Positions 1 to 64,000 of a stretch of 64,000 nt of DNA are shown here, one piece after another (positions within the stretch are counted from its first letter, which is position 1; every line of letters starts with the position of its first letter). A model generated the notes under the pieces. The model did not search any database, was not told the origin of the DNA, and saw only the letters and a list, made by a program, of their open reading frames with translations. The position numbers and the translations under genes were made by a program. The stretch is taken from positions 1-64,000 of the forward strand of contig CALMBF010000077.1 in assembly GCA_937860145.1 (NCBI GenBank), given 5' to 3'. Source of the stretch: an uncultured Geobacter sp. Lineage in GTDB: Bacteria > Desulfobacterota > Desulfuromonadia > Geobacterales > DSM-12255.

Positions 1-502
<502 letters not shown>

Positions 503-622
503 TTATGCTTTTGCGTAGTTTCGTGAAAAGAGCTCATTTAAATACCAAAATTTTCTATGATTTTCAACTTAATTCCAACAGTTCCCGCTTGTTTTAAGAC
601 GGGGAGGTGTTATTATTTACCC

Positions 623-883
623 ATGAAAACACGTCATCTAAAACGGCGTTTCCTAAGCCGACTGAGCCTCAAAGAGTCGTGGGTCATATTTTTCATACTC
701 GGCATCATCATGATGAATTACCCGTTCCTGCATATCTTCAACAAAAACATCATTATTCACGGAATACCGCTGCTGCTCATCTACATAATCGGCGGGTGGG
801 CAGTCTCCATTCTGGTTATCTTTCTTTTCACAAAATCGATACGATCGGGCAGTGACGAACAGAGCGGGCCGGAGAATCAATGA
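623..883 (+). CDS. Small two-helix membrane protein, possible small subunit of the adjacent symporter-like sensor
   Basis: This frame encodes 86 residues: a basic N-terminus, two hydrophobic segments (about residues 20-38 and 45-70) with the loop FLHIFNKN between them, and a polar tail. Its stop overlaps the next start (ATGA at 880-883), so it is probably translationally coupled to the symporter-phosphatase. Small two-helix proteins of this kind (DUF485/DUF4212-like) often sit directly upstream of sodium:solute symporter proteins and are thought to be accessory subunits. The layout fits, but family membership is inference. The frame is open back to 557; ATG 623 was preferred because it precedes the basic, positive-inside segment. 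A GGGGAGG lies 15 nt upstream, which is longer than usual. Confidence 0.6.
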   Translation: MKTRHLKRRFLSRLSLKESWVIFFILGIIMMNYPFLHIFNKNIIIHGIPLLLIYIIGGWAVSILVIFLFTKSIRSGSDEQSGPENQ

Positions 884-3800
884 TCGGTCTGGGAACCCTG
901 ATAACTACCGTAGCGCTCTATGTCATCCTCCATTTCCTCGTGGCCACCTATGCCTATGACCGGTACCGCAAGGGGAGGAGCGTGGTATCGAACTCGTTCG
1001 TCTACTCCCTCTCCATCACGGTGTACTGCACCTCTTGGACCTATTACGGGAGCGTCGGCAGGGCTGCCACCTCAGGACTCGATTTCATCACCATCTATCT
1101 CGGTCCATCCCTGACGGCGTTTGCCTGGTGGTTCATCCTCCGGAAGATAGTCCGCATCGCAAAGGACAACAACATAACATCCATCGCGGACTTTCTGAGT
1201 TCACGCTACGGCAAGTCCCAGTTCCTCGGCGCACTCATCACCGTCATCGCCGTCCTGGGGATAGTCCCCTACATCGCCCTGCAACTGAAAGCCGTTTCCA
1301 CGACATTCTCCCTCATCTGCTCCCACCCCGCTTTCCACATACCACCGAATCTCAGAGACTCGTTCATCATCAACAATTCCGGTCTCCTCTTCTCCATCTT
1401 CATCAGTTCGTTCGGCATCTTCTTCGGTGCGCGCACCCTTGCCACGACGGTCCGCCATGAAGGGCTGGTCGCCGCAATAGCATTCGAATCGATCGTCAAA
1501 CTGCTGGCATTCCTGGGCGTCGGTGTGTACGTCACCTACTTCCACTTCAACGGGTTCGGTGACATATTCTCACAGATGGCAGCAAAAGAGCCCCGGCTCT
1601 TCGATCACCTGACAACCCTGGCAGGTGAAGGAGAGACGAGCTATATCGACTGGGCCTCCACCCTGTTCCTGGCGATGGGAAGCGTCATGCTCCTGCCGCG
1701 CCAGTTCCAGATCATGGTCATCGAAAACTCCGACGAGAGTCACATCAAGGAGGCCATGTGGCGCTTCCCCGCCTACCTCTTCGCCATAAACCTCTTCGTC
1801 ATCCCCCTTGCCTTTGCCGGCATCCTCCTGAGCGGCAGCAACAAAGGCGCGGACTTTTTCGTCCTGACGATACCCATGAATGCCAACCACCCCTGGCTTG
1901 CCCTTCTCGCCTTTCTCGGCGGCTTTTCCGCCGCGGCAGGGATGGTCATCGCGGAATCCGTGGCCACCTCCACCATGGTCCTCAACCATCTGCTCATGCC
2001 GATGGTGCTCAAGTTCAAGGTGACCGAGTCTTACTCACGCCTGCTCCTCTTCCTGAAGCGGATCAGTATCTTCGCCATCGTTTTTCTCGGTTTTGCCTAT
2101 TACAACATCATCGGCAGCACCTACTCCCTGGTCAACATCGGCCTCATCTCCTTTTCCGCCGCTGCCCAGCTGGCACCTGCACTTATAGGTGCACTGTACT
2201 GGAAGCGGGGAAACCTGATCGGGGCCGTTGCCGGCATATTCTTCGGCTTCGTCATCTGGATATATACCCTGCTCATCCCCTCCTTCATCCTGTCCGGTTG
2301 GTGGGAGTCCGACCTGCTGGAAAAGGGGCTTTTCGGCATTGAACTCCTCAAGCCGACCGAGCTGTTCGGACTGACCGGTCTGGGGCTCTGGAGCAATGCC
2401 CTTTTCTGGAGCATGCTCTTCAACGTCGGCAGTTACCTCCTGTTCTCCATCGTTCTCGAACAGAACGAAACGGAACGGGAGCAGAGCACCAAGTTCGTCG
2501 ACCCGTACAACCTCGATGGACACCAGGATGCCTGGGAGACGAAACGTCTTTCCAAACCGGTCACCATTATGGAGTTCGTCAACCTGATGGAAAATTTCAT
2601 CGGGGAAACCCATGCACATGCTGCCATCAGCGAGTACCTGGGTGAGCATGAGATCGATGAAAAAGGTATGGTCTCCGAATTCGAACTGCCGAGTCTCAAA
2701 CGGTTCGTCGAAAAGACCCTGGCCGGCTCCGTAGGCTCGGCGGCAGCCAAGGCGATCGTTGAAAGTTATCTCTCCGACATCGGTTCACAGATGGAATCGT
2801 TCTACGATGTCTTCAGGTCCGTGCGCTCCTCACTCGAGGAGAGCCGCGAGGCACTCTATGTCAGGCTTAAATCATCGGAAATCATGAACAAGACGCAGGA
2901 CCTGAAACTGATCATCAATGAGCTCCTTGAGCTGTTGATGACAGAGTTCAAGTTCGACTTGATCGTTGTCAGGCTTCTCGACCAGCAGGGCCGGCTGGCG
3001 GTCTGTGCTGCCCACGATTCATCGGGCAGCGCGAGGCCCCACCCGGATATCATGCCGGACGAGGACAGCTACATCGCCGAGCTTCTTGCCAGCAGACGAC
3101 CCCAGTTTGCCAACGATACGCGCAACCTGAAGAGGTTTCCCCATTCGGCCGCAACACCCCTGGAGCAGTACCTGGCATTTGCCCACATTCCCATTGCCGG
3201 AGAACGAGAGCCTTCGGGGATCCTCTCCGTTTTCTCCACGTCGATTGTCGGCCTGTTCACGGAGGAGCTCCTGAACCTGCTGTCGAGCCTTGCGGGCCAG
3301 CTGGCAGTAGCCGTCGAACTCGTGGACGAGAGGGAAGCGAGGGAGATGGAAAAGGCGCAGAAGGACGCCGCCCTCCTCAAGAATGCGGCAGTTGTCCACG
3401 AGATGGAAATCGCGAAACAGATCCAGCTGTCACTGCTTCCCGAGTCACCCCCCGAACTCCCCGGAATCCAGACAGCCTTTCTCTCGGTAGCTGCCGACCA
3501 TGTCGGGGGTGATTATTACGACTTCTTTGTCCGGGACGGCAGAATAGTCGATGCAGTCATCGCCGACGTCTCCGGACACAACGTGGGGGCGGCCCTGATC
3601 ATGGTGGAGACCCGCTCGGTCCTCCGTGCCCAGGTCAATGTCAGCAGCAGCCCGGGCAGAATACTCGCGAGCCTCAACAATCTCCTGTTCAGCGACCTGA
3701 CCAGGGCCGAGCTGTTCATCACCATGTTCTACATCAAATACGACACCCTGACCCAGTGGCTCTCCTACTCCAGCGCAGGTCACAACCAGCCCCTCCTCTA

Positions 3801-4143
3801 TCGCAGTTCCGACGGGACTTGCCAGTATCTCGATGCAGAGGGACTCATCATCGGGGTCAAGGAAGATGTCTTCTTCGAGGAAAAATCCATCCTGCTTGAC
3901 CCGGGCGACATACTGCTCCTCTACACCGACGGCCTGACGGAAACAGCCAACGAGGAGGGTGAAATGTACGGCCTCGAGCGGCTCAGCTCCCTTCTCGGCG
4001 AAATCCACGGCGAGCCGTTGCAGAACATGATCGACCTTATCTACCGGGACATGATCGGCTTTGCCGGCAATTTCAACCTTGCCGACGACGTTTCGATCGT
4101 CGCGATCCGGGTAGAACGCTCGGACCAGGATCAACAGGACTAG
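880..4143 (+). CDS. Sodium:solute symporter-like sensor fused to GAF and SpoIIE/PP2C phosphatase
   Basis: This is a 1087-residue fusion. Residues 1 to about 540 form a multi-helix sodium:solute symporter (SSS) domain beginning MIGLGTLITTVALYVILHFL. A linker and probable coiled coil (about 600-690) leads to a GAF-like domain (about 690-830), a helix (about 830-855), and a C-terminal SpoIIE-type PP2C phosphatase (about 856-1080). Metal-binding acidic residues are visible at D878 (GGDYYDFF), D896 (VIADVSGHNVGAAL) and D1017 (LLYTDGLTE). The expected role is an RsbU-like serine phosphatase that dephosphorylates the STAS protein encoded next door, with the transporter domain sensing or importing a solute. 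SSS domains fused to histidine kinases (CbrA type) are well known; the SSS-PP2C form is less common. The gene overlaps the upstream small membrane gene by 4 nt. Confidence 0.88.
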   Translation: MIGLGTLITTVALYVILHFLVATYAYDRYRKGRSVVSNSFVYSLSITVYCTSWTYYGSVGRAATSGLDFITIYLGPSLTAFAWWFILRKIVRIAKDNNITSIADFLSSRYGKSQFLGALITVIAVLGIVPYIALQLKAVSTTFSLICSHPAFHIPPNLRDSFIINNSGLLFSIFISSFGIFFGARTLATTVRHEGLVAAIAFESIVKLLAFLGVGVYVTYFHFNGFGDIFSQMAAKEPRLFDHLTTLAGEGETSYIDWASTLFLAMGSVMLLPRQFQIMVIENSDESHIKEAMWRFPAYLFAINLFVIPLAFAGILLSGSNKGADFFVLTIPMNANHPWLALLAFLGGFSAAAGMVIAESVATSTMVLNHLLMPMVLKFKVTESYSRLLLFLKRISIFAIVFLGFAYYNIIGSTYSLVNIGLISFSAAAQLAPALIGALYWKRGNLIGAVAGIFFGFVIWIYTLLIPSFILSGWWESDLLEKGLFGIELLKPTELFGLTGLGLWSNALFWSMLFNVGSYLLFSIVLEQNETEREQSTKFVDPYNLDGHQDAWETKRLSKPVTIMEFVNLMENFIGETHAHAAISEYLGEHEIDEKGMVSEFELPSLKRFVEKTLAGSVGSAAAKAIVESYLSDIGSQMESFYDVFRSVRSSLEESREALYVRLKSSEIMNKTQDLKLIINELLELLMTEFKFDLIVVRLLDQQGRLAVCAAHDSSGSARPHPDIMPDEDSYIAELLASRRPQFANDTRNLKRFPHSAATPLEQYLAFAHIPIAGEREPSGILSVFSTSIVGLFTEELLNLLSSLAGQLAVAVELVDEREAREMEKAQKDAALLKNAAVVHEMEIAKQIQLSLLPESPPELPGIQTAFLSVAADHVGGDYYDFFVRDGRIVDAVIADVSGHNVGAALIMVETRSVLRAQVNVSSSPGRILASLNNLLFSDLTRAELFITMFYIKYDTLTQWLSYSSAGHNQPLLYRSSDGTCQYLDAEGLIIGVKEDVFFEEKSILLDPGDILLLYTDGLTETANEEGEMYGLERLSSLLGEIHGEPLQNMIDLIYRDMIGFAGNFNLADDVSIVAIRVERSDQDQQD

Positions 4144-4210
4144 CATAAAACGCTAAATATGCTATATTATTAAATGATATCATCACATCTGCCGCAAAGG
4201 GACCACACCA

Positions 4211-4543
4211 ATGAACCTAACCATCGAAAAAATCAAGGACGTTGTCGTACTCCACATCAAGGAAGAGCGTCTTGATGCACATAATTCGGGAGAGTTGAAG
4301 GCTGAAATGCAGCGCCTTTTCGAGGAGGGGAACAAACAGCTCCTGATCGAGCTGAAGGACGTACGCTTCATCGACAGTTCCGGCCTGGGCGCCCTGGTTT
4401 CCGGCTTCAAGAACGCAACGACCTACCAGGGGGATTTGAAACTCTCATCCCTCCAACCCCAGGTCAAATCGATGTTCGAACTGACCCGACTGCACCGGGT
4501 ATTTGAGATTTTTCCATCAACGGCCGAGGCACTGGAACGTTAG
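4211..4543 (+). CDS. STAS-domain anti-sigma factor antagonist
   Basis: This 110-residue single STAS domain is of the SpoIIAA/RsbV type. The phosphorylation loop is DSSGLGALVSG, so the phosphoacceptor serine should be Ser57 (D55-S56-S57-G58). Unphosphorylated, such proteins bind their partner kinase/anti-sigma factor and release its target; phosphorylated, they let go. The SpoIIE-type phosphatase lies directly upstream (67-nt gap) and the kinase directly downstream (20-nt gap), giving a compact partner-switching unit. The gap from 4144 to 4210 contains a 7-bp inverted repeat (TAGCATA/TATGCTA, 4141-4164) with no T-tract and no clear function. Confidence 0.9.
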   Translation: MNLTIEKIKDVVVLHIKEERLDAHNSGELKAEMQRLFEEGNKQLLIELKDVRFIDSSGLGALVSGFKNATTYQGDLKLSSLQPQVKSMFELTRLHRVFEIFPSTAEALER

Positions 4544-4563
4544 ATTTTGCGCAAGAGGTATTC

Positions 4564-4989
4564 ATGAAGAGGAATGCCATCGAACTGGACATCAGGGTTC
4601 CGAACCAGACCCGGTACCTGAGCCTCATCGGCAGGATCGGCGAAGACATCGCCAAGGAACTGGACCGCTATTCCGGTGACAGGGAGACCCTTGCGTACCA
4701 GATAAACCTGGTGCTGACCGAGGCGATGGTCAATGCGATCAAGTATGGCAACCCTGAAAACAGGGAAGATTCGGTGCATATCCTCATCAACATCAGCGAC
4801 AACGAACTGTTCATCAGGATATACGATTACGGGCAGGGGTTCGATATCAACGAGATTCCGGAGCCTGACTTCGAAGGTCTCGACGACCGGGGACGGGGGA
4901 TATTTCTTATAAAGTCACTGATGGATTCGGTCTGCTACAAACGAGACCTGAAGGGAAATGTCCTCGAGATGATGAAGCAGCTGCATTGA
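4564..4989 (+). CDS. RsbW/SpoIIAB-like serine kinase (HATPase_c), putative anti-sigma factor
   Basis: This 141-residue protein has the GHKL ATPase boxes. The N box is LTEAMVNAIKYGN (about 51-63), the G1 box is DYGQGFD (about 98-104), and the G2 box is DRGRGIFLIKSLMD (about 117-130). In known systems it phosphorylates the STAS antagonist and sequesters a sigma factor or another output protein. No sigma-factor gene is adjacent, because the next gene is lgt on the opposite strand, so the output is unknown. It is the third gene of the partner-switching operon and its stop lies 15 bases from the convergent end of lgt. Confidence 0.88.
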   Translation: MKRNAIELDIRVPNQTRYLSLIGRIGEDIAKELDRYSGDRETLAYQINLVLTEAMVNAIKYGNPENREDSVHILINISDNELFIRIYDYGQGFDINEIPEPDFEGLDDRGRGIFLIKSLMDSVCYKRDLKGNVLEMMKQLH

Positions 4990-5004
4990 AGGGGTTGAAG
5001 GATT

Positions 5005-5793
5005 TCACCCCTCCCGTCTGTTTCCGCGCACGCAACCAACCACGACCATACCCACTCCCAGGAAAAACATCGGCAGGCTCAGCAGCTGCCCCATGGTCGC
5101 CCCCCCCAGCAGGAAACCGAGCTGCCTGTCCGGCTCCCGGAAAAACTCGACACAGAAACGGAACAGGCCATACCCCCCGATGAACGTCCAGAACGTCGTA
5201 CCGACAGGAGTCTTCAGCCTGGCGACAATCCTGACAATGGTGAAGAGGACCACCCCTTCAAGAAACGCCTCGTACAGCTGGGAAGGATGCCGCGGCAATC
5301 CGTCGCTGTTGGGAAAGACCATCCCCCAGGGTCCATCCGTCACCCTGCCGTAGAGTTCACCGTTGATGAAATTACCCAGCCTGCCGAGCCCGAGGCCGAT
5401 GGGACCGGCCTGGCACAACAGGTCGGCCATCCGCCAGAAATCGAGCCCCTTCTTGCGGAAAATATACAGGGCGGAAACCAGGGCCCCGAGCAGGCCGCCA
5501 TGGAACGACATCCCCCCTTCCCATACGGCCAGGACCTTGAGGGGGTGGGCAAGATACCAGGAAAAGTCGTAAAACAGGATGTAGCCCAAACGCCCCCCCA
5601 GCACTATCCCCAGCGCGATGGTGAACACCAGGTCAGACGCCAGTTCGGCTGAGATGTCCAGCCCCCGCCTCTTTGACTGGCTGCGGAGGATGAAGTAAGC
5701 GGCAAGAAAACCGAGGATATACATGAGTCCGTACCATCTGAACTCAAGGGGGCCGATACGGAGGAAAACAGGGTCTATGGAATGGAATTTCAT
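5005..5793 (-). CDS. lgt: Prolipoprotein diacylglyceryl transferase
   Basis: Lgt transfers diacylglycerol from phosphatidylglycerol to the lipobox cysteine of prolipoproteins in the inner membrane. The 262-residue protein begins MKFHSIDPVFLRIGPLEFRW and has about seven membrane segments. Family landmarks are GGRLGYILFYD, FHGGLLGA, the Lgt signature RLGNFINGELYGR and RHPSQLYEA. A longer in-frame start exists at 5832, but the protein begins with the usual Lgt N-terminus at 5793, and 5832 falls in the terminator of the upstream tRNA. It is convergent with the RsbW-like gene; a short GGGGTTGAA/TTCACCCC hairpin lies between them at 4991-5012. Confidence 0.94.
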   Translation of the reverse strand: MKFHSIDPVFLRIGPLEFRWYGLMYILGFLAAYFILRSQSKRRGLDISAELASDLVFTIALGIVLGGRLGYILFYDFSWYLAHPLKVLAVWEGGMSFHGGLLGALVSALYIFRKKGLDFWRMADLLCQAGPIGLGLGRLGNFINGELYGRVTDGPWGMVFPNSDGLPRHPSQLYEAFLEGVVLFTIVRIVARLKTPVGTTFWTFIGGYGLFRFCVEFFREPDRQLGFLLGGATMGQLLSLPMFFLGVGMVVVGCVRGNRREG

Positions 5794-5830
5794 GGAGATA
5801 CCCGAGGCAGGCCTTGCGGATTGTACCAAC

Positions 5831-5860
5831 AAAAAAGGGGAACGCTATTCGCGAACCCCT
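5831..5860 (-). terminator. Intrinsic terminator of tRNA-Ala
   Basis: On the minus strand a GC-rich hairpin (arms 5839/5840 and 5851-5860, with a two-base internal mismatch and loop TATTC) is followed by six T residues (AAAAAA at 5831-5836 on the plus strand). It lies 10 nt beyond the CCA end of tRNA-Ala and would stop that transcript before lgt. Confidence 0.7.
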
Positions 5861-5869
5861 TGTTGTTTT

Positions 5870-5945
<76 letters not shown>

Positions 5946-5957
5946 AAACGAAGCACT

Positions 5958-5986
5958 CTTATAACAAACCGAAGGTACCACGTCAA
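5958..5986 (-). promoter_or_regulatory. Sigma-70 promoter of tRNA-Ala
   Basis: On the minus strand TTGACG (plus coordinates 5981-5986) and TATAAG (5958-5963) are separated by 17 bp. The -10 box lies 12 nt before the tRNA 5' end at 5945. Both boxes are close to consensus. Confidence 0.8.
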
Positions 5987-6013
5987 CAACTTTTTTCGGG
6001 GTACCGCCGAGGC

Positions 6014-8130
<2,117 letters not shown>

Positions 8131-8159
8131 CAGTACAGACTAATTCAGGAGGCTACCCA

Positions 8160-9221
8160 ATGTACAAGGCTAAAGCATATTCAGTTGCCAGCGCCACCTC
8201 ACCCTTCACCTCAGACACCATCCCCCGCCGGGAGACTACCGACCGGGACGTGCAGATAGAGATCCTCTACTGCGGCATCTGCCACTCGGACCTGCACACG
8301 GTCCGGGACGAATGGAACAGTGTCATGCCCACCGTCTACCCCTGCGTACCGGGGCACGAGATCGTCGGCCGGGTGACCGAAATCGGCTCGGCCGTCAGCA
8401 CGGTCAAACCGGGCAACCTGGTGGGGGTCGGTTGCCTGGTCGATTCGGACCACACCTGCCCCAGCTGCCGGGCTGACCTTGAGCAGTTCTGCCCCGATGC
8501 GACGTTTACCTACAACTCCCCCGACAAGCATGGCACGGGGCCGGTCACCTATGGCGGTTACTCGGAGAGCATCGTCGTTGACGAGCGTTTCGTGCTGCGT
8601 GTCCCCGCTCATCTCGACCTGGCAGGGGTGGCGCCGCTCCTCTGCGCCGGCATCACCACCTACTCTCCTATCCGGCGCTGGGGAGACATCACGGGTAAAA
8701 AAGTCGGCGTGGTGGGCCTCGGCGGCCTGGGACACATGGGGGTCAAGTTCGCCCGGGCCTTCGGAGCCCATGTCGTGGTCTTCACCACGTCGCCGGGCAA
8801 ACGGGATGATGCCCTCCGCCTGGGAGCCCATGAGGTGATCGTCTCCACCGACGCCGCCGAGATGCAGCGGCACGCCGGCAGCTTCGACTTCATCCTCGAC
8901 ACCGTTGCCGCCGAGCACGACATCAACGCCTCTATCGCCATGCTCGGCCTCGATGGCACCATCACCCTGGTCGGCGCGCCGGACAAGCCGCTGCCGGTAT
9001 CGGCATTCAGCCTCCTGTTCGGCAGAAAAAGCATCTCCGGCTCCCTCATCGGAGGCATCAGGGAGACCCAGGAGATGCTCGACTTCTGCGGCGAGCACAA
9101 CATCACCGCCGTCGTGGAGGTCATCCCGATCCAGAAGGTCAACGAGGCGTACGAGCGGCTGGTCAAATCGGACGTGAAGTACCGGTTTTCCATCGACATG
9201 GCGTCGCTGAAGACTGAGTAG
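8160..9221 (+). CDS. NAD(P)-dependent zinc alcohol dehydrogenase (CAD/YahK-like)
   Basis: This 353-residue medium-chain dehydrogenase has the catalytic zinc site C41 (YCGICHSDLH) and H66-E67 (PGHE), with a third ligand expected at about C163. The Rossmann motif is GLGGLGHMG. Its best match is the cinnamyl-alcohol/YahK group of NADPH-dependent aldehyde reductases. The structural zinc lobe is unusual: where relatives have four cysteines, this protein shows D97 followed by C100, C103 and C111 (DSDHTCPSC), so one ligand is replaced by aspartate. A good GGAGG lies upstream of the ATG. It is co-directional with the aldo/keto reductase and 27 nt from the ferredoxin gene. Confidence 0.92.
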   Translation: MYKAKAYSVASATSPFTSDTIPRRETTDRDVQIEILYCGICHSDLHTVRDEWNSVMPTVYPCVPGHEIVGRVTEIGSAVSTVKPGNLVGVGCLVDSDHTCPSCRADLEQFCPDATFTYNSPDKHGTGPVTYGGYSESIVVDERFVLRVPAHLDLAGVAPLLCAGITTYSPIRRWGDITGKKVGVVGLGGLGHMGVKFARAFGAHVVVFTTSPGKRDDALRLGAHEVIVSTDAAEMQRHAGSFDFILDTVAAEHDINASIAMLGLDGTITLVGAPDKPLPVSAFSLLFGRKSISGSLIGGIRETQEMLDFCGEHNITAVVEVIPIQKVNEAYERLVKSDVKYRFSIDMASLKTE

Positions 9222-9248
9222 TCGCACGCCAGGGAGGAAAGGTGTCCA

Positions 9249-9986
9249 ATGGAATCTACGCTGGATAGTCACACTAAGAGTACTGACTGCGTACGTGACG
9301 GGATGAACCTCACTCGCCGGGAATTCATCAAGGGGGTCGGATTAGGGGGCGGCGCAGTCGTGCTGCTTGGCCAGTTCGGCATCCATGGGGCGGCCTGGGC
9401 CCTTTCCGGGGACCCCCTGCTGAAGATGGTGCTGGTTGATTACGCCAAGTGCACCGGCTGCCAGACGTGCGAAGCGGCCTGTTCGGCGCAGAACCGGCCG
9501 GTAACCGTCGCTGGCCGGGAACTGCCGGGGCTCGGGAACCCACGGTTCGCCAACATCCGGGTGCACCGTTTCAACCCCGACGTGGATGTGCCGAGCGTCT
9601 GCGCCATGTGCAGCGACACCCCCTGCGTAAAGGCGTGCCCGGTCGATCCGGACCCCAGGACCGGCCGGCGCGCCCTCTACCGGGACCAGGCGACCCGCAC
9701 GATCCGCAACGACCCGGGCAGGTGCCTCGGCTGCCGGAGCTGTGCCAGGGCCTGCGCGACGGAGCGGACAGGGGTCATCACCCCCAACCCGGCGACGGGC
9801 AAGCCCGAGCGGATCTGCACGCTCTGCGGCGGCGACCCGCAGTGCGTCAGGCGGTGCCCCTTCGGGGCGCTCTCCTTCGTGGAGGTCCGGCGTGACCGGA
9901 AGTTCTATGGCCTGGGACCGGAACAGATAGCGGCTGAGCTGGCCAAGGGCTGGTACGGAACGGCTGAATTCGGAGGTGCACAATGA
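9249..9986 (+). CDS. Tat-exported ferredoxin-like protein with four [4Fe-4S] sites, partner of AOR
   Basis: The protein has 245 residues. After a short N-terminal extension comes a twin-arginine signal, MNLTRREFIKGVGLGGG, with a hydrophobic core and a probable cut after AAWA. Four cysteine clusters follow: CTGCQTCEAAC, CAMCSDTPCVKACP, CLGCRSCARAC and CTLCGGDPQCVRRCP, the layout of DMSO-reductase-type electron-transfer subunits. ATG 9249 has GGGAGG upstream; ATG 9303, which begins exactly at the Tat signal, is a possible alternative start. It overlaps the AOR gene by 4 nt, so it is likely that enzyme's electron carrier. The Tat signal implies periplasmic location although the AOR itself has none. 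Confidence 0.88.
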   Translation: MESTLDSHTKSTDCVRDGMNLTRREFIKGVGLGGGAVVLLGQFGIHGAAWALSGDPLLKMVLVDYAKCTGCQTCEAACSAQNRPVTVAGRELPGLGNPRFANIRVHRFNPDVDVPSVCAMCSDTPCVKACPVDPDPRTGRRALYRDQATRTIRNDPGRCLGCRSCARACATERTGVITPNPATGKPERICTLCGGDPQCVRRCPFGALSFVEVRRDRKFYGLGPEQIAAELAKGWYGTAEFGGAQ

Positions 9987-11803
9987 GCGTCAAACCCGGC
10001 TACCACGGGGTAGTCCTGAACATCGACCTTTCCACGGGTAGGAGTGAAAAGGTGGCCGTCCCCCCCGAAGACCTGGACAGATTCGTCGGCGGGCAGGGGC
10101 TGGGGATGAAAATCCTCTGGGACCGGCTGAAGAAGCCAGGGGTCGACCCACTTTCTCCCGAAAACCCGCTCATCTTCATGCCCGGTCCGTTTTCGGGGCT
10201 CCCGGTCCCCTCATCGTCTCGGACCTGTGTGGTGACGAAATCGCCCATCACCTCGCCGGTGGAGTCCGACTATCCCCATGCCTCGACCGTTTCTTACTCG
10301 AACATGGGGGGCTTTTTCGGGCCGGAGGTCCGGTTCGCTGGGTATGATGGGCTCGTCGTTACCGGTAAGGCGCCGGAGCTCTGCTATGTCGTCATCGACG
10401 ACGGCAGGGTGGAGATCCGCGAAGGGAAGAGGTTCAAGGGGATGCGCACCGATGCTTTCGACAGGGCATTCCAGGACTCCCTTGGCGACCGGCGATTCAA
10501 GACCGTGTACATCGGGCCGGCCGGGGAGAATCTCGTACCGTATGCCAGTATCATCCACACCGCCGGGCGGGCAGCGGGCCGGGGTGGGATGGGTTGCGTC
10601 ATGGGATCCAAGAACCTGAAGGCCATTGCGGTAAAGGGCTCGGGGCAACCAGGGGTTGCCGACCACCAGCGGTTCCTGGCCGCCTTGGAAAAGGCGCGGT
10701 CGGCCCTCTACGGCACCGCATATGCCAAATCATGGGCCGAGCAGGGAACGGCCCGGGCCATCGTCGCCAACAGTCATGCCGGCACCGAGGCGGTCCGGAA
10801 CTACCGCGAGGGGACATTTCTGGAGGCAGACAAGATCGGCGGCGACGCAGCCCGGCGCGACGTCTGGGTAAAGGACATCGCCTGCTACTGCTGCCCCCTG
10901 GCTTGCAAGAAGAGCGGCATGACGCGGGGCAAGTATGGCGGTATCATCCATGACGGCCCCGAGTACGAAACCGGCGTCATGCTCGGCTCGAACCTCCTCA
11001 TCTCCGACATGCCCGGTCTGCTGAAGGCAATCACCATCATCGACGATCTCGGCCTGGACCAGATCTCCACGGGGAACGTCATCGGCTTTCTCATGGAGGC
11101 CTACGAGAAGGGGCTCATCAACCGGAGTTTCCTGGACGGCATCGATCTCACATGGGGAAGCGTCGATGCGACACTGGCTATGATCGAGAAGATCGCCGCC
11201 AAGGAGGGGGTGGGAGCCCTGGCCGCCGAAGGGGTGCGGGCACTCTCCTGGCACATCGGCAAGGGGAGTGAAAAGTTCGCCATCCAGGTGAAGGGGCTGG
11301 AACTGGCGGCCCACAACATCCAGGCGAACCAGCCCCGGGGGCTCTCCTACGTCACCGCCTCACGGGGGGCCTGCCACATGAGCGGCGACAACATCGCCAT
11401 GCAGAACCGGCGGGCCATGCTCGACTCGACCGGCATGTGCTTTTTCCCCACCTTCGAGCCGGCGCTGGAGGAACCGATGCTCGCCATGCTCAGCGCCATC
11501 ACCGGCCGGGAATACGACAAGACCCTGTTCGAGAAAACCGGCGAACGGATCTTCAACCTGGAGAAGCTGTTCAACTACCGCGAGGGGTTTCGCCGCGCCG
11601 ACGACCGGCTCCCCGACCGCTTTTTCGAGGACCCCTTCACCATCGGCTCCAAGAAGGGGTCGGTACTCGACCGGGGTCAGTTCGACGCCATGCTCACCCA
11701 GTACTACAAAGACCGGGGCTGGGATCCCGAGACTACCAGGCCGGGGGAGGCGAAGATACGAGAACTCGGACTGGACTCCATCTCGGAAGGAATGCAGAAA
11801 TGA
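9983..11803 (+). CDS. Aldehyde ferredoxin oxidoreductase family protein (tungsten/molybdenum)
   Basis: This 606-residue AOR-family enzyme oxidises aldehydes to carboxylic acids, or runs in reverse, using a bis-pyranopterin W/Mo cofactor and one [4Fe-4S] cluster. The N-terminal domain contains FVGGQGLGMKILWD. The cofactor region contains AGRAAGRGGMGCVMGSKNLK. The cluster motif is CYCCPLACKK with a distal cysteine at GMCFFPTF. No export signal is present. It is translationally coupled to the upstream Tat ferredoxin (ATGA overlap) and to the downstream cupin/CMD gene (ATGA at 11800-11803). It fits the aldehyde theme of the preceding reductases. Substrate and choice of metal are unknown. Confidence 0.93.
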   Translation: MSVKPGYHGVVLNIDLSTGRSEKVAVPPEDLDRFVGGQGLGMKILWDRLKKPGVDPLSPENPLIFMPGPFSGLPVPSSSRTCVVTKSPITSPVESDYPHASTVSYSNMGGFFGPEVRFAGYDGLVVTGKAPELCYVVIDDGRVEIREGKRFKGMRTDAFDRAFQDSLGDRRFKTVYIGPAGENLVPYASIIHTAGRAAGRGGMGCVMGSKNLKAIAVKGSGQPGVADHQRFLAALEKARSALYGTAYAKSWAEQGTARAIVANSHAGTEAVRNYREGTFLEADKIGGDAARRDVWVKDIACYCCPLACKKSGMTRGKYGGIIHDGPEYETGVMLGSNLLISDMPGLLKAITIIDDLGLDQISTGNVIGFLMEAYEKGLINRSFLDGIDLTWGSVDATLAMIEKIAAKEGVGALAAEGVRALSWHIGKGSEKFAIQVKGLELAAHNIQANQPRGLSYVTASRGACHMSGDNIAMQNRRAMLDSTGMCFFPTFEPALEEPMLAMLSAITGREYDKTLFEKTGERIFNLEKLFNYREGFRRADDRLPDRFFEDPFTIGSKKGSVLDRGQFDAMLTQYYKDRGWDPETTRPGEAKIRELGLDSISEGMQK

Positions 11804-12654
11804 AACTGATCCTCGGTACAATGATTGCCTTTTTCCTGATCATCATGGTCTGCATCAGTGCGGGCGAGGCACGGGCCGCCGAAGCAGACAAAAAATCGCA
11901 AACCATAGCTCGGGCCGGCTCCCAGCCTTCCTCGAAGGGATCGGCCGACTACTTCACGGGCACCGTCCGCGTTGACCCACTGTTTTCGGCTACGGACACG
12001 GCCCCCTTTTCCGGGGCGTATGTAACCTTCGCGCCGGGGACCCGGTCTGCCTGGCACATTCACCCGACAGGTCAGCGACTGCTCGTTACTGCCGGCACGG
12101 GCCGGACCCAGGAGTGGGGCGGACCGGTGGAAGAGATCCGGGCAGGAGACGTAATTGTCTGCCCCCCCGGGGTGAAACACTGGCATGGTGCCTCCCCCAC
12201 CTCCACCATGACCCATATCGCCATCACCGGGACCGTCAACGGTACCAACGTCCAGTGGCTGGAAAAAGTTACCGACGAGCAGTACAACCCACTGCCGTCT
12301 TCTCTGAAAGGAGGACCCACCATGACGAAAGAACCTTCCGCAGCGGAAAAAATGATCGGCGACATCGCCCCCAAGCTGGCCGATCTGACCGACACCGTGC
12401 TCTTCGGCGATGTCTGGGAACGCCCGGAGTTGTCGAAGCGCGACCGGAGCCTGATAACGGTGGCGGCCCTGGTCGCCATGAACCGCCCGGAACAGTTGAA
12501 GCACCATCTCGACCGGGCGCAGGACAACGGGGTAACACGGGCGGAACTGATCGAGACCATCACCCACCTGGCGTTATACTCCGGCTGGCCGAACGCCATG
12601 ACCGCCATCATGACGGCCAAGGAGCAGTTCGCAAAAAGGGAAGCCAACGAGTGA
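11800..12654 (+). CDS. Exported cupin domain fused to carboxymuconolactone decarboxylase domain
   Basis: This 284-residue protein begins with a signal peptide (MKLILGTMIAFFLIIMVCIS, cut near ARA-AEA). It continues into a cupin (about 45-165) with metal ligands in SAWHIHPTGQ and PPGVKHWHG, then a CMD/AhpD-like helical domain (about 180-280). The pair resembles the cupin-CMD fusions found beside oxidoreductase clusters, whose activity is often unknown. The CMD segment lacks the AhpD CxxC pair. The join carries an intact ribosome-binding site and ATG (12307-12324), so a free cytoplasmic CMD protein may also be made. It overlaps the AOR gene upstream and the MFS gene downstream by 4 nt each. Confidence 0.85.
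   Translation: MKLILGTMIAFFLIIMVCISAGEARAAEADKKSQTIARAGSQPSSKGSADYFTGTVRVDPLFSATDTAPFSGAYVTFAPGTRSAWHIHPTGQRLLVTAGTGRTQEWGGPVEEIRAGDVIVCPPGVKHWHGASPTSTMTHIAITGTVNGTNVQWLEKVTDEQYNPLPSSLKGGPTMTKEPSAAEKMIGDIAPKLADLTDTVLFGDVWERPELSKRDRSLITVAALVAMNRPEQLKHHLDRAQDNGVTRAELIETITHLALYSGWPNAMTAIMTAKEQFAKREANE
12307..12324 (+). promoter_or_regulatory. Internal ribosome-binding site and start within the cupin-CMD gene
   Basis: AAAGGAGG at 12307-12314 lies 7 nt before the in-frame ATG at 12322. That start would give a 110-residue stand-alone CMD protein (MTKEPSAAEKMIGDIAP). The site is as strong as those of the neighbouring genes and marks the domain boundary exactly. Confidence 0.6.
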
Positions 12655-13897
12655 AAGAAAACGTAACACGTCAACATCTTGCCCTGGTGAAGCTCGTGCT
12701 GATCCTTGGCGCACTGACCGCCTTCAACTCTATGTCCATCGACATGTACCTGCCGGCCTTTCCGCAGATTGCCCGGGATCTTGCCGTCCCCCTCGGGAAG
12801 GTGCAGCTGTCCGTATCCGCCTTCCTGTTCGGTTCGGCGTTCGGCCAGCTGTTCTACGGGCCGGTTGCCGACCGGTGGGGACGGAAACGCCCTCTCCTGT
12901 TCGGACTGGGGTTGTACGTGGTGTCCACCATCGGGTGCGCCCTGGTCCGCTCCGGTGAGGGGCTGCTCTTCTGGCGGGTCGTCATGGCCCTGGGGGGTGG
13001 TGCCAGCATCGTCATCTCCCGGGCCATGTGCGCGACCTGTACGATACGGCCGAAGCGGCACGGATGTTCTCCCTGCTCATGCTGGTGATGGGGGCGGCGC
13101 CGATCCTTGCCCCTCTGGCAGGGGGGCAGCTGCTTCTGTTTACCGGCTGGCGGGGAATCTTCGGCTTCCTCGGGGTTTTCGGGGTCATTTCCTTCGTTGT
13201 ATCACTGGTATGGCTGCCTGAATCGTTGCCCCGGGAGAAGCGGAGCGATTACAGCATCGTGGAAATGGTCACCGGGTACGGCAGCCTGTTCAGGCAGCGG
13301 CAGTACCTGCTGTATGCCGTCGCCCTGGGCGCCATCGCCGGGTTCAACTTCTCCTACATTGCCGGTGCTCCCCAGCTCTTCATCGAGCTGCAGGGGATTT
13401 CCCCCCAGCACTTCGGCATCATCTTCGGGCTGAATGCCTTCGGGTTGATCGGATCGTCGCAGCTGAACCGCGCGCTGCTGCGCCGGTACACTTCCGAGCA
13501 GATCCTGAGCCTTTCCTTCACCGTCAACCTCCTGGGGGCGCTCCTGTTGACCGTTTCAACCATGACCGGCATCGGCGGTTTCCCGGCGCAGCTCGTCCTC
13601 CTGTTTCTCTGTCTCTGCACCACCGGCCTGTTGTACCCCAATGTCACGGCCCTTGCCCTGGCACCGTTTGCCGCGGCGGCAGGCACTGCATCCGCGCTCC
13701 TGGGAACGATCCAGTACGCACTGGGCGCCACGGCAGGAGCGTTTGTCGGCATGTTCCACAACGGGACCAGCCTGCCCATGATCCTGACCATGACCTTTTG
13801 TGCCGTCGTGGGGAGGTTGGCCATCATGTTCGCCCAATCGCCCGGGAACATGCATGAGCCGGCACTCGGCGGCGTGGAGGCAGAAGCAGCGCCCTGA
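12651..13897 (+). pseudogene. Bcr/CflA-type MFS drug-resistance transporter, frameshifted
   Basis: Together the two halves make a complete MFS efflux pump of the Bcr/CflA type. The first frame (GTG 12651, overlapping the previous stop) contains FNSMSIDMYLPAFPQIARDL and the GPVADRWGRKRP loop-2 motif, and then loses homology after the codons for VISRAM. The second frame resumes at RDLYDTAEAARMFSLLMLV and runs to 13897 with the remaining helices. Relatives read SRA-M/I-VRDLY here, so one G has been lost next to 13026-13030 (ATGTGCGCGAC where ATGGTGCGCGAC is expected). It is either a real inactivating frameshift or a base-calling error. No other lesion was seen. Confidence 0.8.
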
Positions 13898-13938
13898 GCA
13901 GGAACACCTATTGAAAATCAAGCGAGAGGAAGAAAATT

Positions 13939-14478
13939 ATGGCAAAGAACGTACTGGTAATGTCCGGCAGCCCTCGTAAAGGGGGCAACTCCGATCTGCT
14001 CTGCGATCAGTTCGTGCTCGGCGCGACTGAAGCGGGTTACCGGGTGGAAAAGATAGTCATCGCTGACAAGCGGATCAACTACTGCACCGCCTGCGACGCC
14101 TGCCAGGGCAACGGGGGGAGGTGCGTCCAGAAGGACGATATGGCCGAGATCCTCGACAAGATGATCAGTGCCGACGTGATTGTGATGGCCACCCCGGTCT
14201 ATTTCTACACCATGAGCGGACAGATGAAGACCGTGATCGACCGGACCTATGCACGGTATACCGAGGTCAGCGGCAAGGAGATGTACTTCATCATGACCGC
14301 CGCTGTTGGTAACCAGGAGCTGCTGGAGCGGACCCTTGAATCATTCCGGGGGTTCACTGCCTGCCTGACCGGAGCCAGGGAAAAAGGGGTCATCTACGGG
14401 ACGGGGGCCTGGAACAAGGGGGACATCAGGAAAAGCCCGGCAATGGGCCAGGCGTATGACATGGGGAGGAATGTCTAG
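13939..14478 (+). CDS. Flavodoxin-family NAD(P)H:FMN oxidoreductase (iron-sulfur flavoprotein-like)
   Basis: This 179-residue protein has the flavodoxin-like FMN-binding start VLVMSGSPRKGGNSDLL. A cysteine-containing segment, YCTACDACQGNGGRC, follows at about residues 48-63, then ATPVYFYTMSGQMKTVIDR. The cysteine spacing resembles the Isf/NADPH-dependent FMN reductase group, but it is not clear that a cluster is bound. A GAGAGGAAG ribosome-binding site precedes ATG 13939. It is the last gene of the AOR run, 41 nt after the broken MFS gene, and is probably a small redox enzyme acting on quinones, nitro compounds or carbonyls. Confidence 0.85.
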   Translation: MAKNVLVMSGSPRKGGNSDLLCDQFVLGATEAGYRVEKIVIADKRINYCTACDACQGNGGRCVQKDDMAEILDKMISADVIVMATPVYFYTMSGQMKTVIDRTYARYTEVSGKEMYFIMTAAVGNQELLERTLESFRGFTACLTGAREKGVIYGTGAWNKGDIRKSPAMGQAYDMGRNV

Positions 14479-14583
14479 CATGGTGGTTCCGGCTCACGTA
14501 ACCTATCGAACGATTTTTCTCTTGACCCGCCCAAACAATTACGATAGTGCTTACTCACTCATTTAAATTGAGAAAGAACACTT

Positions 14584-15153
14584 ATGGCCAGACCGAAAAG
14601 CACAGAGAAGCAGACTGCACTATTGGAAGCCGCAGCTATGGTCATAGCAGCACAGGGTCTGGGGGCCTCAACGGCCATGATTGCCAAAAGTGCCGGTGTC
14701 GCTGAAGGGACTCTCTTCCGCTACTTTGCCACCAAGGACGAGCTGCTGAATGAGCTGTACTTCTCTATAAAGCAAAGCCTTTGCGATGCGATGAAAACCA
14801 GCTATGCACAGGCTAAAACCCTGGAGGATCAGGTCAGATCTCTCTGGAATGGGTATATCTACTGGGGGGTCGCCAACCCTGCTGCCATTAAAGCCCTGAA
14901 CCAGTTAACCGTTTCCGACAAGATTACCGCTGAGACTCGTGCTCGCGTCATCGAGCTGTTTCCAGAAATACAGGAGATTTCTGGTGCGTGTGTATCTAGG
15001 GGCGCACTCTCGGATCGGCCAGCTGCATTTGCTGACGCTCTGTTCATGGCGCTTGCAGATACCACTATGCAGTTTGCCGCTCAAGAACCGGATCAAGCCG
15101 CAGAATATACATCAGCAGGCTTCAAGGTATTGTGGCAAGGGTTTACACAGTAA
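14584..15153 (+). CDS. TetR-family transcriptional regulator
   Basis: This 189-residue protein has a typical N-terminal helix-turn-helix: KQTALLEAAAMVIAAQGLGA, then TAMIAKSAGVAEGTLFRYFA at about residues 30-50. A ligand-binding helical domain without recognisable specificity follows. Upstream, 14479-14583 holds TTGACC at 14522 and a TCACTC half-site at 14555-14560. The same half-site recurs as a perfect palindrome (15173-15188) between this gene and the alpha/beta hydrolase, suggesting that the regulator controls both itself and the hydrolase. Confidence 0.9.
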   Translation: MARPKSTEKQTALLEAAAMVIAAQGLGASTAMIAKSAGVAEGTLFRYFATKDELLNELYFSIKQSLCDAMKTSYAQAKTLEDQVRSLWNGYIYWGVANPAAIKALNQLTVSDKITAETRARVIELFPEIQEISGACVSRGALSDRPAAFADALFMALADTTMQFAAQEPDQAAEYTSAGFKVLWQGFTQ

Positions 15154-15172
15154 TTTTTTTACCTATTTGTAT

Positions 15173-15188
15173 GAGTGATTAATCACTC
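15173..15188. promoter_or_regulatory. 16-bp perfect palindrome, candidate TetR operator
   Basis: GAGTGATTAATCACTC is a perfect inverted repeat in the 61-nt gap between the TetR gene and the alpha/beta hydrolase. It lies 27 nt before the hydrolase start at 15215, where bound repressor could block transcription. The half-site TCACTC also occurs upstream of tetR at 14555-14560. Confidence 0.55.
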
Positions 15189-15214
15189 TTCAAAACAAAT
15201 CAAAGGAGAAATGA

Positions 15215-16237
15215 ATGCGTACTATATTCTCACGATTAACGATTGTTAGCCTGCTTGGAGCGCTGTTTACCTGTACATTTGTCCAAGCTGCCGAGAACCC
15301 GGTTTCACCTGCTTCTGCTGCTTCATTCACGAAAAAGAAGGTCAGCTTCAAGAACAATCAGTTCTATTTGGCAGGGGAGCTCTATCTGCCCAAGGATTAC
15401 GAAGCGATGGGCAAGCTCCCTGCCATCATCATCAGCCATCCGGCAGGCGGGGTGAAGGAGCAGGCGCCCGCCCTTTACGCAAAAGGTCTTGCGGCAAAAG
15501 GGTTTATCGTCCTGACCTACGACGCTTCCCATCAGGGGGAGAGCGGCGGCGAGCCTCGTTACCTGGAGAATCCTTTCGACAGAGTTGAAGACATCCGCTG
15601 TGCCGTTGATTATCTGACGACGATCTCCTTCGTGGATTCCAATAGAATCGGTGCAATGGGTATGTGCGCCGGTGGCGGCTATTCGATCTCCGCAGCGACC
15701 ACTGATAGAAGGATCAAAGCTGTCGCCGGGGTCAGCGCGACAGATGCCGGTTCCGCCATGCGGGACGGTTGGGACAGGCCAAATCCGGTTGCAGAGCAAC
15801 TGAAGCTCCTCGAAGCCGCTTCCGCCCAGCGTACTGCCGAAGCGAATGGAAAGCCGGTCGCCTATGGCGGTTATGTTCCTAACGAACGTGATCTCAAGCT
15901 GCCCAATACAATGCAGGAGGCCTACGAGTATTACCGGACGCCGAGAGCGCAGCATCCGAATTCCGTCAACAAAGTCATGTTCACGAGTTTTCTCCCTCTT
16001 TTCACATACGCGGCAACCGACAGAATTGATACGCTGCTCACGCAACCGCTACTGTTGATCGTCGGCAGCAAATCCGATGCTATCCATTTCAGCAAAAAGT
16101 TCATCGACCTTGCTGCTACCAAGACGAAAGAACTTTACCTCATTGAGGGCGCTACTCACGTCGATCTCTATGACAGGCCGCACTTTGTCGAGCATGGGAC
16201 CGCGAAGCTCGTGAACTTTTTCTCCAGTAAACTTTAG
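15215..16237 (+). CDS. Exported alpha/beta hydrolase with cysteine-type nucleophile elbow
   Basis: This 340-residue protein has a signal peptide (MRTIFSRLTIVSLLGALFTC, cut near VQA-AEN). It is followed by an alpha/beta hydrolase fold of the dienelactone hydrolase/YcjY type. The nucleophile elbow reads GAMGMCAGGGYS, so cysteine replaces serine, as in dienelactone hydrolases. The oxyanion region is ISHPAGGVKEQ, and the likely acid/base residues lie in SKSDAIHFS and EGATHVDLYD near the C-terminus. AAAGGAG lies 8 nt before ATG 15215. It probably forms a regulon with the upstream TetR gene. Substrate is unknown. Confidence 0.85.
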   Translation: MRTIFSRLTIVSLLGALFTCTFVQAAENPVSPASAASFTKKKVSFKNNQFYLAGELYLPKDYEAMGKLPAIIISHPAGGVKEQAPALYAKGLAAKGFIVLTYDASHQGESGGEPRYLENPFDRVEDIRCAVDYLTTISFVDSNRIGAMGMCAGGGYSISAATTDRRIKAVAGVSATDAGSAMRDGWDRPNPVAEQLKLLEAASAQRTAEANGKPVAYGGYVPNERDLKLPNTMQEAYEYYRTPRAQHPNSVNKVMFTSFLPLFTYAATDRIDTLLTQPLLLIVGSKSDAIHFSKKFIDLAATKTKELYLIEGATHVDLYDRPHFVEHGTAKLVNFFSSKL

Positions 16238-16290
16238 GGGATGAACAGGTTACAGGTGCAACCCAATCCATGCATTGAATCGAGGTCGGT

Positions 16291-16977
16291 ATGTTTGACA
16301 CAAGTACTCACAAAAGCAGCCGCAGGGTCGTCATTGCCGGCGCCACGGGCCTTGTGGGATCAAGCCTGCTGCTTGAGTTGCTGCATGATGTCTCTGTCGC
16401 CGAGGTACATGCCATATGCCGGCGCTAATTAGGCATCAGGCATGCCAAGCTGACCTTTCACGTGGCAGATTTTCGCGCCATCCAGCCACTGCCGCCCATG
16501 GAGGAGGTCTATCTGGCGCTTGGCACTACGATCAAACAGGCGGGGAGCAAGGCGGCTTTCCGGACTGTGGACTTCGAGGCGAATCTCGCCGTGGCTCAGG
16601 CAGGTTTGGCAGCAGGAGCCCGGCGCATCGGGCTGGTCAGCGCCATGGCCGCGGATTCCCGGTCTTCGGTTTTCTATAACCGGGTCAAGGGGGAACTTGA
16701 GGACGCCCTGACAAACCTGTCTCCCGAGACACTGGTTGTTGCACGGCCATCGTTTCTGCTCGGAGATCGGGATGCGTTGAAGCAGCCCACACGCTATGCT
16801 GAAAAGGCAGGGATCTGGCTCAGCCGCCTATTTGCGCCATATATTCCAGCGAACTATCAGCCTGTCGAGGCACACAGCGTTGCGCTGGCCTTGCTTGCGA
16901 CAGTTCCTGTGTTCCAGGGAAGAAAAGTGTTACTGTCCGGCGAGATTCAACAGTTCGGGCAAAATGTGAAACCTTAG
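16291..16977 (+). pseudogene. NAD(P)-binding Rossmann-fold oxidoreductase (YbjT/HTATIP2-like), internal stop
   Basis: From ATG 16291 the frame encodes VVIAGATGLVGSSLLLELL, a glycine-rich nucleotide-binding motif, and reaches ICRR. There an in-frame TAA (16426-16428, codon 46) interrupts it. The same frame then continues with recognisable family sequence to 16977, including EEVYLALGTTIKQAGSKAAF, GLVSAMAADSRSSVFYNRVK and VVARPSFLLG. Relatives of about 215-230 residues have no break there. The remnant downstream of the stop could initiate at 16462 but would lack the cofactor-binding loop. It is most likely an inactive gene created by a point change. Confidence 0.8.
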
Positions 16978-17030
16978 GATCTGCATGGTTGTAGATTCGG
17001 GAAGGTTGACGACTAATTAATAGCCGGAGG

Positions 17031-17085
17031 ATCAGACAATAAACTGACAGTATCGGCCTACCACTCACGGCTCACTCCGGAGTAC
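17031..17085 (+). promoter_or_regulatory. Putative AraC-type operator/promoter element, copy 2
   Basis: This is the counterpart of 7022-7076 (39 of 55 bases identical, no gaps, same orientation). It sits 66 nt upstream of the MBL-fold gene at 17152. The 174-nt gap from 16978 to 17151 contains nothing else recognisable. The element suggests that the MBL-fold gene belonged to the same AraC-type regulon as the aldo/keto reductase. Confidence 0.5.
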
Positions 17086-17151
17086 TATCATGCAAATATC
17101 TGGCTGCGTGTCCGCATGCTCGCCACAAACAAAACATCCAGGCAGGAGCCG

Positions 17152-18284
17152 ATGAATCGAATCGTCGTATATAGTCTGATTACAGGAGCCCTCATCGTCA
17201 TGACAGCCACACTGCCCAACACACCCAGCTCTGCCCAGACCCGGTCACCACTCTCCCTTGAGAGCGACCTGAAGAACCCGGTCATGGTGACCAGGGGTGG
17301 GCGGCTCGAACAGGCCCGCATCATGTGGGATTTTCTCTTCAACAAACCTGCGGACACCCACCCGTCCGGGGCGATACCGGTACAGGCACTGACCACAGTG
17401 CACCTGATGACCGCCCCGGACAACACGGTCTACCGCCTCGGACACTCGACCGTCCTGATGAAGCTCCAGGGCTCCTTCTGGCTGACCGATCCGATGTTCT
17501 CCCACCGGGCGTCCCCGGTGTCGTTTGCCGGTCCGGAGCGGTTTCACGCCCCCCCCATCGGTATTGACCAGCTCCCGCCAATCAGGAGTGTCATCATCTC
17601 CCACGACCATTACGACCACCTGGACCATGGTTCCATCATGAAGCTGGCGGAAAAGACGGACTATTTCCTGACACCCCTGGGGGTGGGGGACATTATTATC
17701 GGCTGGGGGTACCGGCGGCCAAGGTACGGCAGCTGGACTTGTGGCAGGAAACTGACGTTGACGGCATCCAGCTCGTCGCCACCCCTGCCCGGCACTTCTC
17801 CGGTCGCGGCCTGTTCGACAAGAACAGGACCCAGTGGGCGTCATGGGCCATCCTTGCCCCTGACCGGCGGATCTTCTTCAGCGGCGATACCGGCTATTTC
17901 GACGGCTTCAGGCAGATCGGCGAGAAATATGGTCCCTTCGACCTGACCCTGCTGGAAACGGGGGCCTACAATGAAAACTGGCCGAACGTCCACATGCAGC
18001 CGGAAGAGGGCATCAGGGCCCACCTCGATCTCAGAGGCAAGGTTCTTCTCCCCATTCACAACGGGACGTTTGACCTGTCCATGCACTCATGGAGAGACCC
18101 GTTCGACCGTATAACCGCCCTGGGCTACGCCGTGGGTATTCCGGTCATAACACCCTTTATGGGTGAACCGGTGAGTACGCACGACACTGCGGTCGACCAG
18201 CGCTGGTGGGAAGACTTAGGTAGCACCGTAAGGAATGGAAGTTTACGCGAGCTGTCGGGACAATCAATTGTAGATCCTAGCTGA
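17152..18284 (+). pseudogene. Exported MBL-fold metallo-hydrolase (UlaG/NAPE-PLD-like), frameshifted
   Basis: The start MNRIVVYSLITGALIVMTAT gives a signal peptide. The mature part shows YRLGHSTVLMKLQGSFWLTD and the zinc motif SHDHYDHLD, then goes out of frame after DIIIGWG. The correct continuation lies in another frame and runs to 18284: VPAAKVRQLDLWQETDVDG, TPARHFSGRG, FFSGDTGYFDGFRQIG and LPIHNGTFDLSMHSW. Adding one G to the G5 run at 17705-17709 restores a single frame of about 378 residues. It is either a homopolymer sequencing error or true inactivation. AGGAG lies just upstream of the chosen start. The 120-nt gap after it, to 18403, holds the arsR promoter. Confidence 0.82.
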
Positions 18285-18367
18285 CATCGTAGGACCTCTT
18301 CCAGCTACACTCGATCGCGGTAGGCGACCGCATTGAATGCCTCACCCTCACTCATAAGGGTGCCACC

Positions 18368-18397
18368 TTGACCAGAGGGGGGTGACTGCTATATAAA
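18368..18397 (+). promoter_or_regulatory. arsR promoter, apparently giving a leaderless transcript
   Basis: TTGACC (18368-18373) is followed after 16-18 bp by TATATAAA (18390-18397). The arsR ATG at 18404 lies only 6-7 nt beyond the -10 box, where transcription should begin, and no ribosome-binding site fits in between. The purine-rich GAGGGGGG at 18375-18382 is too far from the start and lies within the promoter spacer. Confidence 0.65.
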
Positions 18398-18403
18398 GAA
18401 ACC

Positions 18404-18751
18404 ATGAAACATAACGCCCAGATATTCAAGGCACTCTCCGACCCCATCCGCCTGCGCATCATCCTGCTCCTGCAATCCGAAGGTGAACTGTGCGTCTGTG
18501 ACCTGATGGCAGTGCTCGGTCTCCCCCAATCCACGGTCTCCCGCCACCTGGCCTACCTGAAACGGAGCTGCTGGGTAGATATCCGCCGCCAGGGGGTCTG
18601 GATCTACTACCAGCTAAACAGGGAAAGCTGCCAGCTGTGCCGGGAGCTGCTCGACACCCTGCAACGCCATGTGTGTACCCTGCCCGAAGCAGCCTCGGAC
18701 CGGCAGGCGCTCGCAAAATTTATCAAAAGCAAAACTCCCGCCTGCACGTGA
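18404..18751 (+). CDS. arsR: ArsR-family arsenic-responsive repressor
   Basis: This 115-residue winged-helix repressor matches the ArsR pattern. FKALSDPIRLRIILLL is followed by ELCVCDL, which supplies the vicinal thiols C30 and C32 for As(III)/Sb(III). The recognition helix is LPQSTVSRHLAYLKR. Further cysteines at C76 and C79 may take part. It heads the arsenic operon and is expected to repress it until arsenite binds. It is separated from arsC by 83 nt containing a second promoter with an inverted repeat, probably its operator. Confidence 0.93.
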   Translation: MKHNAQIFKALSDPIRLRIILLLQSEGELCVCDLMAVLGLPQSTVSRHLAYLKRSCWVDIRRQGVWIYYQLNRESCQLCRELLDTLQRHVCTLPEAASDRQALAKFIKSKTPACT

Positions 18752-18799
18752 CATAACCCACTGCTCTTGCCGGCAACGTGCGCTTCTGAAATTCCCCCC

Positions 18800-18827
18800 T
18801 TGATTTATCCGCAAAAGCGGATATATT
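18800..18827 (+). promoter_or_regulatory. arsC promoter with embedded inverted repeat (probable ArsR operator)
   Basis: TTGATT (18800-18805) and TATATT (18822-18827) are 16 bp apart. The spacer is filled by the perfect 7-bp inverted repeat TATCCGC-AAAA-GCGGATA (18806-18823), placed where a repressor would block polymerase. The arsC ATG at 18835 is 7 nt after the -10 box with no ribosome-binding site, so the mRNA is probably leaderless, as for arsR. Confidence 0.65.
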
Positions 18828-18834
18828 AAGCGCT

Positions 18835-19254
18835 ATGAAACAGCGCGTCCTCTTTCTCTGTACCCACAACTCCTGCCGCTCCCAGATGGCCGAAGCCTTG
18901 GTCAACCACGACCTGGGCGACCGGTTCGAAGCATTTTCCGCCGGCACCAGGGCGACCCGGGTCAACCCGATCGCCGCCCTCGTGCTGACCGAGGTCGGCA
19001 TCGACATCTCCCATCACTACTCCAAGACGATCGACGCATTTGCCGGCCAGACCTTCGACCATGTCATTACCCTGTGCAGTGATGCCGACGAGAAGTGCCC
19101 CCTGTTTTTGGGCGGGGTGAAGCGCACACACATCGGCTTCGACGATCCGTCACGCTGCTCAGGCGCGCCCCACGAAGTGATGGCCGAATTCCGCAGGATC
19201 CGGGACGAGATCAGGGAAACAGTGACGGACTACCTGCTGAATGCACGTCGGTAA
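18835..19254 (+). CDS. arsC: Arsenate reductase, low-molecular-weight phosphatase type (thioredoxin-coupled)
   Basis: This 139-residue cytoplasmic enzyme reduces arsenate to arsenite for efflux. It has the P-loop CTHNSCR (C9 to R15). The resolving cysteines are C81 and C88 in LCSDADEKCPLF, which define the thioredoxin-coupled (pI258 ArsC) class rather than the glutaredoxin class. That agrees with the thioredoxin-like proteins later in the operon. It begins directly after its own promoter and is followed 21 nt later by acr3. Confidence 0.94.
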   Translation: MKQRVLFLCTHNSCRSQMAEALVNHDLGDRFEAFSAGTRATRVNPIAALVLTEVGIDISHHYSKTIDAFAGQTFDHVITLCSDADEKCPLFLGGVKRTHIGFDDPSRCSGAPHEVMAEFRRIRDEIRETVTDYLLNARR

Positions 19255-19275
19255 TAACCTCAGGGAGCACCGGTA

Positions 19276-20328
19276 ATGGAAAAACAGATGAGTTTCTTCG
19301 ACAAGTACCTGACCGTCTGGGTGGCGATCTGCATGGCCGTCGGTATTGGGTTGGGCAAGCTGCTCCCCGGCATGGTCTCGTCCCTGCGGGGGATGGAGTT
19401 CGGCACGGGGTCGCAGATCAACATCCCCATCGCGGTGCTGATCTGGCTGATGGTCTACCCGATGATGCTCAAGGTCGATTTCTCCTCGGTGGTCAATGTG
19501 GGCAAAAATCCCAGGGGGCTCTTCGTCACCCTGTTCGTCAACTGGATCGTCAAACCCTTCAGCATGGCTTTCTTCGCCTGGCTCTTCTTTCGCCTGGTGT
19601 TCAGTTCCTGGATCGCGCCCGGCGAGGCCGACCAGTACATCGCCGGCTCCATCATCCTGGCCGCCGCCCCCTGCACCGCCATGGTCTTCGTCTGGAGCTA
19701 CCTGACCGACGGCGACCCCGGCTACACCCTGGTGCAGGTGTCGGTGAACGACCTCCTGATGCTGGTCCTGTTCGCACCCATCGTCAAATACCTCGTGTCA
19801 GGCGCATCGAACCTGATCGTCCCGTTCGGCGTGCTCTTCACCTCCGTGGTGGTATTCATCGTCATCCCCCTGGCGGCCGGGGTGGTAACCCGCAACGTCC
19901 TGATGAAGTCCCACGGCCCGGACTGGTTCAACGACACGTTCCTCCCCCGGCTTCACCCGGTGGCAATCAGCGCACTGCTGGCTACCCTGGTGCTGATCTT
20001 CGCGTTCCAGGCCGACAACATCACCGGCCGGCTCTTCCACGTGCTGCTGATCGCCGTGCCGATCACCATCCAGGTCTATTTCAACTCGTCCCTGGCCTAC
20101 GGGCTGATGAAGTGGCTCAATATCCCTTACAGCGTCGCCGCGCCCGGCGCGCTCATCGGTGCCAGCAACTTCTTCGAACTGGCCGTGGCAGTGGCGATCA
20201 CCATTTTCGGTCCCGAGTCCGGCGCCGCCCTCGCCTGTGTGGTCGGCGTACTGGTCGAGGTGCCGGTCATGCTCTCGGTCTGTTCCATCTGCACCCGCAC
20301 CCGTCACTGGTTCCCGGCCAGAGCATGA
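19276..20328 (+). CDS. acr3: Arsenite efflux permease of the ACR3 family
   Basis: This 350-residue inner-membrane protein has about ten helices. It carries the essential cysteine in AAPCTAMVFVW (C133) and the conserved glutamate in ASNFFELAVAVAI (about residue 297), both needed for As(III) extrusion in characterised ACR3 proteins. The start at 19276 has GGGAG upstream; MSFFDK four codons later is a possible alternative. It sits between arsC and the DUF2703 gene, and is the main arsenite exporter of the operon. Confidence 0.95.
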   Translation: MEKQMSFFDKYLTVWVAICMAVGIGLGKLLPGMVSSLRGMEFGTGSQINIPIAVLIWLMVYPMMLKVDFSSVVNVGKNPRGLFVTLFVNWIVKPFSMAFFAWLFFRLVFSSWIAPGEADQYIAGSIILAAAPCTAMVFVWSYLTDGDPGYTLVQVSVNDLLMLVLFAPIVKYLVSGASNLIVPFGVLFTSVVVFIVIPLAAGVVTRNVLMKSHGPDWFNDTFLPRLHPVAISALLATLVLIFAFQADNITGRLFHVLLIAVPITIQVYFNSSLAYGLMKWLNIPYSVAAPGALIGASNFFELAVAVAITIFGPESGAALACVVGVLVEVPVMLSVCSICTRTRHWFPARA

Positions 20329-20353
20329 TTGCAACGATACAAGGAGCTCGATC

Positions 20354-20794
20354 GTGACCGGCACAAAAATACTGACCATCACCTGGCGGCGACTGCTGGC
20401 CGGCGGTGAAACCTGCCCACGGTGTGGCGCCACAGAAGCCGAGGTCGATACGGCGGTGACGCTTCTCCGGCAGTCGCTCGAACCGCTCGGTTTCGAGGTC
20501 AGCCTCGTAAAGCAGGAGCTGACCATGATGCAGTTCAAGCAGGATACCCTCCAATCAAACTCGATCCGGATCAACGGCCGTCTGCTGGAAGAGTGGCTCG
20601 GCGGCAGCACCGGCCAGAGTGTGTGCTGTGACGTCTGCGGCTCCAACGATTGCCGGACCGTGGAAGTAAAGGGCGACGTTTATGAATTCATCCCGGCGGA
20701 CCTGGTTGTCAAGGCCGGCATGCTGGCGGCAGCGCAGCTGATGGGCGCTTGTGATTGCGCCAATGATCAACCGGAGCACAGTTGCTGCTCGTAA
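20354..20794 (+). CDS. DUF2703 cysteine-rich protein
   Basis: This 146-residue protein starts at GTG 20354, preceded by AAGGAG. Ten cysteines are arranged as CPRC (near residue 21), a CC-x2-C-x4-C group (SVCCDVCGSNDC), CDC and a terminal CC. The body (VDTAVTLLRQSLEPLGFEVS, RINGRLLEEWLGG) matches the DUF2703 family, which is recurrent in arsenic operons and has no settled function. The thiols suggest metalloid binding or delivery to a permease; this is inference from composition and from its place between acr3 and the ArsP-like permease. Confidence 0.8.
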   Translation: MTGTKILTITWRRLLAGGETCPRCGATEAEVDTAVTLLRQSLEPLGFEVSLVKQELTMMQFKQDTLQSNSIRINGRLLEEWLGGSTGQSVCCDVCGSNDCRTVEVKGDVYEFIPADLVVKAGMLAAAQLMGACDCANDQPEHSCCS

Positions 20795-20817
20795 CCTTGC
20801 CATGGTGAGATTGTTGA

Positions 20818-21774
20818 ATGTTCGCATTTCTTGAACAGTTCGCCTCTCTGGTCGTGACGCAGTGGCTTGGGCTGGAGCTCTCTACCCGTCTCGGCGGGGC
20901 GCTGCATTTCTTCATCTACGACACCCTGAAGATCTTCATCCTGCTGGCAGTGATCATCTATGCTGTCGCAGTCATCCGCTCCTGGTTCCCGCCGGAAAAG
21001 ACCAAGCGCATCCTTTCCCATGAACGCGAATACATCGGCAACGTCATGGCCGCACTGCTCGGCATTGTCACCCCCTTCTGCTCCTGCACGGCGGTGCCGC
21101 TCTTTATCGGCTTCGTCGAGTCGGGGGTGCCGCTCGGCGTCACCTTTTCCTTCCTGATATCCTCCCCCATGGTCAACGAGGTTGCCCTCATCATGCTCTG
21201 GGGGATGTTCGGCTGGAGGATCGCCCTGATCTACGTCGGCACCGGCCTCATGGTGGCGATCGTCGCCGGCATCGTCATCGGCAGGCTCAGGATGGAACGG
21301 CACGTCCAGGATTACGTCTGGGAGATGCAGGTGGGGAGTGCGGAGATCCCCGAGCAGAACTGGCCACAACGATGTACCTACGCCTACGACTACACCGTTG
21401 GACTGCTCAGGAAGATCTGGCCCTATGTGATCGTCGGCATCGGTATCGGCGCCTTCATCCACGGCTACGTCCCCCAGGATTTCCTGGCCCGCTGGGCCGG
21501 GCGGGACAACCCCCTTGCCGTCCCCGTGGCGGTCGCGCTCGGCGTGCCGCTCTACAGCAATGCCGCCGGGGTGATCCCCATCGTCCAGGCGCTCACTGCC
21601 AAGGGGATGGCCATCGGCACCGTGCTGGCGTTCATGATGGCGGTCACCGCCCTGTCCCTGCCGGAGGCGGTCATTCTCAGCAACGTCCTCAAGAAGCCGC
21701 TCCTGGCGACCTTCTTCGGCACCGTCGCCGCGGCCATCGTGATCGTCGGCTACCTGTTCAACGCAATCCTGTAG
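20818..21774 (+). CDS. ArsP-like permease (SO_0444/DUF318 family)
   Basis: This 318-residue membrane protein has about eight helices and the family signature TPFCSCTAVPLFIGFVESG with C88 and C90. A second conserved block is LYSNAAGVIPIVQAL. Characterised ArsP members export trivalent organoarsenicals; others in the family are associated with copper or other thiophilic ions. Its position in an arsenic operon, followed downstream by a TM0996-type thioredoxin-like protein, is the usual arrangement. No ribosome-binding site matches consensus closely, so coupling to upstream translation is possible. Confidence 0.85.
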   Translation: MFAFLEQFASLVVTQWLGLELSTRLGGALHFFIYDTLKIFILLAVIIYAVAVIRSWFPPEKTKRILSHEREYIGNVMAALLGIVTPFCSCTAVPLFIGFVESGVPLGVTFSFLISSPMVNEVALIMLWGMFGWRIALIYVGTGLMVAIVAGIVIGRLRMERHVQDYVWEMQVGSAEIPEQNWPQRCTYAYDYTVGLLRKIWPYVIVGIGIGAFIHGYVPQDFLARWAGRDNPLAVPVAVALGVPLYSNAAGVIPIVQALTAKGMAIGTVLAFMMAVTALSLPEAVILSNVLKKPLLATFFGTVAAAIVIVGYLFNAIL

Positions 21775-21790
21775 AGGAGTACCATTACCC

Positions 21791-22444
21791 ATGAAAGAGC
21801 TAACCTACGGTCGTGCCAACCAGCTGGCCCTGTTCACGATTCTCTATAATCTGGCGGAAGGGCTGGTTTCGGTCTGGCTCGGCGTTGCTGACGAAACCCT
21901 TGCACTGTTCGGCTTTGGCGTCGACTCCTTCATCGAGGTGGTTTCGGCGATCGGCGTCTGGCACATGTTGCGCCGGATCAGGGCCAACGGCAACGAGACC
22001 CGGGACGAATTCGAGCAGCGCGCCTTGAGGATCACAGGCACCGCCTTCTACATCCTGACGGCGGGACTTGTTATCACGGCAGGACTCAACCTCTATCAGG
22101 GGCACCGGCCGGAGACGACCCTGTGGGGTATCATTGTTTCGGCAGTCTCCATGTCGTTCATGTGGTTCCTGATCCATCAAAAGACCAAAGTCGGCAGAGC
22201 GCTGAACTCTCCGGCCATTATGGCCGATGCAGCCTGTTCCCGCGCCTGCCTGTACCTGTCGGTTGCCTTGATGACTGCCAGCATTGGCTACGAGCTGACC
22301 GGCATCGGCAGTCTTGACGCCATCGGGGCGATGACGATTGCCTGGCTTACATTCCGGGAAGGCAGAGAAGCCTTTGCCAAGGCGAAGGGGATGAAGTGCT
22401 CCTGCAGCTGTTCCTGCGGTTCCAGGGAGGCCATGCCTGATTAA
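21791..22444 (+). CDS. CDF-like cation transporter with cysteine-rich tail
   Basis: This 217-residue protein has about six membrane helices. It resembles the membrane domain of cation diffusion facilitators: FGVDSFIEVVSAIGVW is in the position of the second-helix metal site. At the fifth helix the usual HxxxD is replaced by ADAACSRACLYLS, so histidine is absent and cysteines are present. The cytoplasmic CDF domain is missing; instead the protein ends in KCSCSCSCGS. This suggests adaptation to a thiophilic ion such as As(III), but transport has to be shown. GAGGAG lies just upstream. It is common in ars clusters of this type. Confidence 0.7.
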   Translation: MKELTYGRANQLALFTILYNLAEGLVSVWLGVADETLALFGFGVDSFIEVVSAIGVWHMLRRIRANGNETRDEFEQRALRITGTAFYILTAGLVITAGLNLYQGHRPETTLWGIIVSAVSMSFMWFLIHQKTKVGRALNSPAIMADAACSRACLYLSVALMTASIGYELTGIGSLDAIGAMTIAWLTFREGREAFAKAKGMKCSCSCSCGSREAMPD

Positions 22445-22686
22445 AGCTCGACGCCACCGGTACCATCCGTGAAGCGCTCTCGAAAAGTCTGGCTACTGGT
22501 GCAGCAAGGTCGACACGGAGAGACCCTGCAGGCAAAACGGGGCGGCGTTGACGGCAATGATGACGTCCGGCGGACCGGATCCTGTCCTGTCGTGGTCTGC
22601 AAAGAAATGTCATACCGCGGCAGATGCTGTCCGCGGGAAATCATGCAACTGCCTGGCACGACGACCAGGCCAGAGGAGAAAGGACC
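22445..22686. other. 242-nt gap inside the arsenic operon, no convincing gene
   Basis: The stretch between the CDF-like gene and the small thioredoxin has no reading frame with both a good start and recognisable sequence. One open frame, readable from TTG 22548 to 22742, encodes several cysteines (KKCHTAADAV, SCNC) but overlaps the next start and has no ribosome-binding site of its own. It may be a decayed or very small cysteine-rich gene, or simply an untranslated spacer. Confidence 0.4.
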
Positions 22687-22914
22687 ATGAAAATAGAAGT
22701 TCTCGGTACCGGCTGCGCCAAATGCACAACCCTCTACGATAACGTGAAAGCAGCACTGGCTGAACTGGGCAGGGATGCTGAGGTGGTGAAGGTGCAGGAC
22801 ATCCCGACAATCATGAAGTACGGCGTCATGAGCACGCCGGCCCTCGTCGTCGATGGCCAGGTAAAGTTCGCCGGCAAGGCACCCGGCGTGGCGGAACTGA
22901 AAGGTCTGCTCTGA
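22687..22914 (+). CDS. TM0996/MTH895-type glutaredoxin-like redox protein
   Basis: This 75-residue single thioredoxin-fold domain has the active site GTGCAKC (C10, C13). MSTPALVVDGQ supplies the cis-proline loop. GAGGAGAAAGG precedes ATG 22687 directly, which fixes the start although the frame is open further back. Proteins of this family are regularly encoded beside ArsP-type permeases and are thought to handle thiol/disulfide exchange or metalloid transfer for them. Its stop overlaps the next start (TGATG, 22912-22916). Confidence 0.88.
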   Translation: MKIEVLGTGCAKCTTLYDNVKAALAELGRDAEVVKVQDIPTIMKYGVMSTPALVVDGQVKFAGKAPGVAELKGLL

Positions 22915-23291
22915 TGCGCCGGCTCATCGTATTGTCTCTCCTGCTTGTTGCCGGCATCGCCCGTGCCGAGCTCACGTCGGCACCGGCCGCTACCGTGACG
23001 AAGACGCTGGCATCGGGCAAACCGGTGGTCATCGACCTGGGAGCCCGGACCTGCGTCCAGTGCAAGAAGATGGCGCCGATCCTCGAATCCCTGGCTACCG
23101 AATACCGGGGCAAGGCAGGGGTGCTGTTCATCGATGTCAGCTCCGACCCCGGCGCTGCCGAGCGCTTCAAGGTCCGGATGATCCCGACCCAGATCTTCTT
23201 CGATGCCCGGGGGAAAGAGGTGAAGCGGCATATCGGCTTCATGGACAAGGCGGGGATCGAGCAGGAACTCAGGGGGGCGGGGCTCAAGTGA
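22914..23291 (+). CDS. Exported thioredoxin-like protein
   Basis: This 125-residue protein has a signal peptide (MRRLIVLSLLLVAGIARAEL, cut after ARA). The thioredoxin fold has active site CVQC (C47, C50), and MIPTQIFFDARGKEV carries the cis-proline. It should act in the periplasm, receiving electrons from the CcdA-like protein encoded next (4-nt overlap). Because the operon also has a thioredoxin-dependent ArsC and a cysteine-rich permease, the pair probably keeps periplasmic thiols of the arsenic system reduced; this last step is inference. Confidence 0.88.
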   Translation: MRRLIVLSLLLVAGIARAELTSAPAATVTKTLASGKPVVIDLGARTCVQCKKMAPILESLATEYRGKAGVLFIDVSSDPGAAERFKVRMIPTQIFFDARGKEVKRHIGFMDKAGIEQELRGAGLK

Positions 23292-23977
23292 ACCTGCTCG
23301 ACAACATCGAGCAGATCGTCGCCACCTGGCCGCTTCTTGCCTTCGGTGTCGTCTTCCTGGCCGGCATCGTGTCGTCGGCCTCACCCTGCGTGCTGGTGAC
23401 CATCCCGCTTGTGGTAGGCTTCGTCGGAGGGTATGCCGACGGCGACCGCCGGAAGGCCTTCCGCTACTCCCTGGCCTTCGTCCTCGGCCTCTCCCTTACC
23501 TTCACCGCATTCGGCGCCGCCGCCGGGCTCCTGGGTACCCTGTTCGGCACCCTGGGCGGTAAATGGCACATTCTTGCCGGCATCGTCGCCATTGTCATGG
23601 GCTGCCAGCTGATGGGGCTCTACGAACTGCGTCTTCCGCTACCCCGCGACTTCAGGCCGAAGCAGGGTGGGATTATCGGCGCGCTCTTTCTTGGCCTCTT
23701 CTTCGGCGTCGTCTCCTCTCCCTGCGCCACCCCTGCGCTGGTCGTCATTCTCACCTTCGTCGCCACCAAGGGGCAGGTGCTGTACGGCATCGCCCTCCTC
23801 TTCACCTACGCCATCGGGCACTGCCTGCTCATGCTGCTCGCCGGCACGTTCACCGGTTTCGTCGAGGCATTCGGCAACGCCCGCGGCATCGTCAGCTTCT
23901 CCACCTGGGCCAAGAGGCTCAGTGGTGCGATCATCACCGTGACAGGGTGCTGGTTTGTCTGGCAGGGGCTTCACTAG
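23288..23977 (+). CDS. CcdA/DsbD-type thiol:disulfide transmembrane protein
   Basis: This 229-residue protein has six or more helices and the two membrane cysteines of the CcdA family: one in SSASPCVLVTIPLVVGFVGG (C34) and one in VVSSPCATPALVVILTF. It transfers reducing equivalents from cytoplasmic thioredoxin to periplasmic partners. The GTG start at 23288 overlaps the stop of the exported thioredoxin, making that protein the obvious acceptor. It is the last gene of the arsenic operon. The 221-nt gap to tRNA-Leu (23978-24198) contains a hairpin at 24044-24072 and the tRNA promoter. Confidence 0.9.
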   Translation: MNLLDNIEQIVATWPLLAFGVVFLAGIVSSASPCVLVTIPLVVGFVGGYADGDRRKAFRYSLAFVLGLSLTFTAFGAAAGLLGTLFGTLGGKWHILAGIVAIVMGCQLMGLYELRLPLPRDFRPKQGGIIGALFLGLFFGVVSSPCATPALVVILTFVATKGQVLYGIALLFTYAIGHCLLMLLAGTFTGFVEAFGNARGIVSFSTWAKRLSGAIITVTGCWFVWQGLH

Positions 23978-24035
23978 CACATCACCACCAGTTGCTTACC
24001 CGGGCAGACTCAGCCCCTTGCTACAGGTACCAGAT

Positions 24036-24072
24036 ACAACAAAAGCGTTTGAATGCGTGCCATTCAAACGCT
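24036..24072 (-). terminator. 12-bp hairpin with T-tract on the minus strand
   Basis: AGCGTTTGAATG (24044-24055) pairs perfectly with CATTCAAACGCT (24061-24072) around a 5-nt loop. A T-tract follows only on the minus strand (AACAAAA on the plus strand), so as an intrinsic terminator it would stop leftward transcription, although no leftward gene lies upstream of it. On the plus strand it may still serve as a 3'-end stem for the arsenic operon. Confidence 0.4.
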
Positions 24073-24158
24073 CTCTGAGCCGACCTCCAGTCTCAAATAA
24101 AGACCTCTTGCAACAAACGGTCATTCTCCCGTCAGCAATTCTCTCATCAACTTCGGGC

Positions 24159-24187
24159 TTGCGTTCATGAACTGATTTGATTATAAT
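24159..24187 (+). promoter_or_regulatory. Sigma-70 promoter of tRNA-Leu
   Basis: TTGCGT (24159-24164) and a consensus TATAAT (24182-24187) are separated by 17 bp. The tRNA begins at 24199, 12 nt after the -10 box. Confidence 0.8.
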
Positions 24188-24198
24188 TTTTTCTCTTT

Positions 24199-24280
24199 GC
24201 CAGAGTGGCGGAATGGCAGACGCATTCGACTCAAAATCGAACGGGAAACCGTGTGGGTTCGACTCCCACCTCTGGTACCA
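24199..24280 (+). tRNA. tRNA-Leu (anticodon CAA)
   Basis: This is an 82-nt class II tRNA. Acceptor GCCAGAG pairs with CTCTGGT (wobble at the first pair). The anticodon arm TTCGA-CTCAAAA-TCGAA has anticodon CAA. A short variable arm, T arm GTGGG-TTCGACT-CCCAC and an encoded CCA follow. It is flanked by its own promoter and terminator. Confidence 0.96.
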
Positions 24281-24291
24281 ACAGAAGATGC

Positions 24292-24322
24292 GGGAGCATG
24301 GAAAAATCCATGCTCCCTTTTT
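24292..24322 (+). terminator. Intrinsic terminator of tRNA-Leu
   Basis: GGGAGCATGGA (24292-24302) and TCCATGCTCCC (24307-24317) form a perfect 11-bp stem with loop AAAA, followed by TTTTTGTT. It ends right at the convergent stop of the ElyC/SanA-type gene. Confidence 0.85.
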
Positions 24323-24323
24323 G

Positions 24324-24911
24324 TTACCCCCGCAGCTCGCCGGGGGAGAAGAGAAAGATGAACCGGAAGAGACAGTACTTGTAGAACTCGGAGAAGAGCA
24401 ACCGGACGCTGCCGCCGTGACTCCACCACCCCTCGGTCGACGGGTTCGACGTCACCGGGTAGGGATAGATGGCCACATCCCGGGGGAACACCTGGCGGAA
24501 GAGGAGCAGGGAACGCTTCATGTGGTAACGGGAGGTGAGCAGCAGCATGGACCGCACGTTGTGCTGCATGAGCATTTGCCTGGCCAGGATGGCATTTTCC
24601 AGGGTATTGCGGGAAACGTTCTCCAGGTAGACCTGGTCGCCGCCACGCTGGCCCGCTTTCTCCACGAACAGGTCGGACTTGCGCACCGACGGGTCGACGC
24701 CGATGAGAAACAGCCTCTCGCCTTTCCCCTCCCGGTAGAGCCGCACCCCCTCTTCGATCCGCCCCTTGCCGCCGGCAAGAACGACCACCGCATCGGTGCG
24801 CACATCCCGCTGCCGGACGGAAAAGGTCTTATACACGAAATCGACGAAAAGCACCGTCAGAACCAGTGCCGCAAGAATCACCAGGGAAAACAGACCCTTC
24901 ACCAATGCCAC
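24324..24911 (-). CDS. YdcF/SanA-family (DUF218) membrane-anchored protein
   Basis: This 195-residue protein has an N-terminal membrane helix (VALVKGLFSLVILAALVLTV) followed by a DUF218 domain. Visible motifs are DAVVVLAGGKGRIEEGVRLY, ENVSRNTLENAILARQML and LLTSRYHMKRSLLLF. Relatives ElyC and SanA affect envelope integrity and peptidoglycan precursor supply in E. coli, while others may be nucleotide-dependent enzymes; the reaction is not established. GTG 24911 is chosen because GGAGA lies 6 nt upstream; the frame is open to 24998 but only from a TTG without a site. It is divergent from rpmB and convergent with tRNA-Leu. Confidence 0.82.
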   Translation of the reverse strand: MALVKGLFSLVILAALVLTVLFVDFVYKTFSVRQRDVRTDAVVVLAGGKGRIEEGVRLYREGKGERLFLIGVDPSVRKSDLFVEKAGQRGGDQVYLENVSRNTLENAILARQMLMQHNVRSMLLLTSRYHMKRSLLLFRQVFPRDVAIYPYPVTSNPSTEGWWSHGGSVRLLFSEFYKYCLFRFIFLFSPGELRG

Positions 24912-25007
24912 AAATGATCTCCGCTCAAGAAATGCCGTGCCGTGTCCCCGGATTATTACCCGTAACGACACCAGCGGACAAGCTCTAAAAAAGAGCAAAA
25001 TTGTACT

Positions 25008-25035
25008 TGCTCTTTATGCCTGTTTCTGCTATTAA
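25008..25035 (+). promoter_or_regulatory. Possible rpmB promoter
   Basis: TTGCTC (25008-25013) and TATTAA (25030-25035) lie 16 bp apart, 31 nt before the rpmB start. An alternative -35, TTGTAC at 25001, would give too long a spacer. The region is AT-rich compared with its surroundings. Confidence 0.4.
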
Positions 25036-25066
25036 ATGATGCTTCAGTCTCTCAGGAGGTAACACC

Positions 25067-25258
25067 ATGTCTAAAGTATGTGAAATCTGTGGCAAGGGTC
25101 CGAGCTTCGGGAACAACGTGAGTCACGCCAACAACAAAACCCGTCGTACCTGGCACCCCAACCTGCAGAAAGTTAAAGCTATCCGGCAGGGTACTGTAAA
25201 AAGCATCAAGGTCTGCACCCGTTGCATCCGCTCCGGTCATGTAACCAAGGCTCTCTGA
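25067..25258 (+). CDS. rpmB: 50S ribosomal protein L28
   Basis: This 63-residue basic protein has the L28 features [33 protein letters not shown] and [12 protein letters not shown]. The two CxxC pairs make it the zinc-binding form of L28. A consensus CAGGAGGTAAC precedes the ATG. It is monocistronic, with a likely promoter at 25008-25035 and a strong terminator at 25295-25332. Some relatives have a shorter C-terminus, but nothing is missing here. Confidence 0.96.
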
Positions 25259-25294
25259 AACAGTCAGCAGCGAACCTCTTAGATAGTTTGAACA

Positions 25295-25332
25295 AAAGCC
25301 GCATTCAATCCCGTTGAATGCGGCTTTGTTTT
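25295..25332. terminator. Bidirectional intrinsic terminator between rpmB and ridA
   Basis: AAAGCCGCATTCAA (25295-25308) and TTGAATGCGGCTTT (25314-25327) make a perfect 14-bp stem with a 5-nt loop. GTTTTAT follows on the plus strand, and TTTGTTC follows on the minus strand. It ends rpmB from the left and the relA-ridA transcript from the right. Confidence 0.88.
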
Positions 25333-25368
25333 ATCCGCTACCCAGTGACGGTACCGGCACAGTCGTTT

Positions 25369-25752
25369 CTAGCCGGCCAGGGCGACCACCTCGATCTCGA
25401 TAGCCACCCCCTTGGGGAGGGCACTGACCTGCACGGTCGACCGGGCCGGGGGCGCTGCGGGAAAATGGCGGCCGTATATCTCGTTCACCTGCCCGAAATC
25501 GGCCAGATCGGTCAGGAATATGGTAGTCTTCACCACCGACGGGAAACCGGTGCCGGCCGCGGTCAGCAGCGCCCCGATGTTCCGCATGACCTGTTCGGTC
25601 TGGGCGACAATGCCGCCGGACACAACCTCTCCACTGGCAGGGTCAATGGGTATCTGCCCCGAAAAGAAGATGAACCCGCCACCCCTCACCCCCTGGGAAT
25701 AGGGACCAATCGCCGCCGGTGCACTATCGGTATGAATGATCGTTCTTTCCAT
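25369..25752 (-). CDS. ridA: RidA-family enamine/imine deaminase
   Basis: This 127-residue YjgF/YER057c/UK114 protein matches the family along its length: IHTDSAPAAIGPYSQGV, FFSGQIPIDPASGEVV, QTEQVMRNIGALLTAAG and the closing ARSTVQVSALPKGVAIEIE, which holds the conserved arginine. RidA trimers hydrolyse the reactive 2-iminoacids released by PLP-dependent dehydratases. It follows relA by 60 nt in the same direction, a common pairing in this group, and ends at the shared terminator. Confidence 0.94.
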   Translation of the reverse strand: MERTIIHTDSAPAAIGPYSQGVRGGGFIFFSGQIPIDPASGEVVSGGIVAQTEQVMRNIGALLTAAGTGFPSVVKTTIFLTDLADFGQVNEIYGRHFPAAPPARSTVQVSALPKGVAIEIEVVALAG

Positions 25753-25812
25753 CGGTTAACACCTCCCACCTGATTCAGTCCTTCAAGATTTTCCCCGATG
25801 ACGGGGATCCTT

Positions 25813-27963
25813 TCAACTGCGCAACCTCTCCACATTGGTCACACCAGGGAGTTTCAGGATCGAGTTCATCACCTTACGAAGATGATCCAGGTCCGTCACC
25901 TCGACCTCGAAGATGTTGACCCCCATCCGGTCCACCGTACTCTGGATATGGGCGCTGGTTATGTTGGCCTCGCAGTTGGTGATGGCCTGACTGATGTTGG
26001 CCAGGATCCCCTTCTGATCGTGACAGGCCACCCTGATTTTCACCGGCAGTGCGGCTTTCTTGTCCCGGCTCCAGGCGACCTCGATACGCCGCTCGGGATC
26101 GCTCCCCAGGGCAACGACACAGTCGCTGGAATGAACCGTTACCCCCCTCCCCCGGGTGATGAAGCCGACGATCTCGTCGCCGGGAAGGGGATTGCAGCAT
26201 TTGCCGAACCGCACCATGACATCCTCCACGCCGCCGATCTGAATGGCACTGGAGGGTTTCCCCTTGAGTTTGTTGATGATCTTTTCGACCCGGGACTCGG
26301 ACTTTTCCCGGGGGATGTCGAGTTTCTCGTGGGGCACCAGCTTGCCGACGACCTGCAGGCAGGAAAGCTTGCCGTAGCCGATCGCTGCCATGAGATCATC
26401 CTCGGAATGGAGACCGAACTCGGCCGCAACCCGCTTGATGTCGCCGTTTTTCTGCATTTTGGCGAAGTTGAGGGAGTAGCGGCGGAACTCCTTCTCGCAG
26501 ATCTCCCTCCCCAGCGAAATGCTGCGCTTGCGCTCCTCGGTCTTGATCCATGCCCTGATCCTGTTCCTCGCCCGGGAGCTTTTGACGATCTTCAACCAGT
26601 CCTTGCTGGGGGTGTGGTGGGGAGAGGTGATGACCTCGACGATTTCCCCGTTCTTCAGCTCGTGCTTCAGCGGCACCAGCTTGCCGTCGACCTTGGCGCC
26701 GACGCAGCGATGGCCCACATCGCTGTGGATGCTGTAGGCGAAGTCGATGGGGGTTGCCCCCTTGGGGAACGACTTGACGTCACCCTTGGGGGTGAATACG
26801 TAGACCTCTTCGGGGAAAAGCTCGACCTTGACGCTGTCCATGAATTCCCGGGAATCCTGCAGCTCCTGCTGCCACTCCAGAAGCTGCCTCAGCCAGGCAA
26901 AGCGCTTGACCTCCCGCTCGTCGTACCCCTTCCCCTCCTTGTACTTCCAGTGGGCGGCGATCCCCGCCTCGGCAACGCGGTGCATCTCCTCGGTACGGAT
27001 CTGCACCTCCATCCGCTCGCCGGTGGGGCCGATCACCGTGGTATGCAGCGACTGGTACATGTTCCCCTTGGGCATGGCGATGTAGTCCTTGAACCTCCCG
27101 GGAATCGGCTTCCAGGTGGAATGGACCAGGCCGAGCAGTTCGTAGCAGGCCCGGATATCCTCGACCATGACGCGGATGGCGACCAGGTCGTAGATCTGGT
27201 CGATGTCCACGTTGCGCTTCACCATCTTGCGATAGATCGAGTAAAGGTGCTTGCTCCTGCCGGAAACCTCCCCCCTGATGCCGTGCTCGGCCAGCTTCTC
27301 GGAGATGACCCGTTTCACCTCATCGATGTAGGCCTCCCGCTCCTTCTTCTTCATGCTCACCTTGGAGGCGAGGTCGTAATAGACCTGGGGATCCAGGTAG
27401 CGGAAAGAGAGGTCCTCGAGCTCGCTCTTCACCCACTGGATACCAAGGCGGTGGGCGATCGGTGCATAGATGTCCAGGGTCTCCCGGGCAATGGCACGTT
27501 GCTTGACTTCGGGCTGGTACTGCAGGGTGCGCATGTTGTGGAGACGGTCGGCAAGCTTGATCAGGATGACGCGGATATCGTCAGACATGGCGAGGAGCAT
27601 CTTGCGGAAGTTTTCCGCCTGGCTCTCCTCCTTGGTCTTGAAGTGGATCTTGCCGATCTTCGTCACCCCGTTGACCAGGCTGGCGACCTCCTCCCCGAAC
27701 ATCTCCGCCAGCTCCTCCAGGGTCGTCAGGGTATCCTCCACCGTATCGTGAAGCAGACCGGTGACAACCGACGGCACATCCAGCTTCAGGTCTGCCAGGA
27801 TAGCCGAGACCTCCATGGGATGTACCAGGTACGGCTCACCGGAGAGGCGGGTCTGCCCCTGGTGTACCTTGGCGCAGTAGACATAAGCCTTGCGGATGAT
27901 GTCCAGGTCCGCAGAGGTGTTGTAGGAAGAGACCTTGCTTAATATGTCATTGAGTCTGATCAT
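25813..27963 (-). CDS. relA: Bifunctional (p)ppGpp synthetase/hydrolase (RelA/SpoT, Rel)
   Basis: This 716-residue protein has the full long-RSH layout. The HD hydrolase domain (about 25-180) contains YLVHPMEVSAIL and VTGLLHDTVEDT. The synthetase domain (about 230-345) contains YDLVAIRVMVEDIRACYELL. The TGS domain (about 385-445) contains VYVFTPKGDVKSFPKGATP. A zinc-finger/helical region with GKCCNPLPGDEIVGFI precedes the C-terminal ACT domain. Because the HD motif is intact, the enzyme should both make and degrade the alarmone. An intrinsic terminator lies between it and rpoZ, so it probably has its own promoter or depends on read-through. Confidence 0.96.
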   Translation of the reverse strand: MIRLNDILSKVSSYNTSADLDIIRKAYVYCAKVHQGQTRLSGEPYLVHPMEVSAILADLKLDVPSVVTGLLHDTVEDTLTTLEELAEMFGEEVASLVNGVTKIGKIHFKTKEESQAENFRKMLLAMSDDIRVILIKLADRLHNMRTLQYQPEVKQRAIARETLDIYAPIAHRLGIQWVKSELEDLSFRYLDPQVYYDLASKVSMKKKEREAYIDEVKRVISEKLAEHGIRGEVSGRSKHLYSIYRKMVKRNVDIDQIYDLVAIRVMVEDIRACYELLGLVHSTWKPIPGRFKDYIAMPKGNMYQSLHTTVIGPTGERMEVQIRTEEMHRVAEAGIAAHWKYKEGKGYDEREVKRFAWLRQLLEWQQELQDSREFMDSVKVELFPEEVYVFTPKGDVKSFPKGATPIDFAYSIHSDVGHRCVGAKVDGKLVPLKHELKNGEIVEVITSPHHTPSKDWLKIVKSSRARNRIRAWIKTEERKRSISLGREICEKEFRRYSLNFAKMQKNGDIKRVAAEFGLHSEDDLMAAIGYGKLSCLQVVGKLVPHEKLDIPREKSESRVEKIINKLKGKPSSAIQIGGVEDVMVRFGKCCNPLPGDEIVGFITRGRGVTVHSSDCVVALGSDPERRIEVAWSRDKKAALPVKIRVACHDQKGILANISQAITNCEANITSAHIQSTVDRMGVNIFEVEVTDLDHLRKVMNSILKLPGVTNVERLRS

Positions 27964-27983
27964 GGAATAGGCACACTAACCGA

Positions 27984-28020
27984 GCGTAAAAGAAAGGCGA
28001 CGATTAATACCGTCGCCTTT
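27984..28020 (-). terminator. Terminator/attenuator between rpoZ and relA
   Basis: AAAGGCGACG (27993-28002) and CGTCGCCTTT (28011-28020) form a perfect 10-bp stem with an 8-nt loop. On the minus strand it is followed by TCTTTTA. It lies downstream of rpoZ and 30 nt before the relA start, and so would separate housekeeping transcription of gmk-rpoZ from that of relA. Confidence 0.75.
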
Positions 28021-28056
28021 GGCGTTAAGCTGATATGAAAAAACCCTTGTCGACCG

Positions 28057-28269
28057 TTATTTCCCGCCGCGACGGCCGGAATACTCGTACTTGACCTTGC
28101 CTGCGGCGATCTCGCGCAAAGAGAGGACGACGTTCTTGTTTTCAGCCTTGTTGTCGATGAGAGGCTTTGCCCCCTTGTAGTGCTGCTTGACCCTTTTGGA
28201 AGCGAGCATCACCAGAAGGAAACGGTTATCTACGTGCTCCAGACAATCTTCAACAGTAACCCTTGCCAT
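28057..28269 (-). CDS. rpoZ: RNA polymerase omega subunit
   Basis: This 70-residue protein has the omega signature [20 protein letters not shown], then [11 protein letters not shown] and [17 protein letters not shown]. The start at 28269 has AGGAG upstream. It follows gmk by 43 nt, the order found in most proteobacteria. Omega assists assembly of the beta-prime subunit and, in proteobacteria, forms one of the ppGpp sites of RNA polymerase, which gives the neighbouring relA gene a functional link. Confidence 0.95.
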
Positions 28270-28312
28270 AATTGACTCTCCTGAAAGAAGTGGACGGCCG
28301 GTCCGCCGTCCC

Positions 28313-28921
28313 CTAAAGTTTGAATTCGTTACCAACTGCTGCAAGCATCAGGGCTGTCCGCTGGTGCTCGGCAATGATGATCGACCTGAGTTCCTCCACA
28401 GCCTTGGGGAACTGGTCATTGACGATGATGTAATCGTACCACCGTGCCTGACTGATCTCGGCCGCGGCGTTGTTCATCCTGGTCTCGATGACGTCCGGCT
28501 TGTCCGAATCCCGTCCTTCGAGGCGACGTCTCAGCTCTGAGTAGCTGGGGGGGAGGATGAAGATATTGACCCCGGCGACCTGCTTCTCCTTGAGCTGCAG
28601 AGCCCCCTGGCAATCGATGTCGAGGATCAGGTCGATCCCCTTCTCGCGACTTTCGGCCAGGGTGCGTAATGCAGTGCCGTAACAGTTGCCATGAACTTCG
28701 GCCCATTCGGCAAACTCGCCACCTCGGACCATCCGTTCGAATTCGTCCTTGGAGACGAAAAAGTAATCCCTACCGTGGACTTCTCCGTTTCGCGGAGCGC
28801 GGGTGGTGAAGCTTACAGAGTGCCGCAGCCCCGGGAAAATGTCAAGGACTTCCCTGCAGAGCGTGGTTTTACCCGCACCGGAAGGGGCCGAAACGATAAA
28901 CAGTATTCCTTGTCGCTGCAT
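28313..28921 (-). CDS. gmk: Guanylate kinase
   Basis: This 202-residue enzyme phosphorylates GMP to GDP. The P-loop is [16 protein letters not shown]. The GMP-binding segment has [20 protein letters not shown]. The lid and base-binding region follows with [14 protein letters not shown] and [13 protein letters not shown]. It is of normal length. It lies 14 nt downstream of yicC and 43 nt upstream of rpoZ, the conserved yicC-gmk-rpoZ order. Confidence 0.96.
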
Positions 28922-28935
28922 GGAGACCTCGATTG

Positions 28936-29820
28936 CTACTCTATGTTCTGTATCTGCTCGCGCACCTTCTCCAGCTCCGACTTCAGCTCGACGACAATGG
29001 CGGCGATCTCCGCATCGTTTGCCTTGGAACCGATGGTGTTCACCTCGCGGTTCATCTCCTGGAGGAGAAAATCGAGTTTCCTCCCCACCGGTTCATTCAT
29101 CCCCATGGTGGAGTGGAACTGCTTGAAATGGCTGCGCAGGCGAACCAGCTCCTCGGTAATCTCCATCCGGTCGGCAAGGATGGCCACCTCCTGGGCAAGA
29201 CGCATTTCGTCGACCGGCGTCTCCCCCAGCAGCCGGGAGATCCTTTCCCTGAGCCTCTCCCCGTTGGCGGCGACGGCAACGGGCGCCCGCTGGGCCACGC
29301 TCTCGACCATTTCACTCACCAGGGATGCCCGCCCAATGATCTCACGGGCCAGCTGTTCCCCCTCCTTGAGGCGCATGGCCTCCATGCTGTCCGATGCTGC
29401 ATTCAGGGCGGCATGGAGATCGGCAGACTGCTCCTCAAGGTCGACCGTTGCCTCCTGGGCAGCGACGGTGAGCACGTCCTTCTGGGCCAGGATCAGATCG
29501 AAGGGTACGTGGTCGTATACCCCCAGAGCCTGACGGATCTGGCCGAAGGCCTCGTTGTATGCCAGCGCCAGCGGGATGTTGGCGACGGGGGGGGTGACGC
29601 TCCCTGCAGCAGGTTCGAACTGGATGAAGACATCGATCTTGCCCCGCTTGAACCTCTCGGACATCCGCCGCCGGATGTCCCCTTCAAGGGAGAGCAGCTG
29701 CCGGGGAAGCTTGACCGACACCTCCCCATAGCGGTGGTTCACCGAACGGATCTCGACGGTGAACTTCCCCCCCACGCCCGTAACTTCTGCCTTGCCGTAA
29801 CCGGTCATGCTTCTGGTCAT
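28936..29820 (-). CDS. yicC: YicC-family endoribonuclease
   Basis: This 294-residue protein has the N-terminal YicC domain beginning MTRSMTGYGKAEV and the sequence VEIRSVNHRYGEVSVKLPRQ. The C-terminal DUF1732 ends with FHSTMGMNEPVGRKLDFLLQ and EMNREVNTIGSKANDAEIAA, the most conserved part of the family. E. coli YicC and B. subtilis YloC have RNase activity, implicated in small-RNA turnover. Its pairing with gmk and rpoZ is the usual one. Confidence 0.94.
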   Translation of the reverse strand: MTRSMTGYGKAEVTGVGGKFTVEIRSVNHRYGEVSVKLPRQLLSLEGDIRRRMSERFKRGKIDVFIQFEPAAGSVTPPVANIPLALAYNEAFGQIRQALGVYDHVPFDLILAQKDVLTVAAQEATVDLEEQSADLHAALNAASDSMEAMRLKEGEQLAREIIGRASLVSEMVESVAQRAPVAVAANGERLRERISRLLGETPVDEMRLAQEVAILADRMEITEELVRLRSHFKQFHSTMGMNEPVGRKLDFLLQEMNREVNTIGSKANDAEIAAIVVELKSELEKVREQIQNIE

Positions 29821-29862
29821 GCATTTCTCCTCGTATCATCGTGCGGCCGGAAACGACCGCGT

Positions 29863-30846
29863 CTACCTGCCGTGCAGTTTCCGCTCCCAGTTCCAGGCAT
29901 CGCTAATGATCGTCTCCAGATCGTCCCGGACCGGCTTCCAGTCGAGGACCGACCGGATCTTTTCGGCACGGGCCACCAGCATGGCCGGGTCTCCCGGCCT
30001 GCTCCCCTTTTCCACGACCTTGAAATCCACGCCGCTGACCCGCTTGACCATGGCAATGACCTCGAGGACGGAAGCCCCTTTGCCGTAACCGACATTGAGC
30101 AGCACCGACTCCCCTCCCTGCGCCAGATGGGAGAGCGCTGCTAGGTGGGCGGAGGCCAGGTCCTCCACATGGATGTAATCGCGGATCCCGGTGCCGTCAG
30201 GAGTCGGGAAACCGGTGCCGTAGATGCATACTTCAGGCCTGAGCCCGAGAGCCGCCTCGCAACAGACCTTGATCAGGTGGGTGGCCTCGGGGGTCCGCTG
30301 CCCCATGCGGGCACGGGGATCGGCGCCGGCGACATTGAAATAGCGCAGTATGGCAAATCTCAAAGGGTGGGCGGCGGCCGTGTCCCGCAGCATCCATTCG
30401 CTCATCAGCTTGGAGGTGCCATAGGGATTGATCGGGACGGTCGGGCTCTCTTCCGAGGCATGGCCGTTCTCCGGCATGCCGTAGGTCGCAGCGGTGCTGG
30501 AAAAAACGAACCGCTCCACACCATGTCTGACGCAGGCCTGCAGCAGGTTGAGGGTATTTCGAGTATTGTTTGCGTAGAACTTCAACGGATTCGTTACCGA
30601 CTCCGGCGCCACGATCGAGGCGGCAAAATGCAGGACCGTCCTGAACCCGTAACCGGCAAAAAGGGTCTCGACTGCCGCCGTGTCGGCAAGATCTCCCTGC
30701 ACAAGGGTTTCGCCGTTCACCAGGGCATCGGCAAAACCGGTGGAGAGATTGTCATACACGACCACCCGAAAGCCTGCCTCGGAGAGCTGACGCACCACGT
30801 GGCTGCCGATATAGCCGCAGCCACCCGTGACCAGAACCGTTTCCAT
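29863..30846 (-). CDS. galE: UDP-glucose 4-epimerase
   Basis: This 327-residue short-chain dehydrogenase interconverts UDP-glucose and UDP-galactose. The NAD motif is VTGGCGYIGSHVVRQL, and DNLSTGFADAL follows. The catalytic serine lies in FSSTAATYG, and the YxxxK motif is YGTSKLMSEW. The substrate region is RYFNVAGADPRARMGQR. The start at 30846 has GAGGTGG upstream and fits the usual N-terminus; a longer frame extends into the upstream epimerase. The gene lies 7 nt after that epimerase and supplies galactosyl donors for LPS synthesis. Confidence 0.93.
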   Translation of the reverse strand: METVLVTGGCGYIGSHVVRQLSEAGFRVVVYDNLSTGFADALVNGETLVQGDLADTAAVETLFAGYGFRTVLHFAASIVAPESVTNPLKFYANNTRNTLNLLQACVRHGVERFVFSSTAATYGMPENGHASEESPTVPINPYGTSKLMSEWMLRDTAAAHPLRFAILRYFNVAGADPRARMGQRTPEATHLIKVCCEAALGLRPEVCIYGTGFPTPDGTGIRDYIHVEDLASAHLAALSHLAQGGESVLLNVGYGKGASVLEVIAMVKRVSGVDFKVVEKGSRPGDPAMLVARAEKIRSVLDWKPVRDDLETIISDAWNWERKLHGR

Positions 30847-30853
30847 AACCACC

Positions 30854-31864
30854 TCAGCGTTTGTAATAGTCCCTGTACCAGGAGACGAAGCGGGCAATCC
30901 CCTCTTCTATCGTGGTCGCCGGCCTGAAGCCGACGGCACTGCTCAGGTCGTCGATGTCGGCATAGGTGGCCGGCACATCGCCGGCCTGAAGGGGAAGATA
31001 GTTCTTTTCAGCCTTCCTGCCGAGACACTCCTCCAGGATCTCGATGAATCTGCTCAGCTCCACCGGCCGGTTGTTGCCGATATTGTAGATGCCGTAGGGG
31101 GCGAAACTGGTGCCGGGATCGGGAGCCATCCCGTCCCAGTTCCCTGCCGGCTCGGGTATCTTCCCCATGACCCGCACCACCCCCTCGACGATGTCATCGA
31201 CATAGGTGAAATCCCGCTGCATCCTGCCGTAGTTGAACACGTCGATGGGACGACCTTCCAGGATCGCCCGGGTAAAGAGGAACAGGGCCATGTCCGGTCG
31301 TCCCCATGGGCCGTAGACAGTGAAGAAACGGAGACCGGTGGTGGGGAGGTTGAAGAGGCCCGAGTAGGTGTGGGCCATCAGCTCATTGGCCTTCTTGCTC
31401 GCAGCATAGAGGGACAGGGGGTGATCCACGTTCTGGTGCACGGAAAAAGGCATCTTCGTGTTGGCACCGTACACCGAACTGGACGATGCGTAGACGAGGT
31501 GCTTGACGCCGCTGTGACGGCACCCCTCAAGGATATTGGTGAAGCCGACGATATTGCTGTCGATGTAGGCCCGGGGATTCTCCAGGGAGTAACGCACCCC
31601 GGCCTGGGCAGCCAGGTTCACCACCACGTCGAAACGCTCCCGGGCGAAAAGTTCCCCGACCGATTCGCTGTCCTCCAGCCCCAGGCGATGGAACGTGAAA
31701 CCGGGCTCGGGTTCAAGCTGCTTGAGCCTGTCCAGCTTCAGCTGCACGTCATAGTAGCTGTTCAGGTTGTCCAGCCCGACAACCTGCTCACCCTCACGCA
31801 GGAGCCGACGGCTGAGGTGAAATCCGATGAAACCGGCAGCCCCCGTTACCAGAACTTTTCCCAT
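30854..31864 (-). CDS. NAD-dependent epimerase, probably UDP-glucuronate 4-epimerase
   Basis: This 336-residue SDR protein has [17 protein letters not shown], then [16 protein letters not shown], a pattern typical of CapI/UDP-glucuronate 4-epimerases. The catalytic region is [16 protein letters not shown] and [15 protein letters not shown], and the substrate-contact region is [17 protein letters not shown]. It would make UDP-galacturonic acid for acidic polysaccharide or LPS core. It is downstream of hldE (50 nt) and just before galE. The narrower assignment over other 4-epimerases rests on these motifs only. Confidence 0.85.
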
Positions 31865-31914
31865 TGACGACCGTCCTTGTCCGTTACGTGACCGCGCACT
31901 TACGGCGCTGGCAC

Positions 31915-33381
31915 CTACCCATAGCTCTGCAGAATCTTCTCGATGATGTTGGTGGTCGACTTCCCGTCCACGAAGGAGACCAGCTCGACTCTCCCCCCGT
32001 AGGACTCGACCACGTCCCGCCCCACGACCCCGTCGAGGGTGTAGTCTCCCCCCTTGACCAGTACGTCCGGCCTCAGGGCGGTTATCATCCGGAGCGGCGT
32101 ATCCTCTTCGAAAACCAGTACGTAGTCGATGCAGTCCAGGGCGGCCAGGATATGGGCCCTCTCCTCCTCGCAGATGAGGGGGCGCTTCTCCCCCTTCAAC
32201 CTCCGGATGGACGCATCGCTGTTGAGCCCGAGAACGAGGATATCCCCGAGAGACCGGGCTTTTTGCAGGTACTTCACATGGCCCACATGAAGAAGATCGA
32301 AACAGCCGTTCGTGAAGACGATCTTCTTGCCGCGCCCCTTCTCGGCCTCGATGATCCGGGTTAACACATCCAGGTTCTTGATCTTGGTGTCGCTATCCTT
32401 GTGCCCCCGGCAGACCTCGACCATGATCTCATCGGGAGTGACCGTGGAGGTACCGAGCTTGCCGACCACGATCCCTGCCGCCGTGTTCGCCAGCCGGGCT
32501 GCGGACGCGAGGTCGACCCCGCCGGCCAGGCCCAGGCTGAGGACCGCAAGCACCGTGTCACCGGCTCCGGTAACATCGAAGACTTCCCGAGCCACGGTCG
32601 GGATGTGGAGGGAGGGGCCGTCAGCAGCGAACAGCGACATCCCCGCTTCGCTGCGGGTGATCAGCAGCGCCGCCAGGTCAAGGTCGGCAAGGAGCTTTGC
32701 CGCCGCACCCTTCAGGCTGGCCTCGTCCACGATCGCCATGCGGGAAGCCTGCTCAGCCTCCTTCCGGTTGGGAGTGATGATGGTCGCGCCGCGGTATTTC
32801 GCGTAGTCATCCCCCTTCGGGTCGACCACCACCGGGATGCCGAGCCGTTTGCCGGTGTCGATGACAGCCCGCAGTACCCGCGGCGTGAGCACCCCCTTGA
32901 GGTAGTCGGAGACGACGAAGACATGGAAGGAAGCTCCTTCACGCTCGAGGAATCCGATGATCTTCTCTTCGCATTCGGAAGATATCTCCTCCTTCGACTC
33001 CCGGTCAATCCGCACGATCTGCTGATGGGTCGCCAGCACCCGCGTTTTCTTGCCGGTCCTCCGGGCCGGGTCCTCGAAAACGGCATCCGTGTCCACCCCC
33101 ATGCCGCTGAACACGTGGCACAGCAGGGTACCGTTGTCGTCGGCGCCGATGACACTGCAGACGGCCACCCGGCAACCGAGGGTGACCAGGTTGTTGACCA
33201 CGTTCCCCGCCCCGCCGAGACGGAGGTCTTCCCGCACCACGTCAACGACCTGTACCGGCGCCTCGGGAGAAATCCGCTCCGCCTTCCCCCACAGGTACTC
33301 GTCCAGCATGAGGTCGCCGATGACCAGCGCCCTGATCTCGCCGGCGCGATTGAAAAATGATTCGATGTTCTTACGCTCCAC
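31915..33381 (-). CDS. hldE: Bifunctional heptose-7-phosphate kinase / heptose-1-phosphate adenylyltransferase
   Basis: This 488-residue protein fuses a ribokinase-type domain to a nucleotidyltransferase. The kinase (about 1-330) contains [16 protein letters not shown] and the anion hole/base motif [19 protein letters not shown]. The adenylyltransferase (about 350-488) contains [20 protein letters not shown]. Together they make ADP-D-glycero-beta-D-manno-heptose precursors for the LPS inner core, used by the WaaC/WaaF enzymes encoded further upstream. Translation starts at GTG 33381. Its partners GmhA, GmhB and HldD are not in the window. Confidence 0.94.
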
Positions 33382-33411
33382 TACTGACTCCTGTCGGGCA
33401 GCACCTGTCCG

Positions 33412-34362
33412 CTACGAGTTGATTTTATCCAGGATCCCCGCGGCCAGCAGCGGGATCATGATTTCATGGTGCCCCGTAATGGTATACCCCCTGCTCTTCC
33501 CCGAGGTCGGCCGCTTCACCACGTTCTGCAACGGCCGGTAGTGCTGCTGCATGTCGAAGTTCGCCGTGGTGAAATGATCCACGTGGTGCCCCAGGTTCTG
33601 GGCGATGGAGAGGGCCTTGAGAAACACTTCCGGCAGCAGCACGGCACTGCCGATGTTCAGGTACACCCCGCCGTCCCCCAGTTCGCTGACGATGGAGGTG
33701 AAGAGCCTGAAATCGGTGAAGGTCGCCTCGCCGATGACGGCACCGTCTGCGGAGGGGTGCTGGTGGATGATGTCCGTCCCCACGGCGACGTGAACGGTCA
33801 CCGGGATGTTCCGCTCGGCGCAGACCGCCAGCAGGCTGTCCTCCCTGTGGGGGTTCCCGTTCTCCAGGATGAAACGGCCGACGGACTCGCCGTACCCCAT
33901 CCCCTGTGCCACTCCTCTCTTGAGCGCAAGGTTGATGTCCCGCCCCGTCTCTTCCGCCATGCCAAAGGTGCCGCAGTGCAACACAGCCCCCACATCCTCG
34001 CTGGTCTCGCCGATGAGGGATATTTCGTAGTCGTGGATGGAGCCGGCACCGTTGAGGGCAAACGCGGTGATGACGTCGGCTTCGATGAGACTCTTCAGCA
34101 CCGGCTGCAGGCCGCACTTGATCACGTGGGCCCCCATGCCGACGACCACTGGCTTGCCGTTTGCACGGGCCGACACGACAGCGTCGATGACACCGACGAG
34201 CATCTCCGCCCCGAGCTGGGGGGGCATGGCGGCAAGCAGGTCGGCAACGGACATCCCCGCCCGGACCGATCCGGACCGGTCCCGGGCCATGATGGTCTTG
34301 TTCTTGCGGGTTCCGATGGGGTAGGTCGTCACATGGGACAGATCAACGGGTTGGTACTTCAC
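33412..34362 (-). CDS. Conserved protein of the LPS/heptose cluster, weakly deoxyhypusine synthase-like
   Basis: This 316-residue cytoplasmic protein has no membrane segment. Distinctive segments are GKPVVVGMGAHVIKCGLQPV, FALNGAGSIHDYEISLIGET, CAERNIPVTVHVAVGTDIIH and GGVYLNIGSAVLLPEVFLKA. These recall the NAD-binding fold of deoxyhypusine synthase-like proteins (compare its IPVFCPA and VNIGGGV regions), but bacteria of this type have no eIF5A substrate, so the name would mislead if taken literally. It sits between hldE and a glycosyltransferase with short gaps, so a role in sugar or LPS metabolism is the best inference. I cannot name its reaction. Confidence 0.6.
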   Translation of the reverse strand: MKYQPVDLSHVTTYPIGTRKNKTIMARDRSGSVRAGMSVADLLAAMPPQLGAEMLVGVIDAVVSARANGKPVVVGMGAHVIKCGLQPVLKSLIEADVITAFALNGAGSIHDYEISLIGETSEDVGAVLHCGTFGMAEETGRDINLALKRGVAQGMGYGESVGRFILENGNPHREDSLLAVCAERNIPVTVHVAVGTDIIHQHPSADGAVIGEATFTDFRLFTSIVSELGDGGVYLNIGSAVLLPEVFLKALSIAQNLGHHVDHFTTANFDMQQHYRPLQNVVKRPTSGKSRGYTITGHHEIMIPLLAAGILDKINS

Positions 34363-34396
34363 AGACAGTCACCTCTGCTCGTCGGGCGTGACACGA

Positions 34397-35263
34397 CTAG
34401 CCACGCACGAGGGTGTAATGTTTCTTGCTCATTTCGAGACCGAACAGCTTCTCCAGTTTCATCAGGACCCGGTGTTTCCGTTCCCTGCGGGTGAGACGAT
34501 GGTCGGGGTCCGCCTGAAACAGGCCCGGATTGCCCGCGGGGAGCCAACCGGCCATGACGGCGGGATGGACCCCGGTGAACTCCCTCAACACCAGGGGATC
34601 GATGAGGGAGTAGTCAATCTTCTTGGGCTCCTTCGCCCAGTACTTCTCCACCTTGTCAGCCTTGCGGTTCATCTGCTCCTCGCTGCGCACCCAGCCGTAA
34701 TGGTAGACGGGAGCATTGACCAGGGCGGCCCGGGGGTAGCGCCCCCGCTTGTTCGTCCCAAGGACCAGGAAAAACAGCCCGTCGGGTGAGTACGAGCGGA
34801 GGGTGTTCCGGATGATCCGGGGAGCACGGCGATACCAGGCAGGACTCCAGGCGATGGTCGAATGATTGCCGTAAAAGTGCAGGTAGTCGAAGACCAGTGC
34901 CTCCACCCGTTCGTCAGGAAGATACGTTTCCATGGCGGCGCGGATGGCGGGCAGATCGTTTTCGTGGAGGACCTCGTCCGCTTCCAGGTAAAAGGCCCAA
35001 TCCCCGGTGCAGTTGAAGTGGGCGATATTCTTCTGCTGTCCGTAGACATACCCCTTTACCCGCATCTGCTCGTTCCAGGCACTCTGCACGATCCTGATCC
35101 TGGGATCGCCGATGGCCTGCACCATCTCGAGGGTCCGGTCCTCGCAGGGGCCGATGTTGACGATGAACTCGTCGCACAGGGGCAAGGCGGAACGGATCGA
35201 CTCGACAAAGGGGTAGCCGAGCATCTCGCCGTTGCGCAGAAAGGTGAAGCAGCTGACTTTCAT
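34397..35263 (-). CDS. Family 2-like glycosyltransferase
   Basis: This 288-residue protein starts MKVSCFTFLRNGEMLGYPFV at an ATG overlapping the previous stop (ATGA). The donor-binding part has DEFIVNIGPCEDRT in place of the common VDDGS motif. It is followed by GDWAFYLEADEVLHENDL, whose EADE is the DxD-equivalent metal site. Later segments (FDYLHFYGNHSTIAWSPAWY) are typical of the group of GT2-like transferases in LPS clusters. The frame is open upstream to 35395 but that part is the shadow of the GT9 gene. Sugar and linkage are unknown. Confidence 0.85.
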   Translation of the reverse strand: MKVSCFTFLRNGEMLGYPFVESIRSALPLCDEFIVNIGPCEDRTLEMVQAIGDPRIRIVQSAWNEQMRVKGYVYGQQKNIAHFNCTGDWAFYLEADEVLHENDLPAIRAAMETYLPDERVEALVFDYLHFYGNHSTIAWSPAWYRRAPRIIRNTLRSYSPDGLFFLVLGTNKRGRYPRAALVNAPVYHYGWVRSEEQMNRKADKVEKYWAKEPKKIDYSLIDPLVLREFTGVHPAVMAGWLPAGNPGLFQADPDHRLTRRERKHRVLMKLEKLFGLEMSKKHYTLVRG

Positions 35264-36369
35264 TTCCTCACGACTCCTTCCCCGAGCAGGGACTCGACCG
35301 CGGCAAGGACCTCGCGGCTCTCCATTTCCAGCAGGCAGCGGCTTTCCGGCTCCCGGCCGGGACACCCCACCCCGCCGCACGGCACGCACTCCCACTCCTT
35401 CTGGAGCATGATGATCCTGCGGGAGGGCCGGGGCCCCCTGAGGATGGAGCGCTGCTCCTCAGCCGGCACGCTGTTGTCCCAGGGACCCCAGTAGGCGCCC
35501 GGGGTCGGACCGTAGAGGGCCACCACGGGGATGCCCGTTGTGGCGGCAAGATGGGTGATTGCCGTGTCCAGCCCCACGTAGAGGGCAGCACCCGCAAGGA
35601 GGCAGGTCATCTGGTTCAGGCTGAACGCGCCGGCAACGGTGAGGGGCCGATGCCGGCAGAGCTGCGCCGCCGCCTCGAGCTGGTTCACCTCGTCGGGAAG
35701 CGGCGACGAAGACCAGACCGGCTGCAGGCCGTATCTCCCGGCAATGGCATCACTCACCTCGGCAAAACGGTCCATGTGCCATACCTTGTGGCGCCCGCGG
35801 GCAAAGGGGTGAACGACGAAGTAGGGGCGATTGTCCCCCCGCTCCAGCGCCGAGGCGACCATGCGCTCGTCATCGCCATCCCAGAAAACCTTGCATTCAA
35901 GCTTCCCGGCGGGGATGCCGAGGGCATCGGCGACCTTCTTGCACCGGTAGGCGATATGTTCATACGGTTCGTACTTTACCGGATGGGTAAGAAGAATCTT
36001 TTTCCAGAAGGTCTTCAGGAAACCGTCATCCCGGTAGAAGCCGATGCGGCTCTGCCGGCCGGCCAGGATCGTCGCATAGGTCCCCCGGTCGGCGTAATTC
36101 ATGTTGATGGCCATGTCGTAACGACGGAAGATACTGCCGAAGTAGCTTTCACCCTGGGCACGGGCGTTCCTGTCGATATCGAACTGCCTGAAATAGATCA
36201 CCCGGCGCACGCGAGGGTCCTTTTCGAGGAACTCGCCGGTTTTGACCGTCACCAGGAGGTCGATTGCCGCCTCGGGGTAGGCGGCCTTCAGCAGGCCGAT
36301 CATCGGCGTCGTCAGTATCACGTCGCCGATAAGGCGCATCGAGCAGATGAGAATGGATCTGGGCTTCAT
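35260..36369 (-). CDS. Glycosyltransferase family 9 (heptosyltransferase-like)
   Basis: This 369-residue GT-B enzyme begins MKPRSILICSMRLIGDVILT, the heptosyltransferase start with its GD motif. The donor region includes FVVHPFARGRHKVWHMDRFA and LYVGLDTAITHLAATTGIPVVALYGPT. The C-terminus carries the cysteine cluster of RfaQ/WaaQ-like proteins (CVPCGGVGCPG, then RCLLEME). It probably adds a heptose to the LPS core, distinct from the WaaC and WaaF homologues upstream. The start at 36369 was chosen over a longer frame because it matches the family N-terminus. It is 17 nt from the preceding gene. Confidence 0.9.
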   Translation of the reverse strand: MKPRSILICSMRLIGDVILTTPMIGLLKAAYPEAAIDLLVTVKTGEFLEKDPRVRRVIYFRQFDIDRNARAQGESYFGSIFRRYDMAINMNYADRGTYATILAGRQSRIGFYRDDGFLKTFWKKILLTHPVKYEPYEHIAYRCKKVADALGIPAGKLECKVFWDGDDERMVASALERGDNRPYFVVHPFARGRHKVWHMDRFAEVSDAIAGRYGLQPVWSSSPLPDEVNQLEAAAQLCRHRPLTVAGAFSLNQMTCLLAGAALYVGLDTAITHLAATTGIPVVALYGPTPGAYWGPWDNSVPAEEQRSILRGPRPSRRIIMLQKEWECVPCGGVGCPGREPESRCLLEMESREVLAAVESLLGEGVVRK

Positions 36370-36386
36370 CGTCGCGCACCCCGGTC

Positions 36387-37202
36387 TCAGTAGAACCGGA
36401 GCTTCCCCCCCTGCCATTTTTCCCTCAGCGTGTGGCCGTAACGCACCTGCTCCCCCACCCTCCAGATCAGCTCCCGCGCCTTCGACCTGCGGCGCAGCAC
36501 GAAACGCTTCAGCCAGCCGAGCCGCCACTTCTCCCGGAAATACGCACGGTGTTCAGGGCCGTAACACCGCTTGGTGATCTCCTTCTTGACGTAATCCTGG
36601 GTCACGCAACCGTAGTGGTGCATGAACGAACAGCCGGTCGAGCCGCTGCGAAACCCCGCCGCCGCAGCACGCCAGAAGAAGTCCGTATCCTCGCCGCCAC
36701 CGATCCTGAAGTTCTCGTCGAACAGGCCGATCGCCTCGAATACCCGGCGGTTGACCATGAAGCAGACCCCGTGGGTCTCCCCCCGACGGACGACCTCTCC
36801 CATTGCCCCCATGTAGGTGCGGGCATAGGACGCAAGGTCGTAATTGTACTCCCCCTCCCGCAGGGCCGGACAGACGATATCCCACGAGTACCTCGCTGCG
36901 GCCGCGAGGAGGCCGTCCAGCCACCCTTCGGGGAGGAGCACGTCGTTGTTCAGCACCACGACCCAGGGTGACGATCCGGCCCGGACCCCCTGGTTCCAGG
37001 CAACCGCGCACCCCTGGTTCCGGTCGTTGCTGATCACCGAAATCCGCGGCAGACCTGCCAGATATTCCGTCGTGCCGTCCGTAGAGCCGTTGTTGACCAC
37101 GTAGATCCTCACCTCGGGGGGGACCGTGGCAAACAGGGACTCGAGGCACGGCCGGGTGTACTCCAGCTGGTTAAGAACGGGGATGACTATGTCTACGGGC
37201 AT
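36387..37202 (-). CDS. Family 2 glycosyltransferase (rhamnosyltransferase-like)
   Basis: This 271-residue GT-A enzyme begins MPVDIVIPVLNQLEYTRPCL. The donor-binding motif is VVNNGSTDGTTEYL and the metal-binding site is VVVLNNDVLLPEGWLDGLL. The acceptor/catalytic region is GLFDENFRIGGGEDTDFFWR, the ED pair being the likely catalytic base. The pattern resembles transferases that build O-antigen or core extensions. No membrane segment is present, so it acts at the cytoplasmic face. Its sugar cannot be deduced. Confidence 0.9.
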   Translation of the reverse strand: MPVDIVIPVLNQLEYTRPCLESLFATVPPEVRIYVVNNGSTDGTTEYLAGLPRISVISNDRNQGCAVAWNQGVRAGSSPWVVVLNNDVLLPEGWLDGLLAAAARYSWDIVCPALREGEYNYDLASYARTYMGAMGEVVRRGETHGVCFMVNRRVFEAIGLFDENFRIGGGEDTDFFWRAAAAGFRSGSTGCSFMHHYGCVTQDYVKKEITKRCYGPEHRAYFREKWRLGWLKRFVLRRRSKARELIWRVGEQVRYGHTLREKWQGGKLRFY

Positions 37203-37262
37203 GGAAGCGATCCTGGCTGGTGGTGGAATTCATATCGGAACATCGATCGTCGCACTGTCACC

Positions 37263-38177
37263 TCAAAGAAAGGGTGCACACAGGGCATAGACCCGCTTGA
37301 GAATGCTCCCCGCGAGCCTGCCGCCTCGGTACTTCAGCAGGGCACCGACGCTGTTGTCACCGTTCAGGCGCTGCAGTTTTCCCCGGCAGGCCCAGTTGTC
37401 CGCCCGGAGGTAGGCCCTGCGCATCCCGGTGAACGCCGCCATGTTGTTTTCGGTGGTCGCGAGCATTGCCTGCACGTAGCTCTTCTCCCGGGCAGGGGTG
37501 GCCGCATGGCCACCGGCGTGCACCCGGTAGGCCGCGACGGCGGTATCGATAAAACCGAGCAGATCGCGGGCCGCCAGGCGGTAGTAAAAATCCCGGTCCT
37601 CGACGGCGATCGACTCGTCATACCCCCCCACCAGGTCATACAGTTCCCGGCGTGCCAGGAAGACCGGGCCGGGGACGCACCAGTGGAATACCAGTTCGTA
37701 ACTCAGGAGTTTCGGGGAAGCGAGACGGGATACCTCCGTCTTGAAAAGTGCGGCCAGGGCACTTTGGGCGGTTACTTCACCGGCATCGTTGACAACCACG
37801 CTGTCGGCAAAGACCGCCATCTTCTCCGGATGCCCCTGCAGGTAAGCGACCCGCGCGCCGATCCCCCCGGGGAGGAGGTAGTCGTCGCTGGCAAGGAAGG
37901 CGATGAAGGGGCCGGCGGCCAGGCCGACGAGTTCGTTGAGAGTCCTGGTTATGCCCCGGTTCTCCCGGCTGTAACAGCGGAAGTCGACGAGATGCTCCCC
38001 CCGGCCCGACTCGCGCCACCGTGCAACCACGTCCAGCGAATCGTCCTTCGACCCGTCGTCGATGATCACGATCTCCTTGGCAGGATAGGGGTCTTCGACG
38101 ATGCTGTCAAGGCAACGCTCGATATAGGCCGCGTGATTGTAGAGCGGGATGACGACACTGACGAGGGGATCGGTCAC
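37263..38177 (-). CDS. Family 2 glycosyltransferase
   Basis: This 304-residue GT-A enzyme begins [20 protein letters not shown]. The nucleotide motif is [16 protein letters not shown]. The DxD-type site is [32 protein letters not shown] is the acceptor-side acidic motif. The GTG start at 38177 overlaps the stop of the aminotransferase gene (GTGA), so it is coupled to the 3-amino-sugar genes and is a candidate for transferring that sugar. The last helix-rich part is unremarkable. Confidence 0.9.
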
Positions 38178-39307
38178 CGTGACTCCGAGTAAAAGTTATT
38201 GATAGCGTCGCAGACATACCCGACGTCGTCCGTTGTCAGCGTCGGTCCCATCGGCAGGCTCAGGACCTCCCGGTGAATGGACTCGGTACGGGGGAAACAC
38301 CCCTCCCCCAGCTCCAGCTCCGCATAGGCCGGCTGCAGGTGGGGCGGGATCGGGTAATGGATCACGGTGCCGACACCGCAGCGGGAAAGATGCTGCTGCA
38401 ATTCGTCCCGCCGCTTGCTGCGCACCACAAAGAGGTGCCACACCGGTTCCGCCCAGTCGGGGACAACCGGCAGAACCACCCCGCTCTCCTGCAACCGGGA
38501 GAGATACAGTGAAGCCATCTCGGCACGATGCCGGTTGTCACCGTCGAGGGTTGTCAGCTTCTCCCGCAGCAGCGCAGCCTGCAGCTCGTCCAGCCGGGAA
38601 TTGAACCCCTTGACATCATTGTAATATTTCACCTTGGAGCCGTAATTGCGCAGGACGCGGATCTGCTCGGCCAGGGCCCCGTCGTCCGTCGTGACGGCAC
38701 CACCATCACCCAGGGCACCGAGGTTTTTCCCCGGATAGAAACTGAACCCGGCCGCATCACCCAGTGATCCGGCTCTCCTCCCCTTATAGCGTGCACCGTG
38801 CGCCTGGGCGGCATCCTCGATCACCTTCAGGCCGTGGCGTGCGGCGACCTCGTTGATACGGTCCATGTCAGCAGGCTGCCCGTAGAGGTGCACCGCCATG
38901 ATTGCCTTGGTGCGCGGCGTGACAGCCGCTTCGATCAGCGCAGGGTCCAGGTTGCACGTGGCGGCATCGGGCTCCACGGGGACCGGCGTTGCCCCGGCGT
39001 AGGAGACGGCAAGCCAGGTCGCGATATAGGTATTGGCCGGAACAATCACCTCGTCACCGGCACCGATACCGTAAGCCCGGAGGATCAGATGGAGGGCGTC
39101 CAGGCCATTGCCGACCCCGATCGCATGGCGTGCGCCGCAGTATGCCGCAAACTCCTCCTCGAAGGCGGCGAGCTCACGCCCCATGATGTACCAACCGCCC
39201 TCCAGCACCCGCTTGAACGCGTTCTCCAGTCCCGTTCGGTGTGCCGAGTTGACGGCCCCCAGGTCCAGAAACGGTATCTCCTGCCGGACACCACCCGGAA
39301 TGCTCAT
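38174..39307 (-). CDS. DegT/DnrJ-family sugar aminotransferase (FdtB/QdtB-like)
   Basis: This 377-residue PLP enzyme forms the internal aldimine through the lysine in [19 protein letters not shown]. Other family motifs are [40 protein letters not shown] and the aspartate in [15 protein letters not shown]. It begins 4 nt inside the ketoisomerase gene, and that pairing is diagnostic of dTDP-3-amino-3,6-dideoxyhexose synthesis: Fuc3N with FdtA/FdtB or Qui3N with QdtA/QdtB. Which epimer is made depends on the isomerase and is not decided here. Confidence 0.9.
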
Positions 39308-39720
39308 ATCCCCCCCGCTTTCACCTGCGTGATGAAGGTGGCATAGTCGCGGTAGTAATCATCCTCGTCGTACAGGTTCGAGGCGAGGACCATGCAGACG
39401 GAGCCGGAAGAGAAGTTATCCAGCTCCCGCCAGATCATGGGGCATACGTAGAGGCCGTAGTACGAGCGGTTCAAATGGAAGCGCCGTTTTTCATGGCCGT
39501 CGTCCAGCAGCACGTCGAAACTCCCCGACATGGCCACGATCAGCTGGTGAAGCCCCTTGTGGGCATGCCCCCCCCGCTCGGCACCGCCAGGGACATCGTA
39601 GAGGTAATAGACCCGTTTGATATCAAACGGAACGTGTCGCTCTCCTTCGATAAAGGTCAAATTACCCCGGGGATCTGAAATCTTGGGCAATTCGATAATG
39701 TTACAGTTAAAAATGCTCAT
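39304..39720 (-). CDS. dTDP-4-dehydro-6-deoxy-D-glucose 3,4-ketoisomerase (FdtA/QdtA family)
   Basis: This 138-residue cupin opens [20 protein letters not shown] and contains the sugar-nucleotide site [20 protein letters not shown] and the later [20 protein letters not shown], as in FdtA and QdtA. It converts the 4-keto to the 3-keto sugar, which the adjacent DegT enzyme aminates. FdtA and QdtA differ in the stereochemistry at C4, and the motif alone does not separate them. Its start overlaps the acetyltransferase gene by 14 nt and its end overlaps the aminotransferase by 4 nt. Confidence 0.9.
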
Positions 39721-40243
39721 ATAGCACCTGTGCAGGCAAATACTTTAAGTATTTTTTCTTGATGGACTCATATTGTGAAAGAGGCAGCTCGTAATAGACG
39801 TCAAGCTCATCAGATTTTATGATTGTCGCTCCCATTCTTTCGTGGAAAGCTCTAACTTTGGTATTTTCAATACGTACATCGAAATGACAATGCTTGAATT
39901 TCAAGAAATAGAAGGCGAACTCATACACCAACAAGGCAGATTCAATACCAGCGGTGGCAGGAGCGTCAGAACTCAATAACCAGCTTCCCCAGCAGAAAGA
40001 GTCACCGATAAAATCATAAATGCGGACGGCCCCGCACGGTTCATCATCTTTGTTACAAATTATGAAATAATACTCAGTTTTTCTCGCTTCTCTAACTTTA
40101 TAGTCAATCAACCAGTTACGTTGATTTTCTACATCAACCTTGGTCAAAAACTTGTTTTTCCGGTCAGCTCTCAAGTTCACCATGAATTCTGCGTCTTCGA
40201 GTTCCACTAACCGTAAGTTGATATTTTTGCCGGTAATTTTCAT
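39707..40243 (-). CDS. GNAT-family N-acetyltransferase, probably sugar-modifying
   Basis: This 178-residue protein has a GNAT fold with NINLRLVELEDAEFMVNLRA at the start. The acetyl-CoA region appears near GSWLLSSDAPATAGIESALL, and the C-terminal segment is FDVRIENTKVRAFHERMGA. The pattern resembles PseH/RimJ-like acetyltransferases in surface-polysaccharide clusters, and overlap with the ketoisomerase gene makes the amino sugar the likely acceptor. The stretch is visibly AT-rich compared with neighbours, suggesting separate origin. ATG 40243 is preferred to an open frame back to 40312. The 126-nt gap upstream (40244-40369) is AT-rich and may hold a promoter. Confidence 0.82.
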   Translation of the reverse strand: MKITGKNINLRLVELEDAEFMVNLRADRKNKFLTKVDVENQRNWLIDYKVREARKTEYYFIICNKDDEPCGAVRIYDFIGDSFCWGSWLLSSDAPATAGIESALLVYEFAFYFLKFKHCHFDVRIENTKVRAFHERMGATIIKSDELDVYYELPLSQYESIKKKYLKYLPAQVLYEHF

Positions 40244-40369
40244 AAACGTCCCATTGCCCGAAGAAGTTCTGCTGTTCTGCTCACATTTATCGATGTTGTT
40301 TCCAAAAATCAAGCTCTCGCAGGTGGTTTCACTGCTATCACCTCAGCACATATAACACATTTGAATATT

Positions 40370-41422
40370 TCATGGCATCGTCTCCTGAATATGAAGGCTC
40401 TGTTTTATCGTCGCATCGATTTGAGCATCCAGATTACCGGCAGTGAGCAGAACGCCTATCCCTTCATCTTCCTGCGTCTGCCTTCCGGTCATGATACGCA
40501 TCAATGGAGTTGCGCGTTCCGGGTACAGATGATGGGCATCCATAAAGTTTCTCCTGTCCATGGTGAAACGGTTGACATACATGAAGTTGTATGCCCGTCC
40601 GAATGCTCTGACAATATCCCGAAGCCATCGATCATAGTCCGGTAACCTGCCGCTCTTTACGAGAAGGGCAAAGAGCTCCCTCGTCACGGGTGTGGTAAAA
40701 ACCACAAACTCAACATTGGGATGCCCCTCTTTGAGCTGTCGCAGGATAGTGTAATAATCCCGGTTATATCTGTAATCACCGTAAATGGTCTTAGCATACA
40801 AATCCAGCTGCTTGTTGAACTGCCGGTCAGACTCTTCCTGTCCCATGAATTGGGTAACCTTATCGATCGTTACCCGATCATACTTGAAAACTTCCTTTTT
40901 CCCTCGCAACATCTTGAACGAGTATTTCAGAGCATTCCTGCCTATATATGGCGAAACGGTCTGAAACGGATCAACAACAGATGCGTGGTAATACCCGGGC
41001 GGTTTGGCATGCTCATGGGTAATGGCATTGCTGCCGTAAAAATCCAGTCCCAGAAAGACAACAACCCTGCCGTTTCCATTCTTCTTGAGGAAAAAGTCCA
41101 GATACTCTCCGGCTTCGTCCGGATACAACGATGGCAAAGCATAATTGAACAGCCTGTAAGGGAGAAAATCCTGTTGCCTGAACTGCTCTGCACGACTGCT
41201 TCCAAGGAGCAGAGCATCGTACTTTTCATTACCGTGGTACAGGCGGTTGGTTTTCTGGACCCTGGTGTCAATGACCGGCACGTAACGGTTACCTGGATGA
41301 ACAGAGCTGAATATCATCAGAGGGTCGAAATAACCGTTGAACGTTGCTATGGCCGCAAAGACGAAGAAAAGCAGCCCGATGCAGGAGAGGAAAAATTTTC
41401 GATAAACTTTGTTAGCTCTCAT
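40370..41422 (-). CDS. Membrane-anchored SGNH-like protein, DltD-like
   Basis: This 350-residue protein has one N-terminal helix (FLSCIGLLFFVFAAIATFNG), then a large extracytoplasmic domain. The block-I serine is in LLLGSSRAEQF (GSSR at 74-77). A C-terminal MDAHHLYPE gives a DxxH-like pair, the geometry of the SGNH fold and of DltD (GSS and DxxH). It follows a second SGNH-like gene by 17 nt, beyond the MBOAT gene, and probably moves or finishes acyl transfer in the periplasm. The acyl group and acceptor are unknown. Base composition becomes AT-richer from here towards the acetyltransferase gene. Confidence 0.7.
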   Translation of the reverse strand: MRANKVYRKFFLSCIGLLFFVFAAIATFNGYFDPLMIFSSVHPGNRYVPVIDTRVQKTNRLYHGNEKYDALLLGSSRAEQFRQQDFLPYRLFNYALPSLYPDEAGEYLDFFLKKNGNGRVVVFLGLDFYGSNAITHEHAKPPGYYHASVVDPFQTVSPYIGRNALKYSFKMLRGKKEVFKYDRVTIDKVTQFMGQEESDRQFNKQLDLYAKTIYGDYRYNRDYYTILRQLKEGHPNVEFVVFTTPVTRELFALLVKSGRLPDYDRWLRDIVRAFGRAYNFMYVNRFTMDRRNFMDAHHLYPERATPLMRIMTGRQTQEDEGIGVLLTAGNLDAQIDATIKQSLHIQETMP

Positions 41423-41439
41423 AATCAGGCATTCGTCGA

Positions 41440-42483
41440 TCAGGGGAACCGCACAACCGAAAATATCTTCTCCGATGCTTTCCAGCTGGAGTGGGTATCG
41501 TCGGCATAAAAAATATCCTTTTCCCCTTTTGCCAGCTCTTCCCTGAGCAGCTCCTTCGTGTCGATGTACTGGTACCGTTTTGCCAGGGGGCGCAAGAGTT
41601 CGAAAAACTGGCTTTCGGGGTACGTCGGACGGACCAGCCAGTTCCGGTACAGGGTGTATTTATCCACATAGGGCATATAGATCAGCCTGATGCCATGGGC
41701 GCTGAGTCTGTCGGCGAGCATGTTCATGTTCTCGTTGAGCGCACCCACCTCTGCAGCACCGAACTTAGGTTTATAGGGCAAATAGAGCAGCTTGTCACCC
41801 TTTGTGACGGAAAAAAAATCACCCTTCAGATCGGCAACGCGTACGTCACCGAACAGGCCATGGTCCGTGAACCTGAACCAGAGGGCATTGAAAAGAAACT
41901 TGAAGTTGCCGTTGTTTATGAACGACACGTCGGGAGGATGGGAAGCATGGGGGTACAAGCGGTACCCCCGGACCGTCTCAAGGGGCTCCACCCGGGAAAA
42001 ATCGACCGGATGAGCCAACTCCTTGATGCCGCGTTCGCTTGCCTCTATGAGGACGTAGCGGGGACGGACCTTGTCGAGGAAGCCGTTGTTGAGAAACAGC
42101 GAGATCGTGGTGATGAAATCGACATCCTTGTAATGGTCGAGGTTGAGCACCGTCATGTCGTAGCGTGTCGCGATATAGTCCTGGTAATACCGGTTATACC
42201 CGCCACCGCCCCCCTGGGAAAAGGAGTCGCCGATCGTGACCATGTCGACCGGCTGGCCCGCGTACTCCTTGAGGGAGATATGGCGTCGCGGCAGGTCGAC
42301 CCTGTTGTGCCGGGGCATCTTGGAACCAGGGATATACCCCATGCGGGTGAGATCGCCCCCGTCGAAGTGGGCATCGGTTATCAGGTCCTGGGTCCAGCTC
42401 TTCCAGATGACCCCGTTCAGGGCCACGAACACGACAAGCATCCCTGCAAGGATGAGTACCAAACGTTTATACCGCATATTCAC
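41440..42483 (-). CDS. Membrane-anchored SGNH-like protein, AlgJ/AlgX-like
   Basis: This 347-residue protein has an N-terminal helix (LVLILAGMLVVFVALNGVIW) and a periplasmic domain. The nucleophile motif is VTIGDSFSQGGGGG (GDS at 85-87). The C-terminus has YADDTHSSW (D329, H331, W334), comparable to the DTHW-type motif of AlgJ/AlgX and PatB O-acetyltransferases. It starts 2 nt after the MBOAT gene ends, so it is tightly coupled to it. Together with the following GSSR protein this gives two different SGNH partners for one MBOAT, which may act on different donors or acceptors. Confidence 0.75.
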   Translation of the reverse strand: MNMRYKRLVLILAGMLVVFVALNGVIWKSWTQDLITDAHFDGGDLTRMGYIPGSKMPRHNRVDLPRRHISLKEYAGQPVDMVTIGDSFSQGGGGGYNRYYQDYIATRYDMTVLNLDHYKDVDFITTISLFLNNGFLDKVRPRYVLIEASERGIKELAHPVDFSRVEPLETVRGYRLYPHASHPPDVSFINNGNFKFLFNALWFRFTDHGLFGDVRVADLKGDFFSVTKGDKLLYLPYKPKFGAAEVGALNENMNMLADRLSAHGIRLIYMPYVDKYTLYRNWLVRPTYPESQFFELLRPLAKRYQYIDTKELLREELAKGEKDIFYADDTHSSWKASEKIFSVVRFP

Positions 42484-42485
42484 CG

Positions 42486-43958
42486 TCAGAATTGGAAATA
42501 GAGAAACTCGCTGACCTGGCTTATGTTCAGGAGCCCCCAGAAGGCAATCGTCACAAGCACGGCAAAGTGCTTCCAGTCGGGTTTCAGACCTTCGACGGCC
42601 TGCATCGAGTTCCGGCAGGTGACCGCGAAAACCAGGGCGAGCAGCGCATAGATGTACGTCCGGTCATTGCCGTTGATGCCATCGAGCCAGGAGCCGCTGA
42701 AGTTGACCCCCAACCGTTCGAGCAGGTGGACCTTCTTGAGTGAACGATGCATGGTGACCCCGTTGACCCCGGCCATCCCCGCGAAGACCTTCATGGCCCC
42801 CTCCAGGGACTTTGCCCTGAAGAAGACGAAGGAGGCGTTCACGAAGTTGAAGGTGATCAGCCAGGCGAGGAAACGGGGCATCGACAGTTTCCTCTTGCGC
42901 CAGATGTGGTTGATCACCAGTGCCGCACCGTGCAGCCCGCCCCAGATGATGAAGGTCCAGCCGGCCCCGTGCCAGATGCCGGATATCAGCATCGCCAGGA
43001 AAATGGCCGCCAGCGAGACACCGAAGGTAATGCGGCCGAACGACCGGAGGATCGGGGCATAGAGGTAGGTGGTGACAAACTCCGTCAGGGTCATGTGCCA
43101 CCGCTTCCAGAAATCGATGATGCCGGTGGCCTTGTACGGGCTGTTGAAGTTGATCGGGAGCCGTATGTTGAACATCCAGCCGATCCCGACCGCCATGTCG
43201 CTGTAGCCGCTGAAATCGAAGTAGAGCTGCAGGGTATAGGAGAGGCTCGCCAGCCATGCCTCGAAGAACGTGAGCGATGGTGCGGTGTCGAAACCCGGCG
43301 TGGCCCAGGCGGCAAACTGGTCGGCGATGATCACCTTCTTGAACAGGCCGATGAAGAAGAGGGCAAGCCCGAAATAGAGGTTTTTCCAGTTGATCACTTT
43401 GTTCCTCAGGTGGTCGAACTGGGGCATCATCTCCTTGTGGTGGAGGATCGGTCCGGCCAGCAGGTGCGGGAAGAAGGTCACGAACAGCGCATAGTTCAGC
43501 AGGTTGCGCTCCTCCACGAGCCCCTCGTAGGCATCCACCAGGAAGGCGATCTGGGTGATGGTGAAGAAGCTGATCCCCAGGGGGAGCACGATCTTCAGCA
43601 GCGGCAGCCCGGTCCCGAACAGGGCATTCACGTTGCCGATGAAGAAATCCAGGTACTTGAACCAGCAGAGGAGCAGGATATTGGCCGTCACGCCGACGAC
43701 AAAGATCGCTTTCTTGGAAACGAGCTTCCGTTTCAGGTCGTCGTACTCGACCAGCACTCCACCGATGGTGTAGTTGAACAGTATCGACCCGAGAATCAAC
43801 GGCAGGTAGCGGACATCCCACCAGCTGTAAAAGACAAGCGACGCAAACAGAAGCCACGACCTGGCCGCAACCGTCAACCGCCAGTGCAGCAGCAGGAAGT
43901 AGCCGACCAGTACCAGGGGGAGGAACGCGAAGATAAATACGAGGGAATTGAAGAGCAT
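42486..43958 (-). CDS. MBOAT-family membrane-bound O-acyltransferase (AlgI/DltB-like)
   Basis: This 490-residue protein has about eleven membrane segments and the MBOAT core. It opens MLFNSLVFIFAFLPLVLVGY and contains LYFDFSGYSDMAVGIGWMFN, then NFNSPYKATGIIDFWKRWHM. The catalytic histidine lies in ISGIWHGAGWTFIIWGGLHG. MBOAT proteins pass an acyl group from a cytoplasmic donor across the membrane, as AlgI does for alginate and DltB for D-alanine. The gene is 19 nt after an acyl-carrier protein, which points to carrier-bound acyl as donor rather than free acyl-CoA. The acceptor is probably LPS or another exported glycan of this cluster. Confidence 0.92.
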   Translation of the reverse strand: MLFNSLVFIFAFLPLVLVGYFLLLHWRLTVAARSWLLFASLVFYSWWDVRYLPLILGSILFNYTIGGVLVEYDDLKRKLVSKKAIFVVGVTANILLLCWFKYLDFFIGNVNALFGTGLPLLKIVLPLGISFFTITQIAFLVDAYEGLVEERNLLNYALFVTFFPHLLAGPILHHKEMMPQFDHLRNKVINWKNLYFGLALFFIGLFKKVIIADQFAAWATPGFDTAPSLTFFEAWLASLSYTLQLYFDFSGYSDMAVGIGWMFNIRLPINFNSPYKATGIIDFWKRWHMTLTEFVTTYLYAPILRSFGRITFGVSLAAIFLAMLISGIWHGAGWTFIIWGGLHGAALVINHIWRKRKLSMPRFLAWLITFNFVNASFVFFRAKSLEGAMKVFAGMAGVNGVTMHRSLKKVHLLERLGVNFSGSWLDGINGNDRTYIYALLALVFAVTCRNSMQAVEGLKPDWKHFAVLVTIAFWGLLNISQVSEFLYFQF

Positions 43959-43977
43959 CGGTCTAACGTTCCCCCTG

Positions 43978-44211
43978 CTACGCGAGCTTCCGGTTAATCA
44001 GATCCAGCATCTCTCCCACATTCTTCAGCCGCTGAAGCTCACCCAGGGCAAATTTGATCTTGAAGCCTAGTTCAAGGGCAATGACCAAGTTCATGTGGGT
44101 CAGGGAGTCCCACTCCTCGATGTCGTCGGCAGTCGTCGACCTGGTGAGCACGATCGACTCATCGTCGAATACCTGGCGGAAAATCGGGTTCAGCATCTCC
44201 AGTGTTATCAT
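43978..44211 (-). CDS. Acyl-carrier protein (dedicated, DltC-like position)
   Basis: This 77-residue acidic helical protein has the phosphopantetheine site EEWDSLTHMNLVIALEL, serine 36. It is distinct in sequence from housekeeping AcpP (it lacks the DSLDTVE motif), so it is a specialised carrier. It lies between the AMP-forming ligase (6 nt) and the MBOAT gene (19 nt), the position DltC occupies between DltA and DltB functions. It should be loaded by the ligase and unloaded by the MBOAT protein. A 4'-phosphopantetheinyl transferase is not encoded nearby. Confidence 0.88.
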   Translation of the reverse strand: MITLEMLNPIFRQVFDDESIVLTRSTTADDIEEWDSLTHMNLVIALELGFKIKFALGELQRLKNVGEMLDLINRKLA

Positions 44212-44217
44212 TTCTGT

Positions 44218-45831
44218 TCACTCCTCCAGTGTTGAAATATCCCCGGCATCCTGGCCGAGGTACTGCGCCTTGAGAACCCTGCGCATGATCTTGCCGCTTT
44301 TGTTTTTCGGCACGGACGGCACCCCAATGACCTCCTGAGGTATGGCCAGGGAAGAGAGCCTGTTGGCCACGTGGATGCGGATCTTCAGCTCCAGTTCCGC
44401 GGTAAGGTCGATGCCGCGGTGGAAATGGACGTACGCCACCACCTTCTCGAAGAGCAACTCGTCGGGTACGCCGATCACCCCCGACTCGGCCACCTCGGGC
44501 AGTTCCAGCAGGGCGCTTTCGACCTCGAAGGGGCTCACCAGGTGCCCGGAGGTATTGATGACGTCATCGCTGCGGCCGAGGAACCAGAAATAACCGTCCT
44601 CGTCCTGCCAGGCCATGTCGCCCGTGTGGTAGTAACCGTTCCTGAACTTGCTTGCATAGGCTGTCGGGTTGTTCAGGTAGGTGATGAACATGGAATCCCA
44701 CCCCTGTTTCACGCAGAGGTTCCCGTGCTCCCCGGGGGAACAGATGGTGCCGTCGTCGGCCACGATGGCGGGTTCGACCCCGGAAATCCTCGTCCCCATG
44801 GAACCGGGCCGGACCGGAAGACCGGGACGGTTCGCGATCATGATCGCCCCGGTCTCGGTCTGGAACCAGGTGTCGTAGATCTCCCTGCCGAACGTTTTGC
44901 CGGCCCAGGTCATCACCTCGGGGTTGAGCGGCTCGCCCACGCTGCATATGTGCCGCAAGGCGGGGAGGTCGACCCCTTCGTAGGTCTCCCCATCCTCCCT
45001 CATCAGCATTCTCAGGGCAGTCGGCGCCGTGTACCAGACCGTAACCCCCTCCCCTGCCAGCAGGTCCATCCAGTTGCCCGCATCGTACCCTCCACCGTAG
45101 TGGACCTGAGTCACCCCCAGGCTCCACGGTCCGATGATGCCGTAGGACGTCCCCGTCACCCACCCCTGGTCGGCGGTACACCAGAAGATATCGTCCGGTG
45201 TAAGCCCCAGGACCTCGCGGCAGGTCCTGCTCTGCTGGAGGATGCTGCCATGACGGTGCAGGACCCCTTTCGGCTTGCCGGTGGAACCCGACGTGTAGTG
45301 GAGCACGGAGGGGGTGCCGGCGGATGTTGCGGGAGTTTCGAACGTTGCGGCGGCAGCGTCCATGAGCCGGGCATAGCTCAGGACATCGTCTGCGAGATGG
45401 TCCGCCACATCGACGAGGATGACATGGCGCAAGTGGGGCAACCGGGGACGAATCCTCTCGACCTTCTTGTACAGGCTCCGTTTCGTGACCAGCACCTGTG
45501 CCCCCGAATCGCCCAGGCGGTCGAGGAGGGCGTCCTCACCGAAATTGGAGAAGAGCGTGCCGGTTATCATCTCCCTTTTCAACGAACCGAGGAAAACGAA
45601 GAACTGCTCCATGCATTTCGGCAGGAACGTACAGAGCAGGTCCCCTTTTCCCATTCCCAGGGAGCTCAGGACGTTGGCAAAACGGTTGGACTGCTCGTCC
45701 AGCTCGGCAAAGGTGACGTCCGTCCGTTCGAACTGGGGGGAAATCCAGCGCATGGCGACCTTGTCGGCAAGGCCGTTCTCGCAGATCTTCCCCGTACAGA
45801 GATAGGCGATATTGTGGTTGTCAGCTGACAT
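44218..45831 (-). CDS. AMP-forming acyl-CoA/acyl-ACP synthetase
   Basis: This 537-residue ANL-superfamily ligase is nearer in look to acetyl/medium-chain acyl-CoA synthetases than to DltA. Motifs run in order: A3 HYTSGSTGKPKGVLHRH, then DTWFQTETGAIMIANRPG, the A8 region HTGDMAWQDEDGYFWFLGRS, the hinge VINTSGHLVSPFEVE and the C-terminal catalytic lysine in PKNKSGKIMRR. It activates a carboxylate as acyl-AMP; the adjacent carrier gene suggests the product is acyl-ACP. ATG 45831 has GGGGGAAG upstream, and an upstream in-frame extension was rejected. The acid it uses cannot be read from the sequence. Confidence 0.9.
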   Translation of the reverse strand: MSADNHNIAYLCTGKICENGLADKVAMRWISPQFERTDVTFAELDEQSNRFANVLSSLGMGKGDLLCTFLPKCMEQFFVFLGSLKREMITGTLFSNFGEDALLDRLGDSGAQVLVTKRSLYKKVERIRPRLPHLRHVILVDVADHLADDVLSYARLMDAAAATFETPATSAGTPSVLHYTSGSTGKPKGVLHRHGSILQQSRTCREVLGLTPDDIFWCTADQGWVTGTSYGIIGPWSLGVTQVHYGGGYDAGNWMDLLAGEGVTVWYTAPTALRMLMREDGETYEGVDLPALRHICSVGEPLNPEVMTWAGKTFGREIYDTWFQTETGAIMIANRPGLPVRPGSMGTRISGVEPAIVADDGTICSPGEHGNLCVKQGWDSMFITYLNNPTAYASKFRNGYYHTGDMAWQDEDGYFWFLGRSDDVINTSGHLVSPFEVESALLELPEVAESGVIGVPDELLFEKVVAYVHFHRGIDLTAELELKIRIHVANRLSSLAIPQEVIGVPSVPKNKSGKIMRRVLKAQYLGQDAGDISTLEE

Positions 45832-45884
45832 GGGTCTTCCCCCTGAAAATAGCTCTGGTTCCCCGTTTACCGGGGAGATGGTAC

Positions 45885-46655
45885 TCATGCCGGACCAGCC
45901 CAACCGCTCCCGACAAGGACCTCGCGCAGGGAGTGCACCGATGTCCCGGGATCGAGCCGAGGGATGGCAAAGGGGTTACCCCCCGGCCGTGCTACACCGG
46001 CAGCGGTCGTCAGCAGCGCCGTGTAACCCGCGTCGCGGCCCCAGGACTCCCCCTCCGCGGGGATACTTCCATATGGCCAGCAGAAGCAGTCCGCAGCCAC
46101 ACCCAGGTTGGCAGCCAGGAGTGCGCGCGAGTGGAGCAGCTCATGCATGACCTCATCCCGGGGCAGATCCGCACAGCGGGGATGGGTGTGGGAATGGGGG
46201 TAAAACCCGGCGAGGCCGCTGCGGTGCATCTCCCGGGCCGTCTCCCAGCCGATGACGACCCGGCCGGCCTCCCCTTGCCGTATGGCCTGCTTCGCCCCCT
46301 CGTGGTCGGGGAGAGCTCCCGGCGCGCTGTTGTGAGCGGCTGTAGCGGCAGCGGTGCGCGCAGTGATGAGAAAGAAGCTCCCCCGCAGGCCGAATTCCCG
46401 CAGGACCGGAAAGGCATACTGGTAATTGTCCAGCCAGCCGTCATCGAAGGTAAGGACCACCGCCGGTCGCGTGAGCCGCAGGCTCCCTGCCATGAAAGCC
46501 AGAAGTTCCCCCAGGGAGAGAGACTCATACCCCGCCGCCACGAGCCAGGCCATCTGCTCCCGGAAAACGTCAGGGGTGACGGTGACCAGGTCCCCCTCGT
46601 GGGGGTTCACGTGGTGGTACAGGAGGACCGGCACGGATGCGGGCACGCCCTTCAC
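45885..46655 (-). CDS. Polysaccharide deacetylase (NodB homology)
   Basis: This 256-residue CE4-type enzyme starts near VPVLLYHHVNPHEGD. The metal and catalytic aspartates are in VVLTFDDGWLDNYQYAF, and the histidine pair is in FYPHSHTHPRC. CFCWPYGSIPAEG and FAIPRLDPG supply the remaining active-site strands. No signal peptide was recognised, so it may act on a cytoplasmic or inner-membrane lipid-linked sugar in LPS assembly. It overlaps the WaaE-like gene by 4 nt upstream and lies 53 nt before the acyl ligase. Confidence 0.9.
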   Translation of the reverse strand: MKGVPASVPVLLYHHVNPHEGDLVTVTPDVFREQMAWLVAAGYESLSLGELLAFMAGSLRLTRPAVVLTFDDGWLDNYQYAFPVLREFGLRGSFFLITARTAAATAAHNSAPGALPDHEGAKQAIRQGEAGRVVIGWETAREMHRSGLAGFYPHSHTHPRCADLPRDEVMHELLHSRALLAANLGVAADCFCWPYGSIPAEGESWGRDAGYTALLTTAAGVARPGGNPFAIPRLDPGTSVHSLREVLVGSGWAGPA

Positions 46656-47425
46656 CTCTCGGCTGTCCCGCTTCCGGCAGCGGAGCCGGCGGACCGTATC
46701 TCCCGGGCCTTGGCGTATTTCAGGAACGTGTAGACCGCGTACAGCAGGGAGAGCAGCAGGCCATGGTACCCCTCCCTGAACCCTTGCTTGAGCACGAACA
46801 TCTTGAAGAACGTGAAGAGCGGCCGCAGCAGCAGGGCAGCGACTCCCGGCTTCTTCCCCGCCTTGATCACCTCTTCCGCGGCCAGGGACGAGTATTTGTC
46901 CATCCGCTGCAGGTAATCGGAGATACCGGCGTAGGTATAGTGGATCAGGTTCCCCTGCAGGGTCCCCACACCTCCGGGACAGGTAACCGCCTCATGGACC
47001 AGGCGCTCGCTGAAGCGGCACTGGTTCCGGTTGTACAGGCGGATGTTGTAATCGGGGTACCAGCCGCAGTACCTGATCCGGCGCAGGGCGAAATAATTCT
47101 CCCGGGCCACCCGGAACCCTGTGAAGCGGGTCACATCGGCCGCCAGGATCGATGCGCGCAGTTCGGGCGAGACCCGCTCATCGGCATCGATGTTGAAAAC
47201 CCACTCGTTCCGGGCCAGGTCCGCAGCCCGGTTCTTCTGCCTGCCGAACCCTTCCCAGGGGAGTTCGTGGAAGCTGACCTTGGGGTGACTGCGGCAGATC
47301 TCGGCTGTCCCGTCGCTGCTGCCGGAGTCGACAACGATGATTTCGTCGGCGAAATCCAGGCTCTGCAGGCAAGCGGGGAGATTCTTCTCCTCGTTCTTGA
47401 CGATGATGGTGACGGATATCTTCAT
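46652..47425 (-). CDS. WaaE/KdtX-like family 2 glycosyltransferase (LPS core)
   Basis: This 257-residue GT-A enzyme closely follows the WaaE/LgtF pattern. It begins MKISVTIIVKNEEKNLPACL, then DEIIVVDSGSSDGTAEIC, then ELPWEGFGRQKNRAADLA, with the metal site NIDADERVSPELR. It also contains GWYPDYNIRLYNRNQCRFSE and the C-terminal membrane-associated segment LLRPLFTFFKMFVLKQGFREG. The family adds beta-linked glucose to heptose I of the core. It is coupled to waaC (4-nt overlap), which supports that role. Confidence 0.9.
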   Translation of the reverse strand: MKISVTIIVKNEEKNLPACLQSLDFADEIIVVDSGSSDGTAEICRSHPKVSFHELPWEGFGRQKNRAADLARNEWVFNIDADERVSPELRASILAADVTRFTGFRVARENYFALRRIRYCGWYPDYNIRLYNRNQCRFSERLVHEAVTCPGGVGTLQGNLIHYTYAGISDYLQRMDKYSSLAAEEVIKAGKKPGVAALLLRPLFTFFKMFVLKQGFREGYHGLLLSLLYAVYTFLKYAKAREIRSAGSAAGSGTAER

Positions 47426-48474
47426 GGCACGGGAGGGGTCAGCAGATCGGTTATGGCGCCCAGGAGCGCCGGCACCTTGATGCTGTCGCGGCAGGCATCA
47501 TCCTTGTCGCACTCCTTGTCGAGGCAGCGGCTGCAGTGGAGCGGCGACTGGACGATCCGGTGCATCTCCCCCCGCGGACCGTTGCGCTTCCCGTCCGTGG
47601 CCCGGTAGAACGAGACGGTGGGGGTGCCGACGGCAGCCGCGATATGGATCGGGCCGGTGTCCCCACCGACCATGAGATCGACCTTCTTCAGCATGGCGGC
47701 AAATCCCTTCAGGGAGAGGCGGGGAAGAAGCCTCGCCTGGTGACCGATCCCGACCGCAATCCGCTCCGATGCCCGCATCTCCTCTTCGCCTCCCCAGGAG
47801 AGCAGGATGGTGGCATCGGGGTAGGTCTCCAGCAGCTGCTTCCCCAGCTCTATCCAGCCGGCTTCATGCCAGAGCTTGGTCTTCCAGGTCGTCCCCTGGT
47901 GAAAGAGGATGGCGAACCCATCGGACAGGGTAGCCAGAAAGACCTCGGCGGCCCTGTCGTCCTCGGCACTTGTCTGGATATCCATGCTCAACCGGACATC
48001 GGCATAGTCCTTGCCGAAGGGGACGCTCACGACCCGCAGCGACCTGTCGGTCACGTGGTAATCCTGCTTTCGCAGCGGCACGTGATTCGTCGTGCAGTAG
48101 AGGTTGGGCGTCTCGCGCACCGCGCCCCGGTCAAAGCCGTAACGGCGGGGGGCAGCGGAACACCGGGTGACCAGGCCGCTTTTCAGGTTCCCCTGGATGT
48201 CGAAGGCAATATCGTACCTTCTCTCCTGCAGTTCCGAGCGCAGAAGGGAGATTTCCCGCCAGGTATCCCGTGAAAAGGGGCGCTTGCGCCACCTCTTCGT
48301 CCTGACCAGGAAGAGCCTGGAGAGGAGGGGATTCCCCTCGAGGATCTCCCGGAAAGACTCCTCCACGACCCAGTCTATCTCGATGCCGGGCAGGACCTGG
48401 TGCAGGTAGTCCAGCACCGGCAGGGCGTGGACGATGTCACCGAGAGCAGATGTCTTTACGATCAGTACGCGCAT
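47422..48474 (-). CDS. waaC: Lipopolysaccharide heptosyltransferase I
   Basis: This 350-residue GT9 enzyme has the WaaC N-terminus MRVLIVKTSALGDIVHALPV and WVVEESFREI. The donor-site region includes FAILFHQGTTWKTKLWHEAG and LMVGGDTGPIHIAAAVGTPT, then SFYRATDGKRNGPRG. It transfers the first heptose from ADP-heptose to Kdo on lipid A at the cytoplasmic face. The start at 48474 is the family N-terminus, 1 nt from the stop of waaF. The cysteine-rich C-terminus (HCSRCLDKECDKDDAC) is common in delta-proteobacterial members. Confidence 0.9.
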   Translation of the reverse strand: MRVLIVKTSALGDIVHALPVLDYLHQVLPGIEIDWVVEESFREILEGNPLLSRLFLVRTKRWRKRPFSRDTWREISLLRSELQERRYDIAFDIQGNLKSGLVTRCSAAPRRYGFDRGAVRETPNLYCTTNHVPLRKQDYHVTDRSLRVVSVPFGKDYADVRLSMDIQTSAEDDRAAEVFLATLSDGFAILFHQGTTWKTKLWHEAGWIELGKQLLETYPDATILLSWGGEEEMRASERIAVGIGHQARLLPRLSLKGFAAMLKKVDLMVGGDTGPIHIAAAVGTPTVSFYRATDGKRNGPRGEMHRIVQSPLHCSRCLDKECDKDDACRDSIKVPALLGAITDLLTPPVP

Positions 48475-48475
48475 A

Positions 48476-49561
48476 TCAACTGTCCGGCTCCTGCCCGGCG
48501 GATCGTTCCTCACAGCTCATCTTCAACCGTTCGGCCGCGGCGATGACATCATCTACCGTGACCCCGGTCATGCAGCGGTGATCGGTCGGGCACTCCCGTT
48601 TCATGCAGGGGGCGCAGTCGACCTGGGCACGGACGATGGCGGCCTTGCGCGAAAGGGGAAAGGTGGTGGAGTGGTCCGTGGACCCGAAAATAGCGACCAG
48701 CGGCACACCGAAGGCCGCGGCAATGTGCATGGGGCCGGAATCGTTGGTGACGAAAAAATCGCACCGCCTGATGACGGCCATCAGCTCACGCACCCCTGTG
48801 CTTCCGGCCAGGTTGCAGCACGGCATGGTCATGAGCCCGGCGATCTCCTCGGCAATCCCCCGCTCATCGGGACCTCCGGTGATGACGACCTTCCCCTGCC
48901 AGCGCCTGGCAAGGTCGTCGGCCACCCGGGCGAAGCGGTCGGGGTACCACCGTTTCGCCGATCCGTAGGTGGCGCCGGGATTGATGCCGATCAGGAAATC
49001 GCCGGGAGCGATCCCCCCCTGGGAGAGCCGGCCGGCCATGGCCGCGTCCTCGGCCGGCGTCGTGGCAAGAAGCTGGGGATGCTCTCCCGGGGCGATCCCC
49101 CAGTAGGCAAGGAGCGCCAGGTAATACCCCGACTGGTGTCCCGTGAGCAGGCGCTCGGAACGGGGAACGGGATGCGTCAGCAGCAGACCCCTACCATCGG
49201 TGGCATAGCCAAGGCGGCGGGGGATACCCCCGAGCCAGGTGACAAGTGCCGCATTAAGTGAGTTGGGGAGCAGGATTGCCAGGTCGAAACGGCGCTGCCG
49301 CAGTTCGCCCGCCATCAGCAGGTAGCCGCGTATGCCGCGATGTCTCCCCTTCCGGTCATAGACCAGGACCTCATCCACCCAGGGGTGGGGAGAAAACATC
49401 TCGGCCACCAGGGGGGGAGCCAGCAGGGTTATGCGCGCAGCGGGGAACGCCTCCCGGACGGCACCGATGGCAGGGGTGGTCATCACGGCATCGCCCAGCC
49501 AGTTGGTTGCCCGAATCAGGATGCTGCCGGTTTCGGCTGCGGTAAGGGGGGTCCGCTTCAC
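48476..49561 (-). CDS. waaF: Lipopolysaccharide heptosyltransferase II
   Basis: This 361-residue GT9 enzyme has the WaaF signature ILIRATNWLGDAVMTTPAIG. Its acceptor and donor motifs are IGINPGATYGSAKRWYPDRF and FFVTNDSGPMHIAAAFGVPL, then AIFGSTDHSTTFPL. The C-terminus ends with CAPCMKRECPTDHRCM, as in many WaaF proteins. It adds heptose II to heptose I of the LPS inner core. Its start overlaps the Trm112-like gene by 4 nt, so it is part of the continuous lipid A/LPS operon. Confidence 0.93.
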   Translation of the reverse strand: MKRTPLTAAETGSILIRATNWLGDAVMTTPAIGAVREAFPAARITLLAPPLVAEMFSPHPWVDEVLVYDRKGRHRGIRGYLLMAGELRQRRFDLAILLPNSLNAALVTWLGGIPRRLGYATDGRGLLLTHPVPRSERLLTGHQSGYYLALLAYWGIAPGEHPQLLATTPAEDAAMAGRLSQGGIAPGDFLIGINPGATYGSAKRWYPDRFARVADDLARRWQGKVVITGGPDERGIAEEIAGLMTMPCCNLAGSTGVRELMAVIRRCDFFVTNDSGPMHIAAAFGVPLVAIFGSTDHSTTFPLSRKAAIVRAQVDCAPCMKRECPTDHRCMTGVTVDDVIAAAERLKMSCEERSAGQEPDS

Positions 49562-49740
49562 TCGTCACCATTCGTCAGGACATCGGCCTCGTCAACCAGC
49601 ATCACCGGGATCCCGTCCCTCACCGGGTAGGAAAGCCTGCAGGTCAGACAGTCCAGGGACGGCTTTTCCGGACGGTACCGGACCTCTCCCTTGCAGCGCG
49701 GACAGGCCAGTATAGCCAGAAGAGCGTTAGATAGTGCCAT
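49558..49740 (-). CDS. Trm112/YcaR-family small zinc-ribbon protein
   Basis: This 60-residue protein has the sequence LLAILACPRCKGEVRYRPEK followed by DCLTCRLSYPVRDGIPVMLV. The two CxxC pairs and the RDGIPVML ending are diagnostic of the Trm112/UPF0434 family. GGAGG lies 6 nt before ATG 49740, so the longer in-frame start at 49758 was not used. In E. coli ycaR lies just after lpxK, and the same neighbour order appears here (lpxK is 14 nt upstream). Its function in bacteria is not settled. Confidence 0.9.
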   Translation of the reverse strand: MALSNALLAILACPRCKGEVRYRPEKPSLDCLTCRLSYPVRDGIPVMLVDEADVLTNGDE

Positions 49741-49754
49741 ATTTGCCTCCGATT

Positions 49755-50831
49755 TCATAGCAGATTATCCAGCGCTGCCCGAAGGGGTGCTTCGTCGTGG
49801 AAAGCCATTTCCAGGCAGGCGATGTAGAAAGGGATGTCGGCCGGAACGGCAGAGCCGAATTTGACCCCGTCCTTGGCAGTGGTGATCAGGTAGTCGGCAC
49901 CGCACCCCCGGCGAAGCCTGGCCAGGGCAGCACACTCCTCGTCGCCGTAGACGCTGTGGTCGGGAAACGCGAGGGTCGCCGCCAGGGTAAGCCCCTCCGC
50001 TTCCAGTGCGTCGAAAAATGCGGCGGGGTTGGCAATGCCGGCAAAGGCAAGTCCCCTGCGCCCGCGCAGACCGTCGAAGGGGCGAAGCGCTCCCCCTCCG
50101 GTGGTGGTGAAGCCGGTCAGGCGGTGAACGGCATGGCAGACGGGCATCCCCGCCGGGAGGGGGAGCCCCGGCGGCGTGCGGCCGTCGGAACGGGTGAACA
50201 CGACCAGGGACGCCCGGCCCACGGCACCGAATGGCTCCCGCAGCAATCCGGCCGGAAAGGTCAGGGAGTTACCCCGGGGATTCGTCCCGTCAAGCAGGAC
50301 GACGTCCAGGTCACGTTTGAGCTTCAGGTGCTGAAAACCGTCGTCAAGGATGAAGATGTCCGGGTTGAAACGGGTCATGGCAAGGGTCCCGGCCCGGAAA
50401 CGGTCGCTCCCCATGACGACGATCAGGCCGGGGAGGCTGTCGGCCAGGAGACACGGCTCATCGCCGGCATCCGCCGGTTCGAGCAGGCGCCGGGTGCCGT
50501 CGGCGACCACAGCCACCTCCCCTTCGAGCCTGCCGCCATACCCCCTGGTAAGGACCGCAACCCGCTTCCCCTTCCCCATCAGGTAGGAGGCGATCCAGGC
50601 CGTCATGGGGGTCTTGCCCGTACCGCCGACGACGATGTTCCCCACGGAGACGACCGGCCTCGGCAGGCGGTGGGAGGCGAGGATGCCTGCACGATAGAGA
50701 TACGCCCGTACCACCATGACAACGGCATAGGGGATCGCACAGAGACGGAGGAAGGCAAAAAGGATCCGGTCCGCCGGGGATCGTCGTGTGCCGTCGACAA
50801 GTTCGCGGAAGTATGCCTCGCCAGTTACCAT
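49755..50831 (-). CDS. lpxK: Tetraacyldisaccharide 4'-kinase
   Basis: This 358-residue inner-membrane-associated kinase phosphorylates the 4' position of the lipid A disaccharide. The Walker A motif is GNIVVGGTGKTPMTAWIA. Further conserved parts are VLTRGYGGRLEGEVAVVADG, DIFILDDGFQHLKLKRDLDV and FAGIANPAAFFDALEAEGL. The N-terminal amphipathic helix expected for membrane contact is present. It is 3 nt downstream of waaA and 14 nt upstream of the Trm112-like gene. Length and motifs are complete. Confidence 0.95.
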   Translation of the reverse strand: MVTGEAYFRELVDGTRRSPADRILFAFLRLCAIPYAVVMVVRAYLYRAGILASHRLPRPVVSVGNIVVGGTGKTPMTAWIASYLMGKGKRVAVLTRGYGGRLEGEVAVVADGTRRLLEPADAGDEPCLLADSLPGLIVVMGSDRFRAGTLAMTRFNPDIFILDDGFQHLKLKRDLDVVLLDGTNPRGNSLTFPAGLLREPFGAVGRASLVVFTRSDGRTPPGLPLPAGMPVCHAVHRLTGFTTTGGGALRPFDGLRGRRGLAFAGIANPAAFFDALEAEGLTLAATLAFPDHSVYGDEECAALARLRRGCGADYLITTAKDGVKFGSAVPADIPFYIACLEMAFHDEAPLRAALDNLL

Positions 50832-50834
50832 ACG

Positions 50835-52127
50835 CTAGTCACCCTGGAGAATGCGGTCAATAACCGCCATGTTCAGCTCGGTAGCTCCGCCCTGCTCGCT
50901 AAGCAGCCTCCGGCCGTTCCCGCCCATGACGGCCCGCTGACCCTCGTCGCGCAGGAGCTCCACGGAAGCGTCCGCCAGGGAGGAAGCATCCGTTACCTGG
51001 CGGGCGGCACCGTACTGCAGCGCCATGGCGGCGATCTCGCGGAAATTGTTCATGTGCGGCCCGAACAGGGTGGCTTTCCCCAGCGATGCCGGCTCCAGAA
51101 GGTTGTGTCCCCCGAGGGGCACCAGACTCCCGCCGACAAAAACCAGGTCCGACACTGCATAGATGGCCATAAGTTCGCCGACCGTATCGACCAGGAGGAC
51201 GCTGCCGGGAACGAGGTCAGCACCGTGCGCTCCGAGGTCCGAGCGCAGCACGACGTCCCTCCCCCCCCGCGTCACCAGCTCGCCAACGGCCTGAGCCCGC
51301 TCGGGATGGCGCGGGACGAGCACCAGCAGGACCGGCAGGCCCGTTGCCAGCAGGGCGGCATAGGTGGCGAGGACGGCTTCCTCCTCTCCCGGGTGGGTGC
51401 TGCCGGCGGTGAAGATGAACAGGTCCCCGGGGATGCGGAAGCGGCTCCTCATGGTCGCAAGCTCTGCCGCTGAATGGAGGGGGGTCGAGATGTCGAACTT
51501 CAGGTTGCGGGTGACATGGACCCGGGAAGGGGGAGCTCCCATGGAGATCATTCGCCGGGCATCCTCGTCGCTCTGCATGCAGCATGCGGCGAGATCCCCC
51601 AGGACGCTCCTGAAAAAACTCCCCAGTTTCAGGTAATGCCGCAGTGAGCGGTCAGATATCCGGCCGTTGACGATGACCGCGGGGATACCTGCGGTACGGG
51701 CCCTGCGGAGGAAATTGGGCCAGAGCTCGGTCTCCACGATCACCACCAGGCAGGGGTCGAGGGTCGTGAGCAGGCGACGGACGGCGAAGGGGTAATCGAA
51801 GGGGAAATAGATGGCAAGGTCCACGTCGCGAAGGGAGAGGGCAATGCTCCGCCCGGTCTCGGTCATGTTGGACAGGACCAGCGGCCTGTCGGGATAGCGC
51901 CTCTTCAACGCGGAGAGCAGGGGCTTGACGGCGATGGTTTCGCCGACGGAGACGGCATGGACCCAGATCGGCCGCCGCCCGGCGAGAACCGCCAGCTGGC
52001 CGGGAGGGAGGAAACCGAACCGGGGGAGGAATGCCGCCGGTCTTCCCCTGCTGGCGGAACGGTACGTGTGGTAGAGCACGATCAGCGGCAAAGCCAGCCA
52101 TATGAGGACATTGTAGACACTATGCAT
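50835..52127 (-). CDS. waaA: 3-deoxy-D-manno-octulosonic acid (Kdo) transferase
   Basis: This 430-residue GT30 enzyme has one N-terminal membrane helix (NVLIWLALPLIVLYHTY). The acceptor region is WVHAVSVGETIAVKPLLSAL, followed by LVIVETELWPNFLRRARTAG. The GT-B donor domain contains FTAGSTHPGEEEAVLATYAA and LVFVGGSLVPLGGHNLLEPA. It attaches Kdo from CMP-Kdo to the lipid A precursor. Whether it adds one or two residues cannot be told from sequence. CMP-Kdo synthesis genes are outside the window. It lies between a DUF374 acyltransferase gene and lpxK. Confidence 0.95.
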   Translation of the reverse strand: MHSVYNVLIWLALPLIVLYHTYRSASRGRPAAFLPRFGFLPPGQLAVLAGRRPIWVHAVSVGETIAVKPLLSALKRRYPDRPLVLSNMTETGRSIALSLRDVDLAIYFPFDYPFAVRRLLTTLDPCLVVIVETELWPNFLRRARTAGIPAVIVNGRISDRSLRHYLKLGSFFRSVLGDLAACCMQSDEDARRMISMGAPPSRVHVTRNLKFDISTPLHSAAELATMRSRFRIPGDLFIFTAGSTHPGEEEAVLATYAALLATGLPVLLVLVPRHPERAQAVGELVTRGGRDVVLRSDLGAHGADLVPGSVLLVDTVGELMAIYAVSDLVFVGGSLVPLGGHNLLEPASLGKATLFGPHMNNFREIAAMALQYGAARQVTDASSLADASVELLRDEGQRAVMGGNGRRLLSEQGGATELNMAVIDRILQGD

Positions 52128-52150
52128 CAGCCGTCTTCTCTTCCCGCCGC

Positions 52151-52819
52151 TTACTTCGTTCGTCCTACCATCTCGTCCGCCCGTTCGTTCACATGCCGCA
52201 GGGCAGCTTCGATGCGGAGCCGGAACGCTTCCATATCCTCCCCTTTTTCATAGCGGACAGGGTCGCCGACATACAGGACCCCGCGGGAGAACGGGTAGGG
52301 AATCATGAACCGGTCCCAGCTGGTCGCCCGGATGCAGGGTGAGGCACTGAAGGTGACGGGGATGACCGCTTTGCCCGACAGCCTGGCTGCCTCGGCGACC
52401 CCGGGCTTCAGCACTTCGACCGGTCCTTTCGGCCCGTCCGGGGTGATGGCAAGGTCCTTCCCCTCCTTCAGCAGGTGCAGCATCTCCCGCAGCGCCGCGG
52501 ACCCCCCCTTTTTCGAGGAACCCCGGACCAGGCTGAAACCGAAACGTTTCATGACATTGGCGATAATTTCGCCGTCCCGGTGGATGCTGATCAACACGTG
52601 CATGACACTGCCGGGGTAGATGAAGGGGATGAGGAGCATCCGGCCATGCCAGAAAATCCCGATGAACCCCTCACCACGCTCGACAACCTCGGAGACGATC
52701 TCCCTGCCGATGAAGGTTATCCGCATGGTCCGGAACAGGAGGCAGATGAAGCCGTGGAGGAGAAACGACCCGACACTGCCGGACAGGTTCGCCGCTATTT
52801 TTCTGCGCAGTTTCTTCAT
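52151..52819 (-). CDS. DUF374 lysophospholipid acyltransferase-like protein
   Basis: This 222-residue protein has an N-terminal hydrophobic segment (SFLLHGFICLLFRTMRITFI). IFWHGRMLLIPFIY supplies an HxxxxL-type active-site region. SIHRDGEIIANVMKRFGFSL, VRGSSKKGGSAALREML and LAITPDGPKGPVEVLKPGV are the DUF374 signatures. The family is linked to late acylation of lipid A in bacteria lacking typical LpxL/LpxM, which fits its place between msbA and waaA. Acyl-chain specificity is unknown. The start at 52819 is the family N-terminus, 4 nt after the msbA stop. Confidence 0.85.
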   Translation of the reverse strand: MKKLRRKIAANLSGSVGSFLLHGFICLLFRTMRITFIGREIVSEVVERGEGFIGIFWHGRMLLIPFIYPGSVMHVLISIHRDGEIIANVMKRFGFSLVRGSSKKGGSAALREMLHLLKEGKDLAITPDGPKGPVEVLKPGVAEAARLSGKAVIPVTFSASPCIRATSWDRFMIPYPFSRGVLYVGDPVRYEKGEDMEAFRLRIEAALRHVNERADEMVGRTK

Positions 52820-52823
52820 GCTG

Positions 52824-54539
52824 TCACGTGAGCTGCATGGAGTGGAGCTTGCTGTAGAGCCCGTCCCTGCCGATAAGTTCCTGGTGAGTGCCGCTCTCCA
52901 CGATCCGCCCCGCCTCCAGGACCAGGATCCGGTCGGCATGGAGGATGGTCGAGAGGCGGTGGGCGATGACAAAGGTGGTCCTGTTGGCCATCAGATTGTT
53001 GAGCGCACCCTGCACCATCTGCTCGCTTTCCGTGTCCAGGGCGCTGGTCGCCTCGTCCAGGATGAGTATGGGCGCATCCCTGAGAATCGCCCGGGCGATG
53101 CAGAGCCGCTGCCGCTGCCCGCCGGAGAGTCGTACCCCCCGGTCGCCGATGTTGGTACCATACCCCTCGGGCATCTCCATGATGAAGTCATGGGCATAGG
53201 CAGCCCGGGCTGCGGCCTCGACCTCCGCGTCGGTCGCGTCGGTCTTGCCGTAGCGGATATTGTTGGCGATCGTATCGTTGAAGAGAATGGTCTCCTGATC
53301 GACCAGCGCGACCTGGCGGAGCAGGTCCTGCAGCTTCATCCGCCGCAGGTCGATGCCGTCGATGAGGATCGCCCCGCCGCTCACGTCGTAAAACCTGGTG
53401 ATGAGTGACACCAGGGTGGTCTTCCCCCCCCCCGATGGCCCCACCAGGGCGATAATCTCCCCCTTGCGGGCCTCCAGCGATATATCCTGCAGTACCGGGT
53501 CCTCGCCGTAGCTGAAGCTGACATGGTCAAAGGTGACCTCCCCCTTCACGCGCTCCACGATGACGGGGTCGGCCAGATCGACGATATCGGGCTGCTGGTC
53601 GATGACCTCGAACACCCGCTCCGCCGCGCCCAGGGACCTCTGCAGGACGTTGAAGGCGCTGGTCAACCGCTTCACCGGTGCGTACACCAGGGCCATGGCC
53701 GTGATGAAGGAGAAGAACTCGCTGCTGGTCATCCTGCCGGAGATGACGCTGTTGCCCCCTATCCAGATGACGCCGGCAACCCCGAAGGAGGTGATGGTCT
53801 CCATGACCGGGGCGGAGGAGGAATCGTACTTGATGGTCTTGCGCACGAACTCGTAGAACTTCTGGTTCTGGTCCCTGAACTTCTCGATCTCCCGCGCCTC
53901 CAGGCCGAAGGCCTTGATGACCTTGATGCCGGAAAAGGTCTCCTGGAGCACGCTGGAGAGGTCTCCCATCTTCTCCTGGCCCATCTTGGAGTACCGCTTG
54001 ATCCTCTTGCCGATCAGCTGGGCCGGGTAGACCGTGGCCGGAATGACGAGGAAGGAGATGATCGCCAGCTGCCAGTTGCGGTAGAAGATGACGAACAGGA
54101 GGGACACGGCGGAAAAACCGTCACGGAACAGGCCGGTGATCGTGTTGGCGACCCCCTCCTGCATCATGTTGACATCGTTCAGCACCCGGGACATCAGCAC
54201 GCCGGTGGCATGCCGGTTGAAGAAACCGACGGAGAGCCCCATGCACCGCTCGTACACGGCATTGCGGATCTTCTGTATTGCCAGCTGGCCGGCCGTCTTG
54301 ACGTAGTAATCGTTGATGAAGCGGCATGTCCCCCGGAAAACGAAAATCAGGATGATGCCGAAGGGGAGCAGCGTCAGGATGAACAGCTGGTTCTCGGAAA
54401 AGATCTTCTTCAGCAGGGGTTCCACGAGGTAGGCGAACGTGCCGTCCATCGCCCCGACACCGACGGAGCCGATGGCTGCCAGCAGGATACGGCGCCAGTA
54501 GCTCTTGCTGTACGATATCAGGCGTTTGAAAACTTCCAT
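52824..54539 (-). CDS. msbA: Lipid A export ABC transporter, ATP-binding/permease
   Basis: This 571-residue fused ABC exporter flips lipid A-core across the inner membrane. The six-helix domain (about 1-310) is followed by the nucleotide-binding domain (about 330-571). It has Walker A LVGPSGGGKTTLVSLI, signature RLSGGQRQRLCIARAIL, Walker B ILILDEATSALD and the switch histidine in TFVIAHRLST. It lies 6 nt after lpxB and directly before the DUF374 acyltransferase, in the middle of the lipid A genes, which supports the MsbA assignment over other exporters. Confidence 0.93.
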   Translation of the reverse strand: MEVFKRLISYSKSYWRRILLAAIGSVGVGAMDGTFAYLVEPLLKKIFSENQLFILTLLPFGIILIFVFRGTCRFINDYYVKTAGQLAIQKIRNAVYERCMGLSVGFFNRHATGVLMSRVLNDVNMMQEGVANTITGLFRDGFSAVSLLFVIFYRNWQLAIISFLVIPATVYPAQLIGKRIKRYSKMGQEKMGDLSSVLQETFSGIKVIKAFGLEAREIEKFRDQNQKFYEFVRKTIKYDSSSAPVMETITSFGVAGVIWIGGNSVISGRMTSSEFFSFITAMALVYAPVKRLTSAFNVLQRSLGAAERVFEVIDQQPDIVDLADPVIVERVKGEVTFDHVSFSYGEDPVLQDISLEARKGEIIALVGPSGGGKTTLVSLITRFYDVSGGAILIDGIDLRRMKLQDLLRQVALVDQETILFNDTIANNIRYGKTDATDAEVEAAARAAYAHDFIMEMPEGYGTNIGDRGVRLSGGQRQRLCIARAILRDAPILILDEATSALDTESEQMVQGALNNLMANRTTFVIAHRLSTILHADRILVLEAGRIVESGTHQELIGRDGLYSKLHSMQLT

Positions 54540-54545
54540 CAGTAC

Positions 54546-55688
54546 CTATTCCCTTCCATCCATTAGTTTCATCGCCAGGGTCGCCACGCGGCCCGGAGCC
54601 CCCGGCTTCCCCAGCTTCGCCCGTACCGCCAGGAGCTTCTCCCTGATGACGGCATAGCGCTCTCCGTCGGTCAGCATGCTGCTGACCTCGGCAACGATCC
54701 TCCCCGGCTCAGCCTCGTGCTGGATCAGCTCGGGCACCACCCGCTCGCCGGCGATGATGTTGCAGATCCCCACGTGCTCAACCTGGACGAGACGCTTGCC
54801 GATGGCGTAGGAGAGGGGCGCAACCTTGTAGACGATGACCATCGGCACCCCGAAGAGGGCGATCTCCATGGTCACGGTGCCCGAGGCGGCGATGATCAGG
54901 TCGCAGACCTGGATGACGTCGTAATTCTTCCCCTCGACGACGGTCACCTTCACCCGGGAGGCAGCGAGGAACCCGTCGACAAGCTTCCGGTCAAGACTTG
55001 GTGCCAGGGGGAGGATGAACTGGAGGTCGGCAAACTGCTCCTCGAGGAGAACCGCGGACTCGAGCATGACCGGTAGGAGCCCGTTGATCTCCCGCCTCCG
55101 GCTCCCGGGGAACAGGCCGACCGTTCGTTTCCCGGCATCCAGCCCGAACTCCCTCTGCGCATCGTCCCGGGACATGGTGGGGACGGCCATCTCCAGCAGG
55201 GGGTGGCCGACGAAGGTTACGGGCAGCCCCTCCCGCTCGAAAATGGGGACCTCGAAGGGGAGGATCACCGCCGCATGGTCCACCAGCCGGGCGATCTTGC
55301 GGGCTCGGCTCGCATGCCAAGCCCAGACCTGGGGGGTTATGAAGTAGAGGACCTTTACCCCGGCCTTTTTCGCCACGGCCGCCAGGCGCAGGTTGAACCC
55401 GGGGTAGTCGATGAGGATGAGCAGGTCAGGCTTCTCCTGACGCAGGAGGGCCTCCATCCTGCGGAATGCACGGTAGATGACGCCGAAATGGGCCACCACC
55501 TCGACGAACCCCATCACCGCCATCTCCCGGGAATCGACGAGCGTCTCCACCCCTGCCTGCCGCATCGCCTGGCCGCCGATACCGAAAAAGCGCACCGACG
55601 AATCGAGCCGGTGCGCCTCCTCAACCACCTTTGCGCCGTACATGTCACCGGACGCCTCGCCGGCAATGATCATGACCCTGCGTGACAA
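54546..55688 (-). CDS. lpxB: Lipid-A-disaccharide synthase
   Basis: This 380-residue GT19 enzyme condenses UDP-2,3-diacylglucosamine with lipid X. The N-terminus MSRRVMIIAGEASGDMYGAK is the LpxB signature. Further motifs are LLILIDYPGFNLRLAAVAKK, VLYFITPQVWAWHASRARKI and LFPGSRRREINGLLPVMLES, then AASGTVTMEIALFGVPMVIV. It is 10 nt downstream of the Gfo/Idh oxidoreductase and 6 nt before msbA. The UDP-diacylglucosamine pyrophosphatase that feeds it (LpxH, LpxI or LpxG) is not in the window. Confidence 0.96.
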   Translation of the reverse strand: MSRRVMIIAGEASGDMYGAKVVEEAHRLDSSVRFFGIGGQAMRQAGVETLVDSREMAVMGFVEVVAHFGVIYRAFRRMEALLRQEKPDLLILIDYPGFNLRLAAVAKKAGVKVLYFITPQVWAWHASRARKIARLVDHAAVILPFEVPIFEREGLPVTFVGHPLLEMAVPTMSRDDAQREFGLDAGKRTVGLFPGSRRREINGLLPVMLESAVLLEEQFADLQFILPLAPSLDRKLVDGFLAASRVKVTVVEGKNYDVIQVCDLIIAASGTVTMEIALFGVPMVIVYKVAPLSYAIGKRLVQVEHVGICNIIAGERVVPELIQHEAEPGRIVAEVSSMLTDGERYAVIREKLLAVRAKLGKPGAPGRVATLAMKLMDGRE

Positions 55689-55698
55689 CAGGCTCTCC

Positions 55699-56673
55699 CT
55701 ACCGGCCGCAGCTGCCGGCGGCGTTGAACCGGGCGATGCTCTCCCTGATCTTCTCCTCGACCATCAGGGCAGTTTCCAGGGCATTCAGGCCGTCTTCACC
55801 CGGGACCACCACCGGCGCCCCCGTGGCGACGGAAGCGACGAACGCCTCGATCTCGGCCAGGATCTGGTCCCTCTGGGGGACGGAGAGCTCCTGCACGCTC
55901 ACCGCCGGCACTCCCGGGGCGCTCTCCCCCTCACCCCGCGTGGCGATGGTGGCCTGGCGGTTCTGGAAGTCGATGCTGATGTAGGAGTCTTCCTGGAAGA
56001 TCTGCATCTTCCGCTCGCTCGCGAGGCTGATGCGGCTGGCGGTCACATTGGCGACGCAGCCGCAGGCGAACTCGATCCGTGCGTTGGCGATATCGGGCTC
56101 GTTGCTGTAGACAACGGCACCGGTAGCACTGATCGCGGTGATCTCCGAACCGACGAACCGCCTGATGATGTCGATGTCATGCACCATCAGGTCGAGGACG
56201 ACACTCACATCGGTCCCCCGGGGCTTGAACGGGGCGACGCGTACCGCCTCGATGAAGCCCGGCCGCTTGAGCCGCCCGGCAACCGCGGTGAACGCCGGGT
56301 TGAACCGCTCCAGGTGCCCCACCTGGAAGACCAGCCCCTTATCGGCGGCCGTGGCGATCAGGTCCTGTGCCTCAGCGACGGTGGTGGTAATCGGCTTTTC
56401 CAGGAGGACATGGATACCGTTGTGCAGGAAAAAAGAGGCCACGGCATGGTGAAACCTCGTGGGGACGACGATGCTGACCAGGTCGACCTTGCCTGCAAGT
56501 TCCCGGTAATCGCCGTAGGCGACCGTGCCGAGCAATCCGGCTATCTCGGCAGCCCGGGCAGGATCGCTGTCGGCGACACCGACCAGTTCAACGTCCTGCA
56601 GCGCCCCATACTTCTCAGCATGGAACCGCCCCAGGTACCCAACACCCACAACCGCTGCACGCAACTTTTTCAT
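55699..56673 (-). CDS. Gfo/Idh/MocA-family NAD(P)-dependent oxidoreductase
   Basis: This 324-residue dehydrogenase has a Rossmann start, LRAAVVGVGYLGRFHAEKYG, then VELVGVADSDPARAAEIAGL. The typical lysine-proline motif is LLEKPITTTVAEAQDLIATA, and the substrate-binding part is VVLDLMVHDIDIIRRFVGSE. It is inserted between lpxA (4-nt overlap) and lpxB. That position suggests action on an acyl- or UDP-sugar of lipid A synthesis; GnnA, which oxidises UDP-GlcNAc at C3 before amination, belongs to this superfamily. No GnnB aminotransferase is adjacent, so the role remains open. Confidence 0.85.
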   Translation of the reverse strand: MKKLRAAVVGVGYLGRFHAEKYGALQDVELVGVADSDPARAAEIAGLLGTVAYGDYRELAGKVDLVSIVVPTRFHHAVASFFLHNGIHVLLEKPITTTVAEAQDLIATAADKGLVFQVGHLERFNPAFTAVAGRLKRPGFIEAVRVAPFKPRGTDVSVVLDLMVHDIDIIRRFVGSEITAISATGAVVYSNEPDIANARIEFACGCVANVTASRISLASERKMQIFQEDSYISIDFQNRQATIATRGEGESAPGVPAVSVQELSVPQRDQILAEIEAFVASVATGAPVVVPGEDGLNALETALMVEEKIRESIARFNAAGSCGR

Positions 56674-57452
56674 GGCCGTACGATCCCCCGTTTCGAACTT
56701 TCGATAAACTCGATGAAGTGGTCCCTCTGGGGCGAGGGACGAACCACGTTCCTGATCCGCTCGATCGCGTCGGGAAGCTTCAGTTTCGAGAATGCCAGGA
56801 TCTTGTAGGCGTTCTTCAGGTCGCGGATCAGTTCGTCGCTGAAACCGTTCCGCTTCAGGCCGATCAGGTTCAGGCCGCGCAGGGATGCCTCGCGCTTGTC
56901 CTCGGAAACGGCAATGGTGTAGGGGAGGATGTCCTGGGCGATCATCGTGCCCCCGCCGACCATGACGAACTCGCCGATTCGTGTAAACTGATGGACGGCG
57001 CAGAGGCCGCCGAAGACAACGTTGTTCTCGACCGTCACGTGCCCCGCGAGGGTTGCGGAGTTCGCCATCACGACATTGTTGCCCACCCGGCAGTCGTGGG
57101 CGATGTGGGAGTAGGCCATCATCATGATGTTGCTCCCCACGACGGTTTTTCCCGTACCGGTATGGGTGCCGAGGTGAATGGTGGTGAACTCGCGGATGAC
57201 GTTATTGTCACCGATCTCAAGGGTGGTCGTCTCCCCCTTGTACTTGAAATCCTGGGGAGGGGCGCCGATGGAAGCCATGTGGAAGATCCGGTTGTTCTCG
57301 CCGATCGTGGTCCAGCCGTCGATGACCGTGTGGGCTCCGACGGATGTCCCCTTGCCGATCCTTACGTTTGCGCCGATGATCGCGTAGGGTCCGATGCTGA
57401 CCCCCTCGTCCAGTTCTGCTCCGGGATTGATTATTGCTGTAGCATGAATCAT
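56670..57452 (-). CDS. lpxA: UDP-N-acetylglucosamine O-acyltransferase
   Basis: This 260-residue left-handed beta-helix trimer protein starts lipid A synthesis by moving a 3-hydroxyacyl chain from ACP to UDP-GlcNAc. Hexapeptide repeats run from IHATAIINPGAELDEGVSIG to about residue 190. The catalytic histidine lies in MMMAYSHIAHDCRVGNNVVM. The helical C-terminal domain is LNLIGLKRNGFSDELIRDLK. It follows fabZ, as in most Gram-negatives, and overlaps the oxidoreductase gene by 4 nt. Confidence 0.95.
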   Translation of the reverse strand: MIHATAIINPGAELDEGVSIGPYAIIGANVRIGKGTSVGAHTVIDGWTTIGENNRIFHMASIGAPPQDFKYKGETTTLEIGDNNVIREFTTIHLGTHTGTGKTVVGSNIMMMAYSHIAHDCRVGNNVVMANSATLAGHVTVENNVVFGGLCAVHQFTRIGEFVMVGGGTMIAQDILPYTIAVSEDKREASLRGLNLIGLKRNGFSDELIRDLKNAYKILAFSKLKLPDAIERIRNVVRPSPQRDHFIEFIESSKRGIVRP

Positions 57453-57482
57453 TACGTGCTCCTGTACGTTCTGAGTTGTCCC

Positions 57483-57926
57483 CTATTGAGCCTTGGGCGC
57501 AAAGGTTGCCTTAAGGTCCGCTTCGGTCGCCAGCTTGCCATCCACGTACGCCTTGCCCGAGAAGGACCAGATGCCGCGCTTGCAGCTTATCGCCTCCATC
57601 TCGATCCTCAGCTGGTCCCCAGGGACCACGGGGCGGCGGAACTTGGTATTTTCCACGGCAACGAAATAGCAGACCTTGTCCTTGACGTCATCCCCCATGG
57701 AAAGACCGACCAGGATCCCGCCGGCCTGGGCCATCCCTTCGATGATCAGGACCCCCGGCATGACCGGGTGCCCGGGGAAGTGCCCCTCGAAAAACGGCTC
57801 GTTCATGGTGACATTCTTGATGCAGGTGATTCTCTTCCCCTCCTCGAACTCAAGCACGCGGTCGACGAGCAGGAAGGGGTACCGGTGGGGGAGTATTTTC
57901 ATGATGCCATTGATATCTATCTGCAT
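57483..57926 (-). CDS. fabZ: 3-hydroxyacyl-[ACP] dehydratase FabZ
   Basis: This 147-residue hot-dog-fold enzyme dehydrates 3-hydroxyacyl-ACP in fatty-acid elongation, competing with LpxA and LpxD for hydroxyacyl chains. Motifs are [20 protein letters not shown] and the active-site stretch [20 protein letters not shown] with its His and Glu. GAAGGAGATGGCAATG shows that ATG 57926 has proper spacing, while the ATG six bases upstream (57932) abuts the ribosome site. It sits between lpxD and lpxA, the classical order. Confidence 0.95.
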
Positions 57927-57989
57927 TGCCATCTCCTTCTGCCTGTAGGGTCATTCTGTCGCGATGGCGGCCGTCATACCGCCACCCCG

Positions 57990-59009
57990 TTATTTTTCCA
58001 GGGCCGCGACCCGCTTCTCCAGGTCGGCGACGCTTTTTCTCATCTCCGGCAGCCGTGGCAGGGTCATGGACATCCTCAACCACTCCTTGTGGGGCATTGC
58101 CGGGCTGCCGCTGTATACTCCCGGCTCCTTTACGCTGTTGGGGACGCCGGACTGGGCGCCGAACATGACGTTGTCGCAGATGCTGATGTGCCCCACGACG
58201 CCCACCTGTCCGCCGAGGATGACGTTGTTCCCCACGGTCGTGCTCCCGGCAATGCCGACCTGGGAGACGATGATGCAGTTCTCGCCGACACTGCAGTTGT
58301 GCCCGATCTGGACGAGGTTGTCGATCTTGGTCCCCCTGCCGATGACCGTCTGCTCCAGGGCGGCACGGTCGATGGTCGTATTGGCCCCGATCTCCACATC
58401 ATCCTCGATAACGACGATGCCGATCTGGGGGATCTTGTACTGCTTTTTCCCGTCGGGAGCATACCCGAAACCGTCACTGCCGATGACCGCGCCGTTATGG
58501 ATAATGACCCGGTTGCCGATGCGGCACCCTTCGCGGATACTCACGTTGGCATGCAGGGTCACATCGTCACCAACGGAGCAGCCGGCATAGATGACCACAC
58601 CGGGGTGGATGACGACCCTGTTCCCCAGGGTGACCCCCTCCCCCACGTAGGCTCCGGGGTAGATGGAGACATCGCTCCCCAGCGTGGCGGACGGGCTGAC
58701 ATGGGCGCCGGGCATCACCCCGCGGGGGGATGGGGCGGGACAGTAGAAGAGTTCGAGCAGCCTGGCGAACGCCAGCTGGGGATTGGCCACCTCGATGACG
58801 TTTTTACCGAACCCGTTCCCCCCGGGAGGCATGATGACGGCGGTCGCCGCGGACTCCCGTACCTTGTCGGCATACTTGGGATTGGCGAGAAAGGTGAGTT
58901 CCCCCGCGCCAGCCTTATCGAGGGGTCCGAGGCCGCACACCACGGCGTCCGGATCTCCGACCACCTTGGCACCGAGGTAATCGGCAAGCTCCTGCAGAGT
59001 TTTTTCCAT
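57990..59009 (-). CDS. lpxD: UDP-3-O-(3-hydroxyacyl)glucosamine N-acyltransferase
   Basis: This 339-residue protein has an N-terminal uridine-binding domain ([34 protein letters not shown]) followed by hexapeptide repeats forming a left-handed beta helix. The catalytic histidine is in [20 protein letters not shown]. The C-terminal coiled helix is [17 protein letters not shown]. It adds the second hydroxyacyl chain in lipid A synthesis. It is 12 nt downstream of the skp gene and 63 nt upstream of fabZ. Confidence 0.95.
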
Positions 59010-59021
59010 GGCGTTACCCCG

Positions 59022-59549
59022 TTATTTTTTCAGGCTCTTGCGGACCGCATTGAACTGCTTGAGGATGTCATCGGTCAGGTCGGCCTTCTCGTCCATGTAG
59101 AGCATGCTGTCGTTCTTGACGAAGATGTAGGAGTACCCGTTCTTCTTGCCGAACTCCTGCACGACCTTGACGATCTCCTCGACGATCCGGTTGGTGAACT
59201 CGTCGTTTTTCGCCTGGAGGTCGTCCTGGGCATCCTTCATGAAACGCTGGTACTCTTTCAGTTTCTGCTGGTAGTCCTTCTCCTTGGTGATCCGGGCACT
59301 CTCCGAAAGGAGCACACTCTGCTTCTCCAGCTCCCCCTTGAGTTTCTTCAGGTCCTCTTCCTTGACGTTCTTTTCCGCCTCGTACTTGGCCGCCTTAATG
59401 GAGAGCTGCTCCTTGGCATCCTTGCCGGCCTCGGAGAGAAGCAGGACTTTCTGCATGTCAACCGTGCCGAGCCTCCCCTCCGCGGCGACCACGGGAACGG
59501 CAAGGGCAACGAGAACCGACACCACCACTGCACTGAAAAGTTTCTGCAT
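59022..59549 (-). CDS. skp: OmpH/Skp-family periplasmic chaperone
   Basis: This 175-residue exported protein has the signal peptide MQKLFSAVVVSVLVALAVPV (cut near VAA-EGR). GRLGTVDMQKVLLLSEAGKD opens the OmpH domain, and a long coiled-coil region (about 45-125) is rich in Lys and Glu (LKKLKGELEKQSVLL). Skp trimers hold unfolded outer-membrane proteins on the way to BamA, the gene just upstream (21 nt). The arrangement bamA-skp-lpxD-fabZ-lpxA is strongly conserved. Confidence 0.92.
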   Translation of the reverse strand: MQKLFSAVVVSVLVALAVPVVAAEGRLGTVDMQKVLLLSEAGKDAKEQLSIKAAKYEAEKNVKEEDLKKLKGELEKQSVLLSESARITKEKDYQQKLKEYQRFMKDAQDDLQAKNDEFTNRIVEEIVKVVQEFGKKNGYSYIFVKNDSMLYMDEKADLTDDILKQFNAVRKSLKK

Positions 59550-59570
59550 ACGATATCCTCCTGAAGTCGT

Positions 59571-61874
59571 TTAGAAAAAGCTGCCTATGGAAAATTCGAG
59601 TTTACCGCTCTTGTCGATGCCGGTGCGGGGATTGAGCGGAATGCCGTATTCGAGCCGGAGGGGGCCGATGGGCGAGAACCAGCGGATGCCGAACCCGTAG
59701 CTGGTCAGAATCCCGGAAAAGACATTGCCCATGCCGTCGACCGAATTGCCGGCATCGAAGAACAGCACCCCCTTCAGACCGGCATCCTTGAGGAGCGGCA
59801 CGGTGTATTCGGCGTTGAGGATGGCCTCCGAATCACCGCCGTAGTACGCCCGTTCCGTGCCGGTCTGGATGCCGTCTATCGCCTCCGTTTGGGGCGTATT
59901 CTTGTAGGGGCTGACGGTCCTGCCTCCATAGCCCCGCAGGGTGCTGATCCCGCCGAGGTAGAACTTCTCGTCGATGGGGATGGGCTCACCGATTTTCTGG
60001 ATATTCCCCACGGTCCCGTGGAGCATGAAGACGGTGCCCCAGCCGACCGGCATGAAGATCGAGCTCTGTGCGATGGCGCGCAGGTAACGGCTTGAACCGC
60101 CGAGGCCGGCAAACTCGACGGAAAGGCTGTTGACCATGCCGCTGGTCGGGTCCATGCGGTAATCGGTCGTGTTGCTGGTGATGCTTGCGGAGATCGCGCT
60201 GGTCGTCGTGTCGGGAGGCGAGACCAGGTCGGGGTAAAGTATGCGCGTCGTCTGCAGGGCAAGGGATTCCTTGGTGATGTTCTTCTTCTCGAACTTGTAG
60301 AGCAGGAACGTGCTCAGCGTATCGCTGATCTGGTACCCCCCCTTGATATCGGCACCGGTAGCCTTGCGGGTGTAGTCCACGTACTCCCGTTCGGTACGGT
60401 AGACATCCCCGCCGAGGGACCAGCGGGTATCGAGGAAGTAGGGGTCGGTGAGCCCGACGTTGTAGGTGCTCGACTTCCCGCCGATGGACGCCGACGCGTT
60501 CGCCTTCAGGCCAAGCCCCATGAAGTTCGCCTGCTGCACCGATCCCTGGCCCACGAAACCGTCGAGGGAGCTGTAGCCGCCGCCGATGCTGAACGTGCCG
60601 GTCGCCTTCTCCTTCACCGCCACATTCAGGTTCAGTCGGTTGTCGCTCCTCCCCTTTGCCGTGGCGATGTTCGCCTCCTCGAAAAAGCCGAGGTTCATGA
60701 TGTTCTGCTTGCTCTTCTTCAGGGCCGTGGCGCTGTACAACTCCCCTTCGGCAATGCGGATCTCGCGCCTGATGACCTTGTCGCGGGTTTTGGCATTGCC
60801 TGCGATGTTGATCCGGTCGATGTAGACCTTCTCCCCCTTTTCCATGTCGAACGAGATGTCAAGCAGCTTCAGGTCGTTCTGCAGCTGGGTCAGGGGGGTC
60901 ACGTTGGCAAAGGCATACCCCTTGTCGGCATACAGGTCCGTCAGGGTGAAGATATCCTGGCGCAGCGTCCCTCTGCTGAAGATCTCGCCGCTCTTTGTCT
61001 TGATCTGCTTGACGAGTTCGTCCCGGTTCTCCAGGAGATCGCCCCTGAAGCCGATCTGGCCGACGCGGTACTGATCCCCCTCGTTCACGACGATATCGAC
61101 ATACAGGGCTTTCCCGTCCGGTGTCAGGGAGACCTTCGGTTCGCCGAACTTGACGTTGATGTACCCGTTGTTCATGTAGAACTCGGTCAGGAGCGCGATG
61201 TCGTTCTTGAGGATGTCATCCTTGTAGACCCCCGCACCGGTGATCCAGGCCAGCCACCAGTCCTGGGTCGTCTCCAACAGCCCCCTCAGTTTCCTGGCGG
61301 AGAATGCCCGGTTCCCCTCGAAGCGGATCTCCCTGATGAGGATCTTGCCCCCCTCCTTGATGCGGAAGGTCAGCTTCAGCTCGTAGGGGGAGAGCTGCTC
61401 CTTTACCGTTTCGACGTCAGCCTGGGAGTACCCCTCGTCCATGTACAGCTTCTTGATCTTTTTGACACTTTTCGCCAGGTCCTTGGTGGAGACGATCGAG
61501 TTGACCTTGATCTCGACAGCCTCCTTCAGCTTGTCCTGGCTGATGGCTTTGCTCCCCTCGAAGAGGAGTTCGCGGACGACCGGTTTTTCCGTTACCCGGT
61601 AGGTGAGGCTGATCTCCTTGTCCTTCACGCTCTTCTCGACCTTGACGTCGGAGAAATAGCCGAGATTGTAGATCGCCTTCACATCCTCGTCGATCTTCCC
61701 CTCGAAGAAGTTGTCGCCGGTTTTCACCTTGATGACGTTGAAGACGGCCGTGTTCTCGATACGGCGGTTACCGGTGACGATGATCTCCGAGATCTTCTCG
61801 TCGGCAGCCGTAACCGGAGACGCAAGCATCAGATACAGCACTGATATAGCTATGAACCTGAGTATGCTGGGCAA
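59571..61874 (-). CDS. bamA: Outer-membrane protein assembly factor BamA
   Basis: This 767-residue Omp85 protein has a signal peptide (ISVLYLMLASPVTAADEK). Five POTRA domains follow (about 25-425); segments such as GNFFEGKIDEDVKAIYNLGY and TGDNF typify POTRA 1. The C-terminal 16-stranded barrel ends in aromatic GKLEFSIGSFF. LGGISTLRGYGGRTVSP holds the conserved loop-6 RGY motif. Translation begins at TTG 61874 with AAAGGAT upstream. It inserts beta-barrel proteins into the outer membrane and follows lolD by 11 nt. Confidence 0.95.
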   Translation of the reverse strand: MPSILRFIAISVLYLMLASPVTAADEKISEIIVTGNRRIENTAVFNVIKVKTGDNFFEGKIDEDVKAIYNLGYFSDVKVEKSVKDKEISLTYRVTEKPVVRELLFEGSKAISQDKLKEAVEIKVNSIVSTKDLAKSVKKIKKLYMDEGYSQADVETVKEQLSPYELKLTFRIKEGGKILIREIRFEGNRAFSARKLRGLLETTQDWWLAWITGAGVYKDDILKNDIALLTEFYMNNGYINVKFGEPKVSLTPDGKALYVDIVVNEGDQYRVGQIGFRGDLLENRDELVKQIKTKSGEIFSRGTLRQDIFTLTDLYADKGYAFANVTPLTQLQNDLKLLDISFDMEKGEKVYIDRINIAGNAKTRDKVIRREIRIAEGELYSATALKKSKQNIMNLGFFEEANIATAKGRSDNRLNLNVAVKEKATGTFSIGGGYSSLDGFVGQGSVQQANFMGLGLKANASASIGGKSSTYNVGLTDPYFLDTRWSLGGDVYRTEREYVDYTRKATGADIKGGYQISDTLSTFLLYKFEKKNITKESLALQTTRILYPDLVSPPDTTTSAISASITSNTTDYRMDPTSGMVNSLSVEFAGLGGSSRYLRAIAQSSIFMPVGWGTVFMLHGTVGNIQKIGEPIPIDEKFYLGGISTLRGYGGRTVSPYKNTPQTEAIDGIQTGTERAYYGGDSEAILNAEYTVPLLKDAGLKGVLFFDAGNSVDGMGNVFSGILTSYGFGIRWFSPIGPLRLEYGIPLNPRTGIDKSGKLEFSIGSFF

Positions 61875-61885
61875 GTCAGTATCCT

Positions 61886-62563
61886 TTAACCCTGTATTTT
61901 CCCGTCCTGCAGACGGATCTGCCGGGATGTCCTGGCGGCAAGCTGTTCGTTGTGGGTCACCACCAGCACCGTCAGCCCCCGTTTCCCGTGGAGGTCGGTA
62001 AAAAGCTGGTGGATGCTCTCACTGGTCCTCATGTCCAGATTGCCGGTCGGCTCGTCGGCGAGGAGCACCCTGGGCTCCATGACCAGAGCCCTGGCAACGG
62101 CCACCCGCTGCTGTTCGCCGCCGGACAGTTCGCCCGGCTTGTGGGAGAGACGCTGGGCGAGCCCGACCTCGTCGAGGAGGGCTGCGGCGCGGCTCGATGC
62201 TTCCTTCCGCGGCACTCCGTTGATGAGCGCCGGCATCATGACGTTCTCCAGGGCGCTGAACTCGGGAAGCAGGTGATGGAACTGGAACACGAAACCGATG
62301 GAGCTGTTGCGAAATGTTGCCAGCTCCCGTTCCGATTTCCGGAAAAGGTCCTCGCCGAGAAAGCGGACAGTCCCCGAGGTGGGACGGTCCAGTGCCCCCA
62401 TGATATGCATGAGGGTGCTCTTGCCGGCGCCGGAGGCCCCGAGCAGGGCGATCATCTCGCCGCTGCGGATCTGCAGGGATACGCTGCTCAGCACATCCAC
62501 AACCCTGTCGCCGGTGCGAAAACTCTTGCACAGGTCGAGGACCTCGATAAGGAGATCACTCAT
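61886..62563 (-). CDS. lolD: Lipoprotein-releasing ABC transporter ATP-binding subunit
   Basis: This 225-residue ABC ATPase has Walker [20 protein letters not shown], signature [17 protein letters not shown], Walker [13 protein letters not shown] and the H-loop in [12 protein letters not shown]. It powers extraction of outer-membrane lipoproteins from the inner membrane by LolC/E. The start overlaps the permease gene by 8 nt, which makes the partner clear. The GNLD Walker B ending and the ELSGGEQQR signature are those of the LolD/MacB group. Confidence 0.94.
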
Positions 62564-63836
62564 AGCGGAGAGCCTCGGACGGCAGGAGCCTGGACGCCTG
62601 CCACGACGGGTAGAGGGTGGCGATGAACGATATCACGATCGCGGTGACGGAAATGACGCAGACATCCAGCGGCACGACCTGGGACGGAAACCTGTCGAGG
62701 TAGTAGACGTCACGGCTGAAGAGCTCGAAGCCGGTGAGCCGCTGGACGAACCCGACGATCGCCTCGAGGTTCTTCGCCACCAGGAGGCCGGAAAGCACGC
62801 CGACCATCGTACCGGAAACGCCGATGATGAGCCCCTCCATGATGAAAATCTTCATGATGCTCCGGCCGGTCGCCCCCATGGACTTGAGGATGGCGATGTC
62901 CCTGTTCTTCTCCATGACCAGCATGAACAGAGTCGAGGCGATGCCGAAGGCAGCCACCAGCACGATCAGGGTAAGGATGATGAACATCACGACCTTCTCG
63001 GTTTTCAGGGCAAAGAGTATGTTCTTGTTCATCTGCATCCAGTCCCGAGCAAAATAGGAGAGACCGAGTTCCCGGTTGATCCGCCTGGCAAGTTCGCCCG
63101 TGGCATACACGTCGGACACCTTCAGCTGGATGCCGGTCACCGTATCCCCCAGGCCGAGGAAGCTCTGGGCCTCCTTCAGGTCCACGTAGGCAAGGGTCGA
63201 ATCGTACTCGAACATGCCGGTGCTGAAGATGCCGGCAACCCGGAAACTCTTCATCTTCGGCACCATCCCCAGGGGGGTGATGTTACCCATGGGGGAGACG
63301 ACGTTGACCCGGTCCCCGACGAACAGGTTGAGGTTCTTGGCCAGCTCCTTGCCGATGATCAGGCCGGGGGGGATGGTTTCCGAGCTCCTGGCAACGGAGA
63401 CGACCCCGTGCTCGGGGGAGAGGTCGGCCAGTTTCCCTTCGACCATGGACTTGTACAGGTTTGTTACCTTGGGGTCGCTCTCCGGGTCGATACCGCGCAG
63501 CACCACGCCGGACACGTGCTTTCCCGAGGTGAGCATGACCTGGTTGTAAATGAACGGGGTTGCGGCCACCACCCCTTCCAGCTTGCCGAGCCTCGTCATG
63601 AGGCTCCCGTAGTCATCGATGGTGCCGCCGTTTTTCAGCACCACGATGTGGGCATTGGTCCCCAGGATCTTCTCTTTCAGGTCCTGCTCGAAGCCGGTCA
63701 TGACGGCGAGGACGATGATGAGCGCCATGACCCCGAGGGCGACACCGGCCGTGGAGATCAGGGTGATGATGGAGATGAAGGCCGACTTCCGCTTTGCCTT
63801 GAGGTAGCGGAGGCTTATGAGCAGTTCGTAGGGCAT
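62556..63836 (-). CDS. lolC: Lipoprotein-releasing ABC transporter permease (LolC/E family)
   Basis: This 426-residue permease has four membrane helices. The first is [20 protein letters not shown], a large periplasmic domain (about 50-270) follows, and three helices lie at the C-terminus. [20 protein letters not shown] is the FtsX-type coupling motif. Only one permease gene is present, so LolC-LolC homodimers (often called LolF) are likely instead of the LolCE pair of enterics. It lies 102 nt downstream of lysS; the gap (63837-63938) shows no clear promoter or gene. Confidence 0.93.
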
Positions 63837-63938
63837 AGGAACCAGTGAACGGGCGCAGTGGACGGCTGCAGGGTGAAGCGTGAACGGCGTCGAAGCTGAT
63901 CACACTACTACCCTGGTACTGATCCCTGCGTCCCGCCG

Positions 63939-64000
63939 TTATTTTTCCTTCCTGAGCTGCGGGAAGAGGATGACGTCGCGGATGGAAGGTGAATCGGTCA
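63939..64000 (-). CDS. lysS: Lysyl-tRNA synthetase, C-terminal end (runs off the window)
   Basis: Only the last 19 codons and stop are inside the window. They encode TDSPSIRDVILFPQLRKEK, which is the conserved C-terminal motif 3 region of class II lysyl-tRNA synthetases (DSPSIRDVILFP). Being upstream of lolC in the same direction is a known order in Geobacter-like genomes. The rest of the gene cannot be judged. Confidence 0.85.
   Translation of the reverse strand, partial: TDSPSIRDVILFPQLRKEK

Follow-up and report, generated by a model that had tools for sequence, protein, structure and literature searches.

Predicted leaderless arsR and arsC genes behind conserved, start-abutting promoters in a Geobacter arsenic resistance locus

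The ars locus and its genes

The stretch of DNA analysed here (the window, 64,000 nucleotides) comes from an uncultured Geobacter sp. whose genome is assembled as 3.96 Mb in 207 contigs. It carries an arsenic resistance unit in which arsR, arsC, the arsenite efflux gene acr3, a DUF2703 gene and an ArsP-type permease gene follow one another in that order. The features referred to below are:

18368..18373, plus strand: -35 element of the arsR promoter, TTGACC
18375..18385, plus strand: G-rich, Shine-Dalgarno-like run GAGGGGGGTGA within the arsR promoter spacer, judged not to be a ribosome-binding site
18390..18397, plus strand: arsR -10 region TATATAAA, best register TATAAA at 18392-18397
18404..18751, plus strand: arsR, ArsR/SmtB metalloregulator gene, predicted leaderless, its mRNA predicted to begin no more than about 2 nt from 18404
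18800..18805, plus strand: -35 element of the arsC promoter, TTGATT
18806..18823, plus strand: perfect palindrome TATCCGC-AAAA-GCGGATA, predicted ArsR operator, lying in the spacer of the arsC promoter and overlapping its -10 element
18822..18827, plus strand: arsC -10 element, TATATT, 10.5 bits, with the ATG 7 nt downstream
18830..18846, plus strand: predicted RNA hairpin GCGCU-AUGAAAC-AGCGC, existing only in a read-through transcript, with the arsC AUG in its loop
18835..19254, plus strand: arsC, low-molecular-weight-phosphatase-type arsenate reductase gene, predicted leaderless
19276..20328, plus strand: acr3, Shine-Dalgarno-led control (TIGR00832, 380.8 bits, above the cut-off of 282.8)
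20354..20794, plus strand: DUF2703 gene, Shine-Dalgarno-led control (PF10865)
20818-21774: ArsP-type permease gene, the last listed gene of the unit

The ArsR protein scores well above the cut-off of the HTH_metalloreg model NF033788 (95.1 bits against 55), also matches PF01022, and has CVC at residues 30-32, which we take to be its metal site. ArsC matches the fold family PF01451 (78.1 bits) and falls below the curated cut-off of TIGR02691 (136.7 against 174.3 bits, the best of three hits), so that this model does not place it among the pI258-type thioredoxin-coupled enzymes. Its sequence displays the CX5R and CX6C motifs, the former being the P-loop C9-X5-R15 (residues 9-15), and both motifs presumably have their usual roles; the protein is classed here, from its sequence, as low-molecular-weight-phosphatase-type arsenate reductase-like. 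The nearest named relatives of arsC are from Desulfuromonas, Geobacter and other Desulfuromonadales.

Upstream of arsR, at 17116-18284, a gene of the metallo-beta-lactamase fold (PF12706) is split across two overlapping frames, the pieces of which match profile positions 4-74 and 93-199, suggesting a frameshift or an assembly error. Elsewhere in the assembly, one contig end (L188, G000:C143, about 1-40) translates to MCIRDS / SYTHLTLPTNREV-like peptides, presumably the typical adaptor artefact, and some contig ends may therefore carry adaptor.

Promoters and translation starts of arsR and arsC

Each of the first two genes is preceded by a sigma-70-type promoter that abuts its coding sequence. 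In the arsR promoter an 18-nt spacer separates the -35 element from TATAAA, which ends at 18397 and is followed by 6 nt and the ATG at 18404; an alternative -10 register, TATATA at 18390-18395, ends 8 nt before the ATG and scores 8.5 bits rather than the 10.5 bits of the register ending at 18397. The arsC promoter has a 16-nt spacer between TTGATT and TATATT, with the ATG at 18835. The distances of 6 and 7 nt from -10 element to ATG, and their coordinates, had been put forward in a sequence-only reading of this DNA and are exact to the base. Both promoters are the highest-scoring sites upstream of their genes (250 nt scanned for arsR, 120 nt for arsC) under a matrix of Escherichia coli sigma-70 frequencies, which may differ from those of this host. 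A standard sigma-70 promoter starts transcription some 7 nt past its -10 element, and the predicted start points therefore lie at about 18402-18405 for arsR and about 18834-18835 for arsC.

The same reading held that no ribosome-binding site could fit ahead of either gene and that the acr3, DUF2703 and thioredoxin genes have normal sites. The latter is borne out, as Shine-Dalgarno sites precede acr3 (CAGGGAGCACCGGTA-ATG, with CAGGGAG), the DUF2703 gene (AAGGAGCTCGATC-GTG, with AAGGAG) and the ArsE-like thioredoxin gene (AGAGGAGAAAGGACC-ATG). The former holds in that neither arsR nor arsC has a Shine-Dalgarno sequence at Shine-Dalgarno distance, but it needs amending for arsR, upstream of which the run GAGGGGGGTGA does exist. 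This run is ruled out as the arsR ribosome-binding site, since it lies at least 18 nt from the ATG and is missing from L086 and L090, two relatives in which the promoter itself is retained. A search of this genome for the 16S rRNA 3' end returned only a single match that was not rRNA, and the canonical anti-Shine-Dalgarno sequence was assumed.

Other start codons were rejected. For arsR the sole in-frame candidate upstream is a CTG at 18386, which adjoins the Shine-Dalgarno-like run and immediately follows a TGA; for arsC there is just an ATA before its stop is reached. Downstream, the first in-frame ATGs are codon 35 of arsR (18506) and codon 18 of arsC (18886), the use of which would cost most of the ArsR helix-turn-helix (HTH_5, residues 13-54) or the P-loop Cys9 of ArsC. 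With no viable start on either side, 18404 and 18835 are secure as start positions.

Conservation across homologous ars loci

Homologues were scored with one and the same matrix, a promoter being called leaderless-type where it scored at least 8.5 and ended 5-9 nt before the start. The set derives from 90 examined of 129 matches, and its counts include the loci in which the pattern was first seen (L004-L083). Among distinct homologues, such a promoter precedes 25 of 97 arsC and 75 of 105 arsR genes and none of 93 acr3 genes, leaving 72 arsC and 30 arsR homologues that are not of this type. In all 25 leaderless-type arsC genes the best site lies 6 or 7 nt from the start. Dinucleotide shuffles of the upstream regions reached the same threshold in 12 of 1940 (arsC), 15 of 2100 (arsR) and 4 of 1860 (acr3) cases; the abutting arrangement is not due to chance.

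The genes so preceded differ from the remainder in further respects. All 100 start with ATG, compared with 83 of the 102 others (p 1.5e-6, although kinship among the genes makes p values overstate their independence). A pyrimidine is expected immediately before a transcription start point, and C or T occupies position -1 in 91 of the 100, compared with 60 of the 102. A Shine-Dalgarno core is found in only 1 of 25 leaderless-type arsC genes, compared with 63 of the 72 others; for arsR the corresponding figures are 4 of 75 and 17 of 30, and acr3 homologues have the core in 85 of 93 cases. The absence of this core from the leaderless-type genes arises in part because the -10 element occupies its position. 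In quick trees the leaderless state changes at least 10 times for arsC and at least 21 times for arsR; only two independent pairs for each gene lie on well-supported branches, and the association with Shine-Dalgarno loss is then not significant.

A second set, of arsR genes from outside the order of the window, excluded the loci of first discovery; 40 of 46 matches were taken and 39 counted, L233 being without a usable start. Leaderless-type promoters precede 17 of these 39, and many of them also carry a palindrome of the type described below; 16 of the 17 genes start with AUG, the exception (L254) with TTG. The suggestion that arsR and arsC are leaderless is thus upheld, as a prediction, by the conserved distance from promoter to ATG, the exclusive use of ATG and the loss of Shine-Dalgarno sequences.

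A candidate ArsR operator and two locus architectures

The palindrome in the arsC promoter is the sole match in this genome of the operator pattern TATCYGNNNANNCGGATAT. With at most 3 mismatches it recurs in all 25 leaderless-type arsC promoters, its edge lying 10-11 nt upstream of the ATG in every one, and the resulting consensus reads CTTGATATATCCGC-N4-GCGGATATAAT (often TATATT), separated from the ATG by 6 or 7 nt. From this co-occurrence and the CVC of ArsR we infer that ArsR binds TATCCGC-N4-GCGGATA and is released from it by As(III). The arsR promoter of the window is without the palindrome, and this arsR is probably not autorepressed through it.

Comparison of 48 distinct arsR-arsC pairs, under slightly looser settings (a score of 8, at most 4 palindrome mismatches and 60 nt, in place of 8.5, 3 and 150 nt), points to two architectures. 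Class A comprises the 20 pairs whose arsR is at least 60% identical to that of the window, and class B the remaining 28. In class A, arsC has a leaderless-type promoter with palindrome in 18 of 20 pairs and arsR a leaderless-type promoter in 12 of 20; most arsR promoters of this class have TTGACC or TTGACG in the corresponding position. In class B it is arsR that has both leaderless-type promoter and palindrome (22 of 28), arsC being leaderless-type in none of the 28 and preceded by a Shine-Dalgarno core in 25. The arsC gene thus appears, as judged from its upstream sequences, in two forms, leaderless where it stands beside its own palindrome-bearing promoter and usually Shine-Dalgarno-led elsewhere.

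Further palindromes were seen at some of these loci. In class A, an ArsR-type palindrome lies 80-110 nt ahead of several arsR genes. At one of these (G007:C62:217906-217954, upstream of the arsR of L130) such a site is overlapped by a promoter pattern that faces the other way, which suggests a divergent ArsR-controlled gene. Class B loci, for example L018, L141 and L164, have a second palindrome, with no evident promoter, between arsR and the Shine-Dalgarno-led arsC; a T-rich run that follows directly on the arsR stop often precedes it, and it could be a roadblock or a second operator.

Rarity of the arrangement in the genome and the order

Leaderless starts form a minority class in this genome, within which arsR and arsC stand out. 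In a sample made up of the window and 20 further stretches (311,566 bases), arsR and arsC are the only 2 of 241 gene calls with a strong site 5-9 nt before the ATG, the calling being crude and the denominator approximate. A strict promoter pattern matches six times in the whole genome; arsC, a higB toxin gene, and genes that we read from their sequence as PDZ-like and DUF362-like were judged plausible, and the matches in C44 and C204 were not. Across the order as a whole, leaderless spacing gives only a weak signal, since strict patterns in 97 genomes number 658 at 6-8 nt before the ATG, not especially abundant beside the 541 at 16-18 nt and 779 at 26-28 nt of two control spacings.

The higB match belongs to a higBA toxin-antitoxin pair (PF05015, TIGR02607; L189, G000:C158, about 446-1076), its leaderless-type promoter carrying a palindrome of its own, AAACAATTTGTTT; a similar site occurs in the relative G007. 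A further leaderless-spaced promoter, ending in TATAGTACCACA-ATG, recurs before what is apparently the same coding sequence in four relatives (the L194 region, G001:C77:13954-13992, and G002, G003 and G004).

Proposed expression of the unit and alternative explanations

Taken together, these data make it highly probable that arsR and arsC are served by separate sigma-70-type promoters, from each of which the mRNA would begin at the A of the ATG or no more than about 2 nt away, that arsC is both leaderless and ArsR-controlled, and that the arrangement is an old, conserved one. The leaderlessness of the two genes is a strong prediction; the start points, ArsR binding and leaderless translation are what we infer with it. 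Each mRNA would thus begin at its AUG and be translated without a Shine-Dalgarno site. In the absence of arsenite, ArsR would occupy the palindrome across the arsC spacer and -10 element and block the promoter; arsenite would relieve ArsR and release arsC-acr3-DUF2703. The arrangement appears to be an old feature, conserved among ars loci of this order and, for arsR, in the wider phylum. Leaderlessness seems to track promoter-proximal position, arsC usually being Shine-Dalgarno-led when it lies away from such a promoter.

A further proposal concerns why this should be so. The operator, -10 element and AUG may form a compact, phylum-conserved module that is kept leaderless so that the gene is translated only from its ArsR-controlled promoter, arsC staying silent on RNA that reads through from arsR. 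At loci where arsR has no operator, arsC on read-through RNA would be silent for want of a Shine-Dalgarno site and through the operator hairpin, and would be switched on only via its own promoter; at loci where arsR carries the operator, arsC would be Shine-Dalgarno-led and co-transcribed. The predicted fold of 18795-18894, which includes the operator hairpin, has a z-score of -3.16. Accessibility of the AUG does not set the leaderless genes apart, since it increases when the upstream RNA is omitted for 25 of 25 leaderless-type arsC genes but also for 64 of 72 other arsC genes and 75 of 93 acr3 genes, and the proposal is accordingly offered tentatively, as a possible but rather doubtful one. 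The general notion that a leaderless start can protect a gene from the leakage of operons ahead of it is already in print (PMC3160421); no ars version of it was found in the open-licence PMC literature.

The sequence-only reading offered a different reason, namely that leaderlessness was selected for translation by intact 70S ribosomes in arsenic stress, when canonical initiation fails. Leaderless mRNAs are generally accepted to be taken up mainly by direct binding to 70S ribosomes, and there is a report of ppGpp-dependent stimulation during oxidative stress; the version of the idea that involves MazF was not reproduced by other laboratories (PMC9031893, in the text available). Evidence specific to arsenic was sought in the open-licence PMC literature and not found. 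Against this explanation, the efflux pump gene acr3 is Shine-Dalgarno-led in the window, as it is in most of its homologues, which would leave the central step of resistance dependent on canonical initiation, and class B arsC genes mostly have a Shine-Dalgarno core. We regard selection for stress translation as unlikely, and promoter proximity, with arsC under its own ArsR-controlled promoter, as the simpler account of the pattern.

It is improbable that the transcripts start further upstream, from another promoter or by read-through into arsR and from arsR into arsC, giving leadered mRNAs that merely lack a canonical Shine-Dalgarno site. No terminator was called in the gap between the two genes (18752-18799), so read-through is possible, and a promoter-like site of 7.6 bits ends at 18311. 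The abutting promoters are nevertheless better (10.5 bits) and keep a near-fixed distance across many genera and families, and arsC is not generally free of Shine-Dalgarno sequences, as its homologues away from such promoters demonstrate. That the promoters are real and the genes start instead at the downstream ATGs, each with its own ribosome-binding site, is scarcely credible, as the HTH_5 domain would be mostly deleted and the whole C9-X5-R15 loop removed, and the N-terminal residues of the homologues align.

If arsR and arsC are leaderless as predicted, this small inducible unit, with its Shine-Dalgarno-led acr3, lets both modes of initiation be compared, and the use of either mode by the same arsC gene in different relatives extends the comparison across genomes. 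Start-codon annotation and the design of ars biosensors in these bacteria should not presuppose that arsR or arsC is preceded by a ribosome-binding site.

Comparison with known leaderless systems

Leaderless mRNAs had been called uncommon in proteobacteria, which stands for most groups and agrees with their rarity in the genome sample; in the available text of Zheng et al. 2011, however, 8 of 33 delta-proteobacterial genomes are predicted to have leaderless genes, at an average of 15.8% in those eight (PMC3160421). The 'TA-led' genes of that study resemble arsR and arsC in that the place of the Shine-Dalgarno sequence is taken by a -10-like signal, some 12 nt ahead of the start codon. Its approach is statistical and genome-wide, whereas here the same orthologues keep the arrangement across an order and it is tied to an ArsR-type palindrome. 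The same source proposes, for Sulfolobus and for bacteria at large, that a promoter-proximal gene can be leaderless and a distal one needs a Shine-Dalgarno site (PMC3160421).

The closest parallel among ars genes is the arsR of Cupriavidus metallidurans CH34, likewise a metal-resistant proteobacterium, for which a leaderless mRNA was mapped, its 5' end lying fewer than 5 nt from the start codon (PMC7563307). That organism is a betaproteobacterium, its available account names arsR and not arsC, and the 5' end was measured there, whereas it is predicted here. In Burkholderia cenocepacia J2315 a TA-rich promoter motif similarly lies directly upstream of leaderless genes, although the portion of that report available names no ars genes among the leaderless transcripts (PMC4603805). 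Transcription regulators are enriched among leaderless genes in both accounts (PMC7563307, PMC4603805). Titles and abstracts in the open-licence PMC literature yielded no leaderless arsC, nor any leaderless ars gene in Geobacter-like bacteria. In Deinococcus-Thermus, too, the -10 region abuts the coding sequence and the mRNA is leaderless; there, as far as the available text goes, it is a common mode in the phylum, unlike the rarity suggested by the present genome sample (PMC12340547). The promoter geometry of leaderless genes has thus already been described in many bacteria, and the ars case presented here is a new and well-conserved example of it.
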